Shown in pieces: positions 1 to 64,000 of a stretch of DNA of 64,000 nucleotides (the stretch's first letter is position 1; each line of letters begins with the position of its first letter). Origin of the DNA: an uncultured Pelagibacteraceae bacterium (GTDB taxonomy: Bacteria; Pseudomonadota; Alphaproteobacteria; Pelagibacterales; Pelagibacteraceae); the NCBI GenBank assembly GCA_902627935.1, contig CACOLA010000002.1, positions 124,001 through 188,000 of the forward strand. Direction: 5' to 3'. The translations under genes were made by a program, and so were the position numbers. A model generated the notes under the pieces. That model did not search any database. It saw nothing but the letters and a program-made list of their open reading frames with translations, and was not told where the DNA came from.

Positions 1-326
1 CAATCATTTATGATATATTCATAGTCATTTTCTGAATAAGTAGTAAAGAGTGGAACAGTCACACCCCCAGCGTTCATAATTGCTATATCGGTAATAAGCC
101 ATTCAGGTCGATTTTCTGATAATAAAATGCATCTATCTCCTTTTAATAAATGTTTTTTTAAGTAATCAGATAAAATACGAACATTTAATTCAACTTGTTT
201 CCAAGATAAAAAATCCTTTTCATTATCCCTTAAAGATTTTAAAAATGGCTTATCAGAAATTGAATTTATTTCTTCACTCTTTTTAAAAAAAAGTTCTACT
301 AAGCTGTTGGTACTGCGTAATTCCAT
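1..326 (-). CDS. AMP-binding long-chain acyl-CoA synthetase, N-terminal part (runs off window start)
   Basis: Reverse-strand translation MELRSTNSLVELFFKKSEEINSISDKPFLKSL...SWKQVE...GDRCILLSENRPEWLITDIAIMNAGGVTVPLFTTYSENDYEYIIND, typical acyl-CoA synthetase N-terminus. Confidence 0.85.
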   Translation of the reverse strand, partial: MELRSTNSLVELFFKKSEEINSISDKPFLKSLRDNEKDFLSWKQVELNVRILSDYLKKHLLKGDRCILLSENRPEWLITDIAIMNAGGVTVPLFTTYSENDYEYIIND

Positions 327-330
327 AATT

Positions 331-415
331 TGGTGGGCGAAGAGAGAATCGAACTCTCACTTCTTGCGAAACACGATTTTGAGTCGTGCGCGTCTACCAA
401 TTCCGCCATTCGCCC
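331..415 (-). tRNA. tRNA-Leu (anticodon CAA)
   Basis: Reverse complement GGGCGAATGGCGGAATTGGTAGACGCGCACGACTCAAAATCGTG...GAGTTCGATTCTCTCTTCGCCCACCA; class II tRNA, anticodon loop CTCAAAA, encoded CCA. Confidence 0.95.
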
Positions 416-474
416 TAAATTGTTAAATATTTTATTAAATAGTATAAGAACTAAAATTATATTAAAACCAAAAA

Positions 475-1080
475 ATGTTTAATAGTCTTTACAAAAAATG
501 TTTAAGTTTAGCTGCTAATAAAAAGGCTAAATATTACTTAGCAATTGTATCATTTATTGAAAGTTCGTTTTTCCCTATTCCCCCAGACGTTATGATAATC
601 CCCATGGTAATATCCAAAAAAAAAGATTTCATAAAAATCTTTTTTATATCGACAATTTTTTCAGTTATAGGCGGTATATTAGGTTACGTAATTGGTGCAT
701 TTTTTTTGGAGTTTGCAAACAATATAATGAGTTTTTATAATTATGAAAATAAATTATTTGATATCAAAAATAATCTAAAAAACAGTGATGGTTTTTATGC
801 TTGGCTAGGAATTCTTTTTTTAGCAGGTTTTACTCCTCTTCCTTACAAGGTTTTTACTATTGCTAGTGGTTTATTAGGATTTAATCTTCTTATCTTCATT
901 CTAATAAGTTTCTTATCTAGAGGGTTGCGTTTTTTTGTAGTGTCGTATCTATCTTACAAATTTGGATATTTATTTACTGAATTTATGGATAGACATGGAT
1001 CTAAATGGTTCACAATTGTTGGTATATTAATTGTGATAACTGGAGCTATAATCTACTTAATTTTTAAATCATATGTTTAA
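475..1080 (+). CDS. DedA/YqaA-like VTT-domain membrane protein
   Basis: ORF; ESSFFPIPPDVMIIPM motif and multiple TM segments. Confidence 0.8.
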   Translation: MFNSLYKKCLSLAANKKAKYYLAIVSFIESSFFPIPPDVMIIPMVISKKKDFIKIFFISTIFSVIGGILGYVIGAFFLEFANNIMSFYNYENKLFDIKNNLKNSDGFYAWLGILFLAGFTPLPYKVFTIASGLLGFNLLIFILISFLSRGLRFFVVSYLSYKFGYLFTEFMDRHGSKWFTIVGILIVITGAIIYLIFKSYV

Positions 1081-1558
1081 TTTAAAAGAAGAATTCTATT
1101 TAAAAATAATTTTAATATTTAGTTTTATTGCTTTGATTTCAGCATATTTTATTGAACATATTCTTGGCCATCAACCTTGCAATTTGTGTCTAATAGAAAG
1201 AATTCCATATGGATTAAATATAATTTTAATAATAATAATATTCGCTATAAAAAAAAACGAGAATTTTTTTGTTTTATTATTGATACTTACATCTATCTTT
1301 TCTGTTGCCATCTCCTTTTATCATTATGGAATTGAGGAAGGTTTTTTTCAAGAATCGACCGTTTGTGGTGTAAACGATTTCACTGAAACTATTACAAAGG
1401 AGGATATATTAGAACAACTAAATAATAAAACGGTAAGCTGTAAAGATGTGACATTTAGGATTTTTGGATTATCACTTACAAGTATTAATATTGTAATAAA
1501 TACATTATTTATTATAACGCTCATAAAAATTTATTTTTTATATGAAAAAAACAAATAG
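1073..1558 (+). CDS. dsbB: Disulfide bond formation protein DsbB family
   Basis: HQPCNLCLIERIPY motif, second Cys pair, 4 TM layout. Confidence 0.85.
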   Translation: MFNLKEEFYLKIILIFSFIALISAYFIEHILGHQPCNLCLIERIPYGLNIILIIIIFAIKKNENFFVLLLILTSIFSVAISFYHYGIEEGFFQESTVCGVNDFTETITKEDILEQLNNKTVSCKDVTFRIFGLSLTSINIVINTLFIITLIKIYFLYEKNK

Positions 1559-2072
1559 AAGAGTTGAAGAATTTATAAGAGTCGACCACGCTGGTGAGAG
1601 AGGTGCAGTTAAAATTTATGAGGGGCAGCTTTTAGCTCTAAATACAATTGTAAAAAATGATAGTTTAAAAAAAACAATTGAAGATATGAAAGAACATGAG
1701 GTTGAACACTGTCAGTTTTTTGAAAATGAAATAAAAAGAAGAAATATAAGACCAACAAAATTTTTACCTTTGTGGGATTTATTAGGTGTAGGTTTAGGAT
1801 TTGGCTCAACTTTACTTGGCAAAAAAGCAGCAATGTTGTGCACAGCATCTGTTGAGGAAGTAATTGATAAACATTATCAAGACCAAATTGATCAATTAGG
1901 CCCTGATGAAAAAGAATTAAAAAAAAAGATTACAAAATTTAGACAGGATGAGTTAGATCACAAAGATATTGCCTACGAAGAAGGTGCTTCTAAAAAAGGA
2001 ATTTACTCCATAATGGATAAATTAATTAAAACTGGTTCTAAAATTGCAATAAACATATCTGAGAAAATCTAA
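1542..2072 (+). CDS. coq7: Demethoxyubiquinone hydroxylase, COQ7 family
   Basis: RVDHAGERGAVKIYEGQ, EHEVEH, ASVEEVIDKHY, DELDHK di-iron motifs. Confidence 0.93.
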   Translation: MKKTNRRVEEFIRVDHAGERGAVKIYEGQLLALNTIVKNDSLKKTIEDMKEHEVEHCQFFENEIKRRNIRPTKFLPLWDLLGVGLGFGSTLLGKKAAMLCTASVEEVIDKHYQDQIDQLGPDEKELKKKITKFRQDELDHKDIAYEEGASKKGIYSIMDKLIKTGSKIAINISEKI

Positions 2073-2078
2073 ATAAAA

Positions 2079-2648
2079 TTAACGCTCTAACTCTACATCC
2101 CAATAAAGATAGTCCATCCAACTTTTATGAAGATAGTTTGGTGGAAAATGCTTTCCATTTTTATGAAGGTCTTCTGTTGTAGGTTGATATGGATACTGAT
2201 TTAAATTCATTCCTGAAAATTTGAGAAGTTTGCCACCTTTTCTTACATTGCATGCAGAACAAGCAGTAACAACGTTATCCCAATGTGTTTCTCCTCCTTT
2301 TGATTTAGGCAATAAATGATCAAATGTTAGCTCTTCTCCACTTCCACAATATTGGCAAGTAAATCGATCTCTCAAAAAAACATTAAATCTTGTGAAACTA
2401 GGTTTAGATTGTGGAACAATATAACTTTTTAGGGCAATGACACTGGGTAATCTCATTTCAAATGAGGGACTTCTTATTTGTCTATCATAATTACTAACAA
2501 TTATTACTCTATCTAAAAAAACTGATTTAACTGCATCTTGCCAAGACCATAATGAAAGAGGATAGTAACTTAATGGCCTATAATCAGCATTAAGCACAAG
2601 AGCTGGACATTTTTCTAAAGAAACATTTTGTTCGACAAATTCGTTCAT
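2079..2648 (-). CDS. HNH endonuclease family protein
   Basis: CQYCGS...TFDHLLPKSKGG...WDNVVTACSACNVRKGGK HNH signature. Confidence 0.9.
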   Translation of the reverse strand: MNEFVEQNVSLEKCPALVLNADYRPLSYYPLSLWSWQDAVKSVFLDRVIIVSNYDRQIRSPSFEMRLPSVIALKSYIVPQSKPSFTRFNVFLRDRFTCQYCGSGEELTFDHLLPKSKGGETHWDNVVTACSACNVRKGGKLLKFSGMNLNQYPYQPTTEDLHKNGKHFPPNYLHKSWMDYLYWDVELER

Positions 2649-2694
2649 TGGATAAATCTTACATCAATTAAATATCGATATCAATATTATCGGT

Positions 2695-3348
2695 CTATTT
2701 TATTTTTTTTAAAATATAATTTAAAGCTATACTTGATGCTTCAATAGGAATATTGTGACCACAGTTTTTTATCAAATGTGTTTCGACGTGTACATTTTCT
2801 CTCAAAAGAAAATCTTGTGCCTCTAATAAATGTGTTGGTGACACAATATCGTCTTGATCACCATGAATTAGTAAAGTGTTAGTATCATTTTTTCTTCTAA
2901 ATTGAAGATTGGTTAAATTTATTATTTTACCTGAAAACCCTATTATACAATTGAATTTTTTTTCTGAAGTTAAGCCTATATTTATTGACATCATACATCC
3001 CTGACTGAAGCCACATAAAACGACTCCTTCATTATTAACTTTATATTCATTTTTAACTTCATCCAAGAATTGATTAACTTTTTTTTCAGCTTTTAAAGAT
3101 TCATTTAATATATGTTCTTCATTATCTATAGTGAGATCAAACCATTGGTAACCTGATGGATTAATGGCACATTTTTCATGACCATTAGGACATACAAAAA
3201 CTGTATTAGGCAAATATCTCTTCCAATTGTTTGTAAGCATACTAATATCTTTACCATCTCCCCCGTAACCATGTAGCAAAACAACTATATTTTTAACATG
3301 TTGAGCATTTTCAGGCTCTATAATCGTACTTTCAAGACAAAATGTCAT
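2695..3348 (-). CDS. Phospholipase/carboxylesterase, alpha/beta hydrolase
   Basis: LLHGYGGDG, GFSQGCMMS nucleophile elbow, HGDQDDIV, GHNIP. Confidence 0.88.
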   Translation of the reverse strand: MTFCLESTIIEPENAQHVKNIVVLLHGYGGDGKDISMLTNNWKRYLPNTVFVCPNGHEKCAINPSGYQWFDLTIDNEEHILNESLKAEKKVNQFLDEVKNEYKVNNEGVVLCGFSQGCMMSINIGLTSEKKFNCIIGFSGKIINLTNLQFRRKNDTNTLLIHGDQDDIVSPTHLLEAQDFLLRENVHVETHLIKNCGHNIPIEASSIALNYILKKIK

Positions 3349-3397
3349 AATAAATTTAATTTGTTTTTTATTTTTAAAAACACTTTACAATATAAAT

Positions 3398-3601
3398 ATG
3401 TTAACAGGAATAATTGTAAAAGTTTTATCTATAACTCTATTGATTGCAGTAGGTATTGTATTAGTTCTTGGTATCGGAACTTTATTTAAAGGTGGAAAAA
3501 CTAGCAAGAAGTATTCAAATAAACTAATGCAACTTAGAGTTCTTTTACAATTTGTTGCAATAATACTATTAATTATTTTTGCTTATTTTTTTAAAGATTA
3601 A
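3398..3601 (+). CDS. HIG1-domain twin-TM small protein
   Basis: 67 aa, two TM helices flanking G..LFKGGKTSKKYSNKLMQLRVLLQ, HIG1-type layout. Confidence 0.75.
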   Translation: MLTGIIVKVLSITLLIAVGIVLVLGIGTLFKGGKTSKKYSNKLMQLRVLLQFVAIILLIIFAYFFKD

Positions 3602-4107
3602 TCATAAAGTTTTAACCATTCAACAAAACTTTTATCATAAAAATCTATTGAGCCAATAATTCTTGCAAATTCCTCACCCTTTTTATTAAATAAAATTGTT
3701 GTTGGTATACCTCTTAGAGAAAAATTCTTGGCTAATGTTATTTCATTATCAAAATAGATATCAAGGTTTTGAATATTCAAATCTTCAAAAAAAATTTGAG
3801 ACTTTTTAAGATGTTCTTTGCCGATATTAATAGCAAAAATTTCTAAACTACTAAAATTTGGATCTATCTTCAAAGCGTCTAAAGATGGCATTTCTTTTTT
3901 ACAAGGTGCACACCAAGTTGCCCAAAAATTCATCAAAATTAAATTACCCTTAAAATCATCCAATCTAATTATTTTTTGATTAGCATCAAGAAAAGCAATA
4001 TTATCATATGTTTTCAATTCTTTATTAATTACCAAATTTTTAATATTTGGTATTTCGTCTGCTAACGCATTGGAAATAAAGAATATTAATGTTATTAAAA
4101 ATCTCAT
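3598..4107 (-). CDS. TlpA/ResA-like periplasmic thioredoxin
   Basis: LMNFWATWCAPCKKEMPSL and GIPTTILFNKKG; start chosen at internal Met (MRFLITLIFFISNALA signal peptide) instead of the 4203 start overlapping argH. Confidence 0.88.
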   Translation of the reverse strand: MRFLITLIFFISNALADEIPNIKNLVINKELKTYDNIAFLDANQKIIRLDDFKGNLILMNFWATWCAPCKKEMPSLDALKIDPNFSSLEIFAINIGKEHLKKSQIFFEDLNIQNLDIYFDNEITLAKNFSLRGIPTTILFNKKGEEFARIIGSIDFYDKSFVEWLKLYD

Positions 4108-4131
4108 ATTTAATAGATATAAGTAATTATC

Positions 4132-5523
4132 ATGGCTAAAAATAAAAACAACCAGGCAATATGGAATACTAGAATTAAGAAAAAAACTTCCTCTATTTTT
4201 CAAAGAGTAGGTAGTTCAATTAATATTGATCGAAGATTATACAAAGAAGATATTGCTGGCTCAGTGGCTCATGTTGAGATGTTATTTAAACAAAAAATCA
4301 TTTCTTTTAAAATTAAAAATAAAATTGTCTATGGATTAGAAAAAATAAAAAAAGAAATAGAAAAAAATAAATTTGATTTTAGTACAAAATATGAGGATAT
4401 TCATATGAATATTGAAAAAAAACTTTTTTTAATCATCGGTGATGATGCGGGATATATTCATACTGCTCGATCAAGAAATGATCAAGTAATAACTGATTTT
4501 AAAATTTGGATTAAGTCAGCCACAAAAGAGATTAATAATAGTATAGATAAAATTATTAAATCTACACTTAAAATTGCAGAGAAAAATATTGAAACAATCA
4601 TGCCTGGTTTTACTCATTTAAAAAATGCTCAACCGATTTCTCTAGGCCACTATTTAATGGCTTATGTGGAAATGTTTTTTAGAGATAAAAAAAGATTTAT
4701 AAATAATCTAGAAAGTTTAAATGAAAGTCCTCTAGGTGTTGCTGCAATCTCAGGAACATCCTTTAATATAGATAGAAATTATACTGCAAAAAAACTTGGT
4801 TTCAAAAATGTAACTAATAATTCGATTGATACAGTATCTGATAGAGATTTTGTTTTAGATTTTCTTTATAGTGTTTCTGTTTGCTCAATGCATATATCTA
4901 GGATTGCAGAGGAACTTATAATTTGGAATTCAGACGCATACAGTCTAATACACCTTTCAGATAAAGTTGTGACAGGTTCATCTATTATGCCTCAAAAAAA
5001 AAATCCTGATTTATTAGAGTATATTAGAGGCAAAACAGGATCAACATTTGGAAATTTATTTTCAATGTTAACAATATTAAAAGGTCTTCCACTATCATAT
5101 TATAAAGATATGCAAGATGATAAAGAAATAGTTTTTAGTTCTAACGATAAATTATTAGATTGTTTAAAAATATTAGATGATATCTTAAAAAATATTTATC
5201 CTAACAAAAAAAAGATGTACGAATTGGCAAATACAGGTTTTATTACAGCTACAGACTTAGCAGATTATTTAGTAAAAAATCATTCTATGTCATTTAGAAG
5301 AGCTTATGAAAAAACAGCTGAAATTGTAAATTTAGCTGATAAAAAAAAAAAGAAACTATCAGAACTTAGCATAGAAGAATTAAAAAAAATTGAACCTAAT
5401 CTTACAAAAGACGTTTTAAAAGTCTTTGATTTAAAAAATTCTGTAAATTCAAAAAAATCTTATGGAGGAACATCTTTTGAAAACATTAAAAGAATGATAA
5501 TGAAATATAAAAAAATTATATGA
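4132..5523 (+). CDS. argH: Argininosuccinate lyase
   Basis: GSSIMPQKKNPDLLEYIRGKTG signature. Confidence 0.96.
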   Translation: MAKNKNNQAIWNTRIKKKTSSIFQRVGSSINIDRRLYKEDIAGSVAHVEMLFKQKIISFKIKNKIVYGLEKIKKEIEKNKFDFSTKYEDIHMNIEKKLFLIIGDDAGYIHTARSRNDQVITDFKIWIKSATKEINNSIDKIIKSTLKIAEKNIETIMPGFTHLKNAQPISLGHYLMAYVEMFFRDKKRFINNLESLNESPLGVAAISGTSFNIDRNYTAKKLGFKNVTNNSIDTVSDRDFVLDFLYSVSVCSMHISRIAEELIIWNSDAYSLIHLSDKVVTGSSIMPQKKNPDLLEYIRGKTGSTFGNLFSMLTILKGLPLSYYKDMQDDKEIVFSSNDKLLDCLKILDDILKNIYPNKKKMYELANTGFITATDLADYLVKNHSMSFRRAYEKTAEIVNLADKKKKKLSELSIEELKKIEPNLTKDVLKVFDLKNSVNSKKSYGGTSFENIKRMIMKYKKII

Positions 5524-5654
5524 TTAGAAAATTTTTAATAATTACAATAGTCTCTATTCTACTTTTCTCATGTGGTAAAAAAAGTGACCCAATATATAAT
5601 CAAGAAAGTCAAAATTTTAAAATCACAAGCTTTAAAAAAAATACACTTTCATGA
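5520..5654 (+). CDS. lptM: LptM/YifL-like small lipoprotein (44 aa, absent from ORF track)
   Basis: MIRKFLIITIVSILLFSCGKKSDPIYNQESQNFKITSFKKNTLS; lipobox LLFSC followed by GxKxPxY-like core; ATGA overlaps with argH stop and lysA start. Confidence 0.75.
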   Translation: MIRKFLIITIVSILLFSCGKKSDPIYNQESQNFKITSFKKNTLS

Positions 5655-6865
5655 TTTACAAAAAAAATAGCTTATTAATGGATGGTTTTAGAATTGATTT
5701 TTTAGGTCATAAATTCAAAACTCCTATGTATTGTTACTCCTCCAAAAAAATTAGAAATAATATTTTAAATTTTAAAAATATTTTTAAAAAAATAAATCCT
5801 CTAATTTGTTACGCCGTAAAAGCAAATTCTAATTTAAGTATCCTTAAGGAAATAAAAAACCATGACCTTGGTGCTGATGTTGTATCAATTGGTGAACTTA
5901 TGAAAGCTCTTAAAGCAGGTATCAAACCACAAAAAATTGTTTTTTCTGGTGTAGGTAAAACTTCTGAAGAAATTGAATATGCAATTAATAAAAACATATT
6001 ACTAATCAATGCAGAATCAAAAAGTGAAATATTACAAATAGAAAAAATTGCAAAAAAGAGAAAAAAAATTGTTAATATAGGTATTAGATTAAACCCAAAC
6101 ACTGATGCTGGAACACTTAGTCAAATTTCGACAGGGAAAAAGGAAAATAAATTTGGTGTTAATCAAAAATTATTTTTGGAATTGGTCAATTTTTCTAAAA
6201 GGTCAAAATATTTAAAACTAAAATGCTTGAGTGTTCATATAGGCAGTCAAATCTTAAATCATATGCCTTATCAGAGAATGCTTGGGGTTGTGAATAAAAC
6301 TATAAATTTATCGAGACACCAATTTGAGTATATAGATCTTGGTGGAGGAATGGGTATTGATTATGAACATAAAAACCTAAGTTTAAACTTTAAAAAATAT
6401 TCTCAGAATATTTCAAATTTTGTTAAAAAAAATAATTGTAAAATTATTTTTGAACCAGGTAGATCAATTATTGGTAATACGGCTGTTCTAATTACAAAAG
6501 TAATATACGTCAAAGAGGGATATAAGAAAGATTTTATAATTCTTGATGCTGCAATGAATGATTTAATGAGACCCGCTCTTTATGGAGCAAAACATAAAAT
6601 TTTGCCATCAAGAAAAAACAAAAGAATTTCAAAAAAAGTTTATGAATTTGTTGGCCCAGTATGTGAAAGCACTGATAAATTTGCAACATTATTAAAGTTT
6701 CAAAAATTAAAAGAAAGAGATTTTTTAGTTATATGTGATGTTGGTGCATATGGAACATCTTTAGCTTCAAATTATAACTTGAGACCAAAACCAATAGAAG
6801 TTCTTATTAAAGGAAAAAATATCCAGATAATTAAAAAAAGACAAAAGCTCTCTGAATTAATATAA
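5651..6865 (+). CDS. lysA: Diaminopimelate decarboxylase
   Basis: CYAVKANSN PLP-lysine motif, GGGMGIDY, EPGRSIIGN, GPVCESTDKFA. Confidence 0.96.
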   Translation: MIYKKNSLLMDGFRIDFLGHKFKTPMYCYSSKKIRNNILNFKNIFKKINPLICYAVKANSNLSILKEIKNHDLGADVVSIGELMKALKAGIKPQKIVFSGVGKTSEEIEYAINKNILLINAESKSEILQIEKIAKKRKKIVNIGIRLNPNTDAGTLSQISTGKKENKFGVNQKLFLELVNFSKRSKYLKLKCLSVHIGSQILNHMPYQRMLGVVNKTINLSRHQFEYIDLGGGMGIDYEHKNLSLNFKKYSQNISNFVKKNNCKIIFEPGRSIIGNTAVLITKVIYVKEGYKKDFIILDAAMNDLMRPALYGAKHKILPSRKNKRISKKVYEFVGPVCESTDKFATLLKFQKLKERDFLVICDVGAYGTSLASNYNLRPKPIEVLIKGKNIQIIKKRQKLSELI

Positions 6866-6875
6866 CTTAAATATA

Positions 6876-7577
6876 ATGATAAGAAGTTTATTATTTTCAA
6901 TAATTTTTTTTATAGGTATAATTTTTATATCCATTATATTTTTACCAACATTAATTTTACCTCAAAGCTTTGTTTTATACGGTGGCAGATTAATGGGCTA
7001 TTGGGCAAGTTTTTGCTTAAGATTAATTTTATCTGTAGAGATCGAAATATTAGGAAAAGAAAATTTAATATCAAATAAGAAATTTTTTATTGCTTCATCT
7101 CATCAATCAATGTTTGAAACCTTTTTTCTACAAACAATTTTTAAATCACCCATTTTTGTCTTAAAAAGAGAATTATTGCAAATACCAGTATTTGGATGGT
7201 ATTTAAAAAAAATTGGTTCAATTTCTATTAAAAGAAACAAGGTTACAAAAGATAATTTAGGTTTTTTTGAGGATATAAGAAAAAAAATTGATTATTCAAA
7301 CAGGCCTTTAATAATATTTCCACAAGGAACAAGAGCAAAGCCAGATGAAAGACCACAATTCAAAAAGGGGATCTCAAGAATATACGAAGAGTTAAAGATT
7401 TCATGTCAACCTATTGTAATGAATTCTGGATATGTTTGGCCCAAAAATGGATTAAAAAGATCAAACAAAAAAATTACAATCTCCATTTTACCTTCTATAG
7501 ATTATGGTTTAAAAAAAAATGAGTTTATGAATATTTTAGAAAAAACTATTTATACTGAACTAGATAAAATAAATTAA
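6876..7577 (+). CDS. plsC: 1-acyl-sn-glycerol-3-phosphate acyltransferase
   Basis: SSHQSMFETF (HX4D-like) and FPQGTRAKPDE motifs. Confidence 0.88.
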   Translation: MIRSLLFSIIFFIGIIFISIIFLPTLILPQSFVLYGGRLMGYWASFCLRLILSVEIEILGKENLISNKKFFIASSHQSMFETFFLQTIFKSPIFVLKRELLQIPVFGWYLKKIGSISIKRNKVTKDNLGFFEDIRKKIDYSNRPLIIFPQGTRAKPDERPQFKKGISRIYEELKISCQPIVMNSGYVWPKNGLKRSNKKITISILPSIDYGLKKNEFMNILEKTIYTELDKIN

Positions 7578-8686
7578 CCTTTCATAGGCATTACAACATA
7601 AATACTATCAAAATCATCTGGATCCTTGATTAAAGCTGGAGAGCCATTGTCATTAAAAAATATTTCTATTTTCTTTCCATCAAGTTGCGAAGCTACATCA
7701 ATTAAGTATCTTGAATTGAAACTTATTTCTAGATCATGGTCAAATTTTACACTTAAATTCTCATTTCCATCTCCACTATTGGTATTGTTTACAGAAAGAT
7801 TCAACGCGTCTTTCGTCAAGCTAAATTTCACCCCATCCTTTTTATCTTGTGAAACAGATGCAACTCGGTCAACAGAATCTAAGAAAATTTTAAGATCGAT
7901 CTCAAGTTTTTTTTGATTATTTTTAGGAATAACTTGGATATAGTTTGGAAATTTACCATCAATTAATTTTGAAATTAAAATACTATTGTTTAACTCAAAT
8001 TTTATTTTTGACTTTACATTAGAAATTTTAACATCGCCATCATAACTATCCAATAATGAAATTAGTTGAAATATGGTTTTCTTTGGCAAAATTACTGGTT
8101 CAAAGTTAATTTTTTTATTAAGCCTGATTTTTGAAACTGACATTCTATGACTGTCAGTAGCAACAGCAGTAAGATAATTTTTATCTTCAACCTCTGTTTG
8201 ATGAAAATATATTCCACTCAAATAGTGTCTTGTTTCATCATTAGAGACTGAAAACTTACATTTAGTTAAAAGTTTTAATAAACTTTTAGAGTTTAAACTA
8301 AATTCCTGGTCATTAAATTTTTCATCAGTTAGGGGAAATTCTGAAGTACTTATACAATTTAAATTAAATACAGATTTGTCTGACTCAAGTTGAAGTTTAC
8401 TGGCATCCGATAAGGACAAATTAATTTTTTTACCTGAAGAAAATTTTCTTATTATGTCATACATTATTGATGATGTAGTGGTAGTTTTGCCTTCCTCCAG
8501 AACTTCAATATTTTTAATTTGGTGAATAAATATCAAATCCAAATCAGTAGCTGTGATTGTTAATTGTGAATTACTTACCTCTAGCAAGACATTTGAAAGA
8601 ATTGGAAGAGTACTCCTTTTTTCAATTACTCCCTGGCAATAGTTTAAAGCTTGTTGTAAGTCTTGTTGATTAACATTAAATTTCAT
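7574..8686 (-). CDS. dnaN: DNA polymerase III beta subunit (sliding clamp)
   Basis: Full length, C-terminal YVVMPMKG, adjacent to dnaA. Confidence 0.96.
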   Translation of the reverse strand: MKFNVNQQDLQQALNYCQGVIEKRSTLPILSNVLLEVSNSQLTITATDLDLIFIHQIKNIEVLEEGKTTTTSSIMYDIIRKFSSGKKINLSLSDASKLQLESDKSVFNLNCISTSEFPLTDEKFNDQEFSLNSKSLLKLLTKCKFSVSNDETRHYLSGIYFHQTEVEDKNYLTAVATDSHRMSVSKIRLNKKINFEPVILPKKTIFQLISLLDSYDGDVKISNVKSKIKFELNNSILISKLIDGKFPNYIQVIPKNNQKKLEIDLKIFLDSVDRVASVSQDKKDGVKFSLTKDALNLSVNNTNSGDGNENLSVKFDHDLEISFNSRYLIDVASQLDGKKIEIFFNDNGSPALIKDPDDFDSIYVVMPMKG

Positions 8687-10097
8687 TATGTTTATTATTA
8701 TATAATATTTGATTTTTTAATTTATTAATATTTTCAACCATTTGTGGGTCATTTTCCTTTAGCTTTTCTATCGTTTTAACCGAGTGAATAATCGTTGTAT
8801 GATCTCTGTTAGAAAATTCGCGACCAATCTCTGGAAGTGACTTTGAAGTTAACACTTTAGTCAGATATATTGCTGTTTGTCTTGGTCTTACTAAATATCT
8901 TGATCTTCTTGAAGATAACATTTCGTTTTTACTTATTTTAAAAAATTTACAGACGAGTGTTTGAATAAGATCAATTGTTACTTTATTTTCAGAAAAATTT
9001 AATAAATCTTTTAAAACTACTTTGGTCTCAGCTAAGTTAGCTGTTTTATTATAAATTCTTGAAAATGAGACTATTCTGTTAATTGCTCCAACTAACTCCC
9101 TGATACTGGCTGTTATTTCATTGCAGATATAATCTTTTATTTCCTTCGAGATTTTAATTTGATCGGGGTAAAGTTTATTTAATTCATCTATTTTTTGCTC
9201 AACAATTTTATTTCTCAAATCATAATCTGGTTTTTGAATATCAACAACTAAACCTCCAGAAAATCTGGATTTTATTCTTTCTTGTATTCTTGGTAATTTA
9301 TTTGGTGCTCTATCTGCTGAAACTATTATTTGTGAACCTTTTTCTAATAGAGCATTAAATGTATGGAAAAATTCCTCCTGCATAGCCTCTTTACCATTCA
9401 TAAATTGAATGTCATCTATTAATAAGATATCGGTATTTCTAAAGTACTCTTTAAATTTAACCATATCATTTGTTTTTATTGACTTTACAAACTGATACAT
9501 AAACCTTTCAGCAGATATAAACATTACTTTGTTATTTTTCCTTAGTTCAAGGCCAATGGCATTCAATAAATGTGTTTTGCCCATCCCCACTCCTCCGTAC
9601 ACGTATAATGGATTATAATGAGAAATATTTTCAGATACTTTTAAAGAAGCCTCATATGCTAGTTTATTGCTAGAGCCAGTTAAAAAATTATCAAATCTTT
9701 TATTATGATCAATTCGATTGTATTGAAGGTAAGAATCTTTAATAAAAGATATTTTTTCAGTTCTTTTGGTATTTTGAATTGAGTCTTTTATCTCATCACT
9801 TTTTGTCGTGTCCTGATCTGCTATTTTAAATTCAATCCTGATGATACCTTTTTTATGACTTTTTAAAATTTGCAAAATTTGATCTAAATATCTCGAAGTA
9901 ATCCAATCTCTAATAAATCTTGTTGGTACCGTTAAGAGAATGTAATTATTAAACTCCTCCACAAAATTTATTTTTTTTAACCAACTTTCATAAACTTCGA
10001 GACCAAGTTTATTTTTCATTTCTTTTTGGATATTATTCCAATCAAGACCAGTAATTTTAGTATTTTCTAAATTTTTATTAGTAAAACTTTTATTCAT
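8676..10097 (-). CDS. dnaA: Chromosomal replication initiator DnaA
   Basis: YGGVGMGKTHLLNAIG Walker A, LLIDDIQF, GREFSNRDHTTIIHSVKTIEKL DnaA box-binding motif. Confidence 0.97.
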   Translation of the reverse strand: MNKSFTNKNLENTKITGLDWNNIQKEMKNKLGLEVYESWLKKINFVEEFNNYILLTVPTRFIRDWITSRYLDQILQILKSHKKGIIRIEFKIADQDTTKSDEIKDSIQNTKRTEKISFIKDSYLQYNRIDHNKRFDNFLTGSSNKLAYEASLKVSENISHYNPLYVYGGVGMGKTHLLNAIGLELRKNNKVMFISAERFMYQFVKSIKTNDMVKFKEYFRNTDILLIDDIQFMNGKEAMQEEFFHTFNALLEKGSQIIVSADRAPNKLPRIQERIKSRFSGGLVVDIQKPDYDLRNKIVEQKIDELNKLYPDQIKISKEIKDYICNEITASIRELVGAINRIVSFSRIYNKTANLAETKVVLKDLLNFSENKVTIDLIQTLVCKFFKISKNEMLSSRRSRYLVRPRQTAIYLTKVLTSKSLPEIGREFSNRDHTTIIHSVKTIEKLKENDPQMVENINKLKNQILYNNKHNEI

Positions 10098-10234
10098 AGG
10101 TTTAATCAGGAAGATTTAAGTTAGAACAATATATAAGTATATTTGCAAGAATTAATTTTTTATATTTAAAAAAAAATGTAATCTAGGATTGTGTTAAATT
10201 AAATAAAACCTAAGCGTTATAAAATTTATGATTG

Positions 10235-10251
10235 AACAATTATAAATTGTT
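10235..10251. repeat. 17-bp inverted repeat AACAATT-ATA-AATTGTT upstream of dnaA, identical to 59407..59423
   Basis: Read directly; same 17-mer precedes leuS. Confidence 0.7.
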
Positions 10252-10340
10252 TATTTACTAAATCTAAATGTAGTCAAAGAATATTTATTCAAGACATATT
10301 ATGCGTGTCGCAAAAGTTGAATCAACTACAGGTATTAAGA

Positions 10341-10601
10341 TTAAAGAGATGAAATTTTTTTTGTAATTCTAGAAACATTTCTTGATGCATTCTGTTTCTT
10401 AATTATTCCAGTTTTAGCTATTTTCATCAATTCAGAATTCAATTTTGGCAAGAACTTTAATGCTTCACTTTTTTTTTTATCATTTATCAATAGACTCATT
10501 TTCTTAAGTGCGTTTTTATAACGGCTTTTCCTAGCTTTATTTACTGCCGTTTGTTTAGAAATTCTTCTTATTCTCTTAATTGCTGATTTTGTGTTAGCCA
10601 T
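10341..10601 (-). CDS. rpsT: 30S ribosomal protein S20
   Basis: MANTKSAIKRIRRISKQTAVNKARKSR. Confidence 0.97.
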   Translation of the reverse strand: MANTKSAIKRIRRISKQTAVNKARKSRYKNALKKMSLLINDKKKSEALKFLPKLNSELMKIAKTGIIKKQNASRNVSRITKKISSL

Positions 10602-10651
10602 ATGCGCAGGGGTATAACTTGAGAATTAATATCGGTCAATCAAATAATTGT

Positions 10652-11515
10652 TTAATTTTGACAAGAATTACAAAAAAAAGTCGACCTATTTGAAATGATC
10701 TTTTTTGAAATTTTACTCAAACAATTACTCCTTTTACATGTAAGACCTTCTCTTTGGTAGACCTTAAAGTTATTTTGAAAACGTCCTCGATGACCATCTG
10801 TGTTCTTAAAATCTCTAATGCTAGAACCACCATTTTTAATAGCATTTAAAAGAACCTTTTTTGCATAAATTATAATTTTAGAACATTCATTTTTACTTAA
10901 AGATTTAATTTTTTTTTTAGGGTCTATCTTGCTAAGAAATAGTATTTCATTCGCGTATATATTTCCTATTCCTGAAACAAATTTTTGATCAATTAAAAGA
11001 TCTTTTACACATCTATTTTTTTTTTTAATAAAATTCTCAAAATATTTAATATTAAATGCATCATTGAATGGTTCGGGCCCTAAATGTTCAAACCTTTTTT
11101 TTAAATTTAAAGTATTTTGTATAATCTGGAAAAAACCAAAACGTCTTGGATCATTATAAACAATTCTAAAATCATCAAAAACTATTTCTACATGACTATG
11201 CTTTTTTGGTAACAAAGGAGAATTATAAAAACTTAAATTTGTAAACTTGTTTTTTTTTTTATTATTAATAAGATGGATAGTGCCGGACATACCCAAATGA
11301 ATTAAACAAAACTTTTCATTTGTAAGATTAAAAATTAGATATTTTGAAAATCTTGAAACTTCGAATACTGTTTTATTTTCAAGAAAATTTTTGAAATCAG
11401 TTGGTAATTTTATTCTTAAATTCCTATTTCTTATAATTACTTTTTTTACCTTTTTTTGACGAATTTTTTTATTTAATGATTGTCTTACTATTTCTACTTC
11501 TGGTAATTCTGGCAT
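10652..11515 (-). CDS. mutM: Formamidopyrimidine-DNA glycosylase
   Basis: MPELPEVE N-terminus, C-terminal Cys zinc finger. Confidence 0.96.
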   Translation of the reverse strand: MPELPEVEIVRQSLNKKIRQKKVKKVIIRNRNLRIKLPTDFKNFLENKTVFEVSRFSKYLIFNLTNEKFCLIHLGMSGTIHLINNKKKNKFTNLSFYNSPLLPKKHSHVEIVFDDFRIVYNDPRRFGFFQIIQNTLNLKKRFEHLGPEPFNDAFNIKYFENFIKKKNRCVKDLLIDQKFVSGIGNIYANEILFLSKIDPKKKIKSLSKNECSKIIIYAKKVLLNAIKNGGSSIRDFKNTDGHRGRFQNNFKVYQREGLTCKRSNCLSKISKKIISNRSTFFCNSCQN

Positions 11516-11546
11516 TTGATACTATATTGATTGTATAAAACTATTT

Positions 11547-12251
11547 ATGCAACAGAATCTTCAAAATAAAAAAGGCCTAGTCCAAAGTGTTTTTGACCGT
11601 GTTTATGGTAAATACGATTTAATGAATGACTTTATGTCTCTAGGAGTTCATAGAATTTGGAAAAAAAATCTAATTAACATGATGAACCCGACTTCAAAAA
11701 GCAAGTTGATTGATGTTGCATGCGGTACAGGGGATATAGGAAAGTTATTTTTAGATAACACCAAATCTGATGTCATTATTTCATTAGTAGATCCAAATGA
11801 AAGTATGATTAATAAAGGTAAAGAAAAATTAAATAATTACAAAAATATAAACTGGGTTATCGCACCAGCAGAAAAGTTACCATTTCCTAAAAATACTTTT
11901 GATTTTTACACCATTAGTTTCGGTCTTAGAAATACGAAAAATATTGAGCATTCTTTATCTGAAGCATTTAGAGTTTTAAAACCAGGTGGTAGATTTTTAT
12001 GTTTAGAATTTTCAAAAATTCAAAACTCAAACTTAGAATTTATTTATAAAAATTACTCAAAGTTAATTCCCCTAATTGGAGGTTTAGTTGTTGGAGAAAA
12101 AGAACCATATGAATATCTAATTAAAAGTATTAGGAATTTCGTTAATCAAGAAGAATTAATCTCCTTAATGATGAAAAATAATTTCAAAAAATGTTCATAT
12201 CGCAATTTATCTGGTGGTATTGTTTGTATTCATAGTGGTTGGAAATTTTAA
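11547..12251 (+). CDS. ubiE: Ubiquinone/menaquinone biosynthesis C-methyltransferase
   Basis: VFDRVYGKYDLMNDFMSLGVHRIWK, DVACGTGDI. Confidence 0.95.
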   Translation: MQQNLQNKKGLVQSVFDRVYGKYDLMNDFMSLGVHRIWKKNLINMMNPTSKSKLIDVACGTGDIGKLFLDNTKSDVIISLVDPNESMINKGKEKLNNYKNINWVIAPAEKLPFPKNTFDFYTISFGLRNTKNIEHSLSEAFRVLKPGGRFLCLEFSKIQNSNLEFIYKNYSKLIPLIGGLVVGEKEPYEYLIKSIRNFVNQEELISLMMKNNFKKCSYRNLSGGIVCIHSGWKF

Positions 12252-13819
12252 TGATAAAAAAACTAATTACTCTTTTTAAATTAGGTAGAAAAGTTGCTAA
12301 ATCAGATATATTAAAAATTATTTCAAAATTTCAAGAGCCACCTCTTTCAATTAAAATTTTATTTAAAATTTTAGCATTTTCTTTTTCTAAAAAAGAAAAA
12401 AAAGATGTGTACAAGGATGAGGGTGAAAAATTATCTAATTCACTGGAATCTATGGGAACAACATTTATTAAACTTGGACAGTTTCTTGCTACTAGACCTG
12501 ATATAATAGGAGATGAATTATCAAAAAAACTAGAGAATTTACAAGATAGATTGCCTCCTTTTTCTACAGTTCAAGCAGAAGAAATAATTAAAAAAGATCT
12601 TGGAAATGATACTTTTAATTTAATTGTCAATCTAAGTGAGCCAGTTGCTGCTGCATCCATTGCGCAAGTCCACAAAGCAGAAATAAATGATAATGGAACT
12701 ATAAAAGAAGTGGCAATAAAAATTTTAAGACCAAATATTAAAAAAATTTTTAACGAAGAGATAGATGCAATGATGTTGTTTGCCTTTTTAGTCGAGTCGA
12801 TAATTAAAAAGACAAAAAGATTAAAGCTTGTAGAGGTAGTCTTCTTACTAAAAGAAATAACAAATCTGGAGATGGATCTAAGATTCGAAGCCGCAGCAGC
12901 AAATGAATATGCAGAAAATACTAAAAATGATGCAGGATTTAAGGTGCCTCAAATTTATTGGAACTTCACTAATGAAAATGTCATGACGTTAGATTGGGTT
13001 GAAGGAGTATCTATAAGAGAAACTGAGGAATTAAGAAAAAGAAATATTGATACCAATCAGATTGCTCAAGACATTATACAACATTTTTTGAGGCATGCGG
13101 TAAGAGATGGTTTTTTTCATGCTGACATGCATCAAGGAAACATTTTTGTTGATACAAATGGTCAAATAGTTCCAATTGATTTTGGAATAATGGGGCGTTT
13201 AGATAAAATGAGTAAAAGATTTTTAGCTGAAATCTTATTTGGATTTATTCAAAGAGATTATAAAAAAGTAGCTGAAGTACATTTAATAGCAGGTTTAGTT
13301 CCAAAGGATGTTCCAATTGATGATTTGGCACAGGCATTAAGATCAATAGGAGAGCCAATTTTTGGTCAAGCAGTCAAAGACATATCTGGAGGTAAACTTT
13401 TAAAACAATTGTTTGACGTAACGGAAAAATTTAATATGCAAACTCAGCCCCAATTATTAATGTTACAAAAAACAATGGTTGTTGTGGAAGGTGTAGCTAG
13501 AAAGTTAAATCCAAATACAAATATTTGGACAACATCAAAACCAGTTTTAGAGAGTTGGTTAAAAGAAACAAAAGATCCCTTAAATACCATCAACCAAACA
13601 ATTCAAAACACATCAGAGGTTATCAAACGTTTACCTGAATTTCCTGAAATTATGGACAAAGCAAATCAAGCTTTAACTTACCTAGCGAGTGGACAAATAC
13701 CTCCAAACTCAAATTCTTACAATGCTTTAAATAACAAAAAATCAGAGATGACAGCGTTTAGAAATCAATCAATTATTGGCATATTAATTGTTGTAATTCT
13801 TGGTCTATTAGTATTTTAA
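12251..13819 (+). CDS. ubiB: Ubiquinone biosynthesis protein UbiB (ABC1/aarF family)
   Basis: MGTTFIKLGQFLATRPD, VAAASIAQVHKA, DGFFHADMHQGNIFV; start at TAATG overlap with ubiE stop. Confidence 0.94.
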   Translation: MIKKLITLFKLGRKVAKSDILKIISKFQEPPLSIKILFKILAFSFSKKEKKDVYKDEGEKLSNSLESMGTTFIKLGQFLATRPDIIGDELSKKLENLQDRLPPFSTVQAEEIIKKDLGNDTFNLIVNLSEPVAAASIAQVHKAEINDNGTIKEVAIKILRPNIKKIFNEEIDAMMLFAFLVESIIKKTKRLKLVEVVFLLKEITNLEMDLRFEAAAANEYAENTKNDAGFKVPQIYWNFTNENVMTLDWVEGVSIRETEELRKRNIDTNQIAQDIIQHFLRHAVRDGFFHADMHQGNIFVDTNGQIVPIDFGIMGRLDKMSKRFLAEILFGFIQRDYKKVAEVHLIAGLVPKDVPIDDLAQALRSIGEPIFGQAVKDISGGKLLKQLFDVTEKFNMQTQPQLLMLQKTMVVVEGVARKLNPNTNIWTTSKPVLESWLKETKDPLNTINQTIQNTSEVIKRLPEFPEIMDKANQALTYLASGQIPPNSNSYNALNNKKSEMTAFRNQSIIGILIVVILGLLVF

Positions 13820-13827
13820 TTCATTCG

Positions 13828-15027
13828 ATGAAAAACTTAAAAGACAAAAAAATATTACTAATTATTTGTGGGGGAATTTCAGCTTACAAAAGCCTTGAGA
13901 CTATAAGAATTTTAAAAAAAAATAGTTGTGAAATAAGAACAATTTTAACTAAGAATGCCAAAGAGTTTGTAACCCCTTTATCTGTTGCATCTTTATCGCA
14001 AGGAAAAGTTTATGATGACTTATTCAATATAGAAAATGAAAGTGAAATGGATCACATTGCCTTATCTAGGTGGGCTGACATAATTTTAGTTGCGCCAGCT
14101 ACAGCTAATACCATTTCAAAACTTGCAAAAGGATCCTCTGAAGATTTAGCATCAACAGTCGTATTAGCCTCTAACAAACCTATTTTTTTGGTACCAGCAA
14201 TGAATGTAAGAATGTGGGAACATTCCTCTACTCAGGAAAATATGAGAATTCTAAAAAATTTTTCATACAAAATTATTGGACCTGAAATTGGAGAAATGGC
14301 ATGTGGAGAATATGGAGAAGGTAAAATGTCAGAACCAATAGATATAGTCAATAGCTTAGAATCTTATTTATCGATGATTGGTAAGAATAGAAAGTTAAAA
14401 GCATTAGTTACAGCAGGTCCAACAAATGAGTACTTGGATCCTGTAAGATTTATTACAAATAAGTCAAGTGGTAAACAAGGTTATGAAATTGCCAAATCAT
14501 TATTAAGAAATGGTTTTCAAACAACTTTAATTTCTGGACCGACAAATCTTAAAATTGGTGAAGAAATTAAAGTTGTAAAAGTAGAAACAGCAGAACAAAT
14601 GTTTAAAGAGACTCAAAAAAATTTACCGGTTGATGTAGCTGTTTTTTCTGCTGCAGTTGCTGATTTCAAAATTTATCAGAAAAGTGAGATAAAAATTAAA
14701 AAAGAGGATAAATTAGAATTAAAATTAGAAAAAAATGTCGATATTTTAAAGTATGTATCTAATCATAATTCTATGAGACCTAAATTAGTAATAGGATTTG
14801 CTGCAGAGACTAATGATTTAGAGAATAATGCGATAAAAAAATTAAAAGATAAAAATTGTGATATGATAATTGCAAATGATGTATCTAATCAAAAGATAGG
14901 TTTTAACTCTGACTTAAATGAAGTGACAATATTTTATAAAGATAATAAAAAAGAGAAATTACTTACAAAAGAAAAATCATTAATATCTGAGCAAATTGTA
15001 GAAAGAATTAATAATCAATTAAATTAA
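13828..15027 (+). CDS. coaBC: Bifunctional phosphopantothenoylcysteine decarboxylase/synthase
   Basis: GGISAYKSLETIR, PAMNVRMW, TAGPTNEYLDPVRFITNKSSGKQG. Confidence 0.95.
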   Translation: MKNLKDKKILLIICGGISAYKSLETIRILKKNSCEIRTILTKNAKEFVTPLSVASLSQGKVYDDLFNIENESEMDHIALSRWADIILVAPATANTISKLAKGSSEDLASTVVLASNKPIFLVPAMNVRMWEHSSTQENMRILKNFSYKIIGPEIGEMACGEYGEGKMSEPIDIVNSLESYLSMIGKNRKLKALVTAGPTNEYLDPVRFITNKSSGKQGYEIAKSLLRNGFQTTLISGPTNLKIGEEIKVVKVETAEQMFKETQKNLPVDVAVFSAAVADFKIYQKSEIKIKKEDKLELKLEKNVDILKYVSNHNSMRPKLVIGFAAETNDLENNAIKKLKDKNCDMIIANDVSNQKIGFNSDLNEVTIFYKDNKKEKLLTKEKSLISEQIVERINNQLN

Positions 15028-15464
15028 TGGTTAAAGTTTTAATTAAAAGATTATCAACAAAAGTTGAGTTACCATTATATAAAACAGTAGGTGCCTCAGG
15101 TATGGATTTGATGGCATTCATTGAAACGCCTATAATTATTAAACCTAAAACTTCACATTTAATCCCAACAGGATTATCAGTAGCTTTTTCTGAAAATTAT
15201 GAGTTACAAATAAGACCAAGATCTGGTCTAGCAGCTAAAAATAATATAAGTGTGTTAAATACCCCAGGCACAGTTGATAGTGATTATCGTGGTGAAATAA
15301 AAGTAATAATTTACAATCATGGAAAAGAAGACTTTGTTATCAAAAATAAAGATCGTATTGCTCAAATGGTCTTATCTCCTGTTTTAAAAATACAAATTGA
15401 GGAAGTGGAAAATTTACCTGAAACTATTAGAGGTGAAGGTGGTTTTGGTTCAACTGGAAAATGA
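15027..15464 (+). CDS. dut: dUTP diphosphatase
   Basis: GASGMDL, RPRSGLA, GTVDSDYRGEI, RIAQMV, GGFGSTG motifs. Confidence 0.96.
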   Translation: MVKVLIKRLSTKVELPLYKTVGASGMDLMAFIETPIIIKPKTSHLIPTGLSVAFSENYELQIRPRSGLAAKNNISVLNTPGTVDSDYRGEIKVIIYNHGKEDFVIKNKDRIAQMVLSPVLKIQIEEVENLPETIRGEGGFGSTGK

Positions 15465-16213
15465 AAACCACACTCAATAAGAAAGAAATTGAAGTCTTTT
15501 CAAGACAAATAATATTAAAGAAAGTTGGTTTATTAGGTCAAAAAAAGATTAAAAAAGCTAAGGTATTAATTATTGGAGTTGGCGGTCTCGGTTGTCCCGT
15601 TGCAGAGTTTCTTGTGCGAGCGGGGATCGGTGTCTTAGGAATGGTCGATGATGATACAATTAATTTATCGAATATACATCGCCAAAGTCTTTTTAATATA
15701 AAAGATTTAAATAAATCAAAAGTAAATTGTGCTAAAAATAAATTAAAAAAGATAAATCCAAAAACAAAAATATATACATATAACCTTAGAATTAGGAAAA
15801 ATAATGCAATTAAATTATTTAAGATGTATGACTTTGTTGTAGACGGGAGTGATAATTTTGAAACTAAATTTTTGATAAACGACTTATCTGTAAAATTTAA
15901 AAAAAGACTTGTTTTGGGTGCAATAAGTAAGTTTGATGGCCATGTTTTTACTTATGATTTTTTAGATAAAAAAACACCTTGCCTGAGATGTTTTTTTCAA
16001 GAAGATAAAATTTCAGATGATATGTTAAATTGTGAAAATGAAGGAATACTGGGATCGGTTTCAGGAGTTGTGGGTACTTTGCAAGCAAATGAAATATTAA
16101 AACAAATTTTAGGAATTGGAAAGAATCTCAATGGACAGATTTTAATTTTGGATTTACTAAATTTGAATTTTAGAAAATCGATAATAAAAAAACGAAAAAA
16201 ATGTATTTGTTAA
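15461..16213 (+). CDS. HesA/MoeB/ThiF family adenylyltransferase
   Basis: GVGGLGCPVAEFLVRAGIG, SNIHRQSLF, DNFETKFLIND. Confidence 0.92.
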   Translation: MKTTLNKKEIEVFSRQIILKKVGLLGQKKIKKAKVLIIGVGGLGCPVAEFLVRAGIGVLGMVDDDTINLSNIHRQSLFNIKDLNKSKVNCAKNKLKKINPKTKIYTYNLRIRKNNAIKLFKMYDFVVDGSDNFETKFLINDLSVKFKKRLVLGAISKFDGHVFTYDFLDKKTPCLRCFFQEDKISDDMLNCENEGILGSVSGVVGTLQANEILKQILGIGKNLNGQILILDLLNLNFRKSIIKKRKKCIC

Positions 16214-16659
16214 AAAAAATTATTTTTTTTTTCATAATTATTTTTGTTATATTCCAATATTCATTAGTCAAAAGTGAGGAGAAATTTTTATCTTTAAAAA
16301 AAGATAAAGTAAACGTAAGATATGGGCCTGGTTTTGATTATCCAGTAAAATATATTTATAAAAAAAAGAATCTCCCTATAAAACAAATAGATCAAAAAGA
16401 AAATTTTAGGAGAATAATTGATCATAAAAAAAATAGTGGCTGGATACATGTCTCTCAATTGAAAAAGGTAAATTCTGTAATTCCGTTGGAGGATAAAATA
16501 ATTTTCAAAAAATCTACAATTTTTTCTAAACCTATAGCAAAAGTAAAAAAAGGAAGATTATTAGTTATTGATAAATGTGATTTAAAGTGGTGTAGAGTAA
16601 AAACTGAAAATTTTAAAGGCTGGATAGATAAAAAACAACTTTGGGGAATTTTAAAATGA
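16201..16659 (+). CDS. SH3-domain secreted protein
   Basis: Signal peptide plus two SH3b-like repeats (VNVRYGPGFDYPVKYIYKKKNLPIKQ...GWIHVSQLK; CRVKTENFKGWIDKKQLWG). Confidence 0.8.
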   Translation: MYLLKKIIFFFIIIFVIFQYSLVKSEEKFLSLKKDKVNVRYGPGFDYPVKYIYKKKNLPIKQIDQKENFRRIIDHKKNSGWIHVSQLKKVNSVIPLEDKIIFKKSTIFSKPIAKVKKGRLLVIDKCDLKWCRVKTENFKGWIDKKQLWGILK

Positions 16660-16706
16660 AAAAATAATAATTAATTTTTTTTTAATTAGAAAATTTTTTT
16701 ATAAAA

Positions 16707-16943
16707 TTATTTACTTTTACTGGCCCACCACTTATCTAAAATAAAATACCAAATAGCATTAGCTAATGGTTCAACAATAGCATCTGTAAGAGCTATCCAA
16801 AAGGATACGTTAGCTATTAACATCAAAACAGAAATTGCTATAATAAAATGACCTATTGTATAAATAATTGTCCTTAAAATTGATCCTCTATTATTCTTAT
16901 AAATAGTACCTGCAGCTGATATAATTCCAGACGTAAGTTCCAT
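16707..16943 (-). CDS. DUF2061-like small membrane protein
   Basis: 78 aa, RTIIYTIGHFIIAISV...EPLANAIWYFILDKWW. Confidence 0.65.
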   Translation of the reverse strand: MELTSGIISAAGTIYKNNRGSILRTIIYTIGHFIIAISVLMLIANVSFWIALTDAIVEPLANAIWYFILDKWWASKSK

Positions 16944-17539
16944 TACTTTTTAAAAGGACTTTCTAACACACATGCAACAAGATGTATTCTTGCTTGCTCA
17001 CCTCCATTAAAAAAATTATGATATTTTGTGTTATTTGTTATCCAAACATTTCCATCAGCTGGAAGGTGTTTTGCAACATTTTCAATTACCATTGAGCAAC
17101 CTTTATTAGTAATGATCGGTACATGTAGTCTACACTCAGGATCTTTATGCCAGCTTAGGGTCGATCTTGGCTCTTTAAGTAACAACCTTACTCTACCTAA
17201 TTTAAATCTTTTATTGAGTGTGTCATAAACTTCCTTGAAATAAGTTTTCTCAAATTCAGGAATTAATTGTGTATACTTTGATTCATCTATATCAATATCT
17301 CTAGAAACTTCTTTTCCTGTATCATCTGCAATTGTCCAATACTTGCCTCTTATATTATTTCCACTAACAGAACTTTCGTCGTTTGGAATTTGATTGATTG
17401 GTATTGCTCCAAAATGAGTTACTCCAGGAGAATTAAATTTTTTCTTCGATAAAATTTTGTTCAAATCATTCTTTAACTTTACAATATCAAAGTTAAGTTC
17501 TGGTACTTGGTAAAAATCTTCAAAGCTCACATTAGCCAT
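16943..17539 (-). CDS. Aspartyl/asparaginyl beta-hydroxylase-like (cupin-fold) protein
   Basis: STLSWHKDPECRLHVPIITNKGC...GNVWITNNTKYHNFFNGGEQARIHLV (HxD...H pattern). Confidence 0.75.
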   Translation of the reverse strand: MANVSFEDFYQVPELNFDIVKLKNDLNKILSKKKFNSPGVTHFGAIPINQIPNDESSVSGNNIRGKYWTIADDTGKEVSRDIDIDESKYTQLIPEFEKTYFKEVYDTLNKRFKLGRVRLLLKEPRSTLSWHKDPECRLHVPIITNKGCSMVIENVAKHLPADGNVWITNNTKYHNFFNGGEQARIHLVACVLESPFKK

Positions 17540-17567
17540 ATATATATCACTCTCTATTAATATTAGT

Positions 17568-19805
17568 TTAATTTAACTTCAAATCAAATCGATCTGCATT
17601 CATAACTTTAACCCATGCGGCAATAAAATCTTTTATAAATTTTTCTTGTGAATCTTCACATGCATACACCTCGGCTAAAGCTCTTAGTTGAGAGTTTGAA
17701 CCAAAAATAAGGTCTACTCTAGTGCCTTTCCATTTAACTTTTTTTGATTTTCGGTCGGTTCCAATAAATATTTGTTCAGATTTATCTGTTTCTTTCCAAG
17801 TTGTGTTCATGTCTAACAAATTTGTAAAATAATCATTTGTCAATACACCTATTTTTTTTGTAAAAACACCATGATTAGAACCATCAAAGTTAGTGCCAAG
17901 AACACGCAAACCACCTATCAGAGCTGTCATTTCTGGAGCTGTAAGTCCCATTAACTGAGCTTTGTCTATCAATTTTTCCTCAGAAGATACAATTGATTTA
18001 TGTCCATTTATATAATTTCTAAAACCGTCCGCCTCAGGTTCCAACAAGCCAAATGAATTTATATCTGTTTGGTCTTGTCTTGCGTCTCCTCTTCCAGAGG
18101 TGAATGGAACATTTACATTATATCCAGCTTTTTTAGCTGCCATCTCAACTCCAACTCCTCCTGCTAAAACAATCAGATCAGCCATAGAAACAATTTTCTT
18201 TTTGTTATCAAATTTATTTTTGATTTTTTTTAAAGCTGAAATAACTTTTGATAGTCTTGCTGGATTATTAACTTTCCAATTCTTTTGTGGCTCTAACATT
18301 ATTCTTGCTCCGTTAGCTCCACCTCTTTTATCTGAACCTCTGAACGTAGAAGCTGAAGACCATGCAGTAAAAACCATATCAGAAATTGATAGTTTTGATT
18401 TTAATAATTTAGATTTTAGATCATTTATATCTTTTGATTTAAGTTTATATTTGGGTTTATCTATTGGATCTTGCCAAATTAATTCCTCTTTCGGTACTTC
18501 ACTTCCTAAATAACAAGCTCTGGGACCCATGTCTCTGTGTGTTAGTTTGAACCAAGCCCTTGCAAATGCATCATGGAATTCTTTAGGATTTTCATGGAAA
18601 TGTCTTGTTATGGGTCCATAACTTGGATCAACTTTCATTGAAATATCTGTCGTTTGCATCATTGGAGGATGCATTACATTCTTGTCATGAGCATCAGGTA
18701 CCATCTTAATTTCTTGTCCATTCTTCTTTGGTGTCCATTGATGTGCACCAGCAGGACTTTTTGTAAGTTCCCACTCATGTCCATAAAGACAATCAAGATA
18801 ACCCATGTCCCATTTAATTGGGTTCTGCGTCCATGCACCTTCAATACCACTACTTATTGTATGAACCCCTTTTCCAGACTTATAACTACTATTCCATCCC
18901 GTAGATTGGTCTTGAATTTTTGAAGCTTCAGGGTCTGGACCTTTGTATGACTCTGAAGCTGCACCATGCGATTTACCAAATGTATGTCCGCCAGCGACTA
19001 ATGCTGCAGTTTCATAATCATTCATTGCCATTCTTCCAAATGTCTCTCTAATATCGTGTGCAGCAAGCAATGGATCAGGGTTAGCATCTGGCCCTTGAGG
19101 GTTTACGTAAATAAGCCCCATGTGTGAAGCTCCTAAAGGTTGTTCTAAATCTCTTTTTCCACTATACCTTTTTACATCTAACATTTCTTTTTCAGAGCCC
19201 CAATAAATATCGTCCTCAGGTTCCCAGATATCTACTCTTCCAGCACCAAAGCCAAAAGTTTTGAAACCCATTGAGTCTAATGCAACATTACCAACTAAAA
19301 TAAATAGGTCTGCCCAAGATATTTTTTTTCCGTATTTTTGCTTTATTGGCCATAAGAGGAGTCTTGCCTTATCTAAATTAACATTATCTGGCCAAGAGTT
19401 TAAAGGTGCAAATCTCTGATTACCTGTTCCTGCTCCACCTCTGCCATCTCCTGTTCTGTAAGTACCTGCCGCGTGCCAAGCAAGTCTAATAAATAAAGGA
19501 CCATAATGACCATAATCTGCCGGCCACCACTCTTGGGATTCGGTCATCAATTTTTTTAAGTCTTTTTTAAGAGCTTTAAAATTTAGCTTTTTAAATTCTT
19601 TCGAATAATTGAATTTTTTATCCATTGGATTTGATAAATCGGAGTGCTGGGCAAGAATTTTTAGATTTAGACTATTTGGCCAAAAATCCCTGTTCGATTG
19701 ACCTCTTCCAGCAGAAAATTTTGCTGGAGTTCCTGCACCCGTGAATGGACACTTAGCTAATTGATTTTTCTTAAAAGATTTACTTTTAAAATTCTCAGTA
19801 CTCAT
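17568..19805 (-). CDS. katG: Catalase-peroxidase
   Basis: [36 protein letters not shown]; 745 aa with both peroxidase domains. Confidence 0.98.
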
Positions 19806-19840
19806 TGATTTACCCTTAATTATTTTATCTACAAATCTTA

Positions 19841-19857
19841 TTTATAACGATTCTAAA
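19841..19857. promoter_or_regulatory. Candidate Irr box (ICE) in katG promoter
   Basis: TTTATAA-CGA-TTCTAAA, one half-site mismatch from TTTAGAA-N3-TTCTAAA; just downstream of a TTGACA -35-like hexamer (minus strand, 19867->19862). Confidence 0.55.
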
Positions 19858-19892
19858 GAACTGTCAATTGTATAAATTTGATAAATAAAAAA

Positions 19893-20291
19893 TTAATCTT
19901 CAAGCTTAACTAGAACTTCAACTGACTTAATTTTTTTTCCTTCAATTTTTTTTAAAATTTTTATTGGTCCAACATCAGAATTTTTAATGTCTATTAGTTT
20001 TTCTTCATTTAAGTCATAGAAATGATGATGGTCTGTAGTATTAGTATCAAAAAAAGTTTGATCCGTATTAATTGAGATTTTCTTTAAATATCCTTTCTTT
20101 TCAAAAGCATGAACAGTGTTGTAGACTGTAGCTAAAGATATTTTAGCATTAAGACTTTTCTTAATTTTTTTTGCTAAATTATTAATTGTGAAATGGAAAG
20201 TTTCTTTATTATTAAATAAAACTTCACATATTTGTAGTCTTTGCTTGGTAGGTCTTAATCCAGAATTTCTCAGTTTTTCAATATATTTCAC
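19893..20291 (-). CDS. irr: Fur-family regulator, Irr-like
   Basis: LRNSGLRPTKQRLQICEVLF...ISLATVYNTVHAFEKKGYLKKI...DHHHFYD; GTG start proposed (MKYIEKLRNSGLRP); position next to fabA-fabB. Confidence 0.8.
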   Translation of the reverse strand: MKYIEKLRNSGLRPTKQRLQICEVLFNNKETFHFTINNLAKKIKKSLNAKISLATVYNTVHAFEKKGYLKKISINTDQTFFDTNTTDHHHFYDLNEEKLIDIKNSDVGPIKILKKIEGKKIKSVEVLVKLED

Positions 20292-20306
20292 AATTAAACT
20301 TAAAGT

Positions 20307-20323
20307 ATTTGTTATTAACAAAT
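20307..20323. promoter_or_regulatory. Perfect palindrome ATTTGTTA-T-TAACAAAT between irr and fabA
   Basis: 8-1-8 inverted repeat read directly. Confidence 0.5.
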
Positions 20324-20376
20324 CTAAAAGTATATTATATATGGTTAAAATCAAGTAAATATGGGTATCAAGTTGT

Positions 20377-20880
20377 ATGAAAAAAAACTCATTCACATAT
20401 GAAGAACTTATCAGTTGTGCCAATGGCCAACTTTTTGGCAAAGGTAATGCTAAATTACCGCTTCCACCAATGCTTATGTTTGATAGAATTACTGAAATTA
20501 ATGATGATAATGGTAATTTTAAAAAAGGTTCATTAAAAGCAGAATTAGACATAAAAAAAGATCTTTGGTTTTTTGATTGTCATTTTAATGGTGATCCTGT
20601 TATGCCGGGATGTCTTGGTCTTGATGCCATGTGGCAGTTAGTAGGATTTTATTTGGGTTGGATTGGAAATCCAGGTAAGGGTAGGGCTTTAGGAGTAGGA
20701 ACCGTAAAATTTACTGGTGAAGTTTTACAAAATGTAAAACTAGTAAAGTATGAAATAGATATGAAAAAAATTATGTCTCCAGGAGGCACAACTGTAGGTC
20801 TAGCAAATGGAATTGTTTTAGCGGATGATAAAAAAATCTATTCCGCTGAAAGCTTAAAAGTGGGATTATTTAAGGAATGA
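20377..20880 (+). CDS. fabA: 3-hydroxydecanoyl-ACP dehydratase/isomerase
   Basis: [33 protein letters not shown]. Confidence 0.96.
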
Positions 20881-22088
20881 GAAGAGTAGTAATTACAGGA
20901 TTAGGTATTGTATCTTGCTTAGGCAATAATCAAGATGAAGTTTACAAATCACTTCTTAATTCTAAATCAGGAATTTCTTTTTCGGAAGAATATAGAGAAC
21001 ATAATTTAAAAAGTCATATCCATGGAAAACCCGATATAAAACTTGAGGATCATGTTGATAGAAAAACAATAAGATTTATGGGATCAGGGTCAGCTTATAA
21101 TTATATAGCTATGAAAGAGGCAATTGAAGACTCAGGCCTTGAGGATAGTGAAATAAGTAATTTTAAAACTGGAATAGTTATGGGTTCTGGCGGACCATCA
21201 ATAGAAAATGTAATTTTAGCAGCTGATAAAACAAGGGCTAAAACTCCAAAATTGATGGGACCATTTATTGTACCAAGAACAATGGCAAGTACTGCTTCAG
21301 CAACACTCGCGGTACCTTTTAAAATAAAAGGGACGAACTATACAATGAGTTCGGCTTGTGCAACTAGTGGACACTGTATTGGCAATTCGATGGAATTAAT
21401 TCAAATGGGTAAACAAGACGTTGTTTTTGCAGGAGGAAGTGAAGAAATACATTGGGCCATGACCGCAATGTTTGATGCGATGACAGCCCTATCATCTAAA
21501 TATAACGATACTCCACAAACAGCTTCTAGAGCATATGACAAAACAAGAGATGGTTTTGTAATTGCTGGAGGTGGTGGAGTTCTAGTACTGGAAGAATACG
21601 AACATGCTAAAGCAAGAGGAGCAAAAATATATGCAGAATTGACTGGCTATGGAGCAACATCGGATGGTTATGACATGGTAGCACCATCAGGAGAGGGTGC
21701 TGTGAGGTGTATGAAAATGGCAATGAAGACAGCTAAAAATAAAATTGATTATATTAATACTCATGGGACGTCTACTCCAGTTGGAGATATTACAGAACTT
21801 AATGCTGTAAAAGAAACTTTCGGAGATAATATTCCAAAAATCAGCTCTACAAAATCTTTATCTGGGCATCCATTAGGAGCTGCTTCTGTTCACGAAGCGA
21901 TTTATTGTTTGATAATGATGAAAAATAATTTCATCGCAGGTTCAGCTAATATTAAAGAAATGGATGAAGAAGCTAAAAAATTTCCTATTGTTGCAAAAAC
22001 TGAAAAAGGAGCAAATTTAAATACTATTATGTCTAATAGTTTTGGTTTCGGTGGAACAAATGCTGCTTTAATTTTTGAGAGGATTTAA
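20877..22088 (+). CDS. fabB: Beta-ketoacyl-ACP synthase I
   Basis: [12 protein letters not shown] active-site Cys, [20 protein letters not shown]. Confidence 0.96.
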
Positions 22089-22090
22089 TA

Positions 22091-22876
22091 ATGAGTTTAA
22101 TGAAAGGTAAAAAAGGATTGATCATGGGTGTTGCTAATGAAAGATCTATTGCTTGGGGTATTTCACAAAAATTGGCTGATGCTGGTGCTGAACTTGGATT
22201 TACTTACTTAGGAGATGCTTTAAAAAAAAGAGTTATTCCTTTAGCAGAAAAATTAAATTCAAAAATAACTTTTAGCTGTGATGTTGAAAAAAAAGAGGAG
22301 TTAGTAAAACTATTTAAAGATATAAAATCGCAATGGGGTGAAATTGATTTTGTGGTTCATGCAGTTGCTTTTTCTGATAAGTCCGAATTGTCGGGTGAGT
22401 ATTTAAATACAACACGAGAAAATTTTTTAAGAAGCATGTTAATCTCATGTTTTTCATTTACTGAGGTTGCAAAAGAATCTTCTAAAATAATGAGACAAGG
22501 TGGAAGTTTATTAACTTTAACTTACGAGTCTACTAAAGCAATTCCAAATTATAATGTAATGGGTGTTTGTAAATCAGCTCTAGAAGCAAGTGTTAAGTAT
22601 TTAGCGAGAGATTTAGGCGCTAAAGGCATAAGAGTAAACGCCATAAGTGCAGGACCTATTAAGACATTGGCAGCTTCTGCTATTGGAGATGCAAAATTCC
22701 TATATAAATGGAATGAGGACCATTCTTTTCTCAAAAGAAATGTTGATATCCATGATGTAGGAAACTCAGCATTATATCTATTAAGTGACCTCGCAAATGG
22801 AGTTACTGGTGAAATCCATTATGTCGATGCTGGGTATAACAAAGTTGGAATGCCAGATCCAAAAAATATTTCATAA
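22091..22876 (+). CDS. fabI: Enoyl-ACP reductase (NADH)
   Basis: MKGKKGLIMGVANERSIAWGI, YNVMGVCKSALEASVKYLA, SAGPIKTLAAS. Confidence 0.96.
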   Translation: MSLMKGKKGLIMGVANERSIAWGISQKLADAGAELGFTYLGDALKKRVIPLAEKLNSKITFSCDVEKKEELVKLFKDIKSQWGEIDFVVHAVAFSDKSELSGEYLNTTRENFLRSMLISCFSFTEVAKESSKIMRQGGSLLTLTYESTKAIPNYNVMGVCKSALEASVKYLARDLGAKGIRVNAISAGPIKTLAASAIGDAKFLYKWNEDHSFLKRNVDIHDVGNSALYLLSDLANGVTGEIHYVDAGYNKVGMPDPKNIS

Positions 22877-22880
22877 ATTG

Positions 22881-23609
22881 ATGATTGTAAAGTCTATAAA
22901 GAAATTATTAGTGAAATTATCAAGAGGAATATTTTACCTTATTCCAAAAGATTATAAGTTTCTTTTGAAATTAAATCTTCGAAATAAGTTACAAATAAAA
23001 TTAGAGGAAAATCTTGCGGAGGAAACATTTAATCATTTCAAGGAACATATTAAAAAGAGTGTAGTTTTTGAAGACAAGTGGTCAATAAGAAAATATGCAA
23101 TAGAAACTGCTTTATTGTCTGACAAAAATAAAGAATATTATTATTTAGAATTTGGAGTTTATACAGGATCAAGTTCAAATTTTTTGTCTAACTATGTAAA
23201 AAAAATTTACGCTTTTGATAGTTTTAAAGGTCTCAAAGAAGATTGGGTAGGCAAAGGGAAACCTAAAGGGTATTTTTCTTTAGACGGAAAAATTCCTATA
23301 CTTAATTCAAACGTTGAAGCAGTTGTTGGTTGGGTAGAGGATACTCTTGATGAATTTCTAAAAAAATATAATCCAAAAATTAATTTTATTCATTTTGATA
23401 TGGATACTTATAGCTCAACAAAATTTGTATTAGAAAAAATAAAACCCTATTTACTAAGAAACTCAATTTTACTTTTTGATCAGTATTACAATTATTTGGG
23501 TTGGGAACATGGGGAGTATAAAGCGTTTAAAGAAGTATTTAAAGAAAGTGAGTTTGAATATAAAGCTTTTAACACAACAAATAAAGAAACTGCAATTCTA
23601 ATTAAATAA
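22881..23609 (+). CDS. Class I SAM-dependent methyltransferase-like protein (TylF/MycF-like)
   Basis: YLEFGVYTGSSSNFLSNYVKKIYAFDSFKGL...INFIHFDMDTYSSTKFVLEKIKPYL; start moved to 22881 to avoid overlap with fabI. Confidence 0.7.
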   Translation: MIVKSIKKLLVKLSRGIFYLIPKDYKFLLKLNLRNKLQIKLEENLAEETFNHFKEHIKKSVVFEDKWSIRKYAIETALLSDKNKEYYYLEFGVYTGSSSNFLSNYVKKIYAFDSFKGLKEDWVGKGKPKGYFSLDGKIPILNSNVEAVVGWVEDTLDEFLKKYNPKINFIHFDMDTYSSTKFVLEKIKPYLLRNSILLFDQYYNYLGWEHGEYKAFKEVFKESEFEYKAFNTTNKETAILIK

Positions 23610-23634
23610 TATAATCTCTAAAATGTATTAAATT

Positions 23635-25707
23635 TTATTCTGTTGCCTGCTTCATAGAAAGTTTGACTTTTCCTCTATCAAAACCAATCACTTTAACTTT
23701 TACCTCATCACCCTCCTTAACAACATCCGTAACTTTAGCTACTCTTTTATCTGCAAGTTCTGAGATATGAACCAATCCATCCTGTTTTCCTAAGAAATTT
23801 ACAAAAGCACCAAATTCCATGATCTTCATTACTTTGCCTGAGTAAATCTTATTTAATTCGGCTTTTGCAGTAATATCTTTAATCATTTGCATCGCGATGT
23901 TTCTAGATTCTTCATCAGGAGCAGCAACAGTTACTACACCTTCATCATTCACATCTACTTTTGCACCTGATTTTTCAACGATCTCTCTGATTGTTGCTCC
24001 ACCTTTTCCAATCACAGCTGCTATATCTTTTTTATCAACATTAATTTTTTCCATCTTTGGAGTATGTTTTCCAACATCAGATCTTGAGGCAGATAATGCT
24101 TTATTCATTTCACCTAAAATGTGAATTCTTCCGTCTTTCGCTTGACTTAATGCCTGCTCCATAATTTCAAATGTGATGCCTGTAATTTTGATATCCATTT
24201 GAAGTGAAGTAATCCCATCTTTTGTTCCAGCAACTTTAAAGTCCATGTCTCCTAAATGATCTTCATCACCTAAAATGTCAGATAAAACACTGAAATCGTC
24301 ACCCTCTTTAATTAATCCCATTGCAATACCCGCAACTGGCTCTTTAATTGGAACACCTGCATCCATTAATGCCAGAGATGTTCCACAAACAGTGGCCATC
24401 GAGGATGATCCATTTGACTCAGTAATTTCAGAGACTACTCTAAAAGTATATGGAAATGACTCTTTTGATGGTAATGAAGAATGGATAGCTCTCCACGCAA
24501 GTTTACCATGACCGATTTCACGTCTTCCAGTTCCAATTCTTCCAGTTTCACCTACAGAAAAAGGAGGAAAATTATAGTGAAGCATAAATCTTTCTCTTTG
24601 AAGACCATCAAGACTTTCAATTCTTTGTTCATCATCAGATGTACCAAGAGTAGCAGTTACTATTGCTTGTGTTTCTCCTCTCGTGAACAATGCAGAACCG
24701 TGAGTTCTTGGCAAAATACCAACTTCACATTCTATGGGTCTTACGTCTGATAAACCTCTACCATCAATTCTATTTTTATTTTTTAGTATATCTGTTCTAA
24801 CAATTGATTTTTCTAAACTTTTCAATTGACTATTTACATCAAGATCGGAATAATTTTCATCTTCTTCATAAAGCTTTTTTGCTTTATCAGTAATTTCTGA
24901 AATTTGATTTGATCTATCTTGTTTATCTCTTGTCGCAAAAGCCTTTTTAAGATCCTCGGTAAACATTTCCTCAAGTTTTTTCTTAACCTCAGAAAGATCT
25001 TTCTTTTCAACAGCCCATTCAGGTTTTTTGCACTCTTTTGCAAGTTCCTCTATCATTTTAATCACTGGTACAAAACCTTCATGACCAAATTTTACTGCAT
25101 TTAACATTTCCTCTTCCGTTAATCCTTTTGCCTCAGACTCAACCATAAGCACAGCATCTTTAGTACCCGCTACAACTAAATCTAAACTTGATTTTTCTAA
25201 TTCAGTTTTAGATGGATTTAAAACATATTTTCCATCAATAAATCCGACTCTCGAAGCACCGACAGGTCCCATAAAAGGCATGCCCGATATAGCTAATGCT
25301 GCTGATGAAGCAGTAATTGATAAAATATCGGCTTCGTTTTCTTTGTCATACGAGATAACAGTTGGTAACAACTGAACTTCATTTTTAAATTCGTCAGGAA
25401 ACAAAGGTCTAATAGGCCTATCAATTAATCTAGAAATTAACGTTTCACTTTCTGTCGGCCTCGCTTCTCTTTTAAAGTATCCACCAGGAATTTTTCCAGC
25501 TGCATAATATTTTTCTTGATAATTTACTGACAACGGAAAGTAATCCATATCTGGATTAACTTTTTTTGCTCCAACCACTGTTGCTAGAACGACTGTCTCA
25601 CCGCATTTTGCTATTATTGCACCATCTGCCTGTCTTGCTACTTTACCTGTTTCTAAACTTATTTTCTTACCTGCTACTTCAATTTCCTTTTTATATACTT
25701 TAAACAT
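23635..25707 (-). CDS. pnp: Polyribonucleotide nucleotidyltransferase
   Basis: RNase PH domains, KH ([24 protein letters not shown]) and S1 domains. Confidence 0.98.
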
Positions 25708-25762
25708 TTCATTTCCATTTCGTTTCGTTCGTTTCTTTCTAATCCGTTCTATCTAATTTGAT

Positions 25763-26011
25763 CTACTTTCTTATATTCAATTTCGACAGCACATTCTTGT
25801 ATGAGTCTATTTTATTTTTTTTTAAGTACTCTAACAATTTTTTTCTCCTATTAACTGCCCTCAACAACCCAACAGAAGAATGTTTATCTTTTTTGAATTG
25901 TTTAATATGTTTTGAGAGAGTTTCTATTTTATCTGTTAGCAATGCAATCTGAATTTCTGAAGATCCAGTGTCTTTATCATGAATTGCTAATTCTTTAACT
26001 TTACTGTTCAT
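25763..26011 (-). CDS. rpsO: 30S ribosomal protein S15
   Basis: DTGSSEIQIALLTDKIETLSKHIKQFKKDKHSSVGLLRAVNRRKKLLEYLK. Confidence 0.97.
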   Translation of the reverse strand: MNSKVKELAIHDKDTGSSEIQIALLTDKIETLSKHIKQFKKDKHSSVGLLRAVNRRKKLLEYLKKNKIDSYKNVLSKLNIRK

Positions 26012-26022
26012 ACTTTATTTCC

Positions 26023-26391
26023 CTATTTGTTAGTTTGTTTAATTAAGTTTTCTATCTTTTCTGCATATTCGAAGGATTCATCTTTTCTAAAAAGCAATTT
26101 TGGTAGAAATTTCATAAAAACTTTTTTTGATAAAATTTTCCTTATATGAAACGAGTTTTCTTTTAATTTATTGATTGTCTCATCTGCATTTTTTCCTCCT
26201 AAAGGCATGACATATGCTTTTGCAATTTTCAAATCTTGGCTCATTTTTACCTCTGTGACTGTAATCATATTGGTCTCTAAATTTATTACTTTTGCCTCAT
26301 TTTTTATTAAGATCATACTTAAAGATTGTTTAATCATTTCTCCAACCCTTAATTGTCTTTGTGTTACAGGTTTACCTATTCTGTCAGCCAT
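26023..26391 (-). CDS. rbfA: Ribosome-binding factor A
   Basis: QRQLRVGEMIKQSLS, VTEVKMSQDLKIAKAYVMPLG, RKILSKKVFMKFLPKL. Confidence 0.92.
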   Translation of the reverse strand: MADRIGKPVTQRQLRVGEMIKQSLSMILIKNEAKVINLETNMITVTEVKMSQDLKIAKAYVMPLGGKNADETINKLKENSFHIRKILSKKVFMKFLPKLLFRKDESFEYAEKIENLIKQTNK

Positions 26392-28613
26392 TAAATTGTT
26401 CTTTCTTTAGAGATCACATTAAACGCCTCTATTATGTCGTCTTTTTGAAAATCCATATAATCTTTTATCGTAATTCCACATTCCTGACCATTATTTACCT
26501 GTTTTACTTGATTTTTTTCTCTATATAAGGAACCAACCTTTCCAGTATAAATTATATTTCCATCCCTTATCAATCTTACATCAGATGTACTTGTGATATC
26601 ACCATCAGTAATTTTGCATCCAGCGACTTTTCCAGCTCCAGAGACCTTAAAAATTTCAAGAATTTGAGCGGTACCAGAAATATTTTCCTCAACATCAGGA
26701 GTGAGAAGTCCCGACATTCTTTTTTTAATGAAATCAAGGACTTCATAAATAATATTAAAAGACGAAATCTTTATATTTTCATTTTCTGCAAGTTTTTTTG
26801 CTTCTTTACTTGGCTTAACATTAAATGCAATTAATACTGCCTTTGAAGCTTTAGCTAGTGTTATATCTGTTTCTGTTACCATTCCAATATCTGCTAAAAT
26901 TATTTTTGGTTTTACTTCATCATGCTTGATTTGGCTAATTGCATTTTTGATAGCCTCTGAGGAACCATGAACATCTGACTTTATAATTAAATTTAATTCC
27001 TCTGCTGACTTATCAGAAAATGCTGACTCTTGAGTTGCAAATGATAATGGGTTTTTGCCTTCTTTCGCTTCCTCTGCTCTATTTTGACTTAATGACTTAG
27101 CCTCTTTTTCATTATCTAAAACTATAAAATCATCACCAGCTTTTGCCGCACCATTTATTCCTAAAATTTCTACAGGTGTTGAGGGAGGGGCTTCATTAAT
27201 ATTTTTTCCTTTATCATTTATAATAGCTCTAATCTTCCCCCACTTTAAGCCACTGACAAAAAAATCACCTTTTTTAAGAGTTCCGGTTGTAACTATAATA
27301 GTTGCGACAGGACCTCTGCCCACATCAATTTTTGACTCTAAAACAACTCCTGTAGCTTTCGAATCAAAGTCAGTTTTTAGATCTAAAATTTCTGCTTGAA
27401 GTATAATTGCTTCAACTAACTTATCAAAGTTTAGTTTTGTTTTAGCAGAAATTTCTATCATTAAAGTGTCACCAGACAAGTCCTCTGCGATTAACTCATA
27501 TTCTAATAACTGATTCTTAATTTTTTGAGGATCAGCATCAGGCAAATCACATTTATTTATTGCAACTACAATTGGAACATTTGCAGCTTTTGCATGTTTA
27601 ATTGACTCAACTGTTTGAGGTTTTACGCCATCATCAGCAGCAACAACTAAAACTACAACATCTGTTAATTTTGAACCTCTTGCTCGCATTTCTGTAAAAG
27701 CAGCGTGACCAGGTGTATCAATAAATGTTATTTTGTTTGATTGATTTTCAATTTGATAAGCGCCTATATGTTGAGTTATCCCCCCAAATTCTCCTGATAC
27801 TACATTGGCGCTTCTTAAAACATCAAGCACTGAAGTTTTGCCATGATCTACGTGTCCCATTACAGTCACTATTGGAGGTCTATTTTTTAAGTTTTCAACT
27901 CTTGTTGCTTTAATTTTTTGAATAATTTCTTCAGCTTTTTTCTCACGTATCGGATTATGTCCAAACTCTTTTACTAAAAATTCTGCAGTATCAGCAGCTA
28001 ATGTTTGATTAATTGTGACTGTAACACCCATTCCAAAAAGATACTTAATTACGTTACTAGATTGTTCTGCCATTCTATTTGCGAGTTCCCTAACCGTGAT
28101 AGCTTCTGGAATGTTAATATCTCTTTTAATGGGTTTTAGATTTTCTTTATTTTCTATTTTATTTAAATTTTTTTGCTCTTTCTCTCTTGCTCTTTTGACT
28201 GATGCTAAACTTCTTTCTCTTGCCTCAATTTCATCACTAAGTGCTCGAGATACTGTTAATTTAGTCTCTCTTTTTTTTGCCCCTAATTTAATCTTTTTTC
28301 CTTCGCTATCTCCTTTAAGTCTTTTTGTTGCTCTTTGTTCAGCAAGTTTTCTTCTTTCAAAATCATTAGTTATTGGAGGCGCCTTACCGCTGAATGTAGA
28401 TTTAAAAGGCACGCCACGATTAAAAGGTGTTGAGGATTTTGGTCTTGTATTATTCCCTCCTGAAGGTCTAAAAGAACTTCCTTTTTTAATAAAGTTATTT
28501 TTTTGTTTTTCTATGACGACTGAATTTTTTCCTTGAGTTTTAGCTATCTCAATATTTTTGATCGTTTTTTTGGCAGTACCAGAAATTGTTAATTTTGTTT
28601 TTTTGTTTTCCAT
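26391..28613 (-). CDS. infB: Translation initiation factor IF-2
   Basis: RPPIVTVMGHVDHGKTSVLDVLR, DTPGHAAF, NKCDLP. Confidence 0.98.
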   Translation of the reverse strand: MENKKTKLTISGTAKKTIKNIEIAKTQGKNSVVIEKQKNNFIKKGSSFRPSGGNNTRPKSSTPFNRGVPFKSTFSGKAPPITNDFERRKLAEQRATKRLKGDSEGKKIKLGAKKRETKLTVSRALSDEIEARERSLASVKRAREKEQKNLNKIENKENLKPIKRDINIPEAITVRELANRMAEQSSNVIKYLFGMGVTVTINQTLAADTAEFLVKEFGHNPIREKKAEEIIQKIKATRVENLKNRPPIVTVMGHVDHGKTSVLDVLRSANVVSGEFGGITQHIGAYQIENQSNKITFIDTPGHAAFTEMRARGSKLTDVVVLVVAADDGVKPQTVESIKHAKAANVPIVVAINKCDLPDADPQKIKNQLLEYELIAEDLSGDTLMIEISAKTKLNFDKLVEAIILQAEILDLKTDFDSKATGVVLESKIDVGRGPVATIIVTTGTLKKGDFFVSGLKWGKIRAIINDKGKNINEAPPSTPVEILGINGAAKAGDDFIVLDNEKEAKSLSQNRAEEAKEGKNPLSFATQESAFSDKSAEELNLIIKSDVHGSSEAIKNAISQIKHDEVKPKIILADIGMVTETDITLAKASKAVLIAFNVKPSKEAKKLAENENIKISSFNIIYEVLDFIKKRMSGLLTPDVEENISGTAQILEIFKVSGAGKVAGCKITDGDITSTSDVRLIRDGNIIYTGKVGSLYREKNQVKQVNNGQECGITIKDYMDFQKDDIIEAFNVISKERTI

Positions 28614-28623
28614 AACTCATCAC

Positions 28624-30177
28624 TCAATCTTTATAAACTATATTTCTTGCAGACATTATTAATTCATCCGCCTCTTCTTTTGATAAAGCAAAATCTTCAA
28701 GATAACCTTGTATCTTTACTCTCTCACCTTTAACCACATCGTAACCTCCTGTTAGCTCATCTGAAGCCAAGTCAGCAAAATCTTCTAACTTTAAAATTTT
28801 TTGTTCACCTAAGGTAACCAACATTCCTGGTGTCAAGCCATTTAGATTGATTAGAGATTCTTCTAATCCCAGATCTTTTATTCTTTGTGAAATATCCTCT
28901 TGATCTTTTTCATAAAATTCTTTTGCTCTCTCGATAAGTGCTTTAGCTGTATCTTCCTCTATTCCCTCGATTTTCATCAAATTTTCTGATTTACTATCTT
29001 TAATATCATCAATAGTGGAGAATCCCTCTGCAACTAGTAACTGTCCTAAAGTTTCATCTAGTTCAAGATTTTTTACAAAATTCTCTGTTTTTTCTTTGAA
29101 CTCTTGTTGTCTTCTTTCAGAGTCTTCTTGATCAGTCATAATATTTATTTCGTAGTTTAAAAGTTTTGTGGCTAATCGAACATTTTGGCCTCTCCTTCCG
29201 ATCGCTTTGCTTAAATTCTCCTCTGTTAAAATAACATCTAATTTTTTTCTCTCTAAATCTACATTCACTCTTTGAACTTCTGCTGGAGACAATGCATTTG
29301 AAACTAGTAGAGCTGGATCTTCTGACCAATTAACGATATCTATTTTCTCACCTTGAAGCTCATTTACAACAGCTTGTACTCTTGAACCTCTCATGCCCAC
29401 GCATGCTCCTACTGGATCTAAAGATGTGTCTACAGCTTTTACACAAATTTTAGCTCTACTACCTGGGTCTCTTGAAGATGATTTAATTTCAATTAATCCA
29501 TCATAGATTTCCGGCACTTCTTGTACAAATAATTTTTCCATAAATTTGGGGTGCGCTCTTGATAAAAAAATCTGTTGACCTCTAGACTCTCTCCTTACAT
29601 CGTAACAATAAGCTTTAATCCTATCCCCAGCCTTAATATTTTCTCTTGGTATCATTTCATTTTTTTGAATTATTGCTTCTGTTCTACCAAGATCTACAAT
29701 GACATTTCCAAATTCTAATCTTTTTACTATACCACTGAGGATTGTGTCTTTTTTATCAATAAAATCATTAAATTGCCTTTCTCTCTCAGCCTCCCTAACA
29801 TTAGTGCTTATAACTTGTTTTGCTGTTTGTGCAGCTATTCTTCCAAAATCAAATGATGGCAGTGGTTGTAAAACCTCATCTCCAATTTTTTTATCTTTGT
29901 TTATTTCATTAAGTGAAATTGCATCCTGAAGTTTAATTTCAGTGTTTGCATTTTCAGGATTTTCAGAAATTATTAATTTTCTAAAAAGCTCTATATCTCC
30001 ATTTTCACGATTTATCAAAACTTTGATTTCATTATCTTGTCCAAATTTTGATTTAGCTGCTTTTGCTATACCAGTTTCCATAGAGCTGATTATTAATTCT
30101 TTATCTATAGATTTTTCTAAAGCCACAGCTTCAGCAATTCTTAACAGTTCAAGTTTATCAGCTCTTTTGTTCAACAT
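28624..30177 (-). CDS. nusA: Transcription termination/antitermination factor NusA
   Basis: S1/KH domains (GACVGMRGSRVQAVVNELQGEKIDIV); start at MLNKRADKLELLRIAEAVALEKSI. Confidence 0.96.
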   Translation of the reverse strand: MLNKRADKLELLRIAEAVALEKSIDKELIISSMETGIAKAAKSKFGQDNEIKVLINRENGDIELFRKLIISENPENANTEIKLQDAISLNEINKDKKIGDEVLQPLPSFDFGRIAAQTAKQVISTNVREAERERQFNDFIDKKDTILSGIVKRLEFGNVIVDLGRTEAIIQKNEMIPRENIKAGDRIKAYCYDVRRESRGQQIFLSRAHPKFMEKLFVQEVPEIYDGLIEIKSSSRDPGSRAKICVKAVDTSLDPVGACVGMRGSRVQAVVNELQGEKIDIVNWSEDPALLVSNALSPAEVQRVNVDLERKKLDVILTEENLSKAIGRRGQNVRLATKLLNYEINIMTDQEDSERRQQEFKEKTENFVKNLELDETLGQLLVAEGFSTIDDIKDSKSENLMKIEGIEEDTAKALIERAKEFYEKDQEDISQRIKDLGLEESLINLNGLTPGMLVTLGEQKILKLEDFADLASDELTGGYDVVKGERVKIQGYLEDFALSKEEADELIMSARNIVYKD

Positions 30178-30190
30178 ATTTTTATTAACT

Positions 30191-30219
30191 CCAAAAAAAA
30201 ATGGGCTAAAGCCCATTTT
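30191..30219 (-). terminator. Intrinsic terminator/attenuator hairpin in nusA leader
   Basis: Minus strand AAAATGGGC-TTTA-GCCCATTTTTTTTTGG: about 9-bp stem followed by U tract, abutting the GGAG Shine-Dalgarno. Confidence 0.85.
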
Positions 30220-30275
30220 GCAAATTCAATAATGTAGAAGCAATATATTAAAGTTTTTTTTTAATTCAACAGAAA

Positions 30276-31445
30276 CTATTTTAAAAAAACACCAATTTTA
30301 TCAGTCTTTTCCCATGAAAATGCACCACTACTTTCTGGCGCTCTTCCAAAATGACCATAGGCTGAAGTTTTTTCATATATTGGCCTGTTAAGATTTAACA
30401 TTTCTCTAATCCCCCTAGGACTCAAATCGAAATTTTTTTTAATTTTTTCTACAACAAATTTATTTTTTTCAAAATCACCGTCGAAAAGATCTACGTAAAT
30501 TGAAAGTGGTTTTGAGACACCAATTGCATAAGAAAGCTGTATTAAACACCTATCAGCAATTTTTGAGGCAACAACGTTTTTTGCTATATATCTAGAAACA
30601 TAAGCAGCTGATCTATCTACTTTTGTTGGATCTTTTCCTGAAAATGCACCACCACCATGAGGGGCAGCTCCACCATATGTATCTACTATAATTTTTCTTC
30701 CAGTTAAACCACAATCACCATCGGGCCCACCTATGACAAAGTTTCCAGTTGGATTAACATAAAATTCCTCATCTTTAAATTCCTCTAAAAAATTTTTTGG
30801 AATTGAGTTTAGCATGTATGGTCTTAATAATTCTCTTACTTTTGCCTGATCTATATTTGCTGAATGTTGTGATGAAATAACTACTGATCTAATTTTTTTT
30901 GGTTTTCCATTTTCATACTCAAAAGTTACTTGGCTTTTAGAATCAGGTTCTATGTGTTTCAATTTACCTGATTTACGATCCTCAGCCATTGTTCTTAAAA
31001 TTTTGTGTGAATAATAAATTGGAGCCGGCATTAACTCTTCAGTTTCATTACAAGCATATCCAAACATAATTCCTTGATCCCCAGCACCTTCATCTTTATT
31101 TCCTGAAGAATCTACACCCATTGCAATATCTGTTGATTGAGCATGCAAATGACTTTCAATTTTAGTTGCTTCTTTCCATGAAAAGCCTTCCTGATCATAT
31201 CCAATATCTTTGATACACTCTCTCACGTTTTGAATTAAGTCATCCTTTTTTATTTCAGGACCTCTTACTTCTCCAGCAAGAACAACTTTATTAGTAGTTG
31301 TCAAAGTTTCACAAGCAACTCTTGAAAATGGATCTTTAGATAAATAAGAGTCCACAACCATATCAGAAATTCTATCTGAAACTTTATCGGGATGACCCTC
31401 AGAGACAGACTCACTTGTAAAAAGATAGTTTTTTAAATTGCTCAT
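30276..31445 (-). CDS. metK: S-adenosylmethionine synthetase
   Basis: [44 protein letters not shown]. Confidence 0.98.
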
Positions 31446-32980
31446 AATGAATTTTTATTAAATGAAAATATCAACAAAATATACAACAAAATTATTATTA
31501 AAAACATTTTATTCCCATGTTGTGAGAATACGGTTGATTTAAAAACTTTTTTTTCAGAAAAATCTATGTAACCTTTAAAACCCAGAGAGATTTTTTTTTC
31601 AACAAAGCCCACAGGGTTTATAATTGCCGTAATTCCGTTATTAGCAGATCTGATCAAATATTTTCCACTTTCAACAGCTCTAAAAATACTATGAGCAAAA
31701 TGTTGGTGCGGTCCAATAGAATTGCCAAACCAGCCATCTTCGGAAATATTAATTATATAGTCGAAATTTGAATTATTAAAAATCTTACCAGAATAAATGA
31801 TTTCGTAACAAATAAGAGGTAAAATTTTTAAATTAAACTCATTTTCTTCAATTGAAAGTATATTTCTACTCTTTCCACTACTAAATGACTGATAATTATT
31901 AGTTAAAGATTTTAGACCAATTTTTCCCAAAATTTTTTCGAAAGGCAAAAATTCACCAAAAGGGACAAGTTTTATTTTATTGTAAGCGTGAACTAATGAG
32001 AGTTGGTGATCATAAACTGAAAAAGAATTATAAAATTTATCTTCATTATTTTCTTCTCTTAAATTATTAATACCAATAACTAATAGATGATTTGTATTAA
32101 AATTTTTATTAAATACAGATTTAAATTCTCTCAATTCGTTTTGATTGATGCCTGGAATTATTCCCTCCGGCCACAAAAAAAGAGTTTTTACAGCTAAATT
32201 AGGTTCACTTAGTTTGATCAATTCATCTATGACCAACCTAGTGTCTACATTTCCATAGAATCTTTCTAGATCAATTTTTGATCCTACAGCTCTTATAACA
32301 TAATCATTTTTAATGGTCTTTAAAGATTGAAATGATTTAATTTTATAAGATCCTGTAATAAAAAGTATGATAGGCAAAAACAGAAAAATAATAGATACAA
32401 AAATTTCTTTTTTACTTTCTTTTAAAATAAAAATCGCTGGAATTGTAAAAAAAGTTATACATAAAATATTTAGAGCATAAGTTCCAATTAAAGATGTAAT
32501 TTGAATAATTTCAAGATAATTAGAAAAACTAAAAACAATTAAATTCCATGGAAACCCAGTTAAAATACTACCTCTCAAAAATTCAACTAAACCAAATAAA
32601 AGCACAAATAAAAATAAGTTACTTAACGGTTTTTCAATATTAACTCTAAAAAAGATAAATGAAATTATTCCATAAAATAATGCTAGAAATGAAGGTATTA
32701 ATACAAAAGCGAACGGAATTAAAAAACTAAAGTTTTTATCAAATGTTAATGAGATAGTAATCCAATATATATTCGTAAGAAAATAACCAAATCCAAAAAG
32801 CCAACCATACAAAAAAGATTTATTCTGATCTCTCAGTTTTTTTTTTTTAAATAAAATTATAAAAAAAAAACTTAAGGTAATAAAATTTAGAAAAAAAAAG
32901 TTATAAGGCGGTAAACTTAAAGATGTAATTGAACCTAAAACAATTAGAATTAATGCTTCAAAATAAATTTTTTTTTTCAA
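31442..32980 (-). CDS. lnt: Apolipoprotein N-acyltransferase
   Basis: N-terminal TM domain plus nitrilase domain ([50 protein letters not shown]). Confidence 0.94.
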
Positions 32981-32981
32981 T

Positions 32982-33443
32982 TTAGTTAAACTTTTTAATA
33001 ACTGATTGATAAATCTTTCGTTCCTCTTTGAACATTACATTATAATCTTTTAATTTTATATGATCAAAATTTAATAAATGTAAAAATCCATGAATAAATG
33101 TCTTTATAACCTTATCTTTAAATAAATTAGTTTTTATATTTTTTGGTTTATTCATAAAATTATAACTAATTATTATATCCCCTAAATAACTTTTTTTTTG
33201 AAATCTAATTTTTTTTTGAAATGGAAACGATAATACGTCGGTTGATTTATTTTTATTTCTAAACTTCTTATTTAATTTTTTAATATTTTGATTATTTGAC
33301 AAAAGTAATGTGAAGAATACTTTTTTATTCTTAAATTGATATTTTTTTGGAAATAATTTACAAACTGAGTTAAAGAAAAAATTTTTTTTTTTTATCTTAC
33401 TAGACCAGTTCTTGTCCTCTGATAAGACCTCAACACTAATCAT
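32982..33443 (-). CDS. ybeY: Endoribonuclease YbeY
   Basis: NKSTDVLSFPF, LGDIIIS, HGFLHLLNFDH zinc motif; start MISVEVLSED. Confidence 0.92.
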   Translation of the reverse strand: MISVEVLSEDKNWSSKIKKKNFFFNSVCKLFPKKYQFKNKKVFFTLLLSNNQNIKKLNKKFRNKNKSTDVLSFPFQKKIRFQKKSYLGDIIISYNFMNKPKNIKTNLFKDKVIKTFIHGFLHLLNFDHIKLKDYNVMFKEERKIYQSVIKKFN

Positions 33444-34434
33444 TATGATTGCTATAGGCTTTAACAATCTTTGAAACTAAAGGATGTCTCACAACGTCTG
33501 AATGATCAAAGTCAATTACAGATATCTCATTTAGATGAGATAAAAGTTTTTTAGATCTGTCTAATCCTGACATACTTTTATTTGGAAGATCAATTTGTGA
33601 TGGGTCTCCGTTAACTACGATCTTAGAGTTTTCACCAATTCGAGTTAGAAACATTTTAATTTGAGTGTCAGTGGCATTTTGCGCTTCATCTAAAATGGCA
33701 AATGAATTTTTTAATGTCCTGCCACGCATAAAAGCTAACGGAGCAATTTCAATATCACCAATTTCTATCATTCTCTGAATTTTTTCAAAATGAAATAAAT
33801 CATATAATGAGTCATATAAAGGTCTCAAATATGGATCTACTTTTTCCTTCATGTCGCCTGGTAAAAAACCCAGTCTTTCTCCAGCTTCAACTGCAGGTCT
33901 AGAAAGTATTATTCTCTCAATTTTTTTTTCAAGCAACATTGTTAAACCAACCGCTACAGCCAGAAATGTTTTTCCTGTCCCAGCAGGACCTGCAGAAATA
34001 ACAATATCACTTTGCCTTAAACATCTAACATACTCTTTTTGTTTTTCAGATCTTGGAATAATTGATTTTTTTGGTGTCTTAATAATATCAGTAACATTAT
34101 GATTTTTAACTTTTTCATTGATCATAAATTTGTCTATTGAAGATAATATATCTTTACTTTCAATATTTCCATTATTTATAAATTGATTAGCTAAAAATTG
34201 AATGGCGCTTTTAACTATTTCATTTTTATCTGGAGAAGATTTAATTAGAATAGAATTTCCTCTAGAATATAGTTTAGATTCAGTAATTTTTTCTAATTCT
34301 TTTAAATTTTTGTTAAATTCTCCAACTACACCCATTAGCAAATCATTGTCATGAAAAATTACGCTTAAAGTGTTATTATCTGAATAAACAAATTTTAGAT
34401 TAGTATCTAAATTTATTTTAGTCCCAATATTCAA
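33436..34434 (-). CDS. phoH: PhoH family ATPase (YbeZ)
   Basis: SAGPAGTGKTFLAVAVG, RPAVEAGERLGFLPGDMKEKVDPYLRPLYD. Confidence 0.95.
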   Translation of the reverse strand: MNIGTKINLDTNLKFVYSDNNTLSVIFHDNDLLMGVVGEFNKNLKELEKITESKLYSRGNSILIKSSPDKNEIVKSAIQFLANQFINNGNIESKDILSSIDKFMINEKVKNHNVTDIIKTPKKSIIPRSEKQKEYVRCLRQSDIVISAGPAGTGKTFLAVAVGLTMLLEKKIERIILSRPAVEAGERLGFLPGDMKEKVDPYLRPLYDSLYDLFHFEKIQRMIEIGDIEIAPLAFMRGRTLKNSFAILDEAQNATDTQIKMFLTRIGENSKIVVNGDPSQIDLPNKSMSGLDRSKKLLSHLNEISVIDFDHSDVVRHPLVSKIVKAYSNHND

Positions 34435-34436
34435 TT

Positions 34437-35762
34437 TTAAGCTACCTTTTGACTTGATTGATTAGCGGTAATACCAAACAAAGAATTTCTATTACTATTT
34501 TGAATTTCAATTTTAACAACTTTTCCTATTAAATCATCTATGCCGTCGAATAAGACTGATGTCATATGTTGAGATCTTCCAAAAAGTTTTGATTTATCGT
34601 CTGTTCGATTTTCAACCAAAACATCTATTGTGGCATTTTCTAATGACTTATTCATTTCAATTTGATTCTTGTATAACTTATCTTGAACAATTTCTAATTT
34701 TTCGAAAGATTTTTTTTTATCTATGATCGGTAAATTTGAAGCCACGGTGCCAGGTCTTGGACTAAAAACAAATGAAAAGGAATTGATAAATTTAATTTCA
34801 TCAATAAGTTTTAGCGTATTTTTAAAATCATTCTCATCCTCACCTGGATAGGAAATTATAAAATCACTAGAAAATTGAATTTCGGGGTTAATACTTTTTA
34901 ATTTATAAAAAATTTCCAAATATGTTTTTACTGTGTGCTTCCTATTCATTAGCCTCAAAATTTTATCAGATCCACTTTGAACTGGAAGATGTACTAACGG
35001 CATAAGTTTTTTTGAATATTTATAAACTTCAATTAAATCTCCTGTCATATCTCGTGGGTGAGATGTTGTATATCTTATCCTTTTGATTTGTTTAAATTTT
35101 TCAATTTCATAAATTAAATTTGATAATCTTTTATTATCATAATTATATGCATTAACATTTTGACCTAATAAAATTATTTCTTTAGTTCCTTGATCAACTA
35201 AATTTTTTGCCTCTTCTATAATCTGATTGAAGGGTCTTGAGTACTCTGGTCCTCTAGTATAAGGAACTACACAAAAATGACAAAACTTGTCACATCCTTC
35301 TTGTATTGTTAAAAAAGATGAAGATTTACTAGTTTGATTTTTTATCCTACTTAAATACTCAAATTTGCTTACAGCATCAAATTCAGTTTCTTCAATTTTT
35401 TGTTTTTTTGCATAGTTCAAAATCATATCATTTATTTTGTGATATGCTTGTGGTCCAATTATAAGATCAATATAAGGCTCCCTTTTTAACATTTCTTGAT
35501 TTTCTGCTTGAGCAACACATCCAGCAATTATTACGAGAGGTTTTTTTTTTGATCTAAACTTTTTTTTAACTCTTCCTATTTCATGATAAACTTTTTCTTT
35601 TGCCTTGTCTCGAATATGACAAGTATTCAAAAGGTAACAATTGGCATCTTCATAACGATCTGTTTTAATGTATCCAATTTGTTTTACAGCATCAAAAATA
35701 CGATTAGAGTCATATTCATTCATTTGACAACCAAATGTTTTTATAAATATTTTTTGATCCAT
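34437..35762 (-). CDS. miaB: tRNA-2-methylthio-N6-dimethylallyladenosine synthase
   Basis: FIKTFGCQMNEYDS, EGCDKFCHFCVVPYTRGPEYSRP radical-SAM, TRAM domain. Confidence 0.96.
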   Translation of the reverse strand: MDQKIFIKTFGCQMNEYDSNRIFDAVKQIGYIKTDRYEDANCYLLNTCHIRDKAKEKVYHEIGRVKKKFRSKKKPLVIIAGCVAQAENQEMLKREPYIDLIIGPQAYHKINDMILNYAKKQKIEETEFDAVSKFEYLSRIKNQTSKSSSFLTIQEGCDKFCHFCVVPYTRGPEYSRPFNQIIEEAKNLVDQGTKEIILLGQNVNAYNYDNKRLSNLIYEIEKFKQIKRIRYTTSHPRDMTGDLIEVYKYSKKLMPLVHLPVQSGSDKILRLMNRKHTVKTYLEIFYKLKSINPEIQFSSDFIISYPGEDENDFKNTLKLIDEIKFINSFSFVFSPRPGTVASNLPIIDKKKSFEKLEIVQDKLYKNQIEMNKSLENATIDVLVENRTDDKSKLFGRSQHMTSVLFDGIDDLIGKVVKIEIQNSNRNSLFGITANQSSQKVA

Positions 35763-36188
35763 TTATTGAGATTTCTTTTTAACTCCATAGAGCTCTAATT
35801 TGTGATCCACTAAAGTGTAACCATATTTTTCTGCAACTTTTTTCTGAAGTTTATCAATTTCTTCATCCACAAATTCTATAATTTCTCCAGTTTTTATATC
35901 TATCAGGTGATTGTGATCATCGTGTAATTCATATCTAGCTTTACCACCTTTAAAATCATGTTTAACCAAAATTCCTGCCTCTTCAAAAAGTTTTACAGTT
36001 CTATATACAGTAGCAATACTAATTTTTGGATCAATTTTTGAAACTCTATTATATAACTCATCTACATCTGGATGATCAGATTCTCCATATGCCTCTTTTG
36101 ATTCTAATATAACTTTAGCGATTATTCTTCTTTGATCAGTAAGCTTAACTCCTTTAGCTTCAAATTTTTGTTCTATCTTATCTGCCAT
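35763..36188 (-). CDS. fur: Ferric uptake regulator family protein
   Basis: LTDQRRIIAKVI...HPDVDELYNRVSKIDPKISIATVYRTVKLFEEAGI, HDDHNHLID. Confidence 0.93.
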   Translation of the reverse strand: MADKIEQKFEAKGVKLTDQRRIIAKVILESKEAYGESDHPDVDELYNRVSKIDPKISIATVYRTVKLFEEAGILVKHDFKGGKARYELHDDHNHLIDIKTGEIIEFVDEEIDKLQKKVAEKYGYTLVDHKLELYGVKKKSQ

Positions 36189-36196
36189 ACTTAATT

Positions 36197-36583
36197 TTAA
36201 CTTATATAAATAGGTTTAATCAAATTTTTTTTAATATTAAATTTATCGCATAGATTGGGAATATTTTCATATTTTTTATTATCTAATTGATCAAAGTCAC
36301 TAAAACTAAAACAATAATAATCAATTTTCTTCGCTACAAATATTGCCTTAACAACAGCAAGAGAGTTTCTAATACCAGCAAAGCTTCCTGGGCCCCTGTT
36401 TACATATAATTTAGAAATTTCACCTAATTTACAATCGTTTTTTTCAAGAAAATTGTTAATTAAAATAATTAATTTTTCATAATTAGTTTTACTATTTTCA
36501 TGACTAACATTATAAATATTTTTACTTTTAATGAGCATTAAAAATATTTTTTCAGTTGCTGCATCGATTATTAAATTATTCAT
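36197..36583 (-). CDS. tsaB: Short TsaB-like protein (t6A biosynthesis)
   Basis: NNLIIDAATEKIFLMLI, LYVNRGPGSFAGIRNSLAVVKAIF, C-terminal KPIYIS; only 128 aa. Confidence 0.8.
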   Translation of the reverse strand: MNNLIIDAATEKIFLMLIKSKNIYNVSHENSKTNYEKLIILINNFLEKNDCKLGEISKLYVNRGPGSFAGIRNSLAVVKAIFVAKKIDYYCFSFSDFDQLDNKKYENIPNLCDKFNIKKNLIKPIYIS

Positions 36584-37592
36584 AATTTATTTTATGTTTT
36601 TTGTAAATTGTAATGCAGAAGGAGATAATATCAAACAATATTCAAATGATGAGGGTGTTTTATCAATAATGTACCACAGATTTAATGAGAATAAATATCC
36701 GTCGACAAATATTAAAATGGAAGTTTTTCAAAATCAAATACAATTGATTAAAGATTTAAATTATGCCTTTATCCATCCAAATAATTTACAAAAAAATTTT
36801 GATATTCCTAAAAAACAAAAAAAAATACTTCTAACAATAGATGATGCTTTTCAATCCTTTTATAATGAGGCATGGCCTTTTCTTAAAAAAAATAAAATTC
36901 CATTTATCTTATTTGTTTCAACAGAGCCTGTTGGGAACAGAGGTTATATGTCATGGAGTCAGATAAAGGAAATTGAAAAAGAAGATTTCGTAGTTATAGG
37001 ACACCATTCTCATACTCATGACTATTTAATTGATAAAACTAATCAGGAATTTGTAAGTGATATTGAGAAAGCGAATAATATTTTTAAAAATAAACTAGGT
37101 TATATTCCAAAACTTTTTTCTTATCCATTTGGAGAGTACTCAGAGTTTATGAGAGATTATATTTCTAAAAACTTTTCTCTAGCTTTTGGTCAACACTCTG
37201 GGGTAATTGATATTAATAAAGAAAAATTTCAATTACCTAGATTTCCAATAAATGAACACTACGGCGAATTAAAAAGATTTAAATCAATTATAAAAACATA
37301 TCCTCTCCAATATAAAAATTTAAACCCATTGGAAAAAAAACTTAATAAACAAAATAATCCTCCTTTATTTTCAGTAGAATTCTTTAATAATCAAAAAAAT
37401 ATAAAAAATATTTCCTGTTATTCTAATGAAGGTGATAAATGGGAAAAATCTAATATAAAATTTACTAACAACATTCTCTCAATAGAATTTAGAGAAGCTT
37501 TCCTTCCTAGAAGAGGAAGAATAAATTGTTCATTGAATGATAATGGTAAATGGAGATGGTTTGGTACTCAGTTTATAATCTCTAAGAACTAA
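36531..37592 (+). CDS. Polysaccharide deacetylase (NodB-like), secreted
   Basis: SIMYHRF, LLTIDDAFQSF, GHHSHTHDYL, SYPFGEYS; exact start uncertain (36531 overlaps tsaB; next Met 36594). Confidence 0.85.
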   Translation: MSIKNIFSVAASIIKLFIIYFMFFVNCNAEGDNIKQYSNDEGVLSIMYHRFNENKYPSTNIKMEVFQNQIQLIKDLNYAFIHPNNLQKNFDIPKKQKKILLTIDDAFQSFYNEAWPFLKKNKIPFILFVSTEPVGNRGYMSWSQIKEIEKEDFVVIGHHSHTHDYLIDKTNQEFVSDIEKANNIFKNKLGYIPKLFSYPFGEYSEFMRDYISKNFSLAFGQHSGVIDINKEKFQLPRFPINEHYGELKRFKSIIKTYPLQYKNLNPLEKKLNKQNNPPLFSVEFFNNQKNIKNISCYSNEGDKWEKSNIKFTNNILSIEFREAFLPRRGRINCSLNDNGKWRWFGTQFIISKN

Positions 37593-38686
37593 ATTAGGCT
37601 TTCCAATTCAAGACTAGATGGTAAAAGTCTTGCGTTATCAAAATCCTTTAAATTATTTTGTTTAATAATTTTTTGTAAAATTTGGACGTATTTTTCTCCT
37701 GTTTCTGCATATTCGTCCAAGAATTGTGACAGAATAATACTATCTAACGGTTTTCCCGCATCTCTTAATTGAGCTCTTACAAGTCTAAACTCTTTATAAG
37801 TTTTATGAGTATTCAAATTTCTTTGGTAAGCTCTCACGGAAGCTTGAAGCACATTAAACTTCATAACTTTATGCCCTTCATTTTCTTCTGCCTCTTTAGG
37901 CTTCAGCCCTTCTCCAGACCAAGTCCACTGTCCAAAAAGAGCGTTACCCTCTTGAGCAAATCTTGAAGTTCCCCAGCCTGTTTCCTTTGCAGCTTGTGCA
38001 AGTGCCAAAGACACAGGAACTTCATCCATTCTTACTTTAAGAGTTGATAGATCTTTAGAGGGAATTCCATATTGCTTATATTTTTTATCAAGCCATTTTT
38101 TTTCTAAAACAGTGTTATTACTTTTATTTATTATATTAAAAAGTCTTTTTCTATCTAAACGAATATTGTTATTTTCTTGTAATATTAAAGGTAATACAAT
38201 TTGAATAAAAAACTCTTTTCTTTTTTTGGTATTCTCAATCATTTTAATTTCACGAGGGAATGAGTCAAGTGCAACAGGTTTAACCAGCTTATTTTTTCTA
38301 ATATCATCTAATTTATAACCAGTATCTTCATATAGCTGTATAATAGTTGAGGCATCCAATCTTATGGCATCGGTTTCTTTATCATTAAGACTGTAAATAT
38401 CTACTAGTAGATCTTGCTCATTATACTCTTCATTTGCGTCAAGAGATCCTTTAGTTTGCTTATCTAAAGTGTAGGCTAAAACAGTTTTTGAGTTGTTTAT
38501 AAATCCTTCAGAATTTAACATTTTATTGCTGGTGAAGTTTACTACTAAAGGCAATGAATAAAATACAAAAATTACAACAAAGCAGCTTAAAAAAACTCTA
38601 ACAATAGATCCTAGATTATTATCATCAAAAGTTTTAAAAACTTTTATTCTTTTATATCTAAAATTTTTTTTCACCTTAAATTGCAA
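37589..38686 (-). CDS. Glucosaminidase-domain (Bax-like) protein
   Basis: SLALAQAAKETGWGTSRFAQEGNALFGQWTW. Confidence 0.85.
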   Translation of the reverse strand: MQFKVKKNFRYKRIKVFKTFDDNNLGSIVRVFLSCFVVIFVFYSLPLVVNFTSNKMLNSEGFINNSKTVLAYTLDKQTKGSLDANEEYNEQDLLVDIYSLNDKETDAIRLDASTIIQLYEDTGYKLDDIRKNKLVKPVALDSFPREIKMIENTKKRKEFFIQIVLPLILQENNNIRLDRKRLFNIINKSNNTVLEKKWLDKKYKQYGIPSKDLSTLKVRMDEVPVSLALAQAAKETGWGTSRFAQEGNALFGQWTWSGEGLKPKEAEENEGHKVMKFNVLQASVRAYQRNLNTHKTYKEFRLVRAQLRDAGKPLDSIILSQFLDEYAETGEKYVQILQKIIKQNNLKDFDNARLLPSSLELESLI

Positions 38687-39215
38687 CTACTTCTTTAACC
38701 TCTGGTAAATAATGACATAATAAATTTTGAACTCCTTGTTTCAGTGTCAAAGTAGAGCTTGGGCATCCTGAGCAACTGCCTTGAAGTTGAACCATTACTA
38801 TACCATTTTTAAAAGCTTTGAATTTTATGTCACCACCATCCTTAGCAACTGCTGGTCTTATTTTTTGATCTAATATTTTAATGATTTTTTTTTCTATTTC
38901 CCCAAAATTTTCGTCTATCTCAAAAGGACTTTTGTCAATAATGAATTCATTACCACTAGAATAAAAATCATTAATTAAAGATATAACGATATGTTTAATT
39001 TCATCCCAAGAAATATCACTATATTTATTTACGGAAACAAAATCTTTGCTTAAAAAAATACCCTCCACTCCTTTAATATTCATGATATTTCTAACAAAAG
39101 CATTTTTTACCTCGTCTTTTTTTGTAATTTCAAAAGATCCATTATTGGATACAATTTTACCAGGTAAAAATTTTAATGAGTTTGGATTTGGAGTTGTTTC
39201 TATTTGGACAAACAT
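38676..39215 (-). CDS. nfuA: NifU-like Fe-S scaffold (NfuA type)
   Basis: QIETTPNPNSLKFLPG N-domain, AKDGGDIKF..VQLQGSCSGCPSSTLTLKQGVQNLL. Confidence 0.93.
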   Translation of the reverse strand: MFVQIETTPNPNSLKFLPGKIVSNNGSFEITKKDEVKNAFVRNIMNIKGVEGIFLSKDFVSVNKYSDISWDEIKHIVISLINDFYSSGNEFIIDKSPFEIDENFGEIEKKIIKILDQKIRPAVAKDGGDIKFKAFKNGIVMVQLQGSCSGCPSSTLTLKQGVQNLLCHYLPEVKEVVAI

Positions 39216-39266
39216 ACATACATATATAATCAATAATTATGAAAATTAAACTTGTAAATAAAAGTT

Positions 39267-40268
39267 CTAAAAACCCATGATTTCGTGCATCTTTTTTACC
39301 TTAAGGTTAGCTATTTTGTTGGCTTTTTCATAACCATCTATTAAGATTCTATCTAAAAATTTTTTATCGTTAATTAGTTTTTTTATTTCTAATGAGATTG
39401 GATTTATTTTTTCAACTAAAACCTGAGACAGTTTTTCTTTAAACTTTGAAAAATTTTTACCATCAAATTCCTTGATTGATTTCTCTAAGCTAGAATTCGT
39501 TAAACTTGAGTATATTCCTAGTAAATTTTTTGCCTCAAATCTTTCACTCAGTTCACTAGCACTTGATGGTAAAGGCAACGAGTCAGTTTTTGCTTTTTTA
39601 ATTTTATTTATTATCACATCTTTATCATCTGTTAAGTTTATTCTACTTAAATCTGACACCTCAGATTTGCTCATCTTTTTTGTTCCATCTTTAAGACTCA
39701 TTATTCTTGAGAATTCCTTTTGAATAAGTGGCTCTGGTGCTTTGAGAAAATCTTCTACTTCGTAATCATTATTAAATTTTTGGGCAATATCTCTGCACAA
39801 CTCTAAATGTTGTTTTTGATCTTCTCCTACAGGAACATGTGTTGAGTCATACAACAAGATATCTGCTGCCATTAATATTGGATAAGAATAAAGTCCTATA
39901 CTAGCTTTTTCCTTATCTTTTCCTGCCTTTTCCTTAAATTGTGTCATTCTATTTAACCATCCAATTTTTGCTACACAACTTAACAACCAAGCAGCTTCAG
40001 AATGTGCGGCAACAGTTGATTGATTAAAAATAATACTTTTTTTTGGGTCAATCCCACAAGCAATAAAAGTTGCCACTGTTTCTCTTATATTATCTCTTAG
40101 TTCAATAGGATCCTGTTTAATTGTTATTGCATGCAAGTCTACTACACAAAAAATACAATTATTTTGTGAGTCATTATTCAGTTCAACAAAATTCTTTATA
40201 GCACCTAAATAATTTCCTAAATGTAAATTACCAGTTGGCTGTACTCCAGAAAATATTTTTTTACTCAT
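39267..40268 (-). CDS. trpS: Tryptophanyl-tRNA synthetase
   Basis: FSGVQPTGNLHLGNYLGAI, KMSKS. Confidence 0.97.
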   Translation of the reverse strand: MSKKIFSGVQPTGNLHLGNYLGAIKNFVELNNDSQNNCIFCVVDLHAITIKQDPIELRDNIRETVATFIACGIDPKKSIIFNQSTVAAHSEAAWLLSCVAKIGWLNRMTQFKEKAGKDKEKASIGLYSYPILMAADILLYDSTHVPVGEDQKQHLELCRDIAQKFNNDYEVEDFLKAPEPLIQKEFSRIMSLKDGTKKMSKSEVSDLSRINLTDDKDVIINKIKKAKTDSLPLPSSASELSERFEAKNLLGIYSSLTNSSLEKSIKEFDGKNFSKFKEKLSQVLVEKINPISLEIKKLINDKKFLDRILIDGYEKANKIANLKVKKMHEIMGF

Positions 40269-40270
40269 AG

Positions 40271-41800
40271 CTAATATCTTAATTTAATATCGTCTAATTG
40301 AAAAGCTTTGATCAAAAAAGACACCAATAAATAGAAACTCAGCCCTAAAAATACCGATAGAATTAAATAAATTGATTTATACAAATTTTCAAAAGATAAT
40401 TGATCATCTAAAATTTCTATTAAAAAATTAAAAAATAATCCCATCAAAATTGAAGAAAATATTATTTTAATAAAACGTTCTATAAAAATTTTATTAAAAT
40501 TAAATAAATTTTTTTTCTTTAAAAAAATAAATAAAACAATCAAATTAACCCATGATGAAATAGTAGTTGCGATTGGAATAATTATAAAACCTACAAAGTC
40601 AAAAAAGGAAAGGCTAATTATAATATTTAGTAAAACTGATACTAAAGAAATATAAAAAGGTGTTTTTGTATCATGATTTGCAAAAAAGAAATTTGAGAAC
40701 ACTTTTATCATTGCGAAAGCGGGAAGACCTAAACTAAAAAAATATAAGGCTTTTGCAGAATTTGAAACAGAGTTTTCATCAAATTGTCCATATCCAAAAA
40801 GGGCAGATATGATTTCATTAGAACCTATCAGTAATGCTATAGCCGCAGGTAAACTTAGAAACAAACTCAACTCTAAAGCTTTATTTTGAATAAGATCGAT
40901 TTTTCTTTTATCTTTTTTACTTATATGTTTTGATAATTGAGGCAGAATTACTATTCCTATAGCAATTCCCGCAATAGCTAAGTTTATCTGGTAAATTCTA
41001 TCAGCATAATAAAGATAAGAGACAGCACTAGCTTGAAAAGAGGCTATTATGGTGCCAACTAATATGTTGATTTGAGTAACTCCAGAGGAAAAAATGCTTG
41101 GAAGTAATTTATTAAAAAAAATTTTTACCTTATTAGAAATATTAAATCTAATTTCGAATTGTATCTTAAAATATTTTTTTACAAAAAAATATAAAAAAAT
41201 TAGCTGTAATATTCCTGAAAGTGTAACTCCATAAGACAAGTAATAAACCAAATCATCATTTAGTGAATTACTGAAAAGTAAAATCATTATTAATACAATA
41301 TTCAAAATAATTGGTGCAGCAGCTGCCTCAGCAAATTTATTATGAGAATTAAGAATTGCTGAAAAAAAAGATGCTAAAGATACAAAAATTAAAAATGGAA
41401 ATGTAATTCTAGTGAGATTAATTGCTAATTTCATTTTTTCATTATCCTCTATAAATCCTGGTGCAATTAATGATACAAAAGCGGGCATAAATATTTGCAC
41501 TAGAAGGACAATTGTTAAAAGTATTAAAAATAAAAAATTAAATACTTCGTTAGCAAATCTGTTTGATTTATTTTTTTTTTTAATTAATTCCGATGAATAG
41601 CTTGGAACAAAAGCTGCATTAAAAGTTCCTTCGGAAAATAATCTTCTAAAAGTATTTGGTATTCTAAAAGCGACAAAAAATACGTCAGCAAGGAAACTAG
41701 TTCCTAGAAAAATTGCTACCAAAACATCTCTTAAATAACCTAAGACTCTACTGATTATTGTAAAAAAGCTGAAAGTCCCAGTTGACTTAATTAAGTTCAT
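40271..41800 (-). CDS. murJ: Lipid II flippase MurJ
   Basis: FTIISRVLGYLRDVLVAIFLG...FFVAFRIPNTFRRLFSEGTFNAAFVP. Confidence 0.96.
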   Translation of the reverse strand: MNLIKSTGTFSFFTIISRVLGYLRDVLVAIFLGTSFLADVFFVAFRIPNTFRRLFSEGTFNAAFVPSYSSELIKKKNKSNRFANEVFNFLFLILLTIVLLVQIFMPAFVSLIAPGFIEDNEKMKLAINLTRITFPFLIFVSLASFFSAILNSHNKFAEAAAAPIILNIVLIMILLFSNSLNDDLVYYLSYGVTLSGILQLIFLYFFVKKYFKIQFEIRFNISNKVKIFFNKLLPSIFSSGVTQINILVGTIIASFQASAVSYLYYADRIYQINLAIAGIAIGIVILPQLSKHISKKDKRKIDLIQNKALELSLFLSLPAAIALLIGSNEIISALFGYGQFDENSVSNSAKALYFFSLGLPAFAMIKVFSNFFFANHDTKTPFYISLVSVLLNIIISLSFFDFVGFIIIPIATTISSWVNLIVLFIFLKKKNLFNFNKIFIERFIKIIFSSILMGLFFNFLIEILDDQLSFENLYKSIYLILSVFLGLSFYLLVSFLIKAFQLDDIKLRY

Positions 41801-41850
41801 AAATCATATTAGTCTTAATTTAACGCCATTTGTACATCTAATTATCAAAA

Positions 41851-44136
41851 ATGAAAAAAACAAAAACAGATCATTACACTGAAAAAGAGGCTTTAGAATT
41901 TCACTCTGAAAAAAAGCCAGGAAAAATAGAAATTGTATCATCTAAAAACATGACTACCAAAAGAGATCTTGCTCTTGCATATTCACCAGGTGTTGCTGCA
42001 CCAGTAAAAGCAATTAGTGAAAATCCTGAAACTGCATATGACTATACTAGTAAAGGAAACCTTGTAGCAGTAATAAGTAATGGATCCGCAATTCTAGGGA
42101 TGGGAAACTTGGGTGCATTAGCTTCAAAACCTGTAATGGAAGGAAAAGCTGTTTTATTTAAAAGATTTGCTGATATAGATTCAATTGATTTAGAGATTGA
42201 TAGCAATGATATAAATGAAATAATTAATTCAATAAAAAATTTTGCACCTAGTTTTGGAGGTATAAATTTAGAGGATATAGCTGCACCAGCTTGTTTCGTA
42301 ATTGAAAAAAAATTAAAAGAAATATTAGATATACCAGTGTTTCATGATGATCAACATGGCACTGCAATTATCACAACCGCTGCATTAATTAATGCATTAG
42401 ATATTACAAAGAAATCAATTGAAAATATCAAAGTGGTTATTAATGGTGCTGGAGCATCAGCAATGGCTTGTGCTAATTTATTTAAAAAGACTGGTGTTCC
42501 TCAAAATAATATTACAATGTTAGATAGAAAGGGTGTTATTTACAAAGGAAGAGAAGATCTTAATCAATGGAAATCTGTTTATGCTATTGATACTAAGAAA
42601 AGAACATTATTGGATGCAATTGTTAACTCAGATGTTTTCTTAGGACTTTCGGCCAAAGGAATTTTAACTAAAGATATGGTAAAAACTATGGCAAAAAATC
42701 CAATAATTTTTGCGTGTGCCAATCCTGATCCCGAAATTACTCCAGAGGAAGTTGAACAAGTAAGAAAAGATGCAATTGTTGCTACTGGAAGATCAGATTA
42801 TCCAAATCAAGTAAATAATTTAATCGGATTTCCATACATATTTAGAGGAGCCTTAGACGTTAGATCAAAAACAATAAATGAAGAAATGAAAATTGCAGCT
42901 GCTAATGCTATTGCAAATTTAGCTAAGGAAGATGTTCCAGATGAAGTGGTTGCGGCCATGGGAGGAGAAAGACCACATTATGGTAAAGACTACATAATAC
43001 CATCAACTTTTGATCCAAGATTAATAAGCGTAATACCCGCTGCTGTAGCGAAGGCAGCAATGGAAAGTGGAGTTGCAAGAAAATCAATCTATGATTTTGA
43101 ACTTTATAAGGAGCAACTGAAGCAAAGACTAGATCCAACAGTAACTATTATGCAGGGTATTAATAGTTATATTAAAAAAAATCAAAAAAGAATTGTATTT
43201 GCCGATGGAGAAGACATTAATACTTTAAAAGCAGCGATTGCTTTTAAAAACTCAAAACTTGGTATACCAATTTTAGTTGGTAAAGAAGAAAAGATTAAAG
43301 AACAAATAATAAAAATTGGTTATGATGAAAATTTTGATATTGATGTCGTTAATTCTAAAGATAAGGAAAAAAGAGAAAAATATGTTAAATATTTATTCAA
43401 AAAATTACAAAGAGAGCAAGGTTTACTCGAACGGGATTGTGATAGATTAGTTAGAAATGACAGAGTTGTATGGGCTGCTTGTATGGTGGCTTGTGGAGAT
43501 GCAGATGGTGCTGTTACAGGAAACACTAGGAGATTTGGTGCTTCACTAGAAAAGATAACACAGGTTGTGAGTCCAAGACCTGGAGAAATAATGTTTGGCT
43601 TAAATTTAGTAGTGCATAAAGGAAAAACTATCTTTGTCGCTGATACCAGTGTTCATGAATATCCATCCTCAGAAGAAATGTCGGAGATTGCAATTTCTGC
43701 GGCTAGAGTGGTGCGTTTATTTGGTTTTGATCCAAAAGTAGCTTTTGTTTCTCATTCTACATTTGGTCAGCCACTTACAAATAGAACCAAACATATAAAA
43801 AAAGCTGTAGAAATATTGAATAATAAAAATGTTGATTTTCTGTTTGATGGAGATATGCAGCCGGATGTTGCCTTAAATAAAGATTACAAAGATCTTTATC
43901 CTTTTTCTAAAATAGTGGGAAACGCAAATATACTAATTATGCCTGGCCAGCATAGTGCCGCTATATCTTACAAAATGATGAAAACGCTCGGAGATACAAA
44001 AGTGATAGGGCCGCTTTTAATAGGTTTAGGACTTCCAATTGAAATAGCTCCCTTGAGGACTTCAACCTCTGAATTATTAAATTTAGCATCAATTGCAGCA
44101 TACTCTGCTGACATAATTGATTATAAAAAAAATTAA
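41851..44136 (+). CDS. maeB: NADP-dependent malic enzyme fused to phosphotransacetylase-like domain
   Basis: LALAYSPGVAAPVKAI, VFHDDQHGTAI, C-terminal PTA_PTB-like domain; 761 aa. Confidence 0.95.
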   Translation: MKKTKTDHYTEKEALEFHSEKKPGKIEIVSSKNMTTKRDLALAYSPGVAAPVKAISENPETAYDYTSKGNLVAVISNGSAILGMGNLGALASKPVMEGKAVLFKRFADIDSIDLEIDSNDINEIINSIKNFAPSFGGINLEDIAAPACFVIEKKLKEILDIPVFHDDQHGTAIITTAALINALDITKKSIENIKVVINGAGASAMACANLFKKTGVPQNNITMLDRKGVIYKGREDLNQWKSVYAIDTKKRTLLDAIVNSDVFLGLSAKGILTKDMVKTMAKNPIIFACANPDPEITPEEVEQVRKDAIVATGRSDYPNQVNNLIGFPYIFRGALDVRSKTINEEMKIAAANAIANLAKEDVPDEVVAAMGGERPHYGKDYIIPSTFDPRLISVIPAAVAKAAMESGVARKSIYDFELYKEQLKQRLDPTVTIMQGINSYIKKNQKRIVFADGEDINTLKAAIAFKNSKLGIPILVGKEEKIKEQIIKIGYDENFDIDVVNSKDKEKREKYVKYLFKKLQREQGLLERDCDRLVRNDRVVWAACMVACGDADGAVTGNTRRFGASLEKITQVVSPRPGEIMFGLNLVVHKGKTIFVADTSVHEYPSSEEMSEIAISAARVVRLFGFDPKVAFVSHSTFGQPLTNRTKHIKKAVEILNNKNVDFLFDGDMQPDVALNKDYKDLYPFSKIVGNANILIMPGQHSAAISYKMMKTLGDTKVIGPLLIGLGLPIEIAPLRTSTSELLNLASIAAYSADIIDYKKN

Positions 44137-44723
44137 TCTTTTTGGATTCTTAAATCGTCTACAAGAATAATACTAGCAACTACATTTTCTACATCTAAAA
44201 TTTCTTTTGCTTCTTTAATGACTTCATTTTTCTCTTCAGAGGTTAATGCAATTCCATAAACATAAATTTTTTTTTTATAAGTATCAATTTGATAATTTGT
44301 AGCTTTAATTTTTTTATTAAAAATCATTGCAGATCTTAGTTGAGATGTAATTAGTAAATCTTTTGCAGATTGTTGAAAATTAAAACTTTCCTTAATTTTT
44401 ATATCGTTTCTTACAGACCTACTACCATCAGTTTCCCAAGCAAGTTTTGTTAATTTTAACTTTTCCTCTGGATTATCAACTTTTCCAGTTAAGAAAATTC
44501 TTCCATCTAATACTTTTGTGTTAACAGATAATAAGTATTTCTTATCCATTAATATTATTCTTGCAGATAAATTTTTTTGCATTATTGAGTCATCAACTTG
44601 CGTACCAACAGATCTTGGGTCTAAAGCAACACTGACTCCAGTTCCAAAAATTCCTTTAGATGCAACACCCACACATCCAGATAAAATCAGGCCTAAAAAT
44701 ATTAATAAAAATTTATTTCTCAT
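44133..44723 (-). CDS. BON-domain lipoprotein
   Basis: LGLILSGCVG lipobox, two BON-like repeats. Confidence 0.85.
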   Translation of the reverse strand: MRNKFLLIFLGLILSGCVGVASKGIFGTGVSVALDPRSVGTQVDDSIMQKNLSARIILMDKKYLLSVNTKVLDGRIFLTGKVDNPEEKLKLTKLAWETDGSRSVRNDIKIKESFNFQQSAKDLLITSQLRSAMIFNKKIKATNYQIDTYKKKIYVYGIALTSEEKNEVIKEAKEILDVENVVASIILVDDLRIQKD

Positions 44724-45573
44724 TTTTTAACTTAAGGCAAAAATCGTAAATTTTTTTTTTCGATGCTTTGCTATTTTGGCTTATTAAATTTGTAATTTCT
44801 CTTATACTTAGTTTATTTATCATTTTTTTTATAATTATTTTATCTGATTCATTTATAATTTGAGAGTTATTTTTAGATATTTTTATATTTGAAATTACCA
44901 CAGTTAATTCACCTTTGGGCTCATTTTGAAATAATTCTAAATTCGCAACTTCAGATCTTTTAAATTCTTCATAATATTTTGTTATTTCTCGACAAATTAA
45001 TATTTTTCTATCTTTAAAATAATTTTTTATATGTGGAATAATTTTATTTATTTTTTTTGGAGAAACAAAAAAAACTAAACAAAAATTCAGTTTTGATAAT
45101 TTATCTAATTCCTCTTTTAAAAACTTTTCCTTATTTGGAAAAAAACCATAGAATAAATATTTTTCATCAAATCCACTTACTGAAACTGCTGTAGTAACAG
45201 CTGAAGGTCCTGGCAATGGAATTATATCTATATTTTCTTTCAAACATTCATTTACAAGGACTGATCCAGGATCTGATATGCAGGGTGTTCCTGCATCAGA
45301 TATTAAAGATATAATTTTACCATTTTTAAGTAATCCTATAACCTTCTCAAGATTTTTAACTTCTTTAAATTTATGATTTGAAATTAATTTTGTTTGAATT
45401 TTAAACTTATCTAATAATTTTTTAGAAACTCTTGTATCTTCACAAAGTATGAAATCAGAATTTTTTAGTAGTTCTATAGCTCTAAAAGAAATGTCTGCTA
45501 AATTGCCAATTGGTGTTGGTATTAAATACAACCCTTTTTTTAACTTTTTATTATCAAATATAGGGTTTACCAT
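44713..45573 (-). CDS. rsmI: 16S rRNA (cytidine1402-2'-O)-methyltransferase
   Basis: GLYLIPTPIGNLADISFRAIELL, CEDTRVSKKLL, DAGTPCISDPG. Confidence 0.95.
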   Translation of the reverse strand: MVNPIFDNKKLKKGLYLIPTPIGNLADISFRAIELLKNSDFILCEDTRVSKKLLDKFKIQTKLISNHKFKEVKNLEKVIGLLKNGKIISLISDAGTPCISDPGSVLVNECLKENIDIIPLPGPSAVTTAVSVSGFDEKYLFYGFFPNKEKFLKEELDKLSKLNFCLVFFVSPKKINKIIPHIKNYFKDRKILICREITKYYEEFKRSEVANLELFQNEPKGELTVVISNIKISKNNSQIINESDKIIIKKMINKLSIREITNLISQNSKASKKKIYDFCLKLKNEK

Positions 45574-45607
45574 AATTTAAACAGTATTAGAGTAATACTA
45601 ACATTAA

Positions 45608-46762
45608 ATGAATAAATTTTTTATATTTCTTTTTTTGTCTTTTTTTAACTTTGCTTTGATCATTAATCATAGTTTTGCTGAAGAAAGTAAAATCAAAATA
45701 GGTTTACTTATACCATTATCAGGCAAAAATTCCGACATTGGCAAACAAATAATACAAGCTACTCGTTTGGCCATAAAAGATATCAATTCAGATAAAATAG
45801 AAATATTTCCCAAAGATACCGAGTCTGATCCTAATAAAACCTTATTATCAGCAATTGAACTTCAACAACAAGGCATCAATCTTGTAATAGGTCCAGTATT
45901 TTACGAAAATTTAACTTTTTTAAATGAAGTAGAAAATTTAACATTTATATCATTTACAAATAAAACATTAAATCTTCCAAAAAATGTTATAAGCGCTGGA
46001 ATAAATTCTACATCACAATTAAATACGATAAAAAAATTTATTGAGGAATATAAAATCAAAAAATCAATTTTTTTAATACCAAATTTAGACTACGATTTAG
46101 AAATCAAACAAGGAATAAAACAATCAAAAATTAAAACTTTCAAACAATACTTTTATGACAATGAACCTACAAAACTAACGAAACAAATAGAAGAAATTAC
46201 CAACTATTCAGTAAGAAAACAAAATTTAATGGATGAGATTACTAGGCTTGAAAATTCAGAGGATCCAAATAAAGAAAAAAAAATAAAAAATCTTGAAAAA
46301 AAATACACAATTGGAAATGTTAATTTTGACTCAATTATAATTGCCGATTTCGATGAAAGTTTAAAGAGTGTAATAACCTCATTACTTTATACAGATGTAT
46401 CACCTAAAGATAAATATTTTATAACTTTTAATCAATGGTTTGATGAAAGTTTATTAAATGAAACTGTATCACAGCCAATCTATTACCCCTCTGTTAATAA
46501 AAAGAATTTAGATAACTTTAGAGAAAAATTTTTCCAACAATTTGGTGTAAACCCAAATCACTTAACTTTATTAAGTTATGATTTAGTTGGTCTAATTTAT
46601 TATCTATCTTTAAAAAATAATATTATGGAAATAAGCAAAGCATTTAATATCAAAAGCTCATTTAAAGGAAAAATAGGTGTTTTTGATATTAAAAATAATA
46701 AAATTAATCATAGATTGAATTTTTACAAAATTGAGGAAGGATTACTAAAAGAAATTTTTTAA
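45608..46762 (+). CDS. Penicillin-binding protein activator (LpoA-like) periplasmic binding fold
   Basis: KIGLLIPLSGKNSDIGKQIIQATRLAI...GINLVIGPVF. Confidence 0.8.
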   Translation: MNKFFIFLFLSFFNFALIINHSFAEESKIKIGLLIPLSGKNSDIGKQIIQATRLAIKDINSDKIEIFPKDTESDPNKTLLSAIELQQQGINLVIGPVFYENLTFLNEVENLTFISFTNKTLNLPKNVISAGINSTSQLNTIKKFIEEYKIKKSIFLIPNLDYDLEIKQGIKQSKIKTFKQYFYDNEPTKLTKQIEEITNYSVRKQNLMDEITRLENSEDPNKEKKIKNLEKKYTIGNVNFDSIIIADFDESLKSVITSLLYTDVSPKDKYFITFNQWFDESLLNETVSQPIYYPSVNKKNLDNFREKFFQQFGVNPNHLTLLSYDLVGLIYYLSLKNNIMEISKAFNIKSSFKGKIGVFDIKNNKINHRLNFYKIEEGLLKEIF

Positions 46763-47341
46763 TTTTTTAAAAGCTTTGTACCGATGATCTATTTTAAATT
46801 TTTCACGAGAAGAAATTTCTCCATATGTTAGTTTTTTATTCATTGGAATAAATATAGGATCATATCCAAAACCATTTTTACCACGAGGCTCGGGAGAAAT
46901 GAAACCCTCTACTTTACCCCTAACGCATACTATATTTTTATCTAAATAATTAATTGCTAACGCACACACAAACCTAGCTTTAATTTTCTTATTTTTCCAC
47001 TTTGAATCTTTTTTTTGCAACTTTTTAAAAACTTTTTTAATAGCTAAATTAAAGTTAGAATTTTTTCCTCCCCACCTTGCTGAGAAAATACCAGGTGCTT
47101 TATTTAGAATATCTATCTCCAAACCAGAGTCATCTGCAAGACAAACAAGTCCAGTTTTTTTTGAAAAATATTTTGCTTTAATAATTGAATTTTGCTCAAA
47201 TGTTTTGCCATTTTCTAATGGGCTTTTTAGATTAAACTCTGAAGTTGAGTAGGTTTTAAGAGATTTTGGAAGTAATGCCCTGATTTCTCTCAATTTTCCT
47301 TTATTATTAGTCCCGATCAATATCTCCTTAATTTTTTTCAT
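46745..47341 (-). CDS. rdgB: Non-canonical purine NTP pyrophosphatase (RdgB/HAM1)
   Basis: LIGTNNKGKLREI, CLADDSGLEID, GKNGFGYDPIFIP. Confidence 0.95.
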   Translation of the reverse strand: MKKIKEILIGTNNKGKLREIRALLPKSLKTYSTSEFNLKSPLENGKTFEQNSIIKAKYFSKKTGLVCLADDSGLEIDILNKAPGIFSARWGGKNSNFNLAIKKVFKKLQKKDSKWKNKKIKARFVCALAINYLDKNIVCVRGKVEGFISPEPRGKNGFGYDPIFIPMNKKLTYGEISSREKFKIDHRYKAFKKLKNFF

Positions 47342-47383
47342 TCACACCTAGCAATTTTGAATTTTCATACCATATAAACAGCC

Positions 47384-47992
47384 ATGGAGAAAGAAGAAGA
47401 ACATAAATCTAAAAATAACGAAACTAAATTAAATGAAGAGAGTCAAAATAATGAGGGTAACAAAGAAGAATTAAAGGAAATTCCTCCAGAAGAAAAAATT
47501 CTAGAATTAGAAGATAAGTTAACAAGAGCCTTTGCCGAAATGGAAAATCAAAGAAGAAGGTTTGAAAAAGAAAAAGAAGATGCTTTTGAATACGGTGGAT
47601 ATTCGTTTGCAAAGGAAGCTTTAAACTTAATTGATAATTTAGAAAGATCAAAAAAAATTTTAGAAAGTGATGAAAAATTAAAAGATACTTTAGCATTAAA
47701 AAAAACTTTAGAACATTTGGAAATAATTAATAAAGATCTAATTTCCATTTTTACTAAAAATAATATTAAACCAATAGAATGTTTGAATAAAAAATTAGAT
47801 CCAAATTTACATCAAGCTATGATGGAAATAGAAGATGATCAAAAAGAGCCAGGAACTATTGTTCAGGAAATTCAAAAAGGCTTCATAATTAAAGATAGGT
47901 TACTGAGACCCTCACTAGTCGGAGTATCAAAAAAAAAACAAGATGCAGGCCAAGAAAGCCATGAAAATAAGGAAAAAAAAGAGGTTAAATAA
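47384..47992 (+). CDS. grpE: Nucleotide exchange factor GrpE
   Basis: RAFAEMENQRRRFEKEKEDAFEYGGYSFAKEALNLIDNLERS, upstream of dnaK. Confidence 0.94.
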   Translation: MEKEEEHKSKNNETKLNEESQNNEGNKEELKEIPPEEKILELEDKLTRAFAEMENQRRRFEKEKEDAFEYGGYSFAKEALNLIDNLERSKKILESDEKLKDTLALKKTLEHLEIINKDLISIFTKNNIKPIECLNKKLDPNLHQAMMEIEDDQKEPGTIVQEIQKGFIIKDRLLRPSLVGVSKKKQDAGQESHENKEKKEVK

Positions 47993-48004
47993 TGTCTAGT
48001 TCAA

Positions 48005-48032
48005 CTTGTAGAATTAAATTTAACTCCTATAT
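48005..48032 (+). promoter_or_regulatory. Candidate sigma-32 (RpoH) promoter of dnaK
   Basis: CTTG-N17-CCTATAT matches alphaproteobacterial consensus CTTG-N17/18-CYTATNT, about 20 nt upstream of dnaK ATG. Confidence 0.6.
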
Positions 48033-48053
48033 GACAAAAGTAACGAATTTAAT

Positions 48054-49979
48054 ATGAGCAAAATAATTGGAATTGACCTTGGAACCACAAATTCATGTGT
48101 TGCTATCATGGAGGGTAGTCAACCTAAGGTTTTAGAGAATGCTGAAGGTGCAAGAACAACACCATCGGTAGTCGCTTTTACAGATGAAAGTGAAAAATTA
48201 ATTGGACAGCCTGCTAAAAGACAAGCTGTTACAAATCCAGAGAATACTATTTTTGCTGTTAAGAGATTAATAGGAAGAAATTTTGATGACCCAACAGTAA
48301 AAAAAGATGTGGATGCTGCTCCATTTAAAATTGTAAACTCTGATAAAGGTGATGCTTGGATTGAAGCTAAAGGTGAAAAATATTCCCCATCACAAATTTC
48401 AGCTTTTATTCTTCAAAAAATGAAAGAGACAGCTGAAAAATACTTAGGTCAAGCAGTAACTAAAGCTGTGATAACTGTTCCAGCATATTTTAATGATGCT
48501 CAAAGGCAAGCAACTAAGGATGCTGGTAAAATAGCGGGATTAGAAGTTTTAAGGATAATTAATGAACCAACAGCTGCCTCCCTTGCCTATGGTCTTGATA
48601 AAAAACAGAATAAAAAAATTGCAGTTTATGATTTAGGTGGTGGAACGTTTGACGTTTCTATACTTGAATTAGGTGACGGTGTATTTGAAGTCAAGTCAAC
48701 TAATGGAGATACTTTTCTTGGAGGTGAAGATTTTGATAATGCAATAGTTGAATATCTAATATCAGAATTTAAAAAAGATAATGGGATTGATTTAAAATCA
48801 GATAAGTTAGCTTTACAAAGATTAAAAGAGTCAGCTGAGAAAGCTAAAATTGAACTATCATCAGCTGAACAAACGGATATTAATTTGCCTTTTATAACAG
48901 CAGATAAAACAGGTCCAAAACATATTAATATTAAAATGACTAGAGCTAAATTAGAAGCGTTAGTAGAAGATTTAATTGCAAAAACAATGCCCCCTTGCAA
49001 AACAGCTTTAAAGGATGCTGGTATTTCTGCAAATGAAGTTGATGAAATTGTGCTGGTCGGAGGAATGACTAGAATGCCTAAAGTAATTGAAGAAGTAAAA
49101 AATTTCTTTGGTAAAGAACCCAATAAAAGTGTCAATCCAGATGAAGTTGTAGCAATGGGAGCTGCTATACAAGCAGGTGTTTTACAAGGTGACGTAAAAG
49201 ATGTGCTTCTTCTTGATGTAACACCTTTATCATTAGGTATCGAGACGCTTGGTGGCGTTTCGACAAAATTGATTGAAAAAAATACGACTATTCCGACAAA
49301 AAAAAGTCAGGTATTTTCTACAGCTGAAGATAATCAACCTGCTGTATCTATTCGAGTTCTTCAGGGTGAAAGAGAAATGGCTTCTGATAATAAAATTTTA
49401 GGTAATTTTGAATTAGTTGGAATTGCTCCAGCTCCTAGAGGAGTTCCACAAATAGAGGTTACATTTGATATTGATGCTAATGGTATTGTAAATGTATCTG
49501 CTAAAGATAAAGGTACTGGAAAAGAACAAAAAATTCAAATCCAAGCCTCAGGAGGATTGAGTGATGAAGAAATTGAAAAAATGGTAAAAGATGCTGAGGC
49601 AAATAAGGATGCTGATAAGAAAAAAAGAGAATCAGTAGACATAAGAAACCAAGCAGATACTTTAATTCATTCAACAGAAAAAAATCTTAAAGAACATGGC
49701 TCAAAAGTTTCTGATGCAGATAAAAAAGCAATAGAGGATTCTTCATCAAATTTAAAAGAAGCTTTAAAAAGTGAGGATATTGAGGATATTAAGAAAAAAA
49801 CTGAAGCTTTAGTTCAAGCCTCAATGAAGCTTGGAGAGGCAATCTACAAATCACAACAAAGTGCTAAACCTGACTCTGGAAAAGATAAAGGTGAAGACAA
49901 TGCGGGTAAAAAAGACGAGAATGTTGTTGATGCTGATTTCGAAGAAGTAAAAGACGAGAATAAAGAAAAAAGCGCTTAA
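48054..49979 (+). CDS. dnaK: Chaperone DnaK
   Basis: [32 protein letters not shown]. Confidence 0.99.
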
Positions 49980-50008
49980 ACTGACATTTAATTGTCTGGG
50001 GTAATTTG

Positions 50009-51136
50009 ATGGCTAAAAGAGACTATTACGATGTCCTAGGCGTTAATAAAAGCGCAAGCCCTGACGAATTAAAATCTGCATATAGAAAATTAGCTGTAAA
50101 ATATCATCCTGATAAAAATCCAGGAGACTCTAAAGCTGAAGAAAAATTTAAGGAAGCTAGTGAAGCTTATGGCATACTTTCAGACAAAGAGAAAAAACAA
50201 AACTATGATAACTTTGGTCATGCAGCGTTCGAGAATGGTGGTGGTAGAACAGGTGGGGGTTTTGGTGGATTTAGTGGAGCAGATTTCTCAGATATTTTTG
50301 AGGATTTTTTTGGAGATTTTGGTGGTGGTGGAAGATCAAGAAATAGACGATCAAATAACAGAGGTTCAGACTTAAGATACGATTTGTCAATCTCTCTTGA
50401 AGAAGCTTACAGTGGTAAAAAACAAGACATCAAATTTTCAACAACTGAGAAATGTGTGACATGTAAAGGAAATGGTTCAAAAGCTGGTTATTCCCCTGAT
50501 AGATGTTCATATTGTGGCGGTAGTGGAAGGGTAAGATCTAATCAAGGATTTTTTACAGTCCAACAAACCTGTCCTCAATGTAACGGGAATGGAGAGGAAA
50601 TTACCAATCCTTGCAATGATTGTAATGGTCAAGGCAAAAAACAAGTATCGAAAAAAATATCTGTAACTATTCCTAAAGGTGTTGATGATGGAACAAGAAT
50701 TAGATTAGCAGGAAAAGGTGAAGCTGGAAGCAGAGGTGGAGCTACAGGAGATCTTTATTTATTTATTAATGTTTACTCTCATGACTTATTTAAGAGATCC
50801 GATGAAAACTTGTTTTTTGAATTTCCACTATCTCTAGCTGATGCTGCATTAGGAACAACAATTGAAATTCCAACAATTGATGGTGGTAAAGCTAAAATAA
50901 AAATTCCTGATGGAACTCAAAATGGTAAACAATTTAGATTAAAAGGTAAAGGTATGCCCTTCATGAGAAGAGGTGATTTTGGTGATTTGTACGTTCAAGT
51001 TAAGACAGAAGTGCCTGTTTACTTAAATAAAAAACAAAAAGAATTATTAGAACAATTTAGAGAGATTGAAAACGATAAGTCAAATCCAAGTATTAAAAAA
51101 TTTTTTCAAAAGGCAAAAGATTTTTGGAAAAATTAA
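50009..51136 (+). CDS. dnaJ: Chaperone DnaJ
   Basis: J domain with HPD, G/F region, four CxxCxGxG zinc repeats. Confidence 0.98.
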
Positions 51137-51139
51137 AAT

Positions 51140-51307
51140 ATGGGTTTAGAAGAAATTATTCCAGCTATAGGTTTAATATTAGTATTAATTTTAATTCTTC
51201 CCAGCTTTATTAAATCCAACCTAAAAAAAAAAGCATTTTTTAAAAATTTAGGTATTTGGGGTATGATTGTCTTGTTTCTTATGATAATTCTATATTTTAT
51301 CTTCTAA
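51140..51307 (+). CDS. Small twin-TM protein (55 aa, absent from ORF track)
   Basis: MGLEEIIPAIGLILVLILILPSFIKSNLKKKAFFKNLGIWGMIVLFLMIILYFIF; 3-nt gap after dnaJ, TAATG overlap with dapB start. Confidence 0.7.
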   Translation: MGLEEIIPAIGLILVLILILPSFIKSNLKKKAFFKNLGIWGMIVLFLMIILYFIF

Positions 51308-52080
51308 TGAAAAAAATAAATTTAGCTATTTCTGGTTTTATGGGAAGAATGGGTCAACAACTCATTAAGTCTTCAAAGGAAAATAAAAATTTTAAATTAG
51401 TTACACTAACAGAGAATAGATTGGTAAATAAAAAATTTGGTAGAATAAAACCTGAATTAAATTCTGAGAAAGCCTTTAAAAAAACTGACATAATTATTGA
51501 TTTCACAGTACCAAATTGTACGATTGAAATACTTAAAATAGCATCAAAACTAAGGAAAAAAGTAGTGATTGGTACTACGGGGTTTTCAAGAAGCCAAGAA
51601 AACCAAATTAAAAAGTATTCAAAAAAAATTCCTATTTTAAAAGCTGGTAATATGAGCTTAGGTGTAAATTTATTAATGTATTTAACTGAGATTGCATCAA
51701 AATCATTGAATGATGAATACTTAAGCAAGATATTTGAAGTACACCACAAACATAAAAAAGACTATCCATCAGGTACTGCGTTAATGCTTGGTAAGGGGAT
51801 TGCGGATGGAAAAAATAAAGATTTATATGATCTAATTGGCAAAAAATTCTTAAATAAAAAATCCTTTCCTTATGGAAAAAAGATTAATTTTAACTCAGTT
51901 AGAAAAGGTGAAATTATTGGTGAACATGAAGTAAAATTTTCAAGTGGTAAAGAAATAATTACATTAAATCACGAGGCTTTTGATAGAGCACTTTACTCAG
52001 ATGGAGCATTAACTGCCTCTAAATGGTTAATGAAAAAAAAACCAGGTTTATATTCTATGAGAGATTTGCTTAACTTTTAA
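51307..52080 (+). CDS. dapB: 4-hydroxy-tetrahydrodipicolinate reductase
   Basis: NLAISGFMGRMGQQLI, GTTGFS, EVHHKHKKDYPSGTAL; start at 51307. Confidence 0.95.
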   Translation: MKKINLAISGFMGRMGQQLIKSSKENKNFKLVTLTENRLVNKKFGRIKPELNSEKAFKKTDIIIDFTVPNCTIEILKIASKLRKKVVIGTTGFSRSQENQIKKYSKKIPILKAGNMSLGVNLLMYLTEIASKSLNDEYLSKIFEVHHKHKKDYPSGTALMLGKGIADGKNKDLYDLIGKKFLNKKSFPYGKKINFNSVRKGEIIGEHEVKFSSGKEIITLNHEAFDRALYSDGALTASKWLMKKKPGLYSMRDLLNF

Positions 52081-52082
52081 TA

Positions 52083-52736
52083 ATGAATGAAAAACAAAAA
52101 GCAAAAATCATTATTAAAACTCTAAATAAAATTTACCCTAAAGCGAATGTACCTTTAAAAAGTAAAAATACTTTCACACTATTAATTTCTGTACTGCTTT
52201 CAGCACAATGTACTGATGTTAATGTTAATAATGTGACTAAAGACATCTATCCAAAATACTATAAACCAGAACACTTTGTAAAATTAGGTAGGAAAAAGAT
52301 TGAAAAATTAATAAAAAAAATAGGTATTTTTAGAGTTAAAGCTAAAAGTATATACTCGATGTCAAAGCAAATTTTGGAAAAACACAATGGTAAAGTGCCT
52401 AAAACTTTTGAAGAACTCGAAAAATTACCTGGTGTAGGACATAAAACAGCTAGTGTTGTTATGTCTCAAGGATTTGGATATCCAGCTTTTGCAGTTGATA
52501 CTCATATTCATAGACTTGCACAAAGATGGGGTTTAACAAATGGAAAAAACGTAGTGCAAACTGAAAATGATTTGAAACGAATATTTCATAAAAAAAACTG
52601 GTCTAAACTTCATTTGCAAATAATTTTTTATGGAAGAGAATATTGCAAAGCAAGAAACTGTTATGGTTTAAGCTGCAAAATATGCACTACTTGCTACCCA
52701 AATAGAAAAAAACCTGTTATTACCAAAAAAGCATAA
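52083..52736 (+). CDS. nth: Endonuclease III
   Basis: LLSAQCTDVNVN, LPGVGHKTASVV, VDTHIHRLAQRWGL, 4Fe-4S cysteines. Confidence 0.96.
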   Translation: MNEKQKAKIIIKTLNKIYPKANVPLKSKNTFTLLISVLLSAQCTDVNVNNVTKDIYPKYYKPEHFVKLGRKKIEKLIKKIGIFRVKAKSIYSMSKQILEKHNGKVPKTFEELEKLPGVGHKTASVVMSQGFGYPAFAVDTHIHRLAQRWGLTNGKNVVQTENDLKRIFHKKNWSKLHLQIIFYGREYCKARNCYGLSCKICTTCYPNRKKPVITKKA

Positions 52737-52737
52737 C

Positions 52738-53667
52738 ATGAAAATTTTAGGAATAGGAAATGCAATTGTTGATGTGATTTGTAAAGTTGATGACAACTTT
52801 ATTGAAAAAAATAATCTTACAAAAAGTACAATGAAATTATTTTTTGATGAAAATGAATTTAAAAAATTATTGATTAATCTTAAAATTGAGAAAACTGTTT
52901 CTGGAGGATCTGTGGCAAACTCTATAGTTGGATTATCTCAACTTGGCAATAATGTAGGTTTTTTAGGTAAAATTTCTGATGATGAATTTGGAGGGAAGTA
53001 TGAGGAAGGTTTAAAAAAAGAAAATGTAGAGTATTTTTATTCCAAAAGAAAAGAGGTATTGCCGACTGGAACATGTTTAATTTTGGTAACTCCAGACTCA
53101 GAGAGAACTATGTGTACTTTTTTAGGAACTGCAGGAAAAATTAATGAAGATGATGTAAGTTCTGATACAATAAAAAAAAGTGAGATAATTTTTTTAGAAG
53201 GTTACTTATGGGATGAGGGAGAACCCAAGAAAGCATTTGAGAAAGCAATAAGCAACGCCAACAAAGTTGCAATGTCACTCTCTGATTTATTTTGTGTAGA
53301 TAGACATAAACCTCATTTTCTAAACTTAGTAAAAAACAAGTTGGATATCACCTTTGCTAATGAACAAGAGATCACATCTTTAATTGAAGCAAAAAATTTT
53401 AGCGAAGTAGTTAACTTTGCAAAACAATTGAATAAATTGATAGTTATAACAAGGGGTGAAAATGGTGCTATAGCAATTAAGGGTGAAGAAATTTGTGAAA
53501 GTGGCATAAAAAAAGATCTAAATATTGTAGATCTTACAGGTGCTGGAGATCTTTTTGCTGCTGGATTCCTTCATGAGTATATTAATAAATCATCAATTAA
53601 AGATTGTCTGGAGAAAGGAACTGAAATGTCTTCATTAGTAATACAGCAAATTGGTGCTAGACTTTAG
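52738..53667 (+). CDS. PfkB-family sugar/adenosine kinase
   Basis: GGSVANSIVGLSQLG, DLTGAGDLFAAGFLHEY. Confidence 0.9.
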   Translation: MKILGIGNAIVDVICKVDDNFIEKNNLTKSTMKLFFDENEFKKLLINLKIEKTVSGGSVANSIVGLSQLGNNVGFLGKISDDEFGGKYEEGLKKENVEYFYSKRKEVLPTGTCLILVTPDSERTMCTFLGTAGKINEDDVSSDTIKKSEIIFLEGYLWDEGEPKKAFEKAISNANKVAMSLSDLFCVDRHKPHFLNLVKNKLDITFANEQEITSLIEAKNFSEVVNFAKQLNKLIVITRGENGAIAIKGEEICESGIKKDLNIVDLTGAGDLFAAGFLHEYINKSSIKDCLEKGTEMSSLVIQQIGARL

Positions 53668-53669
53668 GC

Positions 53670-53774
53670 CTAACTTTTTTTTCTTTTAAAACTACCCTTG
53701 CCTTTTTTTGGTTTTATAACTCTCTGCTTATATCTCTTATTAAAAAGTTTTTTGGCGATTGGATTTTTTTTCAT
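53670..53774 (-). CDS. arfA: ArfA-like alternative ribosome-rescue peptide (34 aa, absent from ORF track)
   Basis: MKKNPIAKKLFNKRYKQRVIKPKKGKGSFKRKKS; resembles E. coli ArfA core [21 protein letters not shown]; ATGA overlap with upstream wHTH gene. Confidence 0.7.
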   Translation of the reverse strand: MKKNPIAKKLFNKRYKQRVIKPKKGKGSFKRKKS

Positions 53775-54331
53775 TTTAAAAAATATCCTTGTTTGTCGTG
53801 TTTGATAAAATTATCATCATTAAAATTTTTAAACATTTTTTTTCTTAATCTATAGATATGTGTCTCAACAGTGTGGGTCTCTAAATTTGAAGAATAACCC
53901 CACACTTCTTTTTGAATTTCTTTCAAACTTGCTTTTTTTTTAACATTGATGAATATTAGAAGATCACTTTCTTTTTCAGTAAGATCTAAACTTATATTTT
54001 TGAGAAATATTTTTCGAGAATTGAAGTCTAAAACATACTTTCCAATTTTTAGTTCAGACTGATTATTAAATTGATTTTTCAAAAAACCTAAATTAATTCT
54101 TTCAACCAATTTTAAGATTTTTTGAGGTAAATCATCTAAAATTAAGCAATTTTTTATTCCATTACATGAGCGTAAAGAAATAACCAAATAATTGTCTAAC
54201 TTATCTAAATTAAGTGTTTCAAATTCTTTTTTATCTACATGGCGAATTGCAAAATTAAAATTTTCTTTGATTTCACTCAATATCTCAAATAATTTGGCTG
54301 AATTATATACAAGTAATAATTTTGAACCCAT
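53771..54331 (-). CDS. OmpR-type winged-helix regulator with degenerate receiver-like N-terminus
   Basis: Trans_reg_C: LTEKESDLLIFI...LKEIQKEVWGYSSNLETHTVETHIYRLRKKM...DKQGYFLK; start MGSKLLLVYNSAKL. Confidence 0.78.
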   Translation of the reverse strand: MGSKLLLVYNSAKLFEILSEIKENFNFAIRHVDKKEFETLNLDKLDNYLVISLRSCNGIKNCLILDDLPQKILKLVERINLGFLKNQFNNQSELKIGKYVLDFNSRKIFLKNISLDLTEKESDLLIFINVKKKASLKEIQKEVWGYSSNLETHTVETHIYRLRKKMFKNFNDDNFIKHDKQGYFLK

Positions 54332-54341
54332 AATAAAAAAA

Positions 54342-54833
54342 ATGCAAATATTAGTTAAAAACAAAGATACACTTTTATATGATGAATTTGAATTTAAATG
54401 TTGCGTAGGAAAAAATGGAATATCAGATAAAAAAAAAGAAGGAGACAATAAAACTCCAAAAGGAACCTATGGTTTAGGACCTGTTTTCTATAGAAAAGAT
54501 AGATTGCACGAATTTTTTACAAAAGTAAAAAAAGTTGAAATAAAAAAAAATATGGGTTGGTGCGATGATACAAATAGTAAATTTTATAACAAACTCATAA
54601 AAACTCATAAAAAAGTAAAACATGAGAAGTTATTTCGTAAGGATAAAAATTATGATATTTTAATACCTATTAAATACAATTATACAAGACCCAAAAAAAA
54701 TAAGGGAAGCGCTATTTTTATTCATCTTACAAATAATTACAAAAAAACACATGGATGTATCGCAATAAAAAAAAAGGATATGATCATTTTACTTAAATTA
54801 ATTAATAAAAATACAAAAATAAAAATTCTTTAA
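54342..54833 (+). CDS. L,D-transpeptidase (YkuD) family protein
   Basis: GDNKTPKGTYGLG and IFIHLTNNYKKTHGCIAI catalytic motif; start 54342 (MQILVKNKDT). Confidence 0.85.
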   Translation: MQILVKNKDTLLYDEFEFKCCVGKNGISDKKKEGDNKTPKGTYGLGPVFYRKDRLHEFFTKVKKVEIKKNMGWCDDTNSKFYNKLIKTHKKVKHEKLFRKDKNYDILIPIKYNYTRPKKNKGSAIFIHLTNNYKKTHGCIAIKKKDMIILLKLINKNTKIKIL

Positions 54834-55474
54834 CTTCTTTTACCAAATATATTCGATCCTACTCTCAAAAAAGTAGATGAGTTTTCACACGCTATCAAAT
54901 AATCTGAGGACATACCCATGCTAAGTTCCGAAAAACCAAACTTTCTATTTAATGAATTTGTCTCTTCAAAGTATTTAGATGCATTTACGTTTGCTGGTGG
55001 AATACACATTAAACCTAATAGATTTAAATTTACTTCTTTGCAATAAGAAATTAATTCATCCAGCTCATCTTTTAAAATACCAGATTTCTGATTTTCTTGA
55101 CCTATATTAACTTGAATAAAAATTTTTATTTTTTTGTTAATTTTATTTTGCTCGTCACTGATTTTTTTTGCAAGTTTTTTACTATCTACGGAATGAATGA
55201 AATCAAACAGTTTTACACAATCTCTGACTTTATTAGTTTGTAATTTACCAATCATATGTAAATTAACATTATTATATTTTAATTTTAAATCTTGCCATTT
55301 TTTCATTCCTTCTTGCACTTTGTTTTCTCCAAAATGTCGATGTCCAAAATCTAAAAGTGGCTTTATTGAATCTGGTCCAAAAGTTTTGCAAACCGCAATT
55401 ATTATAGGTGGTGGTTGGACAACATCTTTGATTTTGTCCTGGATATAAGTTAAATTTTTAATAGAGAAATGCAT
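54830..55474 (-). CDS. YggS/PLPBP family PLP homeostasis protein
   Basis: IAVCKTFGPDSIKPLLDFGHRHFGENKVQEG, LHMIGKLQTNK, LSMGMSSDYLIA. Confidence 0.93.
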   Translation of the reverse strand: MHFSIKNLTYIQDKIKDVVQPPPIIIAVCKTFGPDSIKPLLDFGHRHFGENKVQEGMKKWQDLKLKYNNVNLHMIGKLQTNKVRDCVKLFDFIHSVDSKKLAKKISDEQNKINKKIKIFIQVNIGQENQKSGILKDELDELISYCKEVNLNLLGLMCIPPANVNASKYFEETNSLNRKFGFSELSMGMSSDYLIACENSSTFLRVGSNIFGKRS

Positions 55475-56011
55475 TATAATAAATTTAATTTTTTTACTTA
55501 TGTTGATAACCTTAATCAAGAAAATATAATCAATATTAACCAAAAAGTTGATATAATTTTAAGGAATTATAATAAATCATTTAAAAAACATGATTTAGCA
55601 AATTTTGTTGATTTCTGTAAAAAAAATAAAAGAAAAGTATATTTAAGTAATGATATTAGAAGAGCAAAAAGTTTAAATTTTGATGGTGTCTACATACCAT
55701 CATTCAATAAATTAGCTTTAAATTATAATTTAGGAATAAAAAATAATTTTACTATTTTGGGTTCAGCCCATAATATCAAAGATATATTAGTAAAAAATAA
55801 TCAAAAAATAGATATAATTTTTATTAGTCCATTATTTGAAACTAATAAGAATAAAAAACACCTAGGTATTGTGAAGTTTAATTTGATTAATAAAAATTTT
55901 AAAAAAAGGTTTATAGCACTTGGGGGAATTAATAAAAAAAATGAAAGCATGTTAAAACTTCTTAAAATTAATGGATATGCTGCAATTAGAGAATTTAAAA
56001 CAAACAGATAA
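55469..56011 (+). CDS. TenI/ThiE-like TIM-barrel protein
   Basis: YLSNDIRRAKSLNFDGVYIPS, TILGSAHNIKDI...IDIIFISPLFETNKNKKHLGI, FIALGGIN. Confidence 0.75.
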   Translation: MHYNKFNFFTYVDNLNQENIININQKVDIILRNYNKSFKKHDLANFVDFCKKNKRKVYLSNDIRRAKSLNFDGVYIPSFNKLALNYNLGIKNNFTILGSAHNIKDILVKNNQKIDIIFISPLFETNKNKKHLGIVKFNLINKNFKKRFIALGGINKKNESMLKLLKINGYAAIREFKTNR

Positions 56012-56019
56012 TTTTTTAA

Positions 56020-57579
56020 ATGGAAAATATTGAAAAAATTAAATTACAAGTAAAGAATATACAAAATCTTTTTTTGTCCAAAAGATATAACTTAATTATT
56101 CAAGAAACAAACAAAGCAATAAAGAAATACCCCAAAATAAGTATATTTTATAATATGATGGGTCTTGCTCTCACTCATTTAAACAAATTGAGTGAAGCGG
56201 AAGTTATTCTTAATGAAGGGTACAAGATAAATTCTAATGACTTAGCTATAATTAATAATCTTGCAAACGTTTATAAAAATACTTTTAATTATTCTGAGGC
56301 TGAAAAACTTTACAAGTTATCTATTACAAAAAAAAAGGATTATTTTAATGCTTACGTTAATTATGGGAATTTGAAAAGAGATTTAAATAAATTCAAAGAA
56401 GCCATTGAACTTTACGAAAAAGCTTTGAGTTATAACGATCAGATACCAGAAATATATTATTCTCTAGCTATGGCACATCAATCATTAGGGAATTTTAAAC
56501 AAGCAGAAAACTTTGCAACTCGAACAATATTGTTAGATAAAAGGATGACAAAAGCTGATTTACTTATTAGCCGATCTAAAAAGTATTCTTCAAACGACAG
56601 TCATTTAAAGGACATGAGATATAAACTCCAAAATACTGATTTAAATAAATTACAAAAAATAGATTTATATTTTGCTCTTGCGAAAGCCCTTGAAGACTTT
56701 GGAGAATTAACTGAAAGTTTTGAATATTTAAAAAAAGGTAACGAACTCAAAAGATCAGTTGTAAATTTTGATTTAAAATTTGAAACAAAAAAATTTGAAA
56801 CTATTAAAAAAATCTTTTCTCAAAATGATTTCAGTGTTTTAAAAAACCAAAGTTTTAATGATAAAAAGATTATTTTTATAGTCGGAATGCCAAGATCAGG
56901 GACAACTCTAACAGAACAGATAATTAGTAATCATTCTAAAGTTTATGGGTGTGGGGAACTTCCATATTTAACAAAAATCATAAATGAAGAGCTTTCAGAA
57001 AATAGAAACTTGTCGTATTTAAAAATTAAATCGGCTTTTGATGATTCAGTTAAATTCTCAAAAATTTCGGAAAGATATTATTCCTTCTTAAAAGATTATA
57101 ATATTGATGAGGTAAATGTTACTGATAAAGCACCATTAAACTTTCTTTGGATAGGTTTTATTAATGTTTTTTTTCCAAATTCAAAGATAATTCATTGCAA
57201 AAGAAACCCTCGTGATAACTGTGTTTCTTTATATAAAAATATTTTTGAGGGAAATCTTAATTTTTGTTATTCTCAAGAAGAACTTGCAAAATATTATAAC
57301 TTATATTTAGATTTAATTAAATTTTGGAAAGAATTTATGCCAGATTCTATAATAGATATTGAGTATGAAAAATTAGTTACTGAAACTAAGTCAGAAACTA
57401 AAAAAATGTTAGATTTTTGTGAGTTAAATTGGGAGGAAAATTGTCTTAATTTTTCTAATAACAAAACACCTATAAAAACAGCAAGTGTTGGGCAAGCTAG
57501 GAATAAAATTTATTCCACATCTCTAAAAAGTTCAACGAAATACGAATATTTTTTGAAAGAATTATTTAACTTACTGTAA
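56020..57579 (+). CDS. TPR-repeat protein with C-terminal sulfotransferase domain
   Basis: TPR repeats then IIFIVGMPRSGTTLTEQIISNHSKVYGCGE (PAPS-binding loop), CKRNPRDNCVSLYKNIFEG. Confidence 0.9.
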   Translation: MENIEKIKLQVKNIQNLFLSKRYNLIIQETNKAIKKYPKISIFYNMMGLALTHLNKLSEAEVILNEGYKINSNDLAIINNLANVYKNTFNYSEAEKLYKLSITKKKDYFNAYVNYGNLKRDLNKFKEAIELYEKALSYNDQIPEIYYSLAMAHQSLGNFKQAENFATRTILLDKRMTKADLLISRSKKYSSNDSHLKDMRYKLQNTDLNKLQKIDLYFALAKALEDFGELTESFEYLKKGNELKRSVVNFDLKFETKKFETIKKIFSQNDFSVLKNQSFNDKKIIFIVGMPRSGTTLTEQIISNHSKVYGCGELPYLTKIINEELSENRNLSYLKIKSAFDDSVKFSKISERYYSFLKDYNIDEVNVTDKAPLNFLWIGFINVFFPNSKIIHCKRNPRDNCVSLYKNIFEGNLNFCYSQEELAKYYNLYLDLIKFWKEFMPDSIIDIEYEKLVTETKSETKKMLDFCELNWEENCLNFSNNKTPIKTASVGQARNKIYSTSLKSSTKYEYFLKELFNLL

Positions 57580-57583
57580 AAAA

Positions 57584-57608
57584 AAAGCCCCAGATAATCT
57601 GGGGCTTT
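57584..57608. terminator. Bidirectional intrinsic terminator
   Basis: AAAGCCCCAGATAATCTGGGGCTTT near-perfect palindrome flanked by A/T tracts between convergent genes. Confidence 0.92.
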
Positions 57609-57631
57609 AAATTTTCTTTTAAACTAACTGA

Positions 57632-58651
57632 TTAGAATGAAAGAGATAATAAAATCTCAGTATTCTCATCAGATGTAGTTCCACCATCGTTATTAGTAGA
57701 CTCGTTATGCTGTACAGCTACTTTAGCTGAACCAACTGTGTACGAAAGTGCTAAACCTGTGCCATCTTCCGTTTTGTCTGCTGCTGATGGGTTTTTAAAG
57801 TCGATTTCTCTTTCAGCGTAAGAAACAGATACTCCATCCATCAAGTTGATAGAAATACCGTATCCCATAGCTTCTTCATCGATACCGCCTTTAGTGTTAT
57901 CTTCTCTATTTGATTGTTGGTAACCAACAGTCACTGGTCCTGTAGAATAAGTAACAAATGCAGTCATGTGTTCATCAACATCATCACTGTTATCTGTTTT
58001 ACTACCATTACCATTTGCGATTTTACCATAACCAACACCAACTGTTACACCGTCGTAAAGTGATGAGTTAGTTAATGCAAAATCCCAAGATGAACCGTGA
58101 CCACCTACGCCACCTGATGCACCATCTGCGTTAGCTATTGAATTACCTTTACCGAACTGAGCAGATATGTTTGATCCCATTATTTCATTTGAGTAAACGA
58201 ATACACCGCTGTTACCCATACCAACTAAACCGTTAGATGAAGTAGTTGCAGCTGCATCGATGTTGTCCCATGATTCTTCGTAAGCTGATGGAAGTTTGTC
58301 ATCAATTGTTGATAAACCACCAACACCAACACCTTGGTCAAAAGTAATTTTACCCATGTCACCAAGATCAACAGCTAATGAAGCTGAAGATAAACCTGTG
58401 TTAGCATCATTGTTTACGATAGTTAGAGTTGTCTCATAACCATTAACATCTCCAGAACCTGTAAAGGCTAATGAAGTGTTCATACCATAAGGATTACCAG
58501 ATACTTCGTCACCATTTCTGCTAACGTAAGAAACCTTCGCTGAACCTGCAACTGACATTTCTACAGCGTTTGCTGTAGTAACAGTTAAAGATGCTGGTAT
58601 CGCTAATGATCCAGCTAGCGCAGAAATCCCTAGTTTTTTTAAATTATTCAT
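57632..58651 (-). CDS. Outer-membrane porin
   Basis: Signal peptide, glycine-rich beta-barrel pattern, terminal NTEILLSLSF (C-terminal Phe). Confidence 0.88.
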   Translation of the reverse strand: MNNLKKLGISALAGSLAIPASLTVTTANAVEMSVAGSAKVSYVSRNGDEVSGNPYGMNTSLAFTGSGDVNGYETTLTIVNNDANTGLSSASLAVDLGDMGKITFDQGVGVGGLSTIDDKLPSAYEESWDNIDAAATTSSNGLVGMGNSGVFVYSNEIMGSNISAQFGKGNSIANADGASGGVGGHGSSWDFALTNSSLYDGVTVGVGYGKIANGNGSKTDNSDDVDEHMTAFVTYSTGPVTVGYQQSNREDNTKGGIDEEAMGYGISINLMDGVSVSYAEREIDFKNPSAADKTEDGTGLALSYTVGSAKVAVQHNESTNNDGGTTSDENTEILLSLSF

Positions 58652-58754
58652 AGATTTCTCCTTTTGTTATTTTCATATATGAATAAAGCTTATTTAACTT
58701 ATTGATCAGAATTAGCTAATTTTAAGCCAAAAATCTTGCTAGTTTTTTTGTATA

Positions 58755-58772
58755 TGTGATATTTATATCACA
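58755..58772. promoter_or_regulatory. Palindromic operator candidate TGTGATAT-TT-ATATCACA in porin/lipoprotein intergenic region
   Basis: Perfect 8-bp arms with 2-nt centre, in the 181-bp divergent intergenic region. Confidence 0.5.
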
Positions 58773-58832
58773 CTTATTATGTAAATATATCCATATTTTT
58801 TAACAATTTTCATGTATTAATAAAAAAAATTT

Positions 58833-59354
58833 ATGGACAACTTATTTAAACAAATTCTTATTATTTCAACCTTTTTTTATCTTGCTTCGTGTAGTGGAGC
58901 TAAAATGTTTCCGAGTGTTAAGGATCAGCCTACGAATGCTCAGGAAAGAGTTGAGAAAAACTTAAAAGAGGGAAGAGGTTTAAAAATAGGATCAGCTTTA
59001 TCAAAAAGAGATGGTGGAGACTTCCTCTTTGCTTCCTCAAATCCTCTTTGGAGAGCTACTCTTGAAAAGTTAGATTTTATACCACTTGCTAATATTGATT
59101 ATGCTGGAGGAGTTATTATAACTGATTGGTATGGCGGTAGTGGTAATAGTGAAGAACTTAAAGTTGCTGTAAGATTTTTAACTAATGAAATAAGAGTTGA
59201 CGCTCTTGATATAAGTGTTTTTAAAAGGGTATGTGATAAGACTAACTCATGCCAAACATCAAAAATTGAAAGCAATTTGAGTGAAGAGATTAAAACCTCA
59301 ATTTTGAAAAGAGCGACAGTTTTATCCAAAGAAACAGAATCAAAAAAAAAATGA
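58833..59354 (+). CDS. DUF3576-like lipoprotein
   Basis: FYLASCSG lipobox; WRATLEKLDFIPLANIDYAGGVIITDWY; upstream of leuS. Confidence 0.8.
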   Translation: MDNLFKQILIISTFFYLASCSGAKMFPSVKDQPTNAQERVEKNLKEGRGLKIGSALSKRDGGDFLFASSNPLWRATLEKLDFIPLANIDYAGGVIITDWYGGSGNSEELKVAVRFLTNEIRVDALDISVFKRVCDKTNSCQTSKIESNLSEEIKTSILKRATVLSKETESKKK

Positions 59355-59406
59355 GTAAAACTTTACTAATTTATAATTAAAGTAAAATCATTGTGACTTT
59401 GATTAT

Positions 59407-59423
59407 AACAATTATAAATTGTT
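59407..59423. repeat. 17-bp inverted repeat AACAATT-ATA-AATTGTT upstream of leuS, identical to 10235..10251
   Basis: Read directly; ends 14 nt before leuS ATG. Confidence 0.7.
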
Positions 59424-59437
59424 AGATTAAACCATTT

Positions 59438-61984
59438 ATGAAATCAGAAAGATATAACTTTAAGATTATTGAGAAAAAATGGCAAAAATTTTGGGAAGAA
59501 AATAAAACTTTTAAATCTGAAATAGATAATACAAAACCAAAATTCTATTGTTTAGAAATGTTTCCTTATCCATCGGGAAAAATCCATATGGGTCATGTAA
59601 GGAACTACACTATTGGAGATGTCCTTTCTCGTTTCAAAACTCAAAAAGGATTTAATGTTTTGCATCCTATGGGTTGGGACTCTTTTGGAATGCCTGCTGA
59701 AAATGCTGCTAAACAGAACAATTTAAATCCGAAAGATTGGACTGAAAGTAATATTAAAACAATGAAATCACAGTTAAAACAGTTGGGTCTATCAATTGAT
59801 TGGGATAGGGAAATTTCCACGTGTTCTGAAGAATACTATAAACATCAACAAAAAATTTTTTTAGATCTTTATGATAAGGGTTTAGTTTATAGAAAGGAAA
59901 GTTATGTTAATTGGGATCCAGTTGATCAAACAGTACTTGCTAATGAGCAAGTTATTGATGGTAAGGGTTGGAGGTCAGGTTCGCCTGTGGAAAGAAAAAA
60001 ACTTAATCAGTGGTTTTTTAAAATTTCACATTTTTCCGAAGATTTATTGGAGGAATTAAAAAATTTAAATAATTGGCCAGATAAAGTTAAAACAATGCAA
60101 AAAAATTGGATTGGAAAATCATATGGGTGTGAAATTAATTTTAAAATTGAGGGATCAAATGAAATTAAAGAAATAAAATGTTACACTACCCGACCTGACA
60201 CAATTTTTGGTTTCTCTTTTCTTGCGCTATCTGTAGACCATCCTTTAGCCGAATTTTATTCTAATAAATTGGAATTTCAAAATTTCAAAAAAGAATGCTC
60301 TGTGACTGGAACTACTGAAGAGTCTATTGCTCAAGCTCCTAAAATAGGTTTTAAAACAGACTTATTAGCTATTAATCCAATGGATCCAAATAAAAAAGTT
60401 CCTGTTTACTTTGCTAATTTTGTACTAATGGATTATGGATTAGGAGCAGTTTTTGGATGCCCAGCTCACGATCAAAGAGATTTTGACTTTGCAAAAAAAT
60501 ACAATTTAGAAATTAAAACTGTGGTGAAACCTAAAGATGAAGGGGATAATTTTAAAGTAACGGATGAACCATTCGTTGGTCCCGGTGTTATAATAAATTC
60601 AGAATTTCTAAATGGTTCTAAAGTACCGGAACAATCAATCAATAAGGCGATAGATATACTAGAAAGTAAAAATCTTGGGAAAAAAAAAGTAAATTATCGA
60701 TTAAAAGATTGGGGAATATCGCGCCAAAGGTATTGGGGTTGTCCTATCCCAATCGCATATGATGAAAATAATAAAATTATAAAGATCCCATTAAAAGATT
60801 TACCTGTAAAATTACCAGAAAATGTAAATTTAAACGTTAGTGGTAATCCTCTTGACTCTCAAAATGAGTGGAAAAATATTACTTTAAATGGAAAAAAATG
60901 TAAGAGAGAGACTGATACATTAGATACCTTTGTAGACTCATCCTGGTATTTTTTGAGGTTTTGTTCCTCCCAAAATAATTTAGTCCCATTTGATGAAAAA
61001 GATTTAGATTATTGGATGCCAGTTGACCAATATATTGGTGGTGTTGAACATGCAATACTTCATTTACTTTATTCAAGATTTTTTATGCGTGCGATCGGAT
61101 TAAATAACAATCTAATAGAATTAAAAGAACCATTTCAAGGATTATTTACACAAGGAATGGTTTGTCATAAAACATTTAAAGATGAGGAAAATAACTGGGT
61201 AAGTCCTGATGAAGTAGTTACTGAAAATGGAAAAGATTATTTTTTGAAAAATAATCCCAATAAAAAAATAACTGTTGGACCATCAGAGTCAATGTCTAAA
61301 TCAAAAAGAAATACAATTAATCCTCAAAATATAATTAACGATTACGGAGCTGATGCAGCTAGATTTTTTATTTTAGCTGATAGTCCACCTGAGAGAGATA
61401 TACAATGGTCAGAAGAGGGAATAACCTCATCGTATAAATTTATACAAAAACTTTGGTCACTTTGTGAAGAAATCAATGAAATAACAAAAATAAAATCTGA
61501 TGAAGAAAATATTCAAATAACAATTTTTACTAATCAATCAATTAATAAGATAAATCAAGCATTAGAGAAATTCCGATACAATATTATAATAGCATCTTAT
61601 CACGAAATTTACTCATTTTTTAAGAGCGTGATTGAAACAAAAAAAAACTATATAAATTTAAAAAATAATTTTGAGAAGATAATGCTTATAATGATGCCAG
61701 TCCTGCCCCATCTTTCAAACGAATGTTTGAAAAAATTTAATTACAAAGGTAAATTTGATTGGCCAGAGGTAAATAAAGATTTACTAATAAAAGATAGTTT
61801 TGAAATTGTAATTCAAGTGAACGGAAAAAAAAGAAATACCTTATTAGTTGATAAGGATATTGGTGAAACAGAACTTATTGAACAAATAAAAAATAAAAAA
61901 TTAATTGATAAATATTTAAAGGACAATGAATTAGTAAAAACAATATTTGTTAAAAAAAGGCTAATTAACTATATAATTAAATAA
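59438..61984 (+). CDS. leuS: Leucyl-tRNA synthetase
   Basis: [37 protein letters not shown]. Confidence 0.98.
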
Positions 61985-62433
61985 TGAAAAAAATTTTAAT
62001 AATTTTATTCTTAATTCTTTCAGCTTGTGGATATCAACCTATATATATGAATACAAGTTTAGATAACTTTGAATTCTCAAAAATTAACATCGAGGGTGAG
62101 AATGATATTAATAAAAAACTTTTAAATTCTCTTATGTTAAAAGAAAATGTTGCAAATATTAATTTACCAGAACTATCTTTAAAAAGTTATTTTGAGGTCG
62201 AAGAAACTTCTAAAAATACTAAAGGTCAAATAGAAACTTACAGATCTAAAATATTGGTAAACTTAACAATAAGTGAAAATAACGATATAATTAAAAATAA
62301 AGTTTTTTCTGATCAATTTTCTTATAATAGAAAAAATAATAAATTTGAATTAATCGAATATCAAGCTGATATAAAAAATCAACTAATAAGCAAAATTATT
62401 GAGGATATAATCTTATTTTTAAATATGAAATGA
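61984..62433 (+). CDS. lptE: LPS-assembly lipoprotein LptE-like
   Basis: ILSACGYQPIY lipobox plus GYxPxY; between leuS and holA. Confidence 0.85.
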   Translation: MKKILIILFLILSACGYQPIYMNTSLDNFEFSKINIEGENDINKKLLNSLMLKENVANINLPELSLKSYFEVEETSKNTKGQIETYRSKILVNLTISENNDIIKNKVFSDQFSYNRKNNKFELIEYQADIKNQLISKIIEDIILFLNMK

Positions 62434-63416
62434 TAATTAAATATTTCAACTTAAAAAAGAGCTTAGAAAAACAAATAAATTTATATTTATTACATGGAAA
62501 AAACTCTGGTTTAATAGAGGATACAATAAACAATATCTTTAAACCTAATTTTTCTAAAAATATTTTTTATTATGATGAATCAGAATTATTATCAAATATA
62601 GAAATATTTAAAGAGAAAATATATAATGTGTCATTTTTCGAAAATGATAAACTAATTATTATCAATAGAGGCTCGGATAAACTAGTAAGTTTAATCAAAG
62701 AATTAATTGAAAAGAAAACTAAAGATTTAAAAATTATTATAAAGTCTGATGCTTTAGAAAAAAAATCAAAATTAAGAAATTTGTTTGAAAAAAGCAATGA
62801 AACAATCATAGTTCCTTTTTACGAGGATGACCATCAAACACTTATGAATATTGCTCAAAAGTTTTTTTCTCTAAAAAAAATAAAAATAACACCAGAAAAT
62901 ATTAACTTGATTGTTAGTAAGTCGATGGGAAATCGAATTAACCTGAAAAATGAGTTAGAAAAAATTGATAATTTTAGTAAAAAAAAATTATCAATTAATC
63001 ATGAAGAAATATTAAAACTTACTAATTTGGCAGAAAATTATAATTTTTCTGAATTAGTAGATTCTTGTCTTGCAAAAAATAAAAAGAAAACTTTAAATAT
63101 CTTAAATGAAAATAATTCCTCGAATGATGAAAATATAATAATTATTAAAACATTCTTATTCAAATTAAAAAGATTGAAAAAAATCAAAGAAAAATTAGAA
63201 AATGAAAAAAATGCCGATCATATTATTTCATCATTTAGACCTCCCATCTTTTGGAAGGACAAAAATATAATCAAACAACAATTAGAGGTTTGGTCATTAA
63301 ATCAAATAAAAGCATTAATAAAGAAAGTAAATGATTTAGAACTTTTAATTAAAAAAAATTCTCTAATATCAAATCAATTAATCAACAATTTTATTCTAGA
63401 AAAAATAAAAAATTAA
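62430..63416 (+). CDS. holA: DNA polymerase III delta subunit
   Basis: YLLHGKNSGLIEDTI...FPFYEDD; context leuS-lptE-holA-parB. Confidence 0.85.
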   Translation: MIIKYFNLKKSLEKQINLYLLHGKNSGLIEDTINNIFKPNFSKNIFYYDESELLSNIEIFKEKIYNVSFFENDKLIIINRGSDKLVSLIKELIEKKTKDLKIIIKSDALEKKSKLRNLFEKSNETIIVPFYEDDHQTLMNIAQKFFSLKKIKITPENINLIVSKSMGNRINLKNELEKIDNFSKKKLSINHEEILKLTNLAENYNFSELVDSCLAKNKKKTLNILNENNSSNDENIIIIKTFLFKLKRLKKIKEKLENEKNADHIISSFRPPIFWKDKNIIKQQLEVWSLNQIKALIKKVNDLELLIKKNSLISNQLINNFILEKIKN

Positions 63417-64000
63417 TAATTCTGCTTAATTATTTCAATAATTTTGTTTAATTGATCTATATCACTGTATGAGAATGTAATGGTACCTTTATTTCTTTTG
63501 CTATTTTTTATAATAACACTTAAACCAATTTTTTCTGATATTGAATTCTCTAACTCCTTAATATTTGCATCTTTAAATCTACTAATTTTATTTTTTTTGA
63601 TTTTAAATATCTTAACAAAACTTTCAGCTTGTCTTACAGACAATTTTTTTTCTACGATTTTGTCTGCGATAAAAGCAGCATTATCAAGACCTACTAAAAT
63701 TTTAGCATGACCTGCTGTAAGTTTTTTATTTTCAACTAGTTTTGTAACCTCATCTGGTAGAGTTAATAATCGTAACGAGTTCGTAATATAACTTCGACTC
63801 TTACCAATAAATTTAGATACTTTTTCTTGATCATAATTAAAATCATTAATTAATCTTTTATAACCTTGGGCTTCTTCGAACGGATTTAAATCGTGCCTCT
63901 GGACGTTTTCTACAATAGCAAATTCAAGAGATTTAAGATCATCAGCTTCTGTAATTACAACAGGTACATCATGCAAACCCGCTCTTTGAGCTGCTATCCA
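63413..64000 (-). CDS. parB: Chromosome partitioning protein ParB, C-terminal part (runs off window end)
   Basis: WIAAQRAGLHDVPVVITEADD...AIVENVQRHDLNPFEEAQGYKRLINDF...KFIGKSRSYITNSLRLLTLP. Confidence 0.95.
   Translation of the reverse strand, partial: WIAAQRAGLHDVPVVITEADDLKSLEFAIVENVQRHDLNPFEEAQGYKRLINDFNYDQEKVSKFIGKSRSYITNSLRLLTLPDEVTKLVENKKLTAGHAKILVGLDNAAFIADKIVEKKLSVRQAESFVKIFKIKKNKISRFKDANIKELENSISEKIGLSVIIKNSKRNKGTITFSYSDIDQLNKIIEIIKQNY

Follow-up and report, generated by a model that had tools for sequence, protein, structure and literature searches.

The irr-katG locus

In the 64,000-nucleotide stretch of Pelagibacteraceae DNA analysed here (the window), irr, katG and an Asp/Arg-hydroxylase-like gene follow one another in this order on the minus strand, and fabA-fabB-fabI diverge from irr. 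The features of the locus, together with the canonical Fur gene of the same window, are:

16943 to 17539, minus strand: Asp/Arg beta-hydroxylase-like gene (Pfam PF05118), 28 bp downstream of katG
17568 to 19805, minus strand: katG, the proposed controlled gene, encoding the heme enzyme catalase-peroxidase HPI of 745 aa (NCBIfam PRK15061, 1215.7 bits; TIGR00198, 1137.2 bits)
19841 to 19846, minus strand: inferred katG -10 hexamer TATAAA within the operator (spacer to TTGAC of 15-17 in relatives)
19841 to 19857, minus strand: putative Irr-type, ICE-like operator on the katG -10 (overlapping it), a 7-1-7 inverted repeat (TTTAGAATCGTTATAAA) assigned from its conservation in relatives
19862 to 19867, minus strand: inferred katG -35 hexamer TTGACA, read from the sequence
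19893 to 20291, minus strand: irr, Fur family, Irr/IrrA clade, with a probable GTG start near 20291 (NCBIfam IrrA, 126 bits; Irr, 119 bits)
20312 to 20328, minus strand: decayed irr autoregulatory box TTTAGATTTGTTAATAA with 4 mismatches, compared with the boxes of relatives
20377 to 20880, plus strand: fabA (NCBIfam), the divergently transcribed neighbour, an anchor for the irr locus
35763 to 36188, minus strand: canonical Fur gene, about 16 kb from the katG site

The 87 bp of intergenic DNA between the irr stop codon (19893-19895) and the ATG of katG at 19805 contain the site that a first-pass annotation had described as a near-consensus Irr box. Its letters and coordinates proved exact: the plus strand reads TTTATAACGATTCTAAA at 19841-19857, with a single mismatch to the iron control element (ICE) TTTAGAA-N3-TTCTAAA, where up to two were allowed for a conserved ICE at a promoter. 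The claimed placement downstream of TTGACA (19867-19862) and over the katG -10 region was likewise borne out, and the right half of TTTAGAATCGTTATAAA, read on the katG strand, contains the best -10 hexamer (TATAAA, 19846-19841). The spacer between the two hexamers is 15 bp in the window, which is why the katG promoter is absent from the list of a generic promoter scan.

In most relatives, an intact autoregulatory box is located about 14 bp before irr. The corresponding box of the window has decayed, so this strain may no longer autoregulate irr. At the other end of the locus, the Asp/Arg-hydroxylase-like gene may be an operon partner of katG that is co-transcribed under the same operator; such a gene apparently also occurs 3' of katG in several relatives. 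The genome additionally holds a third Fur-family match besides irr and the canonical Fur.

Taken alone, the katG site is weak evidence, because 23 of 100 shuffled windows hold at least one equally good site (0.28 sites expected in the window at up to one mismatch). At up to three mismatches, the window is at background level (49 sites observed vs 42 expected). In the host genome, a 1.04-Mb draft that is 87% complete, a pattern search returned three one-mismatch sites, and since the other two fall into coding sequence (guaA and a 377-aa ORF), the katG site is the sole intergenic one. Among dinucleotide-shuffled 160-bp upstream regions, 0.07% contained a site with up to one and 0.9% a site with up to two mismatches. 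Random sites of equal score, which the first-pass annotation had named as a potential objection, are thus not frequent elsewhere.

Conservation of the box and its dependence on irr

A search for KatG in 147 genomes of the family Pelagibacteraceae was positive for 96. In alignments of the katG upstream regions, TTTAGAAT-N-ATTATAAA is near-invariant and lies 3' of TTGAC, which is followed after 15-17 bp by TATAAA; the site of the window is one base off this consensus. Five katG promoters (L006, L016, L017, L027 and L029) have a second copy of the box directly upstream of the -35. A second type of KatG, found in other genera and 55-59% identical to that of the window, is preceded by the same box wherever irr sits upstream. 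Altogether, of the katG promoters that adjoin irr, 92 out of 94 contain a box with up to two mismatches (75/77 and 17/17 by KatG type), so that the motif is indeed kept upstream of katG in relatives, as the original proposal demanded. These 94 promoters pool two partially overlapping sets of unnamed and named genomes, many of them incomplete single-cell genomes, and the relatives are not independent samples, so their relatedness inflates any formal test of the association between box and irr. The weight of the evidence comes from a pattern repeated across genera and two KatG types.

The presence of the box also follows that of the regulator gene. Among 22 katG promoters without irr (8 of type A and 14 of type B KatG), 21 are devoid of the box, and only the promoter of L023 has an intact one. 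In all eight type-A loci lacking irr, fabA adjoins katG, indicating that irr was deleted in place. Upon these deletions the box was lost or eroded in seven of eight cases, and in L031 and L032 the decayed box is still recognisable (TTTAGATCGATTACAAA and TTTGGATCGATTACAAA, respectively).

The exact pattern TTTAGAANNATTATAAA occurs at 125 sites in the 147 genomes; 97 of these lie within 200 bp of irr, in 76 of the 87 genomes possessing irr. The distant sites that were fetched mostly fall into coding sequence or lie at its ends (the end of an alanine dehydrogenase gene, a glycosyltransferase gene and others) and were read as chance occurrences. Two fetched sites are exceptions, the katG site of genome G006 and a site in G014, where an exact box (L141:1407-1423) is located between a 1-Cys peroxiredoxin gene and the divergent gene of a FAD/NAD oxidoreductase. 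Peroxiredoxin is therefore a possible third peroxide target in one genome. At the stringency of the exact pattern, the predicted regulon is essentially one locus, irr and the gene behind it.

A chance match in AT-rich DNA, or a motif kept by promoter constraint alone, would be in line with the 23% probability of such a site in the window and with the overlap of the -10 hexamer with half of the box. However, TTTAGAAT is invariant although it lies outside the -10, loss of irr is accompanied by loss of the box although katG still requires a promoter, and the exact sites cluster at irr. The chance reading of the katG site is contradicted by the comparison with relatives and was rejected; we consider this explanation extremely unlikely. 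Binding of the box by the canonical Fur or another Fur paralogue instead of Irr is suggested by the 7-1-7 form common to Fur-family boxes, by the fur gene 16 kb from the site and by the direct Fur control of katG reported in Magnetospirillum (PMC5459824). But the box tracks irr, and several genomes without irr retain Fur, speaking against binding by Fur: G001, G009 and G022 possess a strong Fur, yet have no box at katG, and the FTR1-like permease genes there carry different, more Fur-like boxes (TTGAGAATCATTCTCAT). Fur was therefore rejected as the binder and is highly unlikely to act here. Upstream of the FTR1-like iron permease genes of L077, L078, L099 and L100, Fur-like boxes occur in pairs with a spacing of about 28 bp.

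Exchange of katG and rbr behind the box

In the first ten genomes examined that belong to the same genus and have no katG, a rubrerythrin gene (rbr) is next after irr, with one or two boxes at the rbr promoter and usually one at irr. Across the 147 genomes, rbr is present in 21, always together with irr and never with katG; the chance of this zero overlap with the 96 katG genomes is about 8e-12 if genomes are assumed to be independent, which these are not. The 87 genomes with irr possess either katG (65) or rbr (21), and the one that has neither shows a partial irr match only. The slot behind irr is occupied by katG in 56 and by rbr in 23 of 80 named loci (one is unassigned), and a box within two mismatches of the SAR11 consensus lies between irr and the next gene in 79 of the 80. 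Explaining the slot contents on a tree of FabA and FabB requires 11 changes, of which at least five fall on well-supported (starred) branches.

A two-box promoter (box-CTG-TTGACA-box) is common to some katG loci and several rbr loci, suggesting that one coding gene replaced the other behind a promoter that stayed in place. In many rbr promoters, the best box is located upstream of the -35, a position from which Irr can also activate, and the sign of regulation is thus less certain at rbr than at katG. A conserved gene with a FDICHGCRRCFNLC cysteine motif (Fe-S oxidoreductase-like) is found behind rbr in L108-L114 and L145 and in the class loci L238, L241 and L246; it is possibly a partner for rubrerythrin.

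In the wider Alphaproteobacteria, the Irr profile gave strong matches in 145 of 240 genomes. Among 48 loci sampled outside the family, rbr follows irr in 39 (27 of the 28 best scoring and 12 of the 20 others), usually with an ICE, and the only katG case is L265, a non-SAR11 alphaproteobacterium with the order fabA-irr-katG and a box with two mismatches. In many class irr-rbr loci exactly 3 nt separate the ICE from the rbr -35 that follows it (box-CTA/CTG-TTGAC), a spacing as in SAR11. The class-wide linkage and the shared spacing indicate that the irr-rbr pair is probably ancestral and katG the newcomer. It appears that katG genes of SAR11 took over a promoter from an irr-rbr module that is older and alphaproteobacterial.

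Regulator, signal and known systems

Among the Fur-family models, IrrA (126 bits) and Irr (119 bits) match the regulator best, while PerR reaches at most 55 and Fur at most 41 bits, which upholds the Irr-like nature proposed for the neighbour of katG. Both scores stay below the curated cut-offs (150 bits for IrrA, 170 for Irr), and Irr homologues adjoining rbr in other Alphaproteobacteria pass the cut-off (196-225). By its profile matches, the protein classifies as a divergent member of the Irr/IrrA clade. The N-terminal Cys-Pro heme regulatory motif of the Bradyrhizobium japonicum type is absent from the regulator in alignments including 27 homologues; Brucella-type Irr is also devoid of it (PMC3413700). 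The His-cluster H88-H89-H90 (HHH/HxH, the second heme site) is invariant in the homologues. The PerR metal ligands H37, D85, H91, H93 and D104 align to H33, D82, H88, H90 and D101, which are likewise invariant in the 27 homologues. By themselves, these five ligands cannot tell Irr and PerR apart, because B. japonicum Irr has the same five and its PerR-equivalent histidine is oxidised (PMC4700492). In the regulator, the Cys4 site for the structural zinc of PerR is incomplete, as the first CxxC is replaced and C22 is the sole invariant cysteine. The closest solved protein by sequence is Bacillus subtilis PerR (2fe3), and a fold search matched PerR and Fur structures alike.

Sequence comparison shows that there is an operator, that it is conserved and depends on irr, and that it persists where rbr replaces katG; from these findings we infer binding by Irr, repression and the signal. 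The site in the katG promoter is almost certainly a real operator, and very probably the neighbouring Irr-clade protein would bind it. As the box is positioned over the katG -10, the bound dimer would cover this element and block RNA polymerase, leading to repression. Taken together, conservation, irr dependence and retention at rbr make Irr repression of katG well supported and, in our estimate, likely, in agreement with the Irr-type operator in a repressor position that had been proposed. The signal would most likely be H2O2, sensed in a PerR-like manner via iron held by H33, D82, H88, H90 and D101; oxidation of a ligand histidine would release the operator, and low iron would do so too. The circuit would be local, made up of irr and the adjoining peroxidase, rather than a genome-wide iron regulon.

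The heme-responsive control suggested by the first-pass annotation, on the grounds that KatG is a heme enzyme, found no support: the same operator is found at the non-heme rbr and, in one genome, at peroxiredoxin, and the regulator is without the heme regulatory motif, though it has preserved the His-cluster, where heme may bind. What the targets share is hydrogen peroxide, not heme. With katG or rbr, peroxiredoxin in one genome and the irr box in most relatives, the target set is that of a PerR-type regulon. We favour peroxide as the signal because of these targets, autoregulation and the response of rbr in 'Ca. P. ubique', which goes up 1.57-fold in iron limitation, with no significant change of the Irr protein (PMC2864753); classical Irr would repress at low iron.

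Such classical iron economy, as it underlay the first-pass annotation, would have apo-Irr repress the iron-costly KatG or rubrerythrin under heme or iron shortage and release them when heme is plentiful. It accords with the Irr ancestry of the regulator and its HHH cluster, the ICE type of the operator, the iron-rich nature of both targets (heme KatG and rubrerythrin) and the repression of iron storage genes and mbfA by rhizobial Irr at low iron (PMC7762939, PMC3413700). It is at odds with the rise of rbr in iron limitation (PMC2864753) and the missing heme regulatory motif; moreover, among exact sites in the 147 genomes the box is at no other iron-economy gene, and in one genome the metal-free peroxiredoxin carries it. 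Iron economy therefore appears rather unlikely to us, and peroxide, as opposed to heme or iron economy, has a somewhat better than even standing as the signal. Against our overall reading speak the small size of the rbr change, which concerns RNA only, the conservation of a His-cluster that is heme-binding in other Irr proteins, the intact box at katG in the irr-less genome G006, and the 15-bp spacer of the window, which is short for a strong promoter. On balance, we assign a probability of roughly 0.6 to the view that the regulator, with its operator on katG, descends from Irr and acts as a local peroxide repressor in the manner of PerR.

The surface ocean is dominated by SAR11 bacteria, for which a reliance on others for peroxide removal is often discussed. 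A pangenome study of 2025 found katG mainly in offshore SAR11 genera (PMC12636525). Our data show members with irr but without katG to carry rbr in the same regulated slot, so that lack of a catalase does not equal lack of a controlled peroxide defence. The fixed switch with katG and rbr swapped behind it points to dedicated control of peroxide defence more than to general iron or heme control. By extension, alphaproteobacterial Irr proteins linked to rbr may sense peroxide instead of iron or heme. Tentatively, at slightly less than even odds, these rbr-linked proteins, those of SAR11 included, may be peroxide sensors that acquired a PerR-like function within the Irr clade. They would form a circuit confined to one locus, in which the operator stays fixed while the effector gene behind it, for rubrerythrin or catalase-peroxidase, changes freely and in accordance with habitat. 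Irr, ICE, KatG and Rbr are known parts. New within the accessible literature, which does not include the main Irr-box predictions (Rodionov et al. 2006), are the capture by katG, a slot whose gene can be exchanged and the local, PerR-like nature of the circuit.

Several known systems resemble parts of this circuit. B. subtilis PerR shares the five metal ligands, a 7-1-7 operator, typical peroxide targets and autoregulation. In contrast, the SAR11 protein falls outside the PerR clade by profile (55 vs 126 bits) and is without the structural-zinc CxxC pair, and its box has TTAGAAT where the half of the PerR box is TTATAAT. The rhizobial Irr/ICE system has in common an Irr-clade Fur-family protein, the operator TTTAGAA-N3-TTCTAAA and a box that covers the start region, which is also its position at the repressed mbfA and bfr (PMC3413700). 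There, however, Irr governs a global iron regulon vs essentially one locus here, where the regulator has no heme regulatory motif, the targets are peroxide-removing enzymes and rbr responds to iron in the opposite direction (one data set). Magnetospirillum gryphiswaldense likewise possesses several Irr-type regulators, IrrA, IrrB and IrrC, with the IrrA model being the best NCBIfam match here, and its irrA expression responds to oxygen (PMC5459824); unlike in SAR11, its katG is reported to be under Fur. In Rhodobacter sphaeroides, loss of irr similarly raises a catalase, with katE up about 6-fold and increased H2O2 resistance (PMC3413700), but katE is under OxyR there and boxes are predicted only at mbfA and ccpA.
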